A stretch of 41,135 nucleotides of DNA from Verrucomicrobiota bacterium (GTDB lineage: Bacteria; Verrucomicrobiota; Verrucomicrobiia; Palsa-1439): the NCBI GenBank assembly GCA_016871575.1, contig VHCW01000036.1, positions 1 to 41,135 of the forward strand, given 5' to 3'. How positions within the stretch are numbered: position 1 is the stretch's first letter; the number at the start of each line of letters is the position of its first letter. Below are positions 1-41,135 of this stretch, piece after piece. Under the pieces are notes generated by a model, which had not been told where the DNA came from, made no database searches, and saw only the letters and a list, made by a program, of their open reading frames with translations. The translations under genes and the position numbers were made by a program.

Positions 1-2
1 TG

Positions 3-107
3 CGGCTGTTGGCAGCGGACGGCGCTGATGATTGGCTGCCCGCGCAACGCGAGCGATTGACCACCGATGTTCCCGCCCTTCTGCGCCTCATCCAAGCCAA
101 ATTATGA
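3..107 (+). CDS. C-terminal tail of an unidentified protein (5' end outside window)
   Basis: An open frame enters from the left edge and gives 34 residues before a TGA at 105-107, ending in VPALLRLIQAKL. The amphipathic, leucine-rich helix looks like a genuine protein end. Nothing in it identifies a family. It converges with the minus-strand methyltransferase that ends at 110, leaving only 2 bases between the two stops. Confidence 0.4.
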   Translation, partial: RLLAADGADDWLPAQRERLTTDVPALLRLIQAKL

Positions 108-109
108 AC

Positions 110-661
110 TCAAAACAAAAAGCCCTGCTTGCGGTACTGTATGTACCGGTCTCCAAACTTTTGAATCATCTCCCGCTCCTCACATCGCCACCTCCACAAC
201 AGGAGCGGCACGTACCCGAACAGTGCTAATGCCAATGCGCCAAACGCATTGGCGACCAAGGGCACTGATACAATTTCCAGCATGATTGCACTGTACGCCG
301 GATGACGGACATACCGGTAAATGCCCTCCGTGACTAGACGGTGTTCCGCCCGAATCTCTAGATCCAGACTCCAGAACCGCCCCAGTGTTCGAATCGCCGT
401 CAACCGTACCACCAGCGAGACGACAAATAACGTCACCCCCCCTGCCGTCACCACATAATGGATTGTCCTCGGCCAGAAAAAATACTCCACGCCCGTTACT
501 GCAAAAACTACCAGATACAAGGTGTGCAGCGCCGTGTACGACCATTCCATCTTGCGCTCGCCGCGTTCTGCTTTCTGGCTGAAACGAAATTCATACAGAC
601 GCTCACCAAGCGCTCCAATGAGAAACATAACCAGAAATAAACCGAAGTTCATAATGCACAT
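110..661 (-). CDS. isoprenylcysteine carboxyl methyltransferase (ICMT/PEMT-like) family membrane protein
   Basis: Small integral membrane protein of 183 residues with four or five hydrophobic segments. The C-terminal half carries the family signature: IYRYVRHPAYS at 114-124, with the RHP at 119-121, followed by paired glutamates E161-E162 and FGDRYIQY at 169-176. In the ICMT/PEMT superfamily these residues bind S-adenosylmethionine and shape the active site; the methyl acceptor cannot be read from sequence. The start at 661 (MCIM) is a choice: an ATG at 652 (MNFG) is equally plausible and neither has a clear ribosome binding site. It is divergent from the SDR gene at 720, so 662-719 should hold both promoters. 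An open frame continues upstream but only as antisense to the SDR gene. Confidence 0.8.
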   Translation of the reverse strand: MCIMNFGLFLVMFLIGALGERLYEFRFSQKAERGERKMEWSYTALHTLYLVVFAVTGVEYFFWPRTIHYVVTAGGVTLFVVSLVVRLTAIRTLGRFWSLDLEIRAEHRLVTEGIYRYVRHPAYSAIMLEIVSVPLVANAFGALALALFGYVPLLLWRWRCEEREMIQKFGDRYIQYRKQGFLF

Positions 662-719
662 GATTATAATGCTGGCGTTTGCCGGTTCAAATCCATAAAT
701 TCGGGTTCGCACACCCGTC

Positions 720-1529
720 ATGAGCACGCACAAGAAGAAACGATTTACAGACCGGGTTGTCCTCATTACCGGTGCCAGCACCGGCATCGGACTGGCCGCT
801 GCGCGCGCCTTCGCGCAGGAAGGCGCCCAACTCGTGATTGCTTCCCGCAACGCCGACCGCCTGCGCCAAGCCGCCGAGGGATTCTCCACTGATGTCCTCG
901 GTGTGTCCTGCGACGTCTCGAAACGTTCCGAAGTGGATGCCCTCATCGAGCAAGCGGTGGCCAGATTTGGTCGTATTGACATCCTCGTCAACAACGCTGC
1001 CGTCGGCATCCTCGGCCCGCTCGATGTTGTTCAACCCGCCGATGCCGTCGCGTTGTTCGCGACCAATTTCTTCGGTGTCTTCCACTGTTGCCAAGCCGTC
1101 CTTCCCCAAATGAAACGCCAAGGTGGTGGGCAGATCATCAACATCGCTTCCCTCGCCGGGCTGCGCGGCATCCCCAATGCCATTTACAGCGCCTCGAAGG
1201 CCGCCGTCATTTCCCTTTCCGAGACGTTGCGGCTGGAAACCAAATCCCACCAGATCACCGTAACTGTCCTCTGCCCCGGCCGCGTGCGCGATTCCGACAC
1301 GACGTTTTTTGAAACCGCAAAGAAGTACGGTCCCGTCGAATTGTGCAAGTCACCCGCGCTGCTCACTGCCGATGAAGTCACCCGCGTGTTGCTCAACGCT
1401 GCCGCCAAGCACAAACGGCTCGTCGTGTTCCCCTTCCACGCATGGCTGCTGTACGTCATCAATAGGATCGCTCCGCGTGTTGCCGACGCGCTTGTTTACC
1501 GGCAAATGCCACAGTCCAGAGAACACTGA
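720..1529 (+). CDS. SDR family NAD(P)-dependent oxidoreductase
   Basis: Classical short-chain dehydrogenase/reductase of 269 residues. The Rossmann cofactor motif GASTGIG lies at 18-24, NNAA at 91-94, the catalytic serine in NIASLAG near S144, and YSASK with Y156 and K160. The length and motif spacing are normal for a classical SDR. The C-terminal 40 residues are hydrophobic and basic (FPFHAWLLYVINRIAPR), which suggests membrane association, as seen in many lipid- or fatty-acid-linked SDRs. The substrate is not predictable. The next gene begins 2 bases after its stop, so it is probably cotranscribed with the epimerase, the VanZ-like gene and ligA. Confidence 0.9.
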   Translation: MSTHKKKRFTDRVVLITGASTGIGLAAARAFAQEGAQLVIASRNADRLRQAAEGFSTDVLGVSCDVSKRSEVDALIEQAVARFGRIDILVNNAAVGILGPLDVVQPADAVALFATNFFGVFHCCQAVLPQMKRQGGGQIINIASLAGLRGIPNAIYSASKAAVISLSETLRLETKSHQITVTVLCPGRVRDSDTTFFETAKKYGPVELCKSPALLTADEVTRVLLNAAAKHKRLVVFPFHAWLLYVINRIAPRVADALVYRQMPQSREH

Positions 1530-1531
1530 CC

Positions 1532-2502
1532 ATGCGCGCTGTCATTACCGGAGCCACCGGCCTGCTTGGCCGACACATCGCCACCGCCCTCCACGCGCAA
1601 GGTTACGACATCACCGCCATCGTTCGCGAAACTTCCGACAGGACTTTCCTCAACCAACTCGGCGTCCAGTTCCACGCCGCCGACCTCAGCCGCAAAGGCG
1701 CTCTTGTTCCGGAAGTGTTTCGGAATGCCGACGTTGTCTTTCACTGCGCCGCTGCTGTCACCGACTGGGCGCCGTGGCCGTATTTTGTCGCCAACACCAT
1801 TGACGCTACGTGCCGCGTCTGCGACGCGATGACCGTCGCCGGTTGCCGGCGGCTCGTGCACATCAGCACTGTCGGCGTTTATGGACGTCCGCACACCACC
1901 TCGCAGTTGCGCGAAGACCAGCCGTACAGTTCCATCGGACGCTGGGACTACTACACCAACAGCAAAATCGCCGCCGAACAAATCGTCCGCGCCCGGCACG
2001 ACCTTGATGTCACCATTCTTCGCCCCGCGATGATCTACGGCCCCGGCACGCACGGCCTTGTCGCCCGCGTCGCCGACTATCTGCGCACCGGCAAAGCCGC
2101 CATCGCCGGCGATCCCGGGGTCACGTTGCCGTTGGTGCACGTCGAGGATGTCACGCGCGCTGCTCTCCTCGCTGCCACGACGCCGGCGGCGATTGGCGAG
2201 GCGTTCAACATCGTCAACCCCGAACCGGTCACGCAAGCCGATTTCTTCAACACCATCGCCAGCCTGCTCGGCTTGTCCTCCGCTACCAAACGCATCCCCT
2301 ACCGACTTGCCTACACCGCTGGGTTGCTTGCGGAGATTGTTGCGCACGCCACGCGCTCCGCTGTGCCGCCACTGTTCAGTCGCTACCGTGTGTCGCTCTT
2401 TGGACACCAGCGCCGCTACGCCATCGAGAAAGCCGTCGTCACGCTGGGCTGGCAACCGCGGATTGCATTTCACGACGGCATCCGCCAAACTGTCGCCACA
2501 CT

Positions 2503-2506
<4 letters not shown>
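1532..2506 (+). CDS. NAD-dependent epimerase/dehydratase family protein (extended SDR)
   Basis: Extended SDR of 324 residues. It has the N-terminal GATGLLG dinucleotide-binding motif at 7-13, an active-site serine in HISTVGVYG (S112), and Y141-K145 in YTNSK. DLDVTILRPAMIYGPG is the usual extended-SDR strand, and the C-terminal half resembles 3-beta-hydroxysteroid dehydrogenase/dihydroflavonol reductase-like members more than sugar epimerases. The product could act on a sterol-like, terpenoid or sugar-nucleotide substrate. Its stop overlaps the start of the VanZ-like gene (ATGA, 2503-2506), indicating translational coupling. Confidence 0.85.
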
Positions 2507-6300
<3,794 letters not shown>

Positions 6301-6547
6301 ATCTAATGGTCATTTCACCGGCAAGACGGTCGTCGTCACCGGCACGCTGGAGCAATTCAGCCGCGCAGAAGCCCAAGAAGCCCTCCGCCGCGCCGGCGCA
6401 AACGTCACCGACAGCGTCAGCAAGAAGACAGATTTCCTGGTGGTCGGCGCCGAGGCCGGCAGCAAACTCGACAAGGCGCAGAAGCTCGGTGTCAAAACGT
6501 TGACAGAGGCCGAGTTCGTCAAGATGCTCGGATAGATTGCGAACACC

Positions 6548-7177
6548 ATGCTTGTCTTCATTGATGAATCGGGAGACGCCGGGCTGAAGTTGGATGCCGG
6601 CTCGACGGAGTATTTCATCGTGACGCTGGTGGCATTTGAGGACAACGAGGAGGCGTTGGCGGCAGATCAGCGAATTCAACTGTTGAAACGGGAGTTGGGG
6701 CTGCGACCGGAGTTCGAGTTCAAGTTCAACCGGGCGAAACGGGAGTTCCGCGAGGCGTTTCTGTCGGCAGTGGCGCGATACGAGTTCTTCTACCTCAGCA
6801 TCGTGATCAACAAGGCAAAGCTCACCGGAACGGGTTTCAAGTTCAAGGAGTCGTTCTACAAGTACGCGTGCAGCTTGGTATTCCAGAACGCCAAGCCGCA
6901 CCTTGACCGCGCGACGGTGGTGATTGATGGTAGCGGCAGCCGGGATTTCCGGCGTCAGCTTGGTTCCTACTTGCGCCGCCGGGTGAATCCTGACGCGGGC
7001 GACGCGCGGCACATCGGCAGGATCAAGATTCAGGATTCACGCCAGAACAACTTGCTGCAACTGGCAGACATGGTTTGTGGCGCGGTGGCCCGCAGTCACG
7101 GCCCAAAGGACGACGCGCTGGTTTATCGGCAGTTGATTGCGCATCGGGAAATTTATGTCCAGCTTTGGCCCAAATAG
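6548..7177 (+). CDS. DUF3800 domain-containing protein
   Basis: 209 residues matching DUF3800: an N-terminal FIDESGD at 4-10, a central VVIDGSGSRDF, and a C-terminal NNLLQLADMVCGAVAR. These acidic residues fit the RNase H-like fold proposed for the family. Members are frequent in mobile and defence-rich regions, but no substrate is established. Base composition matches the native chromosome, unlike the three genes before it, so it may have been the original neighbour of ligA. It starts 12 bases after the BRCT gene and may be cotranscribed with it. Confidence 0.85.
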   Translation: MLVFIDESGDAGLKLDAGSTEYFIVTLVAFEDNEEALAADQRIQLLKRELGLRPEFEFKFNRAKREFREAFLSAVARYEFFYLSIVINKAKLTGTGFKFKESFYKYACSLVFQNAKPHLDRATVVIDGSGSRDFRRQLGSYLRRRVNPDAGDARHIGRIKIQDSRQNNLLQLADMVCGAVARSHGPKDDALVYRQLIAHREIYVQLWPK

Positions 7178-7179
7178 AA

Positions 7180-7239
7180 GAGCCCCGACTCTATCCTTGC
7201 GGAACGCGCACCATACGGTGACAGTTCGAGTCGAGGCTC
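7180..7239. repeat. intergenic inverted repeat with nested hairpin
   Basis: GAGCCCCGACTC (7180-7191) pairs with GAGTCGAGGCTC (7228-7239) with one mismatch. A small CACC-atac-GGTG hairpin (7209-7220) lies between the arms. TATCCTT (7192-7198) can also pair with AAGGATA (7251-7257) just outside. It begins 3 bases after the DUF3800 stop. It could help end transcription, but no T-run follows on the plus strand, so a structured RNA or a protein-binding palindrome is equally possible. Confidence 0.4.
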
Positions 7240-7273
7240 AATTCCGAGTGAAGGATAACGATTTGCAGGCCAA

Positions 7274-7306
7274 TGTCAACAACTCAACTTGACACAACTC
7301 AACTTG
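7274..7306. repeat. short tandem direct repeat in the intergenic region
   Basis: ACAACTCAACTTG occurs twice in close succession upstream of the radical SAM gene, which begins at 7424. Nothing else is recognisable in 7240-7423 beyond two TTGACA hexamers without a convincing -10 partner. Confidence 0.4.
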
Positions 7307-7423
7307 CGCAATACCGCCTGACGCTTGACAATTGCCTGCCGGGCCGGGAGAGTTGCCCCATGAATCAGGAATTACGACGCCGTTGGGCAGAGGGAAATCA
7401 TCAGCGACAACCGACATACTTCC

Positions 7424-8836
7424 ATGACTGATTTTTTGATTGTGCAGCCGCCGGTCAGTTTTACGAACAAGGCGGCAAACTACAACTACGAGTCGGTGGG
7501 AGGCATCGGCATGGCCTATCTTCTGGAGATTCTGCGGCGGGCCGGGATCTCGTGCCGGGTGATTTCCAACCACAAAGCCCAACTCAGCATTGACGAGTTG
7601 TTGGATGTTTGCGAGCGCGACAAGGTGAAGGTCCTCGGCATCTCCGCGTTCACGGCGCAAATCCGCTCGGCCGTGCTCCTGGCAGAAGCAGCCAAGAAAC
7701 GGTTCGGCGACAAGTTGCACGTCACGCTCGGCGGGGTGCACATCGGCGTGGACCCGGAGATCGTGCGGCGGTATCCGTGTTTCGACAGCGGCGCCGTCGG
7801 CGAATGCGAAGACTTTATCGTGGAATTCGTCAGCCGAATCCTTGCCGGCGAGAACATTACCGGCGCGCACTACGCGAAAAGCCCGCAGGATTTGGATGCG
7901 CTGCCGTTCCCCGATTACGAAGGCGTTGAGAACAGCGGATTCAGTTACAGGGACACAGTGGAGATTCTGGCGACGCGCGGTTGTCCGCACCGGTGCGGCT
8001 ACTGTTGTTCGCCGTTCCTGAAGGAAAAGGTGCGGGGACGTTCCCCGGAGAACATCGTGGCGGAGATGAAGGAACGGATGCGGCACGGCACGCGCGAGAT
8101 GTTTTTCACGGACGACGCCGCCACGATCAACAAGAAGCGCACCATTGCGATGTGCGAGGAGATGATCCGCCAGCGGCTGAAACTGAAGTTCCACATGATC
8201 ACCCGCGTGGATTATCTGAACGAGGAGGTCGTGCGGGCGCTGAAGATGGCCGGGTGCCGGTCGTTGATGCTGGGCATCGAGAGCGGCAACGAACGGATCC
8301 GCAACGAGAGCATCGGCAAGAAGCTGAAGGACGATTCCATTTTCACCGGCATGGCGCTGTTGCGAAAGCACAACATTCACACGGACCTGTTCTTCATGAT
8401 CGGCCACCCCGGCGAAACCGAGGATGACATCCGGGACTCCATCGAATTTCCCTATCGCCTGGAAAAGGCCGGGCTGACGAACATCCAACAGACCGGTTAT
8501 CATCTCAGTTGGCCATTTCCCGGCACGGAGTACTTCCAGTGGTGCGTGAGCAAAGGCCAGTTCAGCGCGTCGCTGGTGGACGAGTACATCGCCGGGAAAC
8601 TGGGCGACGGTTTCACCAGCCACTGGCCGTACCTGATTCCCGAAGGGTTGACGCTGGAGAAGATGCTCCGCTACCGCGACGAGGCGCACCGGCGGTTTTA
8701 TTTGCGGCCCCGCTATGTGGCGCGCCGGTTCTTCTATCATCTCTCCGACCCGAAGAAGCTCATCGGCGACGTGAAGAACGGGCTTTCCGTGTTGCGGCGC
8801 GGCACTTCGATGCGGGAAGTCAACTACGACGCATAA
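7424..8836 (+). CDS. B12-binding domain-containing radical SAM protein
   Basis: 470 residues. The N-terminal half (about 1-145) is a cobalamin-binding-type domain ending in LHVTLGGVH, with GGVH at 103-106. The radical SAM core follows, with the cluster-binding motif CPHRCGYC (C187, C191, C194) and MLGIESGNERI, the usual SAM-contacting strand. The C-terminal 90 residues are basic and aromatic. Enzymes of this architecture carry out methylations or rearrangements at unactivated carbons in lipids, hopanoids or natural products; the substrate cannot be assigned here. It stands alone between the DUF3800 gene and scpA. No clear ribosome binding site precedes the ATG. Confidence 0.88.
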   Translation: MTDFLIVQPPVSFTNKAANYNYESVGGIGMAYLLEILRRAGISCRVISNHKAQLSIDELLDVCERDKVKVLGISAFTAQIRSAVLLAEAAKKRFGDKLHVTLGGVHIGVDPEIVRRYPCFDSGAVGECEDFIVEFVSRILAGENITGAHYAKSPQDLDALPFPDYEGVENSGFSYRDTVEILATRGCPHRCGYCCSPFLKEKVRGRSPENIVAEMKERMRHGTREMFFTDDAATINKKRTIAMCEEMIRQRLKLKFHMITRVDYLNEEVVRALKMAGCRSLMLGIESGNERIRNESIGKKLKDDSIFTGMALLRKHNIHTDLFFMIGHPGETEDDIRDSIEFPYRLEKAGLTNIQQTGYHLSWPFPGTEYFQWCVSKGQFSASLVDEYIAGKLGDGFTSHWPYLIPEGLTLEKMLRYRDEAHRRFYLRPRYVARRFFYHLSDPKKLIGDVKNGLSVLRRGTSMREVNYDA

Positions 8837-8887
8837 TCGCGCGCCGGGACAAAGCCAGAAACACCTGTTGCCGCAGTGGGCAGGCGT

Positions 8888-9643
8888 ATGATAGGAAAGT
8901 CCCCCGCTGACCAGATGGAATCCGATTACAAAGTCAAACTGGAGGTCTTCGAGGGACCGCTCGACCTGTTGCTCTACCTCATCAAGAAAGAGGAGGTGGA
9001 CATCTATGATATTCCCATCGAGCGGATCACCAACCAGTACATGGAATACCTCTCGCTGATGCAGTTGCTCAACCTCGAAGTCGCCGGCGAGTTCCTCGTG
9101 ATGGCGGCGACGCTGATGTACATCAAAAGCCGGATGCTCCTGCCGGTGGACCAGCAGGTCACCGACGCGGAGGCCGAGGAGGGCGAAGATCCGCGGTGGG
9201 AATTGATCCGCCAGCTTGTCGAATACAAGAAGTTCAAGGAAACCGCCGCCCAGCTTGGGCAACGCGAGGAGGAACAGGCGAACCTGTTCACCCGCGCCGG
9301 CGACAGCGGCATCACCGTGGACATGAAGCAGGTGCCGCTGGCCGAGGTCAGCATTTTCGACCTGATTGCGGCGTTCAACGAGGTGCTCAAGAAAGCCAGC
9401 GCCCGCGAGGATTTTCACGAGATTTACGAGGAACGATTCACGGTCAGCGACAAAATCGAGGAAATCCTTTATACTCTGCGCGACCGTTCGGAAATACGGT
9501 TCGTGGAACTGTTTTCCGAGAACGCAAACCGCGCCGAGGTGGTGGTGACGTTCCTGGCGTTGCTGGAACTGATCCGCCTGAAACGGCTGCGGGTGCGCCA
9601 GATGGAAGCATTCGGCGAAATTAACGTGGTGAAAGTGACATGA
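8888..9643 (+). CDS. scpA: segregation and condensation protein A (ScpA)
   Basis: Kleisin subunit that bridges the SMC ATPase heads and recruits ScpB in chromosome condensation. The diagnostic N-terminus is VKLEVFEGPLDLLLYLIKKE, followed by DIYDIPIERITNQYMEYL and AGEFLVMAATLMYIKSRMLLP. The C-terminal winged helix (about 175-251) includes FVELFSENANRAEVVVTFLA and LIRLKRLRV, the SMC-binding end. ATG 8888 is used; ATG 8915 (MESDYKV) would also fit and neither has a strong ribosome binding site. The stop overlaps the scpB start by 4 bases. Confidence 0.95.
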   Translation: MIGKSPADQMESDYKVKLEVFEGPLDLLLYLIKKEEVDIYDIPIERITNQYMEYLSLMQLLNLEVAGEFLVMAATLMYIKSRMLLPVDQQVTDAEAEEGEDPRWELIRQLVEYKKFKETAAQLGQREEEQANLFTRAGDSGITVDMKQVPLAEVSIFDLIAAFNEVLKKASAREDFHEIYEERFTVSDKIEEILYTLRDRSEIRFVELFSENANRAEVVVTFLALLELIRLKRLRVRQMEAFGEINVVKVT

Positions 9644-10317
9644 CATTGGAACTGAAACGAATCATTGAAGCGATGCTGTTTGCGGCAGAACGCCCGTTGA
9701 CGACGCGCGAGATGCGCGCCATCTTCGCCGAGGCCACCGATGAGGAACAACCCGGCGCGACCGCGGCCTTCCGCAACGTGCGCGAGGCCCAGATTGTCGC
9801 CGCGCTGGAAGAACTCAAGATTGACCTGCAAACCCAGCCGCGGGCGTTCCAGCTTGTCGAGATCGCCGGCGGCTGGCGTTTGATCAGCCACGCCGAGTAT
9901 GCGCCGTGGCTGAAGAAACTGCTCGACGAGGCGCGCCCGCACCGGCTTTCCCAGCCGTCGCTGGAGACGCTTTCGATCATCGCGTTGCGCCAGCCGATTT
10001 CGCGCGCCGACATCGCCGCCATCCGCGGCGTCGAGGTGGACGGCGTGATCAAGACGCTCCTGGAACGCGACCTCATCACCATCGTCGGGCGCAACGAAAA
10101 AGCGATCGGCCGGCCGCTGCTGTACGGCACCACGCAGCGGTTTCTGGAACATTTCGGCCTGCGCAACCTTGACGATGTGCCCAAAGCCGCCGAACTTCGC
10201 CTGCAAGCCGCGGCCTTGCGCACGGCAGAACAACAAGTGGAACAGAAACAGGAACAACCGTCGGAGACTGAAGTCATCCATGAAGGAAAACCTCAAGAGC
10301 CTACGCAACCAAATTGA
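9640..10317 (+). CDS. scpB: segregation and condensation protein B (ScpB)
   Basis: 225-residue partner of ScpA in the SMC-ScpAB condensin. It has two winged-helix domains: residues 1-90 (LKRIIEAMLFAAERPLT) and about 95-180 (SQPSLETLSIIALRQPISRADIAAIRGVEVDGV), the latter being the family signature. The tail from 185 is glutamine- and glutamate-rich and probably disordered. Its end overlaps the start of pheA by 38 bases, so scpA-scpB-pheA look like one operon. Confidence 0.95.
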   Translation: MTLELKRIIEAMLFAAERPLTTREMRAIFAEATDEEQPGATAAFRNVREAQIVAALEELKIDLQTQPRAFQLVEIAGGWRLISHAEYAPWLKKLLDEARPHRLSQPSLETLSIIALRQPISRADIAAIRGVEVDGVIKTLLERDLITIVGRNEKAIGRPLLYGTTQRFLEHFGLRNLDDVPKAAELRLQAAALRTAEQQVEQKQEQPSETEVIHEGKPQEPTQPN

Positions 10318-11350
10318 CACGATTGACCAGCGCCTCGTGCATCTGCTCAACGAACGCACGACGCATGTGCTCAAGATCGGCAAGATCAAACGCGCCGCCG
10401 GCCAGGAGATTTACGCGCCCCACCGCGAGGAAGCCGTCCTGCAACGGATCGTGCGCGGGAACAAGGGACCGCTGACAAACCAATCGTTGCGGGCGATTTA
10501 CCGCGAGGTCATGTCCAGCGCGTTGGCGCTGGAGAAACCGCTGACGATTGCCTACCTCGGCCCCGAAGCGACCTACTCGCACATGGCCTCGGTCAAGAAA
10601 TTCGGATCCAGCCTCCGCTACGTGCCGCAGTTGAACATCGCCGACGTGTTCACCGAGGTCGCCAAGGGACGCGCCGACTACGGCGTGGTGCCGATTGAGA
10701 ACACGACCGAGGGCGCCGTCACGCACACCTACGACATGTTCGTCCACAGCGAGCTGAAAATTTGCGCCCAGACGTTGTTGCGCATCCGCCACAACCTGAT
10801 GTCCAGCGGCGAGCGTCCCCAGATTCGCACGCTGTACTCGATCCCGCAGGTGCTTGCCCAGTGCCGGCAATGGCTGCAGTTGAACATGCCGCGCGTCGAG
10901 CTGCTGGAGGTCTCCAGCAGCGCCCGCGCCGCGCAAATCGCCAAGGAAGACTCCTCGTCCGGCGCGATTGCCAGCGAACTGGCGGCGGAGATTTACGGCC
11001 TGAACATCCACGAACGCCACATCCAGGATTCCAGCGAAAACGTCACCCGCTTCCTCATCATCGGCCGCCAATCGTCGCCGCCCACCGGCAACGACAAAAC
11101 CTCGATCATGTTCAGCGTCCAGGACCGGATCGGCGCGTTGCATGACTGCGTGGCCGCGCTCAAGAAATTCAAGATCAACATGACCAAGATCGAATCGCGC
11201 CCGAACCGGCAGAAGGCGTGGGAATACTATTTCTTCGTGGATTTCCTCGGACACGCCGAGGACGCGCGCGTCAAGAAGGCGATGGCCGAGCTGGCCAAGC
11301 ACACGATGTTCGTGAAAGTCCTCGGCAGCTACCCCAACATCAACGGCTGA
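10280..11350 (+). CDS. pheA: bifunctional chorismate mutase/prephenate dehydratase
   Basis: Converts chorismate to prephenate and then phenylpyruvate in phenylalanine synthesis. The 356 residues hold an AroQ-type chorismate mutase domain (1-85, IDTIDQRLVHLLNERT), a prephenate dehydratase domain (about 92-270) with YLGPEATYSH, PIENTTEGAV and NVTRF, and a C-terminal ACT domain with ALHDCVAALKKFKINMTKIESRP; ESRP is the phenylalanine-binding motif behind feedback inhibition. The start at 10280 begins the mutase helix. It lies inside the last 38 bases of scpB, and a longer frame upstream has no homology. Confidence 0.95.
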   Translation: MKENLKSLRNQIDTIDQRLVHLLNERTTHVLKIGKIKRAAGQEIYAPHREEAVLQRIVRGNKGPLTNQSLRAIYREVMSSALALEKPLTIAYLGPEATYSHMASVKKFGSSLRYVPQLNIADVFTEVAKGRADYGVVPIENTTEGAVTHTYDMFVHSELKICAQTLLRIRHNLMSSGERPQIRTLYSIPQVLAQCRQWLQLNMPRVELLEVSSSARAAQIAKEDSSSGAIASELAAEIYGLNIHERHIQDSSENVTRFLIIGRQSSPPTGNDKTSIMFSVQDRIGALHDCVAALKKFKINMTKIESRPNRQKAWEYYFFVDFLGHAEDARVKKAMAELAKHTMFVKVLGSYPNING

Positions 11351-11364
11351 TCGGACAGCGGAAC

Positions 11365-12096
11365 ATGACTTGGAAACAGGCATCTCGAAGGCTCCTGCGG
11401 AGGGTCGGCTTCGATGCCATGCGGTTCAATCCCCAGAACTCTCCGATCGCCCGGCGCAGACTCCTGCTCGCCCATCACCACATCAATGTCGTTCTCGACG
11501 TCGGCGGCAACACCGGCCAGTTCGCAGAACAACTCCGTCGCGATCTTGGTTTTGCCGGACGGATCGTCTCATTCGAGCCGCTATCCGAGGCGTTTGCGGC
11601 GTTGCAAGCCGCGGCGCAACGCGACGCGGCTTGGACCGCGCTGAATTTCGCCCTCGGCAATGCCGAGACAACCGGCTTGATCCATGTGGCCCAGAACTCC
11701 TACAGCAGCTCGTTGTTTCCGATGCTTGATACTCACACCACTGCTGCCCCAGATTCCAAGATAGTCGCCGGACAGCCCATCCGCATCCGCCGGCTTGATT
11801 CCGTCTTCAATGAGTTTTGCGACCCAACCGACCGCGTCTATCTGAAGATTGACACGCAAGGCTACGAAAAACACGTACTGGAAGGGGCGGAACAATCCCT
11901 CACCCGCATTGGTCTCGTTCAACTCGAAATGTCACTCACCCCCCTCTATGAGGGCGAGGCGCTTGTTGAGGAATTGTGGGGACTGCTCCGCGCGAAAGGC
12001 TATTGCCTTGTCGGTCTCGAACCGGGTTTCACCGACGAACGCAACGGTCACTTACTCCAAGTGGATGGCATCTTCCACCGCCCATTTCCTGTATGA
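11365..12096 (+). CDS. FkbM family methyltransferase
   Basis: 243 residues with a class I SAM-dependent fold: VVLDVGGNTGQF (motif I), IVSFEPLSEAF (acidic end of strand 2) and VYLKIDTQGYEKHVLEGAE, which is typical of the FkbM/Methyltransf_21 family. FkbM-like enzymes O-methylate sugars or polyketides, and the polysaccharide genes nearby favour a sugar. Its TGA overlaps the hisC start (ATGA at 12093-12096). The upstream gene is pheA, with 14 bases between, so it may be part of the same transcript. Confidence 0.88.
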   Translation: MTWKQASRRLLRRVGFDAMRFNPQNSPIARRRLLLAHHHINVVLDVGGNTGQFAEQLRRDLGFAGRIVSFEPLSEAFAALQAAAQRDAAWTALNFALGNAETTGLIHVAQNSYSSSLFPMLDTHTTAAPDSKIVAGQPIRIRRLDSVFNEFCDPTDRVYLKIDTQGYEKHVLEGAEQSLTRIGLVQLEMSLTPLYEGEALVEELWGLLRAKGYCLVGLEPGFTDERNGHLLQVDGIFHRPFPV

Positions 12097-13181
12097 ACTA
12101 CTCCCGATTAGCCAACCAATTCATCTGTGACGTGCCCGTCTATGAGCCGGGACGGCCCATCGAGGAAGTCGCACGCGAACACGGACTGGATCCGCGCCGC
12201 ATCGTCAAGCTGGCGTCAAACGAAAACGCACTCGGCCCGTCACCCAAAGCCGTCGCCGCGATGCGGGCGGCGCTGAAGACCGCGCACCTCTATCCCGATG
12301 GCAGCGGGTTCTACCTGCGCCGCGCGCTGGCGAAAAAGCTCGGCGTTGGAATGGACAACATCATCCTCGGTTGCGGCTCCAATGAAATCATTGAGTTCCT
12401 CTACCACACCTTTGTCGCGCCGGGCGATGAAGTCGTCGTGGGCAACCGGGCGTTCGTCATCTACGCGATCATGGCCAAGATGTTTCAGGCAAAATGCGTT
12501 GAGGTTCCCTTCCGCCACCTGCACACGCACGATCTGGACGCCATGCGCGAAGCGATCACGCTGAAGACGAAGCTCGTGTTCGTTGCGAACCCGAACAACC
12601 CGAGCGGCACGCGCGTCACCAACGAAGCACTCGACAAATTCATCAACAGCCTGCCGCCGCACGTCGTCTGTGTGCTCGACGAGGCGTACTACGAGTTCCT
12701 CGACGACCCGCCGTCGTCCATCGGCTATGCGATGAACCACAAAGTCGTGTTGTTGCGGACGTTCTCGAAGATCGCCGGGTTGGCCGGGCTGCGCATCGGC
12801 TACGGCATCGCGCACAAGGACTGCATCATCCTGAAGCACCGCGCCCGGCAGCCGTTCAATGTCAATTCCATCGCCCTGACCGGCGCGCTGGCCGCCCTCT
12901 CGGATCCGCAACATATTCGGAACACCAAACGACTGACGCGCGAGGGGCTGCGCTTTCTGTACAGCGAGTTTGAGCGGCTCAAACTGGAATACGTGCCGAG
13001 CGCCGCGAACTTCGTGCTGGTGCGCGTCGGCCACGGCGCCGCCGTGTTTGAATCGTTGCAGCGGCGTGGCGTGATTGTGCGGCCCATGGGCGGCTACAAG
13101 CTGCCGGAGTGGATCCGCGTCACCGTCGGCCGTCCCGAAGAAAACCGCCGGTTCATCCGCGGGCTGTCCCAATGCGTGTAG
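12093..13181 (+). CDS. hisC: histidinol-phosphate aminotransferase
   Basis: PLP-dependent class I/II aminotransferase of 362 residues, the usual HisC length. Visible motifs are KLASNENALGPSP near the N-terminus, YPDGSGFYLRRALA, FVANPNNPSGT, DEAYYEF, and RTFSKIAGLAGLRIGYG with the Schiff-base lysine at K226. The close of the protein, EWIRVTVGRPEENRRFI, is also typical. HisC interconverts imidazole-acetol phosphate and histidinol phosphate. Some members accept aromatic substrates, and the nearby pheA makes an aromatic aminotransferase role possible. No other his gene is in view. It overlaps the next gene by 10 bases. Confidence 0.92.
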   Translation: MNYSRLANQFICDVPVYEPGRPIEEVAREHGLDPRRIVKLASNENALGPSPKAVAAMRAALKTAHLYPDGSGFYLRRALAKKLGVGMDNIILGCGSNEIIEFLYHTFVAPGDEVVVGNRAFVIYAIMAKMFQAKCVEVPFRHLHTHDLDAMREAITLKTKLVFVANPNNPSGTRVTNEALDKFINSLPPHVVCVLDEAYYEFLDDPPSSIGYAMNHKVVLLRTFSKIAGLAGLRIGYGIAHKDCIILKHRARQPFNVNSIALTGALAALSDPQHIRNTKRLTREGLRFLYSEFERLKLEYVPSAANFVLVRVGHGAAVFESLQRRGVIVRPMGGYKLPEWIRVTVGRPEENRRFIRGLSQCV

Positions 13182-14362
13182 CCTGGCTCGCCCCTTATCC
13201 AGTCGAGACACTCGCACCGGCATTGCGGATCGCACGTCACAAAACCACGGCGGCGTGCAGTTGGATTGTGGCTTTGTCGGAGGCGATCGCGCGCCAACCG
13301 GACATCGAATTGCACCTCCTCACCACCAGCCAGTTGGTCGCAACATCGCAAACGATCCGGAAAGAGAACATCACGTTTCATGTGGTGCGCGATGCCGTGC
13401 CGTTCGCGCATCGCGGCTGGCCGCCGTGGTTCCCGTGGAACGCGCTGACCGGTTTTGGCGGGACACGCCGGCGCCTTGTGGCCGCAGTGCGGCAGGTGTC
13501 CCCCGATCTGGTTCACGCGCACGGCACGGAGATGGCCTACGCGCTGGCGGGAACCGACAGCCGGTTGCCCTGCTTGATTTCCATTCAGGGAATCCTCACG
13601 GAATATCAGAAAGTCACACCCTCGTTCTCCGGCCGGTTGATCGCCGCGTGCGAGCGGGCCGCGGTGCGGCGCAACCGGTTTTTCACTTGCCGGACGGAGT
13701 TTGACACCCGGTTTGTCCGCTCAGTGAACCCGGCGGCAAAGATTTTCAGCATCCACGAGGCAATGAACCCCGTCTATTTCCAGAACGAATGGAGACCGGC
13801 CGATGCAACGGCGATCTTGTTCGTCGGTTCGCTGGACAATCGCAAGGGACTGGGTACGTTACTGTCCGCCATGGCCATCTTGAAACAACGCTTTCCCGAA
13901 TGCCGGCTGCAGATCGTGGGGACCGGCGATCTCGACGGATGGCAACAACGTTGCCGTGAGTTGGAGGTAGCAGCAATGGTGGACTTTCTCGGATTCCGGG
14001 CGGCGAGGGAAATCGCGCGCCTGCATCTTGAATCGCAACTGCTAGTGCTGCCTTCGGCCATGGACAACAGTCCGAACGCGCTTACCGAGGCGATGGTTTC
14101 CGGATTGCCTGTCGTCGCAACGGCAGTGGGCGGGATTCCGTCGCTGGTGGAAAACGGCGTCACCGGGGTGCTGGTCTCGGCCGGCGACCCGGAGCAACTG
14201 GCGAGCGCCATCACGACTCTGCTGCAAGATCCTGCAAAACGCGCGGCCTTGGGGCGCGCGGGCAGAATGGTGGCGCGGCAACGGCACCGGCCCGAAACGG
14301 TCGCGGAGCAGACAGTCCAAGCCTATTGGGAGATTCTCGCCGCCGTGGCCAAAGCTGTTTGA
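13172..14362 (+). CDS. glycosyltransferase family 4 protein
   Basis: 396 residues, GT-B fold. MRVAWLAPYP opens the N-terminal Rossmann domain, LVHAHGTEMAY is the mid-domain motif, and the nucleotide-sugar-binding C-terminal domain contains ILFVGSLDNRKGLGTLLSA and PSAMDNSPNALTEAMVSGLPVVAT (EX7E-type region). GT4 enzymes are retaining transferases; donor and acceptor are unknown. It starts within the end of hisC and belongs to the cell-surface polysaccharide run that follows. Confidence 0.9.
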   Translation: MRVAWLAPYPVETLAPALRIARHKTTAACSWIVALSEAIARQPDIELHLLTTSQLVATSQTIRKENITFHVVRDAVPFAHRGWPPWFPWNALTGFGGTRRRLVAAVRQVSPDLVHAHGTEMAYALAGTDSRLPCLISIQGILTEYQKVTPSFSGRLIAACERAAVRRNRFFTCRTEFDTRFVRSVNPAAKIFSIHEAMNPVYFQNEWRPADATAILFVGSLDNRKGLGTLLSAMAILKQRFPECRLQIVGTGDLDGWQQRCRELEVAAMVDFLGFRAAREIARLHLESQLLVLPSAMDNSPNALTEAMVSGLPVVATAVGGIPSLVENGVTGVLVSAGDPEQLASAITTLLQDPAKRAALGRAGRMVARQRHRPETVAEQTVQAYWEILAAVAKAV

Positions 14363-14368
14363 GAGACC

Positions 14369-15016
14369 ATGAGAACGCCTCCCAAAGGATTTACAGCGAC
14401 AGAGTTGGCCGTTGCGCTGGCCGTGTTGGCCGTCGTTTTCTTGTTGCTGCTCCCGGCGGTAAACATGCAGCGCAAGAAACAATACCGTCAGATCTGCGCC
14501 AACAACCTCCGTTTGATCGGCGCTGGGATGTTGATGTACGCGCAGGATCACAACATGCATCTTCCCACAGTGCAAGAGAACCGTCGGGGACTTTGGGATG
14601 CCGCATTGGTATGGGGACGGTATGTGCCGCGAGAATCCGTGTTTCATTGTCCTGCTGACCGAATCAAACGAGCAGGAGGACTACCGCGTTCCTATACATA
14701 CACGATTAATCTCGAACCGAATGGGCGGTTTTGGATTGAGGGATCGCGGTTGCCGTGCCGGTATTTTCCCAACCCAGAGGAGGTAGTGATTGTCACAGAG
14801 AGCGCCGACTCGTGTAATATGGTCGGAGAATGGTGTTGTTCGTATCATCCCAATCGCTCTGGCGGACGGTCACAACATACAATCCCATCAGGGGATGGCG
14901 TCGCTCCACCGTCAAACTATCTGTTCATGGACGGGCATGTGGAATGGGCGGATGCGCCTTCCACAAACTGGTTTCCTGTCCCCCCGGACGGGGCACCGTT
15001 TCGTCCCTGCCCGTGA
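14369..15016 (+). CDS. prepilin-type N-terminal cleavage/methylation domain protein (H-X9-DG type)
   Basis: 215 residues. GFTATELAVALAVLAVVFL near the N-terminus is a type IV prepilin signal: cleavage after G8 would leave F as +1 and E as +5, followed by the hydrophobic helix. The middle (CANNLRLIGAGMLMYAQDH) and the C-terminal NYLFMDGHVEW are typical of the pseudopilin-like families expanded in Planctomycetes and Verrucomicrobia. It is exported and processed by a prepilin peptidase, but its function is unestablished. It is unusual to find it between two glycosyltransferases, starting 6 bases after the first. Confidence 0.85.
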   Translation: MRTPPKGFTATELAVALAVLAVVFLLLLPAVNMQRKKQYRQICANNLRLIGAGMLMYAQDHNMHLPTVQENRRGLWDAALVWGRYVPRESVFHCPADRIKRAGGLPRSYTYTINLEPNGRFWIEGSRLPCRYFPNPEEVVIVTESADSCNMVGEWCCSYHPNRSGGRSQHTIPSGDGVAPPSNYLFMDGHVEWADAPSTNWFPVPPDGAPFRPCP

Positions 15017-15095
15017 CCGCGCGGGGTGGTAAAGTGGCGAAGTGGCGAAGCCCACAGTTGCAAAGCGGTATGTGATTCCCTATTGTGCACGTTCG

Positions 15096-16253
15096 ATGAA
15101 GAGTACAGTCAACGCCTTGTTGGTCAGCACAGCCGCTTGGCACATGGATTTGACCGCCAAAGCGTTCTCTGAGCGTGGCGCCTTGGCCCAGTTGTGGATG
15201 ACAAGTCGTCCACGTGTGGATCTGCCGACGGGCAAGTTCCGCCGGTGCTGGCCGTTTCACGCAGCGGTTAAGCCGTTTTACGAATGGGCACGACATCATC
15301 ACTGGGAAACAGCTTTCTACAAGCTGCTGCCGATTTGGCGGGCATGGGTGCGACGGCAACCGTTGCCGAATTGCAATATTGTACACGCGATCATGGGATT
15401 TGGCACTGAGATCTTTGATCGGGCAGACCGGATGGGAGCATTGAAGGTGCTGGAGTGTCCGAACAGTCACCCGACCAGCTACTATGGTTTCTGGCAAAGA
15501 GAATGTGATATCTGGTGCCCCGACGAGAAAGTGGTAGTGCCCCGGACGATGTTTGCACGCATGAACCGGGAACTGGGACGGGCTGACCTGATTGCCGTCG
15601 AATCACAATTCGGATTTGAATCCATGTTGTACAACGGTATTCCGGCAGAAAAGGTGTTTCTGAACCCGCTCGGCGTGGATACCAGCATCTTCACCAAACG
15701 CGCCTCCGTGCCGGAAGTGCCCCGGTTCATTTGTGTTGGAACCATCGCCCTGCGCAAGGGGCATCAATACTTGTTCCGCGCATTTGAGATGGTGAAACGC
15801 CGGCTCCCCGACGCGGAACTGATTTGTGCCGGCGGCTACAAATATGACTTCCACAAGGAGCGGCCCCGCTGGGAGGGCACGTTCCGTTTGGTGTCCCTGC
15901 CCCATTGCGAACTGGCGGCATTGTTGCAACAGTGCACGGCTTTTGTCTTTCCGTCGCAGGAGGAGGGCGTCTCCGAGTCGCAGGTCCAAGCGCTTGCGAG
16001 CGGGTTGCCGGTGATCGGAACGCATCCGGGTGGGGCCACCACGTTTGTGGACGACGGTGTGGAAGGGATTATCGTCAACGGGCGCGACCCGCAACAGATT
16101 GCCGATGCCATGATCAAACTGGCCACGGATCGCGAACTGAACAAGAAAATGGGGGAAGCCGCGTATCGCCGGGCTGCCATCAACAATACATGGCAGGACT
16201 ATGGCGACCGCTTCTTGGCTGAATTCGAGTGCCGACTCGCGGAACGCCGTTAG
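15096..16253 (+). CDS. glycosyltransferase family 4 protein
   Basis: 385 residues, GT-B fold, only distantly similar to the GT4 at 13172. The C-terminal donor domain has FICVGTIALRKGHQYLFRAF and FPSQEEGVSESQVQALASG (EX7E motif) followed by GLPVIGTHPGG. ATG 15096 (MKSTVNALLVS) is chosen because it starts the first beta-strand; a GTG at 15042 would add 18 residues. No strong ribosome binding site is seen for either. The substrate is unknown. Confidence 0.88.
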   Translation: MKSTVNALLVSTAAWHMDLTAKAFSERGALAQLWMTSRPRVDLPTGKFRRCWPFHAAVKPFYEWARHHHWETAFYKLLPIWRAWVRRQPLPNCNIVHAIMGFGTEIFDRADRMGALKVLECPNSHPTSYYGFWQRECDIWCPDEKVVVPRTMFARMNRELGRADLIAVESQFGFESMLYNGIPAEKVFLNPLGVDTSIFTKRASVPEVPRFICVGTIALRKGHQYLFRAFEMVKRRLPDAELICAGGYKYDFHKERPRWEGTFRLVSLPHCELAALLQQCTAFVFPSQEEGVSESQVQALASGLPVIGTHPGGATTFVDDGVEGIIVNGRDPQQIADAMIKLATDRELNKKMGEAAYRRAAINNTWQDYGDRFLAEFECRLAERR

Positions 16254-16269
16254 GGGAACTTGACCGCTT

Positions 16270-17817
16270 ATGTCTCGCCTCCAACGTTTCCTGCACTCGG
16301 TTGCCTCCTCGTATGCCCGGCTGGTGGCCGACTCGGTGTACCACTTGGCGTCTGTGCCGCTGGCTTTGCATTACCTCAGCAAAGAGGAATTTGGCGTCTG
16401 GATTCTCGTTTTGCAGATGGCTGGGTATCTGGCCTTGATTGACTTCGGGATGACAAGTGCAGTGGCGCGCAAACTCATTAACTATAAAGACCAGCGAGAC
16501 GGCGGCCAGTACGGCAGCTTGCTGCAGACCGGAGAGATCGTGTTTGTCGTGCAAGGTGCCCTCATTATGCTGGTCGGGTTCTTGTTCAGTCCCGCGCTAG
16601 GCACACTGCTGCGCATTCCGGAGACGCTTCGTCCTGAATTCATCGCCTTGATGCGATGGTATTGTGTCTTGCAGGGGCTGATGTTCAGCACGCGGATCTT
16701 TGACCAGATACTGTTCGCCCATCAACGGGCCGACATCGGCAACTACACAGCGGCACTGCAACAACCGGTCTGCCTTGCGATTGTGTGGGTGAGTCTGTGT
16801 GCAGGACAGCGATTGAACAGCATTTTGTGGGCGACCCTGTTTGGCTGGCTGTTTCTGGTGACCGCACAGAGCAGCAGTTGCGTCCGCTTGCAATTGTTGC
16901 CGCGGCGCGGCGCTTGGGGGCGGGCCTCGTGGCAGAAGTTTAACGAACTGTTCAGCTTCGGGCGGGATGCGTTTCTGGTGGCCGTGGGTCAACAACTGCT
17001 CATGGCCAGCCAAACCTTTATCATCACCCGCTATCTGGGCTTGACGGCGGCCGCAACGTGGTCGGTCTGCACAAAAGGTTATGCCCTTCTGAATCTGCTG
17101 GTGTGGCGCATTCTGGATTTGTCAGTCCCAGCGTTATCGGAAATGGTGGTTCGCGGAGAACGGGAACGACTGCGCAAGCGCCTGCAAGAACTCCTGACTT
17201 TGAGTGGCACCATGGCTTGTGTGGCGGCAGTTTTATTCGCCTTGTGCAACCAATCTTTTGTCGCAGTCTGGACCAAAGGACGCATCGCTTGGCCGGCGGG
17301 TAATGATCTGTTCTTAGCGGGTCAGATGGTGCTGCTCGCGTTGACGCACGGTCATTGTTCATTCATTCCAGCAACTGGTCGAATAGGTTTCCTCCGGTAT
17401 GTGTACTTCATTGAGGGATTGGCGTTTGTCGTTATCGGAAGTCTTGGAGTCAAGTTCATCGGCATCCCTGCACTCATCGCATCGTCCATAGTATGCACCA
17501 TGGGCTTCAGCGGCCTCTATGGATTCTGGCATACGGCGCACTACGGCAAGTTCTCATTTCGTGACATCTTGGTGCATTGGCAGTTGCCAACGGTAAAAGT
17601 CATTCTGGTTCTGGCACCCATCACCCTCATGCTCTGGTGGCTCTGCCGATTGTTATCCCCGGTGCCGCGCCTGTTGGTGGGCGGCTTCAGTGGTTTGATT
17701 GTCGGGTGTTACGTGCTCGTGCGCTTCGGCATGCCACGGTCTTTACAGGAAGAATTCGTAAACCGTCTTCCATCCTGTGTTCGTGGGGTCTTCCAACGCT
17801 GGATTCCGATGTCCTGA
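16270..17817 (+). CDS. lipopolysaccharide/polysaccharide flippase family protein (Wzx-like)
   Basis: 515 residues with 12-14 predicted membrane helices, typical of the MOP superfamily. The N-terminal segment, HYLSKEEFGVWILVLQMAGYLALIDFG, matches the usual 'G.. .Y.....LDFG' motif of Wzx-like flippases, which move lipid-linked sugar repeat units across the inner membrane. It follows the GT4 gene by 16 bases. A matching Wzy or ligase-type candidate is the membrane protein at 19245. Confidence 0.85.
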   Translation: MSRLQRFLHSVASSYARLVADSVYHLASVPLALHYLSKEEFGVWILVLQMAGYLALIDFGMTSAVARKLINYKDQRDGGQYGSLLQTGEIVFVVQGALIMLVGFLFSPALGTLLRIPETLRPEFIALMRWYCVLQGLMFSTRIFDQILFAHQRADIGNYTAALQQPVCLAIVWVSLCAGQRLNSILWATLFGWLFLVTAQSSSCVRLQLLPRRGAWGRASWQKFNELFSFGRDAFLVAVGQQLLMASQTFIITRYLGLTAAATWSVCTKGYALLNLLVWRILDLSVPALSEMVVRGERERLRKRLQELLTLSGTMACVAAVLFALCNQSFVAVWTKGRIAWPAGNDLFLAGQMVLLALTHGHCSFIPATGRIGFLRYVYFIEGLAFVVIGSLGVKFIGIPALIASSIVCTMGFSGLYGFWHTAHYGKFSFRDILVHWQLPTVKVILVLAPITLMLWWLCRLLSPVPRLLVGGFSGLIVGCYVLVRFGMPRSLQEEFVNRLPSCVRGVFQRWIPMS

Positions 17818-17824
17818 ACTGCGG

Positions 17825-18868
17825 TCAGCACTCCGAGAAGACCGTCTGTAATTGCGGTTGTCGGCTGTTATGGCACGCAATAACGTTGAGGTCATATTGA
17901 TAGAGAAACCGATCTTGTGGTTCGAATGGAATGAGTGCAAAACAATCTTGCGGCTCGATCACTTGCATGTGGTTGATCTCCATCTGGTGGCCACAAGGCA
18001 GGAAGTAATTGCTTGATGCCAAACTTCTGCGTAGCGCCGGAATGTAGAGGCGATAGCCCATCTCCGTGAGGAATGTCAACGGGGCCAATGTCTTGCCTGG
18101 CATCTTGTAATCCCGCCGGTTCTCGAAGATGAGGAATGGCCAAGAAGCCTGTAATGTTTCACGTCCACCTCTCAACACCTCGATCTCGTGCCCTTCCACA
18201 TCCAGCTTAATCAGGTCAGGTGGAGCCAAGCGCAACGAGTCGAGTCGGCGGATGATGATCCGCGTGGCATTTGGGTCTGCCGTGAGTTCAGCCAAACCGC
18301 TATGCAGTTGATCGGGTAACCGGATGAACGCTTCGCCGTCTTGATCCGACAGGGCGCAATTGTGACAAGTGACAATATCTGCAAGGCCGGCTTGCCGAAT
18401 GCAACTAACCAAGTCGGCATACGACGAGGGGAACGGTTCAAAAGCCTGAATGGTCAGACGGTCATGATTACTGGCGGCATAGAACGTAAAATAGCCCCAG
18501 TTACTGCCGATATCGTAGAAGTTCCCCCCCCGCGGCAAGAGCAGGTCCACCAACACGGCATTTTCCTGTTCGTAACCATGTGCGTACGCACCGGCATACA
18601 GGGCGTGGAACTGGAGATTGCTCGCATCAAAGCAAATCGTCATGCTCTGACCCAATCGCTCGTAGCGAAAGGTGCCGGATTGTGGAAAGCACCAATGTCG
18701 CTGACAGACACGATACAGTTTTTGCAGTGGCAAGCGCAGCAACAACTCGGCACGCCGGGTGGTGTTTTGATAGTGAAACGCACACCGGTACAGGCGGGTC
18801 AGCCACGCCAAACGCTCAATGGTCATTGGCATGCGGGTTTGTATGGCAGCGATCAAAACATTGTTCAT
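17825..18868 (-). CDS. FkbM family methyltransferase
   Basis: 347 residues. SAM-binding motif NFYDIGSNWGYFTFYA, IQAFEPFPSS, and the FkbM signature DLIKLDVEGHEIEVLRGG are all present. The first 90 residues have no clear domain. ATG 18868 (MNNVLIAAI) is selected; an open frame reaches 18967 without support. It is the only gene on the minus strand within the polysaccharide block and ends 7 bases from the flippase stop. A sugar acceptor is likely from context. It differs considerably from the other FkbM protein at 11365, so this is not a recent duplication. Confidence 0.85.
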   Translation of the reverse strand: MNNVLIAAIQTRMPMTIERLAWLTRLYRCAFHYQNTTRRAELLLRLPLQKLYRVCQRHWCFPQSGTFRYERLGQSMTICFDASNLQFHALYAGAYAHGYEQENAVLVDLLLPRGGNFYDIGSNWGYFTFYAASNHDRLTIQAFEPFPSSYADLVSCIRQAGLADIVTCHNCALSDQDGEAFIRLPDQLHSGLAELTADPNATRIIIRRLDSLRLAPPDLIKLDVEGHEIEVLRGGRETLQASWPFLIFENRRDYKMPGKTLAPLTFLTEMGYRLYIPALRRSLASSNYFLPCGHQMEINHMQVIEPQDCFALIPFEPQDRFLYQYDLNVIACHNSRQPQLQTVFSEC

Positions 18869-18882
18869 GATGCGGATTCCTG

Positions 18883-19122
18883 ATGATGCATTTTCTTGGC
18901 CGCAAACAGATTGTTTATCCCCTTCCTCACCCTTGGCAGCAAGTGTTTTGTTGCCGCTCCACATCATTCAATATGTTGCGGGCTTGCGGGGAATCCGTCT
19001 CTTTTGCATGGCCGTCCAACTTGCGCAGGCCCGACCAGCTTGACATCTTGGTGGCGACCACCACCGTTCGGAATACCCTTGCGAAGCTTCCGGTTCTGGT
19101 TTACCAATTTTGTCTCAAATAG
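18883..19122 (+). other. intergenic stretch, possibly remnant of a decayed gene
   Basis: Between the two divergent genes there are about 375 bases with no convincing complete gene. An open frame ending LVATTTVRNTLAKLPVLVYQFCLK stops directly at the start of the carbamoyltransferase-like remnant (TAG then ATG), the kind of junction seen inside operons. The frame has no recognisable family and poor codon use, so it is listed only as possible gene debris. Promoters for the minus-strand FkbM gene and the membrane protein at 19245 should also lie here. Confidence 0.3.
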
Positions 19123-19260
19123 ATGAAAAGGCTTGGCATCTACATCAGACATGACAGCAGCGCTGCATTGGTATTGGACAGGCGGCTTGCTGTCGAAGTG
19201 GCTAAGCAACTTTGTGTTGGAGAAATCCGCTTCTTGATGCATTTATGGGGATTGATGTGA
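19123..19260 (+). pseudogene. 5' fragment resembling a NodU/TobZ-type carbamoyltransferase
   Basis: 45 codons beginning MKRLGIYIRHDSSAALVLD. This matches the start of carbamoyltransferases (M-x-LGI, HDSSAAL, D, L). After about residue 27 similarity disappears and a stop follows. The enzymatic body is absent, so this would be a truncated remnant left by deletion. It overlaps the chosen start of the next gene by 16 bases. The call rests on one short motif and could be coincidence. Confidence 0.4.
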
Positions 19261-20774
19261 ACCTCGAACCACGAATCCAAGACAGTTCCACCGCCGACAT
19301 GGAATTCCAGATCAAACGCTGGCTGCCCGTGCTGGCTGGCATCGTGCTCGCGATCTATGCGGGTTATTGGGTCGGTAACAATAACTGGACGCCCTTGTGG
19401 CGGCTGTTGTGGATCGCCATCATCGTGTTTGTCGCGTTCAGCCTTCAAGACCGTGGCTGGGTTCTGATCCCGATGTTTTGGATGGCACCCGGCTCGATCA
19501 CGTTGCTGCCGTTGCCGTTCTCATGGCGCGAATCGGCAATCCTGCTGGCGCTAGCCGCCTACGTGGCGCATCGCTGCCTCGTAAGGACGCCACGCATCTC
19601 TCTCCGTCATGTGCTGTTTTTCCTGCTGATGATCAATCTTGCATGGGTGGCGCTCATGTGGCTGCGCAGACCAGTCGGTTTCCGGGTCTTCCAAAGCGAA
19701 TTTATGGGCGCCCGCTTTTACTTCGGGATTTTCATTGCTGGGTTGGCTGGATGGATTCTGCTCCACTTGCCGCAGTCGGCGAAAACACTGACGCGGATTC
19801 CCTACTATCTGTTTGCCGGTACTTGGATCGGGGCCATCGCGAACACGCTTGTCTTCCTGCTGCCGGCCACAACAGGGCTGGTGCTTTCTTTTTACGGACA
19901 AGCCAGTGTGGATATGGGCGCGCCGGTTCAGGTTCTGCGTTTCAGCGCATTTCGGGAAACCGGATTGATATTGGTGCTCCTGCTTGTGTCGCATTGCAAA
20001 CCCTTCAATCTGTTTCATTTCGTGCGACCGCACTTCTACCTTTTGGTCGCTGGGTTGGCTGGTGTCGCCATCTCCGGCTTCCGATCCAGCATCGCCACCG
20101 CCCTCGCCTACATTGGCCTTTCCATGATCCTGCGCCGGAACTGGCGTCAACTGGTGCTGTTCTCGATTATTGGCTTGACCCTGCTGGCTGGACTCATTGC
20201 CGGACAAGGACGGTTCTACTCCCTGCCGCTGGCAGTGCAACGCGCCCTCTGTTTCTTGCCGGGCAACTGGTCAATGGTGGCCGTGCAAGATGCCGCTGGC
20301 ACGGCCACGGCGCGCTTCGACTGGTGGCGCGACATTATCAAATACCGATTGATTGACAACTGGTGGATCGGCGACGGCATCGGTGTTCGTCGCACCGAAG
20401 CCACCGCTGTGTATGAAACCACGCGCAGGGATTATTCCGCAGGCGTCTTTTTCTACGGCGACTTCCACAACGGCCCCTTGACGACGATCCGTTGCGTCGG
20501 GTTTGTCGGACTGATCCTGCTGTATGCTTTGATGATCTTCGGCATCGTTCACGCGCTCCGATGCCTCCGACGATGTCGCGAAACCACCCTCGAACCCTTG
20601 GCCATGTTCATTGCCATCCCCATCGTCTGGTTCCCCATCCATTTCACCCTCGTGTTCGGCTCCTTCGAATTCGAAATGCCCCAAGTCCTCTTCCAGACCG
20701 GCCTCCTGCTCCTGCTCATCCGGATGTTGAACGAACATCCCGAACTCCTCACCAACGAACAAACAACTGCCTGA
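19245..20774 (+). CDS. polytopic membrane protein, O-antigen ligase/polymerase-like
   Basis: 509 residues with about 11-12 membrane segments. Helix pairs flank a large periplasmic-type loop (about 345-420) containing ARFDWWRDIIKYRLIDNWWIGDGIGVR and SAGVFFYGDFHNGPLTTIRCVG. That pattern (W..G.G, then an H..P.T... loop) resembles the Wzy_C/WaaL family, which polymerises or transfers lipid-linked O-antigen. ATG 19245 is used; ATG 19299 (MEFQIKRWL) begins just before the first helix and is a good alternative. It completes the flippase and glycosyltransferase set upstream. Confidence 0.7.
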   Translation: MGIDVNLEPRIQDSSTADMEFQIKRWLPVLAGIVLAIYAGYWVGNNNWTPLWRLLWIAIIVFVAFSLQDRGWVLIPMFWMAPGSITLLPLPFSWRESAILLALAAYVAHRCLVRTPRISLRHVLFFLLMINLAWVALMWLRRPVGFRVFQSEFMGARFYFGIFIAGLAGWILLHLPQSAKTLTRIPYYLFAGTWIGAIANTLVFLLPATTGLVLSFYGQASVDMGAPVQVLRFSAFRETGLILVLLLVSHCKPFNLFHFVRPHFYLLVAGLAGVAISGFRSSIATALAYIGLSMILRRNWRQLVLFSIIGLTLLAGLIAGQGRFYSLPLAVQRALCFLPGNWSMVAVQDAAGTATARFDWWRDIIKYRLIDNWWIGDGIGVRRTEATAVYETTRRDYSAGVFFYGDFHNGPLTTIRCVGFVGLILLYALMIFGIVHALRCLRRCRETTLEPLAMFIAIPIVWFPIHFTLVFGSFEFEMPQVLFQTGLLLLLIRMLNEHPELLTNEQTTA

Positions 20775-20777
20775 CCC

Positions 20778-21065
20778 ATGCCACAAACCGGCACCGTCCT
20801 TGTCAGCGACACCAAGTCCAAGGAAGACTTGGACATCCCTTGGAACGTCATCGTCCTCAACGACCCCATCAACCTCATGAGCTACGTGACGATGGTGTTT
20901 CAGCGCGTCTTCGGCTACCCGCGCCACAAGGCCGAGACCCTCATGCTCGAAGTCCATCACAAAGGCCGTTCGCTCGTCTGGTCTGGCGGACGCGAACAAG
21001 CCGAACACTACGTCCACCAACTCCACTCCTACCAGCTTCTCGCCCACCTCGAAAAGTCCGAGTGA
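20778..21065 (+). CDS. clpS: ATP-dependent Clp protease adaptor ClpS
   Basis: 95 residues. The family core is clear: WNVIVLNDPINLMSYVTMVFQRVFGY, then AETLMLEVHHKGRSLVWSGGREQAEHYVHQL. N and D of LND form the N-degron pocket edge and the HHKG turn is conserved. ClpS delivers proteins with destabilising N-terminal residues to ClpA or ClpC. No clpA is nearby. Its stop overlaps a GTG start for the DUF2017-like gene (21062-21065). Confidence 0.92.
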   Translation: MPQTGTVLVSDTKSKEDLDIPWNVIVLNDPINLMSYVTMVFQRVFGYPRHKAETLMLEVHHKGRSLVWSGGREQAEHYVHQLHSYQLLAHLEKSE

Positions 21066-21559
21066 AACATCTCCGCCTCCAATCCGACGGCCCCCAACGC
21101 CTCCGCCTCAGCGGCCTCGATCCTGTCCTCCTCGACTGCCTCCAGAGTCTGCCTGAAATCCTCAACCAACGCGATGCCCCCGGCGTCCGCCACCGGCTTT
21201 TTCCCAACCCCACCACGGGCGAGACTGAAACCAACCAAGACTGGCAACGCCTCATCACCCCCGAACTTCATCATCTCTTCGCCGCCGCCGGTGAAACCGT
21301 GGGACGCGACTGCGTCACTGTTGTGCCTGACCCGCAGCACAAGAATCATTTCCAAGTCACCTTTGCCGCCGATCACCTCAATGCTTGGATGTGCGCGTTG
21401 AACCAGGCGCGGCTCATCCTCGCTGAACTGTTCACCATCACCGACGCCGACATGGCCCACACCGACTTCGACCTTGACCAGCCAAAAGATCTGGCCCTCT
21501 TCCGCATCCACATCCTCGGCTACCTTCTTCAACTTCTCGTTGAACAAGCCTCGAGCTAA
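21062..21559 (+). CDS. DUF2017-like protein following clpS
   Basis: 165 residues from a GTG that overlaps the clpS stop. It begins [21 protein letters not shown] and continues through [12 protein letters not shown], with a helical C-terminal half ([38 protein letters not shown]). This matches the layout of DUF2017, which in Actinobacteria also sits directly downstream of clpS; that shared context supports the call. The function is unknown, possibly linked to N-end rule proteolysis. Its stop overlaps the convergent transketolase stop. Confidence 0.7.
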
Positions 21560-23580
21560 GTTGCGAGCAGCGTCTTCGCTGTGTTGTACACGTTGTCGGT
21601 GGTGAAGCCGAATTGTTGGAGCAGTTCCTTGATCGGGGCTGACGCGCCGAATTTGCTCCGGCAAATCACATCGCCGTCCAATCCAACATAGCTGCGCCAG
21701 CCGAGTGACGAACCAGCCTCCACCGCCAGCCGTTTCCGCACTGACGGCGGCAACACTTGGTCGCGGTATTCCTTCGGCTGTTGCTCAAACAACTCCGTGG
21801 ACGGCATCGAGACGACGCGCGCTTTGACGCCTTCGGCCTTGAGTTTCTCGTACGCACCAACACAGAACTGCACCTCGGAACCGGTGCCGATGAGGATGAT
21901 GTCGGGCGTGCCCTCGCAATCGGCGAGCACATAGGCGCCCTTGCTGAGACCGCTGGCAGCAGCGTATTTCGCGCGGTCCAGCGTCGGCAACGCTTGCCGG
22001 CTCAGGATCAACGCGATGGCGTGTTTCTTCTCCTGCATCGCCACACGCCACGCTTCGGACACTTCGTTCGCGTCCGCGGGTCGGATGACCACCATGTTCG
22101 GAATCGCCCGCAACGACGCGATCTGTTCAATCGGCTGGTGTGTCGGGCCGTCTTCGCCGACGCCGATCGAGTCGTGCGTGAAGATGTGCAGCACGGGCAG
22201 TTCCATCAACGCCGACAGCCGGATCGAGCCGCGTGCGTAGTCGGAGAAAATCAGGAAGCCGGAGCCGTAGGAGCGGAGCTTGCAGAGCGCGAGGCCGTTG
22301 TTGAATGCGGTCATCGCATGTTCGCGCACGCCGTAGTGCATGTTACGTCCGCCGTAGTTGCCCTTCGCGAAATCACCGCCACTGGAAATGAGCGTCTTGG
22401 TCGAGGGCGCGAGGTCGGCCGCGCCGCCGAGCAGCCACGGAACGTTTTTCGCAACGGCGTTCAGCACCTTGCCGCTCGACTCGCGCGACGCGATTCCCTT
22501 TGCATCCGCCGGGAACACTGGGATTTCCCTGTCCCAACCCGGCGGGAGTTGGCCGGCCTGGAGGGCGCGCCATTCGTCGGCCAACGTCGGGTTGGCCGCC
22601 GCGTACGCCTCGAACGTCGCATTCCATTCTTTCTCGGCTTTCTTGCCGCGGCGGAGCGCCTTGTGCATGTGGGCGGCGACTTCGTCGGGCACGAGGAACT
22701 TCGCGTCGGGATTCCAACCGTAACGCTCCTTCGTCTTGCGAATCTCGTCTTCACCGAGCGGTTCGCCGTGCGCCGCGTGCGTGTCCTGCTTGGTCGGCGC
22801 GCCGTAACCGATGTGGCTGTCCACGATGATGAGCGACGGCTTGTCAGTCTGCTTCTGCGCCTTCCGGATCGCGCGGCTGAGCGCCTTGAGGTCGTTCACG
22901 TCGGTCAATCGTTGCACGAACCAGCCGTACGCCTTGAACCGCAACCCGACGTCCTCGCTGAATGCGAGCGCGGTTTTGCCTTCGATGGTGATCTTGTTGT
23001 TGTCGTAGAACCAGACCAGCTTGTTCAGACCAAGGTGCGCAGCCAGCGACGCGGCTTCGGAGCCGATGCCTTCCATCATGTCGCCGTCGCCGCAAATCGC
23101 GTAGGTCTGAAAATCCACAATCTCATGTCCGGGCTGGTTGTAGCGCGCGGCGAGCCAGCGTTCGGCGGCGGCGATGCCGACGCTGGTCGCAATGCCTTGG
23201 CCGAGCGGCCCTGTCGTCACTTCCACGCCGGCGGTCAAGCCGTACTCCGGATGTCCCGGCGTTTTGCTGCCCCATTGGCGGAACTTCTGGAGTTCCTCCA
23301 GCGGCAAATCGTAGCCGGTCAAGTGCAGCAGACTGTACAGCAACATCGAGCCGTGGCCGCCCGACAAAATGAAACGGTCGCGATTGGCCCACTGCGGGTT
23401 TTGCGGGTTGTGCTTGAGGAATTTGTCCCACAACACAAACGCCGCCGGGGCCAGCCCCATCGGCGCGCCGGGATGGCCGGAATTGGCTTTCTGCACGCCG
23501 TCCATCGCGAGCGTGCGGATCGTGTTGATGCAAAGCTGTTCGAGTTCAGTGTTGGTCGGGACATCAAGTGGAATGGCCAT
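21556..23580 (-). CDS. tkt: transketolase
   Basis: 674 residues, normal length. It transfers two-carbon ketol units in the pentose phosphate pathway using thiamine diphosphate. Motifs in order are [34 protein letters not shown] (ThDP/metal binding), [38 protein letters not shown] with the catalytic glutamate, [17 protein letters not shown], and [22 protein letters not shown] 23580 is supported by an AGGAGA ribosome binding site 8 bases upstream (23589-23594). An open frame extends to 24891 but only antisense to larA. It is divergent from larA with 99 bases between. Confidence 0.96.
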
Positions 23581-23679
23581 GAATAGTTTCTCCTGTTTGG
23601 AAGGAACCTCTAGCAGACTTCGCAAAACCGCGCAAGGTTTCCTGTTGAGTTTCCAGCCGCCGGCCAGTACCAATAGAAC

Positions 23680-24912
23680 GTGCGACTCGCCTATGGACAG
23701 ACCGGCCTCGAAGTCAACCTGCCGCCACACGCTCAGGTGTTGCGCTCGCGCTTCGTCCCTGGCCTCGCCGACGAACCGGCGGCAATCCGCGCCGCGTTGC
23801 GGGAGCCAATCCAAAAAGTCCGCCCCGGTGACCGTGTCGTCATCGTCCACACCGACATCACGCGCGCGACGCCCAACGACCGGATTCTTCCCGTGTTGCT
23901 GGCCGAGTTGAAGGCAGCCGGCGACATCACCCTGCTCAACGCCCTCGGCACGCACCGACGCCAGACCGACGCCGAACTGCGCCGGATGCTCGGCGACAGC
24001 ATCGTGGACAACTACCGCTGTCTCCAGCATGACGCCAACGACGGCGCCAACCTCGTGTCGCTCGGCCAGACGTCGCGCGGCCATCCCGTGCGCATTAACC
24101 GTCAGTATCTCGAAGCCGACGTTCGCATTCTGACTGGTTTCATCGAGCCGCATTTCTTCGCCGGCTTCAGCGGCGGCCCGAAAGGCGTCCTGCCCTCGAT
24201 TACCGGCGCCGAAAGCGTTCACAGCAATCACGGCTACGAGATGATCGCGCACCCGAAGGCGACGTGGGGCGTGACCGACGGCAACCCGATCTGGGAAGAG
24301 ATGCGCGAGGTGGCGCTCCGCACCAATCCGACTTTCATCCTCAACGTCACCCTCAACTCCTCGCGCCAAATCACCGGCGTCTTCGCCGGCGACATGCTCG
24401 CCGCGCACGCCGCCGGCTGCGCGTTCGTCAAGGAACACGCGATGGTTCCCGTGGACGCGCCGTTCGACATCGTCGTCACCACCAACAGCGGCTACCCGCT
24501 CGACCAAAATCTGTACCAGTGCATCAAGGGCGTCAGCGCCGCCTCTCAGATCGTGCGCGACGGCGGCGCCATCATCATCGCTGCCGCGTGCGCCGACGGC
24601 CTGCCCGATCACGGGCGCTACGCCGCGTTGCTCGCCGAAGCCGGTTCGCCGCAAGCTGTACTGAAAATGGTTTCCCAACCCGGCTTCAGCCAGCCCGATC
24701 AATGGCAGGTGCAAGTTCAGGCCAAGATACAACTCCGCGCCGACGTGTACGTCCGCAGCGACGGCTTGACCGACGCGCAAATCCAGCGCGCGCTGCTCCG
24801 TCCGTGCCACGACATCGAGCGCACCATCGCCGAGATCGAAGCCAAGCTTGGTCGTCGCGCCTCGATCTGCGTCCTGCCCGAAGGCCCACAAACCATCGCC
24901 TACGTCCGATGA
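23680..24912 (+). CDS. larA: LarA-family nickel-dependent racemase
   Basis: 410 residues, GTG start. Residues that hold the nickel-pincer cofactor in Lactiplantibacillus plantarum LarA (H108, H174, K184, H200) are all present here at H92, H158, K168 and H184, each shifted by exactly 16; D59-TR also fits. [14 protein letters not shown] contains the histidine and cofactor-linking lysine. Homologues epimerise several 2-hydroxy acids, so lactate is not certain. larB, larC and larE, needed for cofactor synthesis, are not in the window. The stop overlaps the glycerate kinase start (ATGA at 24909-24912), which suggests the hydroxy acid may be glycerate or a related compound. Confidence 0.88.
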
Positions 24913-26036
24913 AAATCGTCGTCGCGCTCGACAAATTCAAAGGCAGCCTCACTGCGCCCGACGCCTGTGAAATCGTCCGTCGCGAATTGCTCCGCATTTA
25001 CCCCGGCGCGCACATCGTCATCAAACCAATGGCCGACGGCGGCGACGGCACCGCCGACGCCCTTCACGCCGCGCTTGGCGGCGAATGGATCACCAAACAA
25101 GTCACCGGCCCGCTTCCCAACATACCTCGTACTGCGAGGTATCTTTGGCTTGCGAAGGATCGCCAAGCGTTCATCGAAATGGCGCAGGCAAGCGGACTGC
25201 TCCTCGTTCCGCCGGCGCAACATAATCCGCTCCTGACGACCACCTACGGCACCGGCGAGTTGCTCGCCGATGCCATCCAACGCGGTGCGCAACGCCTCTG
25301 GCTCACCGTCGGCGGCAGTGCGACCACCGACGGCGGCATCGGCGCCGCGACAGCGCTCGGCTGGCAATTCCTCGACGCCGCCGGCAAACCAGTCCAACCA
25401 ATCGGCGGCGAGTTACAGAAGATCACAACACTTCACGCTTCACGTTTCACGTTCCCCGCCATCGAAGTTCTCTGTGACGTTGACAATCCGCTCTGCGGCG
25501 AACACGGCGCCGCCCGCGTCTTCGGCCCGCAAAAAGGCGCAACACCCGCGATGGTCGAGCAACTCGACGCCGGTTTGCGGCACTTGGCGACGCTCGTGAA
25601 AACGCAACTCGGCAAAGACATCCTCAACGTGCCCGGCGCCGGCGCCGCCGGCGGACTCGCGGCGGGCGCGATTGCGTTTCTCAACGCGCGCCTCGTGCCC
25701 GGCATCGAGACGGTGATGCGTGCCAGCCGGTTGGCCGAGGAACTCGCTGACGCCGACTGGGTCATCACCGGCGAAGGCCGGTTCGACGCCCAATCGTTGC
25801 GCGGCAAAGTCGTCTCCGGCGTCACGTCGTTGGCGCAACGCACCGGCACAAAAGTCGCCGTGATCGCCGGATCCGTTGAGTTAACCGAAGCGGAATGGAA
25901 GAACGCCGGTGTGGCGACGGCGCTCGCCATCAAACCGGCGACGATGAGCACCGCCGAGGCGATGAGGCGGGCGGAAGAATTGCTGGCGACGGCGGCGCGG
26001 GAACTTTTTCAGACCGAATCGCAAGCGACCCAGTGA
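24909..26036 (+). CDS. glxK: glycerate kinase
   Basis: 375 residues of the Gly_kinase family, which phosphorylates D-glycerate to a phosphoglycerate. Clear motifs are [88 protein letters not shown] and [19 protein letters not shown]. It is translationally coupled to larA. Two in-frame oddities occur: a palindrome at 25122-25142 encoding IPRTARY, and a TTCACG triplet repeat at about 25434-25452 encoding LHASRFT where the family normally has a different loop. Its end overlaps the convergent OppF-type gene by 28 bases. Confidence 0.93.
25122..25142. repeat. palindrome inside glycerate kinase coding sequence
   Basis: ATACCTCG and CGAGGTAT make a perfect 8-bp stem around TACTG. It sits in frame in a surface loop between GPLPN and [10 protein letters not shown]. 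As with the ligA palindrome, it looks like a small inserted repeat tolerated by the protein. Confidence 0.5.
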
Positions 26037-26953
26037 TCCTTGCGGACCTCGCGCCACGCGGGGACGGCCTCGCGACAACACGCCACGGCAATCGGACAAC
26101 GCGGATGAAACGGACAACCGCTCGGCGGATTGATCGGCGATGGCACGTCACCGGGCAGGATGATCCTCCGTCGCTGTGTCGCGGGGTCAATTGTCGGCAC
26201 GGAACTGATGAGCGCTTGCGTGTACGGGTGCAGCGGGTTGGCGAGCAGTTCGCCAGCTTCGGCCTCCTCAACGATTCGTCCGAGATACATCACCAGCACC
26301 CGGTCGCTGATGTGCTCGACGACAGCAAGGTCGTGCGCGATGAACAGATACGTCAGCTTCAACTTCTCCTGAAGTTCCTGAAGCAGGTTGACAATCTGCG
26401 CCTGCACGCTCACATCGAGCGCGCTGACCGGCTCGTCGCACACGATGAACTTCGGCTCCACCGCGAGCGCGCGGGCGATGCCGATGCGTTGCCGCTGGCC
26501 GCCGCTGAACTCGTGCGGGTAGCGACGCATGTGGTCCGGCGAGAGACCGACGGCCGTCAACAGTTCGGCCACGCGCTCCGGAACATTACCGGAACACAAT
26601 TTGTGGACGCGCAACGCCTCGCCGACAATGTCGCCGACAGTCATCCGCGGGTTCAGCGACCCGTACGGGTCCTGAAAAATCATCTGCGCCTGCCGGCGGA
26701 AGCTGCCGTCTGTTCCGGAAATGTTCCGGCCGTCGAAGTAAACCTCGCCTTCGGTCGGTTCGTAGAGACGGAGGATGGTGCGTCCGAGTGTTGTCTTGCC
26801 GCAGCCGCTTTCACCGACGAGGCCGACAGTCTCGCCTTCGTTGATGGCGAAGCTAACACCGTCCACGGCCCGGACCCAAGCAACCGGTTTCTGCAGCACA
26901 CCGGCGCGAATCGGGAAATGCACCTTGAGGTTCTTGACTTCGACAAGGCTCAT
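26009..26953 (-). CDS. oppF: oligopeptide/dipeptide ABC transporter ATP-binding protein (OppF/DppF type)
   Basis: 314 residues. Walker [11 protein letters not shown]-loop [14 protein letters not shown], signature [15 protein letters not shown], Walker [13 protein letters not shown], and H-loop [11 protein letters not shown]. The C-terminal oligopeptide-HPY extension has [17 protein letters not shown] 26953 is chosen because it overlaps the stop of the upstream OppD-type gene (ATGA); an ATG at 26974 exists. It would energise import of peptides or similar solutes, but no permease or binding protein gene is in the window. Confidence 0.93.
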
Positions 26954-27921
26954 GGCGTGTTCCAATACGGGCAACGGACACAGCCTTCGAGCAACGCTGG
27001 TTCGGGATCGTGCGCGCAGTCAGGCTTGGCAATCGGACAGCGTGGATGAAACTTGCAGCCGGCAGGGAGGTGCGCGGCGTTTGGCACGGTGCCGGGAATT
27101 GCTTCGAGACGTGCAGTGCGGGCGCCGAGGCGAGGAATCGAACGCATGAGCGCCTTCGTGTACGGGTGACGCGGTTGCTGGAGCAGTGCATCAGCAGGCT
27201 CGTACTCGACAATCCGCCCCGCATACATGACGGCAACATGGTCGGCGAGGCCGGTGAGGATGCCGAGGTTGTGAGTGATAATGAGGATACTCATGCCGAC
27301 GGTGCGCTTGAGTTCCTTCAAGAGGTCGAGCACCTGCGCTTGGATGGTGACATCGAGCGCGGTGGTCGGTTCGTCGGCGATGAGAAGCTCCGGGTTGCAG
27401 GCGAGCGCCATGGCAATCATAACGCGTTGTTGCATGCCGCCGCTGAGTTGGTGCGGGTAATCGCGAGCGCGCTGCGCCGGTTCTGGAATCTGGACGAGCT
27501 TCAGGAGACGAACGACTTCATCGTCGGTCGCAGCGTCGCGCCGATGAAGTTGGAGAACTTCCTTGATCTGGGCACCGATGCGAAAGACCGGGTTCAGCGA
27601 ACTGGACGGTTCCTGGAAGATGTAGGAGATGCGCGCGCCGCGGATGGCACGGAGTTGATCGCTGTTCATGGCGAGGACATCTTCGCCGTCGAGAAGAATC
27701 TGGCCGGCCTTGTAAGCACCCGGTGGTGTTGGGACGAGCTTGGCGAGCGCCAGCGCGGTAACGCTCTTGCCGCAGCCACTCTCGCCGACGAGGGCAAGCG
27801 TCTCACCGCACTTGATCGTGAACGACACGCCGTCCACGGCGCGGACTTCGCCGTCGTCGGTAAAGAAGCTCACGCGCAAGTCGCGCACATTGAGGAGCAG
27901 GTTGTTGGGGCCGGGCTGCAT
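26950..27921 (-). CDS. oppD: oligopeptide/dipeptide ABC transporter ATP-binding protein (OppD/DppD type)
   Basis: 323 residues. Walker [28 protein letters not shown], signature [15 protein letters not shown], Walker [15 protein letters not shown], and H-loop ITHNLGIL, then the C-terminal [14 protein letters not shown]. It pairs with the OppF-type subunit as the usual heterodimer. ATG 27921 is chosen as it begins the domain; the frame upstream runs through the palindrome and has no homology. A candidate promoter lies directly upstream. The larger operon partners (permeases) are missing locally. Confidence 0.93.
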
Positions 27922-27933
27922 GTTTGAGGGGCT

Positions 27934-27962
27934 ACTGTAAAGAGCGCCTCTGTCAAAGTCAA
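27934..27962 (-). promoter_or_regulatory. candidate promoter for the two ABC ATPase genes
   Basis: On the minus strand TTGACT (27962-27957) is followed after 17 bases by TACAGT (27939-27934). Transcription would begin about 6 bases before the oppD ATG, so the message would be almost leaderless, which agrees with the absence of a ribosome binding site there. The palindrome at 28003 lies about 40 bases upstream of the -35. Confidence 0.4.
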
Positions 27963-28002
27963 TGCGCTGCCCGACATCCTCAATTTCAGCTTTCCATAAC
28001 CA

Positions 28003-28042
28003 CCGTAATAATGCTACATATGTAGCGTTATTACGGTACGAC
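28003..28042. repeat. left 40-bp inverted repeat with internal palindrome
   Basis: Read inward from the PaaX gene it runs GTCGTACCGTAATAA, then CGCTACATATGTAGC and ATTATTACGG. Bases 28002-28037 form a 36-bp palindrome centred on CATATG with one mismatched pair (T28012/G28027). The copy at 28851-28890 matches in inverted orientation at 39 of 40 bases. It ends 22 bases before the PaaX ATG and a TAATAAT within it could serve as that gene's -10, so autoregulation is plausible. Confidence 0.85.
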
Positions 28043-28064
28043 ATCTCACAGAAAGGAAATCATC

Positions 28065-28862
28065 ATGGCAAAGGTGTGGAGTGAACAGGCAATAGAGTTT
28101 TTGGAGGTCATGCTCTGGGGAATGGAGAAACTATGTTCTCCATCGTTGCGAACCTTGGACGAAAGTTTCGAGGGGTGGCAGTGGCGGCATGGATGGCAGC
28201 GCCAAGCGCATCGGCTCGAAGAGAAAGAACTCATCCTTCGTGAGCGAAAAGCCGGCCAGTTGGTTCTCCAATTGACCGAACTTGGCCGGCTGGCGGCCTG
28301 TGGCGGGCGCGATCCAGAGGCGCGTTGGCAACGCCGCTGGGACGGCCAGTGGCGGATGATCATTTTCGATCTACCAGGCCGGCAACAACTCGTCCGCCAA
28401 CGCTTGTTACGCTGGTTACGACAAAACGGCTTCGGATACCTGCAAAACAGCGTTTGGATTCATCCGGATCCATTGACGAAAATCACGGATGCCTTGAAGG
28501 AGTTTCGCGACGACGTCGAGTCGTTTACCGTCATGGAGTCACACTGTTGCTCCGGTTATTCCGATGCAGCGATTGTGCATGGCGCGTGGGACTTCGATGA
28601 GGTCAACAAACGATACGAAGCGCATCTCTCACAGGCCAACGGCGACCTGCGCAAGGCGGTGCCCTCGCGGGATGGCGCGGCAGAGTTGCGAAGGCGCTTG
28701 CGGCAGGAACGTATTGCATGGGCCAACGCCGCGGCGATAGATCCGTTTTTACCACAGATTTTGCTGCCGGAGAATTATCTTGGACAACGCGCTTGGCAGA
28801 CCCATCGCTCCGTGATGAGCCGCCTGGTTCAGGCACTGATCGCGCAATCGGTCGTACCGTAA
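28065..28862 (+). CDS. PaaX-like protein (winged helix plus Cas2-like domain)
   Basis: 265 residues. Residues 1-78 form a winged-helix-like region ending LVLQLTELGRLA. Residues about 92-175 are the Cas2-like ferredoxin fold of the PaaX family: WRMIIFDLPG with D102 at the end of the first strand, RQRLLRWLRQNGFGYLQNSVW and IHP. The C-terminal 80 residues resemble the PaaX C-domain (WDFDEVNKRYEAHL, LRQERIAWANAAAIDPFLP). PaaX represses phenylacetate catabolism in E. coli, but no paa gene is here. A good ribosome binding site (GAAAGGA) precedes ATG 28065. The stop codon lies inside the right palindrome, so gene and repeats form one compact unit. It may be an autoregulator, or the unit may be mobile. 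Confidence 0.8.
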   Translation: MAKVWSEQAIEFLEVMLWGMEKLCSPSLRTLDESFEGWQWRHGWQRQAHRLEEKELILRERKAGQLVLQLTELGRLAACGGRDPEARWQRRWDGQWRMIIFDLPGRQQLVRQRLLRWLRQNGFGYLQNSVWIHPDPLTKITDALKEFRDDVESFTVMESHCCSGYSDAAIVHGAWDFDEVNKRYEAHLSQANGDLRKAVPSRDGAAELRRRLRQERIAWANAAAIDPFLPQILLPENYLGQRAWQTHRSVMSRLVQALIAQSVVP

Positions 28863-28890
28863 TAATGCTACATATGTAGCATTATTACGG
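28851..28890. repeat. right 40-bp inverted repeat with internal perfect palindrome
   Basis: Bases 28857-28890 are a perfect 34-bp palindrome: CCGTAATAATGCTACA, TA, then the reverse complement, centred on CATATG. With the inner GTCGTA the repeat matches the left copy inverted, 39 of 40. It covers the last codons and the stop of the PaaX-like gene. No T-run follows, so it is not a standard intrinsic terminator, though it could slow polymerase from either side. The convergent glycoside-hydrolase-like gene ends 38 bases further on. Confidence 0.88.
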
Positions 28891-28928
28891 CACGGAGAAG
28901 GCACGGCACAAACAGCGGCCTTGGACGT

Positions 28929-31193
28929 TCATGGGCGCACGATGCGCGAGGAAATTGCTTCGGGGGCAATTCTAAATCCGCCCGCCGGGATGTTGTCGAA
29001 TGGCGTGGCGCCGAAGTTTACGGTGACGGTGACGCCGTTGGCGAAGCTGGTCTGTTGGACGGCGCGGTCGGGCGTGAGGAATCGGTGGTCAGTCATCTCG
29101 GAGTAACCGGTGGCGCGGGCGACGGGCGCGATGGCGCGATAGCTCTGTACGAAACGATCGCGATTCTTCGTCCAGATGTCGCGATTAAACATGAACATCG
29201 GCGGCGTGCCGTAGAGGACGTTGAACAAGTCGCGCTTGTCCCAGATCGCCGGGAGCTTGTTGTTGTAGTCGCCCCAGTACCATTGCGCGATGACGCAGTC
29301 GTGATAAACCAGTTCCCACAACGGCAACCGATAACGTTCGCCGACTTGGAACTTCGCGACGCGCTCCGGTACCTCGTCCAGAATCACCTGCATCCGCCGG
29401 CCGGCGTCGGGGATGCGATACGGGCCGAGGCTGAGCATGCCTTCGAAGTAATGCAGGAACGGCACCGCTGCGTCGTGGCCGGTTTCACAGCCGACGACGA
29501 GTTTGAACTTCTCCGACATCAACCGCAGTAGTTCCATTTTCCAGTGGCGGCTCTCGCTGCGCGTGAGTGGATGTGCGGGCGCGTAACACTCGCGCCACGG
29601 TGATGCGGTCGTCGTGTCAATGAACCGGCACTTGTACGGATGCGTCGCGAGATCGGCGGGCACGCGTTTCTCGGCGTACTTGAGGGCTTCCTTGTCACAG
29701 GTGACGCCACACGGATACATCTCGCCGTCTTTGCCGGTGACCTGCCAGCCGCGAATCCAATCGCCGCGCGAGTTGATCATGATGTCCTTGGGCCAAGCTT
29801 CTGTCGTCCAGTCACCGTGGACGCCGCGCAGCTTCGGGAACGTCGCTGGGTCCATCACGTCCTGATAAATGTCGTAGCGGCTGGTCAATACACCGAGGTC
29901 ATTCATCGCCGCGATCTCGTTGGGCTTGGCGCTGTGGCTCCAGAGGATCCGCTCGATGCCGGCGGCCTTCAATTCCTTGACGATACTGACCGGGTCCTTG
30001 TCCCAACACCAGATATTGGCGGCGCCGACGAGCAAATCCACGTTCGGATTCTCATGGCGTTTGTCGGCGAGTGTCTTCAACGTCGTGGTTTGGCGGTAAC
30101 GTTTGCACATCGCGACGTGGCCGCCGCGCTCGAAGAAGACATAGCGCAGCTTGCGCTCGTAACCGAAACGTCCCTTCTGCAGGTCCCAACGCGGCGCGAT
30201 GCAGAGCTTGCCGTCGTGACGGTCAATGCTGATCGAGGCATCGTCTGGTGTTTCGATGATCGTCATCTGGCCGCGCTCGCCGTCGGTCGCTCCCCAGAAC
30301 GCCATGCAGATGCCGTGGCCACCGTAGGCGACCAAGCGCATCGGCTTGATGCTGTCGTCGTTCACCGGATACGAAATTCCTTCGTTCATCGGCACGACGA
30401 GATACGTGCTCGCGTCGGTGACGAATGGATGCGGGAACGCCGGAGCGGATGTGCCGTCGGCGTTGAGTGCGACGGTAAACTCCGGTTTGTCGCCGTCGAG
30501 CTTGATCGCGCAGCGGAATGCTTCAGCCGACTCGACATTCATACAATCCAGTTGCAGCCCGCCGGCAACGCGTACTTGTTGGAGCATGATGTTCTCGACG
30601 ACAGCTTGTTGCCGCCACGTCTGCTTCGTGCGGCGGTCGAGCACCGACAACGTTGCCGTTGCGGTGTCGAGCGTGACGACGAGCGCGGCGTTGGTGATCG
30701 CCAGCGTCGCCGGCAAGGCAGCGGCGCGAGATTGCTCGATTTTGCGGCAGGAAAACTCCGAGACCCACACAGTTGCGGGGCCGTGGCCGGTGACGCGAGG
30801 TTCGATGGAGACTCCGCGCCGGGGCACGATGAAACGTGACCGGAGTTCCGTCCAGTCGTGTGTGGCGTGCAGGCTGCGGCCACCGTAGCTCCAACTCAAC
30901 GTTTCCCTGGCTTTGTCGCGGAGAACCGTGCCCGTGGACGCTTCACCGTCGCCAGTAATCTTCACCCACGCGCTGATCTCCCAACATTCGCCGGGCTGCG
31001 TTGCAATCTGACCGCTCTTTGCGGTCAGGCTCCAATCCTTGTCGCCGCGGTGCTCGACGCGGATTGACGGCTGTTGGTTGTGGAGAATCGCAGCGTCCGC
31101 TGCGGCGGTTCCGGCCTTTGGATCGCGCGTCCATATTGGATTCCACTGTTCTGCCGCACAAACACTGGCAAGGAATAGAACGATTAATTTCAT
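28929..31193 (-). CDS. secreted glycoside hydrolase-like protein, family uncertain
   Basis: 754 residues with a signal peptide (MKLIVLFLASVCAAEQ). Residues about 20-155 look like a carbohydrate-binding or jelly-roll domain (WEISAWVKITG, DWTELRSRFIVP). Residues about 160-370 are beta-rich (LVVTLDTATATLSVLDRRTKQTW; AFWGATDGERGQM), and the rest is a probable TIM barrel (DLLVGAANIWCWDK, IERILWSH, YDIYQDVMDP, KLVVGCETGHDAAVP, ALWELVYHDC-like segment, AQWYWGDYNNK). The layout recalls GH101/GH129-like and DUF5696 proteins. Catalytic residues cannot be fixed without alignment. It is last in the nine-gene minus-strand run, with an ATGA overlap to the preceding gene. Confidence 0.65.
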   Translation of the reverse strand: MKLIVLFLASVCAAEQWNPIWTRDPKAGTAAADAAILHNQQPSIRVEHRGDKDWSLTAKSGQIATQPGECWEISAWVKITGDGEASTGTVLRDKARETLSWSYGGRSLHATHDWTELRSRFIVPRRGVSIEPRVTGHGPATVWVSEFSCRKIEQSRAAALPATLAITNAALVVTLDTATATLSVLDRRTKQTWRQQAVVENIMLQQVRVAGGLQLDCMNVESAEAFRCAIKLDGDKPEFTVALNADGTSAPAFPHPFVTDASTYLVVPMNEGISYPVNDDSIKPMRLVAYGGHGICMAFWGATDGERGQMTIIETPDDASISIDRHDGKLCIAPRWDLQKGRFGYERKLRYVFFERGGHVAMCKRYRQTTTLKTLADKRHENPNVDLLVGAANIWCWDKDPVSIVKELKAAGIERILWSHSAKPNEIAAMNDLGVLTSRYDIYQDVMDPATFPKLRGVHGDWTTEAWPKDIMINSRGDWIRGWQVTGKDGEMYPCGVTCDKEALKYAEKRVPADLATHPYKCRFIDTTTASPWRECYAPAHPLTRSESRHWKMELLRLMSEKFKLVVGCETGHDAAVPFLHYFEGMLSLGPYRIPDAGRRMQVILDEVPERVAKFQVGERYRLPLWELVYHDCVIAQWYWGDYNNKLPAIWDKRDLFNVLYGTPPMFMFNRDIWTKNRDRFVQSYRAIAPVARATGYSEMTDHRFLTPDRAVQQTSFANGVTVTVNFGATPFDNIPAGGFRIAPEAISSRIVRP

Positions 31194-31981
31194 ACACTCT
31201 TAATGATGGCCAACACCTGTTTATGCAGGCGACGGCTGCCGCCCACGACGGCGTAGTCACGTTTGCCCGGTTCGCCGGTGAGGTCGAAACGGATTGGGGC
31301 ACCTTCCTGGTCAGTCATGATTCCGCCGGCTTCCGCGAGCATCAACACGAACGGAGCGATGTCCCAGATTTTGGTCATTTGGTTGAGGCAGGCGCCGAAC
31401 CGGCCATCCACAGTCGAACAAAAATCCACGAGGCAGTTTGTCATCCGCAGGTTACGGGCGCTGGCGAGCATGCGCTGGAACAACTCGGTGTTGCGTCGCG
31501 TCTGCCGGCGGTCGGGCGTTGGATCGAGCGCGAAAGAACAGAGCACGTCGCTGAGGCGCGTCGCGTTGCTGACGCGCACGCGCTTGCCGTTGCGGAAAAC
31601 GCCTTTGCCTTTTTCGGCGAAGTAAAGCGTGTCGGTCACCGGCAGATAGACCGCTGCCATGACGGGCTTTGCATTGCGGAGCACGGCGAGCATGACGCCA
31701 AACCACGGCATTCCTGCGGCGAAGTTCGAGGTGCCGTCCACCGGGTCAATCACCCACGTGAATTCCGAGCCGAGATTCTGCCAGCCGGTTTCCTCACCGA
31801 GAATGTTATGCGTAGGAAACCGGGCGCGAATCCGGCGCGCCAGAAATCGTTCGGTGGCCACGTCGGCCTCGGTGACGACGCTGGCGTGGCTTTCCTTGCG
31901 TTTCACGTGCAACGTGCGCCCGAAATAGCGCAGCAACAGTTTGCCGGCGGACTTAAGGTGGCGAGTCAGTATCGTTTTCAT
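31190..31981 (-). CDS. inositol monophosphatase family protein
   Basis: 263 residues. The metal-binding motifs of the family are complete: GEET at 62-65, DPVDGTSNF at 79-87, and WDIAP with D207. The family hydrolyses inositol phosphates, histidinol phosphate, fructose-1,6-bisphosphate, PAP or other small phosphates, and the exact substrate is open. ATG 31981 overlaps the stop of the propeller gene upstream. Being placed among carbohydrate-active secreted proteins suggests a sugar or polyol phosphate released by their action. Confidence 0.88.
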   Translation of the reverse strand: MKTILTRHLKSAGKLLLRYFGRTLHVKRKESHASVVTEADVATERFLARRIRARFPTHNILGEETGWQNLGSEFTWVIDPVDGTSNFAAGMPWFGVMLAVLRNAKPVMAAVYLPVTDTLYFAEKGKGVFRNGKRVRVSNATRLSDVLCSFALDPTPDRRQTRRNTELFQRMLASARNLRMTNCLVDFCSTVDGRFGACLNQMTKIWDIAPFVLMLAEAGGIMTDQEGAPIRFDLTGEPGKRDYAVVGGSRRLHKQVLAIIKSV

Positions 31982-34215
31982 GGTTGAAGGTCTTTTGTCA
32001 GCGCCAGTTTCCACGTCTCGCCGCCATCAGGCGACATCAACACGGTGCGTCGGCGTCCGGGTTTGTCATTGCGATAAAACCAAAACGTGGACCAGTAGTC
32101 GTAGGAAAGGAAGAGGCGGCCTTTCCGGTCAATGGTGAGTCGGTGATAATAGACGCTGTACTCGGAGAACGGCGGGATTATCAAGACGCGCGGCGCTTCC
32201 CACGGTTGGCCGGGGCGTTTGCGCTGGTAGGCGAGCGTTGCGTAGTGGCTGGCGGGGAACGGCTCTTCGCCGTTCTTCCACAATCGGAACGCGGAATGCA
32301 GCGTGTCATCGGGACCGCACACCAAGCCGATGTAGGTTTGTCTGAGGTCTTCGCCGGCGGGAACCGCCTCGGTCCATCCGCCGCTGGCGTCATTCGGTTT
32401 CAACGAACGCGCGTAGGGGAACGGTCGTCCGTGTGTGCCGCCGAGGACGTGGAGGTAACCTTGTTTGTCCATCGTGATGCTCGGTGAATTGTGGACGTCG
32501 TTCGCCGGCGCGCCGTAGCCGACGAGCACGGGTTTGGAGAGTTGTTTCGTCGTGCGGTCGTAGGTGGCGACGTAGGCGGGAAGACCCGGCACCTTCACTT
32601 TCGGGTCGGTTGCCTCGCCCCAAGCGACGTGGACCTTGCTGCCTCGGGAGACGATTGACGCGGGAATGCCAGAGTGCGATGCCAACCCGATGCACAGTTT
32701 CGAGATAAGGACCGGCTCGCCCATCACCACGCGGCCATCCACCTTCTTCGGTAGAAATAATTCCAGATCATGGATTCGTCGCCAGAATAACTTCTCGTCC
32801 TTCGCTCGAAACGTGTAGCGCAGGATCGGGGGCGGTCCGTCGAGGATGTTGTGCCCGGAAAACTGCTCGATGTCAAACGAGCCGGTTCGACGAATGGGGC
32901 AGGCGGTAAATGTTTTCCCGCCGTCGGTTGAGTAGGACAAGCCTGCCGATGTGAGGACGTAGATCGTATTGTCCTTGTCGAAGGTGACCTTCGATGTGAG
33001 AGCGCTGCCGAGCTTGGTGGTCGTCCACTGGCCGTCGCGCAACGTCGTGATGCCGCTGCCGGTGAGGATGAACGGTTTGTTTTGCGAATCGAAGTAAATC
33101 TGGTTTTCCGTTGGGAAATCGGCCAGATGGCCGAACTGCTCATTCTCGTGCTGCCAAGGCTTGAGCACGAGTGGCACCGTCACCGCTGGCGGTTCGCCGG
33201 TCTTCACGGTGAGCGTCGAGTAAGTCGTGAACCCGGAATCATCGAGTGGCGTGGCGCGGAGACGATAGACGCCGGGCGACGGGCAAGCGACGGTGATTGT
33301 TCCGGTTTTGTTCCGGCCGAGTTTCACCTGTTCCGCTGACAACTTCGCCGGCGGTTCGATGCTCAGTTGGATTGTTCTTTCCTTTCTCGAATCGTTCCGG
33401 ACTTGGAACGTGACATCCTTCTGCCCGTAGATGGTCCGGCTGTACGGCGTCAACAGCCAGCGGTTCTCCAGAAACGGGAACCAGGATTTCAGGTCGGGCG
33501 TCCAACACGCCATGTTGGGATGCGGATCGTGGCTGTCCCAGCGCGTCACGCCATCAATGTTGATCGTCGCCTTTGCCGACGGGAAATGCAGCCGCCACGG
33601 CGCGGCAACTTTGGCAATAAACTCATGCGACGGCTTGTCGAGCGTCGCGACGAGCGCGCCGGTCGAGTCGAACATCTGCGGTGGCGCCGCGCCTTTCGGC
33701 AACCCGTCCACTTCGACGCTGAAAGCTCCCTGTCGCGGCAGAAAACAGACATCGGCTGGACGGTCCGGACTTGCCAGCACAATCGGCTCCTCGTGGCGCG
33801 CATCGCGATGGCCGCGCGCTGTCTCGATGATATACTTCGGGCAGTTCGACCGGAACCCCCAGACCGCATGTTCGCCGTACCGGTCCTGCGAAATGGTGAT
33901 GTTCAACACATAAACGCCCTTGCGTTCCACACGAGCCGACAACCGGCATCCCTTTGCCGGGCCGAGACCGCTGCCGCGCGGTTTGCCGTCGTCGGGAATC
34001 GTCGCCTCCTGCAACACGCGACGGTCCGGTCCCGCGAGAATGGCGCGCAGTTCCGTGCGGGTGTCGCGCCGGTTGTGATCGCGTTTCTCAACCTCGATGA
34101 CGAGTTCGCCCGGCTCCGCAACGAAATAGACGCCGCCGCAGCCGCCGATGAAAAGCGCCGGTTCGGCGGCAAAACATGTGGAGGCCAACGCGAGAATCAG
34201 CGATATGGTTTTCAT
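31978..34215 (-). CDS. secreted BNR_4-type beta-propeller protein
   Basis: 745 residues with a signal peptide (MKTISLILALASTCFA). Residues about 20-350 are beta-sandwich-like. From about 360 there is a seven-bladed propeller with BNR-like repeats: LSYSTDGGKTF, HNSPSITMDKQGYLHVLGGTHG, VLMSPDGGETWKLAL. The HN.P....D..G..H...G.HG segment is the BNR_4 hallmark. Ulvan lyases of families PL24 and PL25 share this fold, as do unassigned oligosaccharide-acting proteins, so lyase or hydrolase activity on a polysaccharide is a reasonable inference. It begins immediately after the beta-helix stop (TGA then ATG). Confidence 0.75.
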   Translation of the reverse strand: MKTISLILALASTCFAAEPALFIGGCGGVYFVAEPGELVIEVEKRDHNRRDTRTELRAILAGPDRRVLQEATIPDDGKPRGSGLGPAKGCRLSARVERKGVYVLNITISQDRYGEHAVWGFRSNCPKYIIETARGHRDARHEEPIVLASPDRPADVCFLPRQGAFSVEVDGLPKGAAPPQMFDSTGALVATLDKPSHEFIAKVAAPWRLHFPSAKATINIDGVTRWDSHDPHPNMACWTPDLKSWFPFLENRWLLTPYSRTIYGQKDVTFQVRNDSRKERTIQLSIEPPAKLSAEQVKLGRNKTGTITVACPSPGVYRLRATPLDDSGFTTYSTLTVKTGEPPAVTVPLVLKPWQHENEQFGHLADFPTENQIYFDSQNKPFILTGSGITTLRDGQWTTTKLGSALTSKVTFDKDNTIYVLTSAGLSYSTDGGKTFTACPIRRTGSFDIEQFSGHNILDGPPPILRYTFRAKDEKLFWRRIHDLELFLPKKVDGRVVMGEPVLISKLCIGLASHSGIPASIVSRGSKVHVAWGEATDPKVKVPGLPAYVATYDRTTKQLSKPVLVGYGAPANDVHNSPSITMDKQGYLHVLGGTHGRPFPYARSLKPNDASGGWTEAVPAGEDLRQTYIGLVCGPDDTLHSAFRLWKNGEEPFPASHYATLAYQRKRPGQPWEAPRVLIIPPFSEYSVYYHRLTIDRKGRLFLSYDYWSTFWFYRNDKPGRRRTVLMSPDGGETWKLALTKDLQP

Positions 34216-36153
34216 TCAGTTTGCCGTTTTCAACAGCGATTCCTTTGTGTGGGACAACACGGGCGGGATGCCTTGGAAGCGGACATGGAAATCCTCCATT
34301 GCGCTGGCAGACGGCTTGTCCAGACGAAGGCTCCAGATTTCACCGGTGGAATCACTGGTTGGTTTCCCGATGAACTGATGCGCCTCGGCGATGTTGTCTT
34401 TTTCCTCGACTGTCTTTCCCGACGGGTTGCGGAGCGCGGCTTTCACGCGCTCGCCGGCGCCCTCACCGGAGACCCTCAATGCAAACTCCTTCGTGCCCGG
34501 CGGCACCCAGAAGAAATAGTCGCCGGTCGTGCTGAGGAAATGAATCGCGCTGTTCGCCGCGTAGAGACAGACGCGGTGCGTGGCGGAGTTCACGGTGGCT
34601 GTCCATTTGCGCGGGTCGCAAACGATCTTGTGCGCGCCGGTTTCCGTGGCTGGAAATACGTAGGCGGTTTCGCCTTCGCCCTGCGCACTCTCCAATTTGG
34701 CCGCCTTGCCGGACGGCGCGACAATGCTGACCGGCACGGGTTGCGGTCCGGCTTTGCCGACACGCCGAATGTGCACGGTAAAAGACACCTCCTGCCCCGC
34801 CTCGGCCCACAACAGCCATTCCGACGGCCCGCGCACGCGCGCCGTGCCACGACGTTTGGCGTCTGGCTGCGCTTCGGGAAACAGCGGTTCGAACCGGACA
34901 TTTTTCATGACGAACTTCGGGATTGGTATGAAACCGGTGACCGGCATCCACTGCGCGAGCAATTCCGTCGTGAGCCGGTGCGTTTTGCCGTTCACGATGA
35001 GCGTGCCGGTGACGTCACGCAAGGCGAGGCCGCCGGACATGTCTTGATACGACATCGGCTTCCGGTTCAACGGGTCGGTGATCGTGCAGTTGACGAACCG
35101 GATGTTGCCAAGGTCTTCGGTCGCGGTCGAGCGGTTCGTCAACTGGATTGGCGTTGCCGTCGGTTTGTTCGTGGCGGCGTTGATGATCTGGCAGTTCACG
35201 AAACTGACGCGCGCGCCGGTGAATGGTTTGTCGCCGACACCGATGCCGGCGTCGAGGGCGCCTTCAAACTTGCAGTTGATGAAGTCCATCGTGCCCTTGA
35301 CGCCGGCGGTCTCGCTGTCGCTGCACGTGACAAAGCGCGCGGAGCTCCGGCAGCCGACGGCGCGGCAGTTCTCGATGCGGATGGAGATCGGCTTCGAGTG
35401 GGCGCGCAACGGTCGCAAGTAGAACACGTAAGCGTCGCCGCGGTTGTTCTCGGAGACGCAATTGCGCATGACGCAGTTGACGAGTTCCTCCGTGTCGTGG
35501 TTCGGCTCGAAATCAATCCCGGCCATCGGCGAAGTTCCGCCGGTGTCTTTGAGGACGCAGTTCTCGATGAGCAGGTTGCGGGCGCTGATGACGCTGATGC
35601 CTTGGCGGTAGTTGTTGTCGCAGACGACGTCCTTGATGACGAAGTCGGAGCACGGCAGGCCGCGGCGCGCCACGCCGAGGTAAATGCCGTCGCCGCCGCT
35701 GTCGGCGAGCGTCAAGCCCAGCACGCGGACATTGGCGCAACTTTTGAAGTTGAGCACGTGCCGCCACTCGGCGTGCGTGTACTGGGTTTTGTCATCGTAG
35801 TCCTGCTTCCACATCTTCAACGTCGCGCCGTAGCCGGTCAGCGTAATGTTCGTTTTCAGCGACGCGCTTAACAACGAATCGTTCTTTCCCTTGAACGCGC
35901 CGCGCAGGGCCTGCAGGACTGCACCTTTCTCGAAAACAATTTCCTGGTCGCTGGCGAGTTGGAGTTTGTCCACGATCCAAGGCGCGCCCATGTTCTCGAC
36001 GATGAGTTTGCGCGTGCCGGAGTTAATGGCGGCTTGCAGCGCCGCTGTCGAGTTTGTGGGATTGAATCCAAACGACGAAGCGCGGACGGTTTTGTGTGCG
36101 GCCAGCAACGGCATCGGGGCCGCGAGTACAAGGGCGATGAGCAGATGTTTCAT
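34216..36153 (-). CDS. secreted right-handed parallel beta-helix protein
   Basis: 645 residues with a signal peptide (MKHLLIALVLAAPMPLLAA). FGFNPTNSTAALQAAINSG is the usual opening of pectate lyase/GH28-like beta-helices. Coils of the form NVRVLGLTLADSGGDGIYLG, DFVIKDVVCDNNYRQGISV, NLLIENCVLKDTGG and ELVNCVMRNCVSENN run from about 130 to 390. The last 200 residues are a separate beta domain. It could be a polysaccharide lyase, GH28-like hydrolase or epimerase; the catalytic aspartates of GH28 are not obvious. It starts in an ATGA overlap with the NYN gene. Confidence 0.78.
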   Translation of the reverse strand: MKHLLIALVLAAPMPLLAAHKTVRASSFGFNPTNSTAALQAAINSGTRKLIVENMGAPWIVDKLQLASDQEIVFEKGAVLQALRGAFKGKNDSLLSASLKTNITLTGYGATLKMWKQDYDDKTQYTHAEWRHVLNFKSCANVRVLGLTLADSGGDGIYLGVARRGLPCSDFVIKDVVCDNNYRQGISVISARNLLIENCVLKDTGGTSPMAGIDFEPNHDTEELVNCVMRNCVSENNRGDAYVFYLRPLRAHSKPISIRIENCRAVGCRSSARFVTCSDSETAGVKGTMDFINCKFEGALDAGIGVGDKPFTGARVSFVNCQIINAATNKPTATPIQLTNRSTATEDLGNIRFVNCTITDPLNRKPMSYQDMSGGLALRDVTGTLIVNGKTHRLTTELLAQWMPVTGFIPIPKFVMKNVRFEPLFPEAQPDAKRRGTARVRGPSEWLLWAEAGQEVSFTVHIRRVGKAGPQPVPVSIVAPSGKAAKLESAQGEGETAYVFPATETGAHKIVCDPRKWTATVNSATHRVCLYAANSAIHFLSTTGDYFFWVPPGTKEFALRVSGEGAGERVKAALRNPSGKTVEEKDNIAEAHQFIGKPTSDSTGEIWSLRLDKPSASAMEDFHVRFQGIPPVLSHTKESLLKTAN

Positions 36154-36602
36154 AATCGGTTCCTGTGCGAGTGTTGGCGAATGAGGAGTTCAAGCTCCCG
36201 CAACTCGGTGTTCACTTCAAGCTCGAAAAGCTCGGCGGAAACCGATTGCGCGCCGAGCGTCTCGACGACCTGACGTTCGAGGTTGTCGGAGGTCACGACG
36301 AGAATCAGGCGCCGATGTTCGCTTTCGCCGACCATCCGCTCGATGACATCGTCGGCGGTTTTGCCGGAGCCGGAGTAAATGACCTCGATGCCGCGCGGTC
36401 GGTCGGCGGTTTCGGGTTTATGTTTGGCAGCGTAGGCGTCGAAGACAACGGTGACGCGCCGGCCGCTGTGGTCGGCGTACCGTTCGAGGAGCGCGAGCAA
36501 GGCATTGCGGCGCACTTCGAGCGAGCGTCCGGCAATCTTGCGCAAACGCGGCCATTGGTGCAGCACGCTGTAGCCGTCCACCAAGACCCAGCGGTCATTC
36601 AT
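36150..36602 (-). CDS. NYN domain (YacP-like) nuclease
   Basis: 150 residues matching the YacP/Rae1 branch of the NYN (PIN-like) family. Acidic active-site candidates are D9 in LVDGYSVLH, D55 in VVFDAY, D84 in KTADDVIERM and D106 in VVTSDNLERQ. The first motif has serine where most relatives have asparagine (DGYN), which is a point to check. Bacillus Rae1 cleaves mRNA on the ribosome. Its presence between a signalling module and secreted carbohydrate enzymes is unusual. ATGA overlaps occur at both ends. Confidence 0.85.
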   Translation of the reverse strand: MNDRWVLVDGYSVLHQWPRLRKIAGRSLEVRRNALLALLERYADHSGRRVTVVFDAYAAKHKPETADRPRGIEVIYSGSGKTADDVIERMVGESEHRRLILVVTSDNLERQVVETLGAQSVSAELFELEVNTELRELELLIRQHSHRNRL

Positions 36603-37219
36603 GGTTTGCGCCGGAAGATGAGTTTGACGGGCGTGCCGGTGGGCGGAACGGCGGCGGGATTGGCTTCAAAACCCTGATCATCGCCCCGATACGGATTGCC
36701 GCGGTCGTCGGCGAGATTGATGACGATGGACGGCTGCCACCAGAGCACGATGTGGGCTTGCTCGGCGTCGGCGAGGAAGACGGGTTGTTCGGTGATTGGA
36801 TTCTTGCTGAAGTAGGAGCCGTTGAACTTCCAGCGCAGACCGGTGGGCGGCTTCTTCGTCTTGCGGTCAATGAGCCATTGTTCGATGGGGACACGCTTGT
36901 GTTTGTACTCGGCCTCGATGCGGAGGACGCCGCCGGTTTCGCAGCCGATGAGCAGGAGCGCGAACTGGAGCGCGGACGGTTTGCAGTCGAGCGTGAGCAG
37001 GCTTTCGTAATCGCGGCCTTCCGGCTCGACCGCGATGAATTCGAGGAGGTCGTTGGTGCGGGCGACTTTCCCGGCGGCTTCGAGGTACGGGGATGCGACA
37101 TCGTGGATGACGAGGCCGGGCAGTCGGACAGTTGTGCCGGCGCGCTGGAGGTCATTGGTGTTGACCAGCGGCGGAACCGGTGCGGCCGCCAGCAGAATGA
37201 AGAGCAGGAGCGCGTTCAT
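36599..37219 (-). CDS. YdjY-like exported protein
   Basis: 206 residues with an N-terminal signal or lipid-anchored segment (MNALLLFILLAAAPVPP). The body contains LLEFIAVEPEGRDYESLLTLDCKPSALQFALLLIGCETGG, written here in two parts: an E-rich strand, then 'YESLLTLDCKPS' and 'ALQFALLLIGCE'. This fits the YdjY domain found widely in PVC bacteria and of unknown function. ATG 37219 overlaps the phosphatase stop. Confidence 0.7.
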   Translation of the reverse strand: MNALLLFILLAAAPVPPLVNTNDLQRAGTTVRLPGLVIHDVASPYLEAAGKVARTNDLLEFIAVEPEGRDYESLLTLDCKPSALQFALLLIGCETGGVLRIEAEYKHKRVPIEQWLIDRKTKKPPTGLRWKFNGSYFSKNPITEQPVFLADAEQAHIVLWWQPSIVINLADDRGNPYRGDDQGFEANPAAVPPTGTPVKLIFRRKP

Positions 37220-38835
37220 TTCGCAGTGACGCGGGCCGCCTCGACCGCGACGACGCAAAGGTCATCATTCAGCTCCGGGGTGCCGGCAAACTGGACAATG
37301 TCGGCCAGCAGCTTGTCGAGAAGCTCGGCAGGCGGAAGTTTGGCGAACCTGGCCGACGCGGCAAAGAGCCGTTCCTGGCCGTAGTAACGCCCGGTGCGGT
37401 CGGCGACCTCGAACAGGCCGTCGGTGTAGAGGATGATGAGGTCGTCGGCGTCGAGCGGCTGTTCGCTGCTGACGTAGCGGGAACCTTCAAAGACGCCGAG
37501 GGCCGGCCCCATGGAGGCTTTCGAACACTCGATGGGATCCACCTTGGCCTGCTTGCGGCGGATCCGGTACGGGAGCGGATGGCCGGCGCCGGCGCAGCGG
37601 AGCTGGGCGCGGCCAACGTCGGCGACGAGATAAAAAGCGGAAGCGAACATTGGCATTTTGGTCTGTTTGAGGATGGCAAACAGGCCGTTGTTGAGCGCGG
37701 TGAGGAATTCGCCGGGATCGCCGGCGGCGGGAGTGAATTGTCCGATCAGGGCGCGCATGATGGCGGTGACCAGCGCGGCACGGACACCGTGTCCCATGAC
37801 ATCACAAATCAGGACACCCGCCTCGGTGTCGGAGACTGCAAACACATCGAAGAAGTCGCCGCCGATGGCGACGGCGGGGCGGTAGCGGTGGTGGAAGCGG
37901 AGCGCGCTTTGTTCCGTGGTTGTGCCGGCGGGGAAACGGGGATAGCTCTGCGGCAGGAACGCTTCCTGGATTTCGCGGGCCAGTTCGAGGTCGGCCTGCA
38001 TCTGGTTGTTCTTGATGGCCAGTTCCCCGGCCGTGCGGGCGAGTTCTTCTTCGAGAAGTTTGCCGTCGGTGATATCGCGGCTGACGCCGACCAAGCCGAT
38101 GAGTTTGCCCTGGCGGTCGCGGAGCGGAACCTTGGTGGCAGACACCCAGCGGACTTTGCCGTCGGGATAGACGACGCGTTCTTCCTTGGCAATGATGGGT
38201 TTTCCGGTTTCGAGGATGAGGCGTTCGTCCTCCGTTGTTTCGCGCGCAAAATCCGAAGGGTAAAAGTCGGCATCGCTTTTGCCGACGGCCTCTTCCGGCC
38301 GGGCGAGGCCGAGGACGCGGGCATGGGCCGCGTTGATGTGGGTAAAGCGGGAACGCGTGTCCTTGAAGTAAATGTGGTCGGGCGCGTTGTCCATGAGGGC
38401 GCGCAAGAGAGCCCGTTCCTCGGCGAGGGCGTTTTCGGCGCGTTTGCGTTCGAGAGCGCCGCTGATGGCGCGCAGGAGGCTGGGCACGTCAAGATGGTCT
38501 TTCGAAAGGTAATCCTTGGCGCCCATTTTCATGGCTTCGACGGCGATTTCCTCGTTGCCGATGCCGGTGAGCATGATGACAACGGGGCGGCGCGCCTCGG
38601 GCATGAGCTGAATGTGACCAAGGAGCGTCAGCCCGTCAGCGCCGGGGAGTTTGTAGTCGAGGAGAACCATCTCGTAAGGGTGCTGTTCGAGTTCAGCAAG
38701 CCCTTTTTCGGCCGTGTCCACCCATTTGACGGTAAACTGGAACCCGGCGCCGAGAGAGGGAATGAGTTGGAGAAGAATCTCGGCGTAGAGGGGGCTGTCC
38801 TCGACGATGAGCAGTGGAAGGGGAGCCGTGTTCAT
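37216..38835 (-). CDS. response regulator with PAS and SpoIIE-type PP2C phosphatase domains
   Basis: 539 residues. Receiver domain 1-125 with the phospho-acceptor D60 in VLLDYKLPG and K112; PAS domain about 150-275 (IYFKDTRSRFTHINAAHARVLG, WVSATKVPLRDRQG); short coiled coil; SpoIIE/RsbU phosphatase about 300-535 with AIGGDFFDVF, ICDVMGHGVRAALV and ILYTDGLFEV, the metal-binding aspartates. RsbU-type phosphatases usually dephosphorylate an anti-sigma-factor antagonist, but no STAS or anti-sigma gene is adjacent. ATG 38835 shares a base with the stop of the response regulator upstream. Confidence 0.92.
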   Translation of the reverse strand: MNTAPLPLLIVEDSPLYAEILLQLIPSLGAGFQFTVKWVDTAEKGLAELEQHPYEMVLLDYKLPGADGLTLLGHIQLMPEARRPVVIMLTGIGNEEIAVEAMKMGAKDYLSKDHLDVPSLLRAISGALERKRAENALAEERALLRALMDNAPDHIYFKDTRSRFTHINAAHARVLGLARPEEAVGKSDADFYPSDFARETTEDERLILETGKPIIAKEERVVYPDGKVRWVSATKVPLRDRQGKLIGLVGVSRDITDGKLLEEELARTAGELAIKNNQMQADLELAREIQEAFLPQSYPRFPAGTTTEQSALRFHHRYRPAVAIGGDFFDVFAVSDTEAGVLICDVMGHGVRAALVTAIMRALIGQFTPAAGDPGEFLTALNNGLFAILKQTKMPMFASAFYLVADVGRAQLRCAGAGHPLPYRIRRKQAKVDPIECSKASMGPALGVFEGSRYVSSEQPLDADDLIILYTDGLFEVADRTGRYYGQERLFAASARFAKLPPAELLDKLLADIVQFAGTPELNDDLCVVAVEAARVTAK

Positions 38836-39275
38836 CAGCGTGGGGGCAGCTTGGAGAGTTCGAGCCAGTATTGCTGGATGGTGGCGACCAATTTGACGCA
38901 TTCGTCGAACTGGACCGGCTTGGTGAGATAATTGTTGGCGCCGAGGCGGTAGCAGCGGCGAACGTCGTCATCCCGGTCAGAGGTCGTCAGGACGATGACC
39001 GGGATTTCCCGGAGCGTTTCGTGCTGTTTGACCTGTTCGAGCAGCTCCAGTCCGCTGCGTTTTGGCAGATTCAGGTCCAGCAGAATCATGTCGGGACGGG
39101 GCGCGTTTTGGCCGCGCGCGTACCGGCCGCGCTGGAAGAGATAATCGAGCGCGTCTTCGCCGTCGCGGCAGACGGAAACGCGTGTTCCGCTGCGGCTCCG
39201 TCGGAAGGCTTCGAGCGTGATCTCCACATCTGCGGGATTGTCTTCGATCAACAGGATATCATACGGTCGTCGCAA
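38835..39275 (-). CDS. single-domain response regulator (Rcp1-like)
   Basis: 146 residues, one receiver domain with no output domain. LLIEDNPADVEI, D67 in LLDLNLPKRSG, TTSD and K119 in YLTKP are all standard. The long loop before the phospho-acceptor (RGRYARGQNAPRPD) is typical of Rcp1-type regulators that receive phosphate from bacteriophytochrome-like kinases. Its start overlaps the kinase gene by 17 bases, so it is very probably the cognate partner. Confidence 0.93.
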   Translation of the reverse strand: MRRPYDILLIEDNPADVEITLEAFRRSRSGTRVSVCRDGEDALDYLFQRGRYARGQNAPRPDMILLDLNLPKRSGLELLEQVKQHETLREIPVIVLTTSDRDDDVRRCYRLGANNYLTKPVQFDECVKLVATIQQYWLELSKLPPR

Positions 39276-40701
39276 GGCTGTGGGTTCCTTTCATTGAGGC
39301 ACTCATCGCGTCAAGGACGGTGCCGGTTTGACTAAACTCGCGTTTCGGAAGGGTGAAGTAAAAAATGGTGCCTTTGCCTTCTTCGCTTTGGAGCCAGATG
39401 CGGCCGCCGTGCGCTTCGACAACCCGACGCACAATGGTCAAGCCGATGCCGGTGCCTTCTTCATCGCGGTGCAGGCGCTGGAAAATCTGGAAGATCTTGT
39501 CGAAGTATTCCTCCCTGATGCCGATGCCGTTGTCGCGAACGAAAAACTCGTATTCGTGCCGTTGTGTTTCGGGATTGAGTTTTTCCGCGCAACCGACCTC
39601 GATGAGCGGATGAGGCTTGTCGTTGTATTTGATCGCGTTGGAAATGAGGTTGTGGAAAACCTCGGTCATGCCGGTCTCGTCGCACACGACGGTGGGCAGT
39701 TTCTCCACGCGCAGATCCACCAGTTTCGCATCGAGGGCGTGTTGGAGGCGGACGCGCACATGCAGGATCACGGTGTTCATGCCGATGGGCTGCATGGGCT
39801 GGCTCTGCTGGGACAGGCGCGAGAAATGGAGCAGATCATTGATGAGCCGCTGCATGCGCAGCACGGACTTGCGAATGATATCAATGTGGCGCTGGCCTTC
39901 CTCGTCGAGCTTGTCGCGGTAGCCGTCAGCGAGAAACTTGCTGAACGCCTCCATTCCGCGCAACGGCTCCTTCAGGTCGTGGCTGATGACGTAGGTGTAC
40001 TCGTCCATCTCCTTCTCGCTCGCCTTCAACTCCACTTGTGCCCGTTCCAACCCGCGGCGCGCCTCCTCGACGCGATCCATCAACGCCTTCAGTTCGCGCG
40101 CGACGTTGTCCACTTCCGCCAGATCGGAATCGAGATACTCGTCGTGACGCTGGCCCTTGGACATGGCGTGGACGTAGTGGAAAAGCCCCTGCAACGAATC
40201 CTGCACCGGCTTGGAGATCAAGGCCGATGCGGCCACAAAAATGCCCAACAGCACCGCGCCAAGCCCCATGTCCATCAACAATGAATTCCATAACCGGCGC
40301 GCCACGCGACCGCGCCCCATCCCGAACTCGACCTGGCCGACGTTGTTTCCTCCCGACATCACCGGTTCGCTCACCATGACCAGGCCCGACGGGCTTTGAT
40401 TGTACGGGGGACGATACAACACCTCGCCCTTCGCGTTCAACACGCGCAAGAACAGCACCTCCTCATCCGTGACCGACTGGCCGGCGACGCGGACCAGCGT
40501 ATTGATATCATTGCGGGCAACGTGCGGCGCCACCGTGCGGGCGAACGATTTCGCCTGGTGTTGCGCCACCCAACGCACCGCTTGTTCTTGATCGTCAATC
40601 GCCCGCCAGATGTGGAGAGAGGCGAGGGCCAGCACCACACCGGACGTGACCACGGCAACCCACGCGGCGTATTGGACTCTGATGTTGTATTTCGCAGCCA
40701 T
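39259..40701 (-). CDS. membrane sensor histidine kinase
   Basis: 480 residues. Membrane helices at 12-30 and 141-162 enclose a periplasmic sensor of about 110 residues (QAVRWVAQHQAKSFARTVAPHV, here in part). HAMP-like linker 163-215, coiled coil 205-235, HisKA with H241 in YVISHDLKEPLRGM, and HATPase_c with FHNLISNAIKYN, DNGIGI and GTGIGL. The SHDLKEPLR box is the type found with Rcp1-like regulators. ATG 40701 (MAAKYNIRV) is preferred; the frame reaches 40743 without support. Confidence 0.92.
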   Translation of the reverse strand: MAAKYNIRVQYAAWVAVVTSGVVLALASLHIWRAIDDQEQAVRWVAQHQAKSFARTVAPHVARNDINTLVRVAGQSVTDEEVLFLRVLNAKGEVLYRPPYNQSPSGLVMVSEPVMSGGNNVGQVEFGMGRGRVARRLWNSLLMDMGLGAVLLGIFVAASALISKPVQDSLQGLFHYVHAMSKGQRHDEYLDSDLAEVDNVARELKALMDRVEEARRGLERAQVELKASEKEMDEYTYVISHDLKEPLRGMEAFSKFLADGYRDKLDEEGQRHIDIIRKSVLRMQRLINDLLHFSRLSQQSQPMQPIGMNTVILHVRVRLQHALDAKLVDLRVEKLPTVVCDETGMTEVFHNLISNAIKYNDKPHPLIEVGCAEKLNPETQRHEYEFFVRDNGIGIREEYFDKIFQIFQRLHRDEEGTGIGLTIVRRVVEAHGGRIWLQSEEGKGTIFYFTLPKREFSQTGTVLDAMSASMKGTHSLATTV

Positions 40702-40712
40702 CCCGTTTGCGC

Positions 40713-40741
40713 GCCCGCGGCTTCTGGTAACCAGCGCGGGC
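40713..40741. repeat. hairpin upstream of the kinase gene
   Basis: GCCCGCG (40713-40719) pairs with CGCGGGC (40735-40741), with an inner CTGGT-a-ACCAG stem. It lies 12 bases upstream of the kinase start. No T-run follows on the minus strand, so it is not a convincing terminator for the gene ending at 40829. A regulator site is possible. Confidence 0.3.
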
Positions 40742-40828
40742 AACTGCCCTTATTGTCATCTCAGGCCGCCCAAACGTCAAGTGCCGCGTGTTGCGACGAT
40801 TCATGGACGGAACGCCACCGGCGGGCGG

Positions 40829-41135
40829 CTATGGCATCGTGATTTTGAGGCGCATGAAGCGGTTGGTGGCGTCGCTCATCAGCACGCCGTCCCGCACGAT
40901 CACCCGCCACCAGGTGTTGCAGTCCGCGCGGGAGATTTCCGCCAATCCGACCGAACTCCACGTGTTCGACGTGAGGACGCTGCAAGCCTGCACCGCGAAA
41001 AGCAGATCGGTGGCCTGTTTGTTTTCACGATAGGTCAACGTCAGGTATCCGTTTGTCGGGGTCGTCACCGGCAAACCGCCCACGCCGGCCGTTTTTGGCG
41101 CCAATGCCAGGGCGTACTCCATCAAATTCGGGATA
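40829..41135 (-). CDS. C-terminal end of a probably secreted protein (5' end outside window)
   Basis: The frame enters from the right edge and gives 101 residues, beginning IPNLMEYALALAPKTAG and ending SDATNRFMRLKITMP. The 'NL.EYAL.L.P' opening and 'A..RF.RL.....' close are a common C-terminal module of large secreted or surface proteins in Verrucomicrobia. The main domain is outside the window, so the function is unknown. It ends 128 bases before the kinase start. Confidence 0.6.
   Translation of the reverse strand, partial: IPNLMEYALALAPKTAGVGGLPVTTPTNGYLTLTYRENKQATDLLFAVQACSVLTSNTWSSVGLAEISRADCNTWWRVIVRDGVLMSDATNRFMRLKITMP

Follow-up and report, generated by a model that had tools for sequence, protein, structure and literature searches.

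A PaaX-like gene between matched palindromes that recur elsewhere in its genome: a candidate REP/RAYT-like system in Verrucomicrobiota

The window, which is the whole 41,135-nucleotide stretch of Verrucomicrobiota DNA analysed here, contains a small unit in which one gene lies between two matched palindromes. The unit, its parts and the host genes on either side are as follows.

28002..28890, + strand: whole unit (gene and two matched palindromes), 888-889 bp
28002..28037, no strand: left (upstream) palindrome, ACCGTAATAATGCTACATATGTAGCGTTATTACGGT, one mismatched pair
28065..28862, + strand: PaaX-like gene, 265 aa, the single ORF between the repeats
28332..28556, + strand: segment for the Cas2-like domain (PF20803), residues 90-164, with D102 in FDLP
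28853..28894, no strand: right (downstream) palindrome, CGTACCGTAATAATGCTACATATGTAGCATTATTACGGCACG, one mismatched pair
26950..27921, - strand: left neighbour, an oppD-type ABC ATPase; host gene, outside the element
28929..31193, - strand: right neighbour, a GH129-like glycoside hydrolase ORF; host gene, outside the element
About residues 7-70 of the window protein: winged helix, with winged-helix-like secondary structure in the model
Residues 175-256 of the window protein: PaaX_C (PF08223), a Pfam match

The preliminary description had reported 40-bp inverted repeats identical at 39 positions, each containing a palindrome of 34-36 bp, around a single gene whose stop codon lies inside the right repeat, and this description is accurate. 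The arms at 28003-28042 and 28851-28890 (40 nt) are 98% complementary (39/40); because each repeat is a palindrome, they also align directly (28002-28040 with 28856-28894). The left palindrome (28002-28037) is centred 46 bp before the start codon of the PaaX-like gene. Within the right one, positions 28857-28890 form a perfect palindrome of 34 bp that includes the stop codon (28860-28862), and the two palindrome centres are 854 bp apart. The 22-bp palindrome core had no match in 100 shuffled versions of the window. To the left of the unit lie minus-strand oppD/oppF-type ATPases.

The protein belongs to the PaaX family in the broad sense, in that it exceeds the gathering scores of PaaX_M (PF20803, Cas2-like; 1.8e-17, 63.7 bits, cut-off 24) and PaaX_C (PF08223; 5.7e-7, 30.3 bits, cut-off 22). 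The suggested alignment to PaaX families holds for these two domains but not for the PaaX N-terminal domain PF07848, which the window protein did not match in Pfam up to E = 1. The proposed combination of a winged helix with a Cas2-like domain containing D102 is upheld by the PF20803 match and by residues 7-70 of an AlphaFold2 model, which is confident (mean pLDDT 86). The closest solved structures to this model are E. coli W PaaX (3.7e-10) and Rv0674 (1.1e-7), after which another PaaX-like regulator and the Cas2 subunits of Cas1-Cas2 complexes appear at weaker E-values. Canonical PaaX proteins act as repressors. The window protein shares its overall fold and its PaaX_M/PaaX_C domains with E. 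coli W PaaX (PDB 8a39), which represses phenylacetate degradation, but it scores 62.7 bits against the PaaX equivalog TIGR02277, whose curated cut-off is 264.55 bits, and its gene is adjoined by ABC ATPases and the GH129-like ORF. A further difference concerns the Asp of the FDLP motif, which is missing from E. coli PaaX and also from Rv0674. In the present family this residue (D102) is invariant in a 20-sequence alignment, the FD motif including the Asp is kept in 44 of the 44 homologues listed, and the WDGxWR and FDLP motifs of the Cas2-like domain are invariant or nearly so in relatives. With the Cas2 of CRISPR adaptation complexes the protein shares the ferredoxin-like fold of the central domain and a conserved Asp ending the first strand; here, however, the domain is embedded in a winged-helix protein and the unit has no Cas1 partner. 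The Cas2-like domain with its conserved Asp is possibly a nuclease. Scores against Cas2 families themselves are weak, appearing in two relatives (E 0.0004-0.001, below the cut-off). PaaX_M and PaaX_C are the only Pfam families that match the window protein, and the Y1 HUH tyrosine transposase domain (PF01797) is absent. Searches with defence-system and phage families gave no matches, and those for plasmid carriage a single weak one.

The source genome (G000), a 5.19-Mb assembly in which our palindrome census is a lower bound, contains 15 PaaX-like genes, which combine a winged helix with a Cas2-like domain. At least 14 of them are bracketed by a matched palindrome pair whose sequence is specific to each copy (examples of cores are GTGAAATAGGTATTTCAC, GTGTAATAGCTGTTACAC, GGAACGATCGTTCC, GAGACGATCGTCTC and GAAACAATTGTTTC), and the fifteenth, in contig C54 between ruvA and ruvC, has decayed ends that resemble the window's core. 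On an end-alignment score, most PaaX units reach 45-89 and non-PaaX control genes of this genome at most 34. A search for the repeat elsewhere in the genome, as had been recommended, recovered the window palindrome at four sites in other contigs (C13, C14, C50 and C141), and a reversed-pattern control gave no match in the whole genome. In C14 and C50 two window-type palindromes are found 131 bp and 134 bp apart, respectively, and the C13 copy lies in frame inside rsmB. When all copies are taken together, at least 25 sites (28 palindromes) are located away from any PaaX gene; six of the 15 PaaX copies have no such solo palindrome among the candidates scored. Doublets are spaced by 131, 134 and 164 bp in this genome and by about 200 bp in G146 and G026. 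We considered that doublets might be internal deletions of the unit and rejected this, as the C14 and C50 spacers match neither the unit nor each other. A solo in contig C61 reproduces the imperfect downstream palindrome of the C1 unit exactly over 46 bp, and the DNA beyond it is unrelated; this suggests that what moves is the palindrome itself. Two observations concern the boundary between palindromes and reading frames: a solo in contig C46 (L101:2617-2654) overlaps a host ORF at its end, where it seems to provide the final codons and the stop, and a PaaX-like ORF in contig C4 (L024:1459-2346) reads on across its downstream palindrome, which would fit a lost stop codon.

Comparison of orthologous loci revealed unoccupied counterparts. 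No PaaX-like gene is present in a same-genus relative (G001; 96% complete), and its fabI/gamma-carbonic-anhydrase, aldo-keto reductase/ispH and coaX junctions are free of the palindromes that are present at these three solo or doublet sites in the source genome; likewise, its ruvA-ruvC junction is without the whole C54 unit. As this is a genus-level relative, the flanks of the unoccupied sites do not align base by base. The right neighbour of the window unit is not syntenic in this relative, and because it differs, no empty site was found for the window unit. Within genes, a 42-bp palindrome lies in frame in miaA, whose protein is longer at this point than in 10 of 10 aligned relatives, and in another genome (G092) a palindrome lies in frame in the GH2 domain of a GH2 gene. 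The rsmB palindrome is also in frame, in a length-variable stretch that is 9-10 codons shorter in three relatives; other relatives have a stretch of equal length, and so this case is ambiguous by itself. From these comparisons, the palindromes appear to have been inserted at the sites where the source genome now has them, with mobility deduced by comparing different species. A CA dinucleotide does lie at both outer edges of the window unit, as had been pointed out, but as a target duplication it finds no support: over 46 solo copies the target-site duplication measure averaged 0.98 against a null of 0.90, which is no signal and which sets the system apart from a classical insertion sequence. 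Flank symmetry was not systematic either (1.69 of 6 positions symmetric, about 1.5 expected). Insertion into pre-existing palindromes was rejected as a rule; one site, in contig C31 (L106:2591-2664), stands out, where a solo occupies the loop of a hairpin with 14-bp arms (CCGCCAACCTTTCC / GGAAAGGTTGGCGG), like a terminator-loop insertion, and it is the sole such case.

PaaX-like genes occur in 32 of 384 genomes of the class. A matched palindrome pair scoring at least 17 is present in 33 of the 47 distinct homologues from the class, and one of these pairs (that of L024) was set by hand as its ORF reads through the right palindrome; in a null of 300 mispaired ends the 95th percentile was 12 and the maximum 19. 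The centre-to-centre distance across homologues is mostly 824-903 bp, and start codons are usually preceded by the upstream palindrome at 20-70 bp. We searched 17 palindromes from 13 other carriers against 14 genomes, and among the matches listed all were to the resident palindrome of the genome's own PaaX copy; none of the seventeen was found in the PaaX-free G001. Palindromes lie away from the gene in at least nine of the 13 carriers and only at the unit in three (G036, G044 and G207). Dispersal is not an assembly artefact, because G092, in which palindromes are dispersed, is a one-contig genome. Protein distance and palindrome half-site distance are correlated (Mantel r 0.38-0.43, p<=1e-4), and in the tree the copies of the source genome are interleaved with copies from other genomes. 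The arrangement is shared by the family and is not an oddity of one genome, and in our reading the window unit belongs to a group of small elements with REP/RAYT-like behaviour. Some units depart from the usual arrangement: the matched palindrome is unusually far from the gene upstream in L044 and L188 and downstream in L049 and L205, and in L044 a second palindrome between the gene and the far one makes a doublet beside the unit. A short, distant PaaX-like gene from a scan of public genomes (L009) has no matched palindrome pair. Separately, the carrier G159 has 62 Y1 transposase matches, a RAYT/IS200-type expansion beside its PaaX system.

That the palindromes have spread and are linked to the PaaX-like gene is well supported; what has to be weighed is the role of the protein. 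If it were an ordinary PaaX-like repressor, the flanking palindromes would be its own operators and the dispersed ones operators of target genes. This agrees with the family names and the nearest solved structures, which are those of PaaX repressors, with palindromes that fit a dimeric winged-helix protein, with the co-divergence of protein and palindrome, and with the usual placement of the upstream palindrome just ahead of the start codon. We nevertheless consider it improbable, given the in-gene palindromes of rsmB, miaA and a GH2 gene, the unrelated doublet spacers, the second copy behind the gene in most homologues and the unoccupied sites in a relative without the regulator. The 25 sites in the source genome fall between tandem genes in 15 cases, between convergent genes in five and between divergent genes in only three, with two inside genes; set against the intergenic DNA of the same stretches (64% tandem, 9% convergent and 27% divergent, with genes called by script), this distribution reveals no promoter preference. 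A two-operator loop controlling the neighbouring genes, which had been offered as one of two readings, accordingly lacks support as the main explanation. The other, a one-gene mobile or selfish element with palindromic termini, gains support from the further copies, the patchy occurrence, the unoccupied sites in a relative and the in-gene palindromes. What had been named as refuting it, a repeat confined to this locus with neither empty sites nor further copies, is not what we found. It is mainly the palindrome alone, however, and not the 888-bp unit, that multiplies. Regulation of the PaaX-like gene itself by its upstream palindrome is plausible and compatible with mobility.

Mobility could also come from elsewhere. 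The palindromes might owe their movement to a different enzyme, such as a Y1/RAYT-type transposase, or to hairpin replication slippage, and the PaaX-like protein might only bind them as a regulator, silencer or passenger. Hairpin DNA is the usual substrate of Y1 transposases, these are present in 11 of 12 carriers tested (with eight matches in the source genome), and target duplication is missing here as it is for Y1 elements. We regard such a division of labour as unlikely, as almost all PaaX copies lie between palindromes whose sequence follows that of the copy, and as G002, which has no Y1 match although it is only 75% complete, has 31 palindrome matches. Least probable in our view, and only a slight prospect, is that the whole unit is mobile and that solos are scars left when recombination between the end repeats deleted the gene, as in solo LTRs. 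Near-identical ends that are direct as well as inverted repeats, solos that amount to exactly one palindrome and the unoccupied counterpart of one whole unit are all in keeping with this; however, the nearest paralogue to the window copy in the source genome has only 52% identity while solos are up to 100% identical, which argues that whole units have not multiplied recently. In addition, the spacers of doublets are unrelated, and passage through an 880-bp stage would have disrupted both rsmB and miaA.

We therefore favour, with moderate confidence, a REP/RAYT-like system: the PaaX-like protein would recognise its palindrome and cause it to be inserted in trans. The mobile module would be the palindrome, roughly 34-50 bp in length. 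The protein, probably a dimer on this two-fold symmetric site, would recognise the palindrome between whose two copies its gene sits, with the winged helix as the reader and the Cas2-fold domain, through its conserved Asp, as a possible nuclease. New copies of the palindrome would then arise at other places, either alone or in doublets with a spacing of about 130-200 bp, and without target duplication; the gene would stay at about one copy per palindrome family as palindromes multiply in trans. Binding of the palindrome, catalysis of movement by this protein and not another enzyme, and a nuclease role of the Cas2-like domain are thus steps that we infer. We know of no transposase activity in the PaaX fold. 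That winged-helix, Cas2-fold proteins are a new class of DNA mobility enzyme, which recognises and inserts short palindromes and so creates REP-like populations in many genomes of one class of bacteria, is a proposition for which we see the case as evenly balanced; if true, PaaX repressors would share ancestry with mobile-element proteins.

Among known systems, REP/REPIN sequences with their RAYT (TnpA-REP) genes, or REPtrons, are similar in several respects: a gene is bracketed by palindromes, the same palindromes are dispersed as singlets and doublets that are mostly intergenic and sometimes in genes, and gene and repeat are matched to each other (PMC3116915, PMC3733652, PMC8266576). RAYT/REPIN populations have roughly one resident gene alongside several to many solos (PMC3116915), and the same structure in each palindrome family here suggests that the protein would recognise and insert the palindrome in trans. 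The best reading, by analogy, is that the role of the Y1 tyrosine transposase is filled here by a winged-helix, Cas2-fold protein. The differences are that the protein is of the PaaX family and not a Y1 HUH enzyme and that the palindromes are near-perfect and 34-50 bp in length. In a REPIN, a short conserved spacer separates two palindromes of inverted order; doublets occur here as well, but the spacers of those in C14 and C50 are unrelated to each other and to the unit. Among the copies displayed, no GTAG end tag is common to the palindrome families. Because the defining transposase is absent, we do not class the PaaX-palindrome system as a RAYT/REPtron, but it works like one. TIRtrons (TIRYT genes with long terminal inverted repeats) likewise have a bracketed gene and a modest dispersed repeat family (PMC3733652). 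Their protein is a tyrosine transposase, to which the present protein is unrelated. For Rickettsia palindromic elements (RPE) we know of no gene that they bracket, whereas a candidate partner gene is seen here. The likeness lies in short palindromic DNA placed in frame within protein-coding genes (PMC3733652).

In the open-licence literature we found no relevant paper that connects PaaX with Cas2 or with DNA of a palindromic or mobile kind. To our knowledge, all short mobile palindromes with a known partner enzyme rely on Y1 tyrosine transposases; a second, unrelated partner protein would amount to an independent origin of REP-like systems, and the Cas2 fold and the PaaX regulators would gain a possible relative among mobile elements. 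Some annotated PaaX-family regulators may, by the same token, be mobile-element proteins. The source genome offers 14 protein-palindrome pairs, and the class dozens, as a test set for the co-evolution of DNA-binding specificity with a mobile repeat. As a last observation, several families of short mobile palindromes, CGTC REPs among them, have been reported without a dedicated transposase (PMC3733652), and the palindromes of two families in the source genome (L022 in contig C11 and L051 in contig C4) have CGTC at their ends, recalling these REPs and making a link between them possible.
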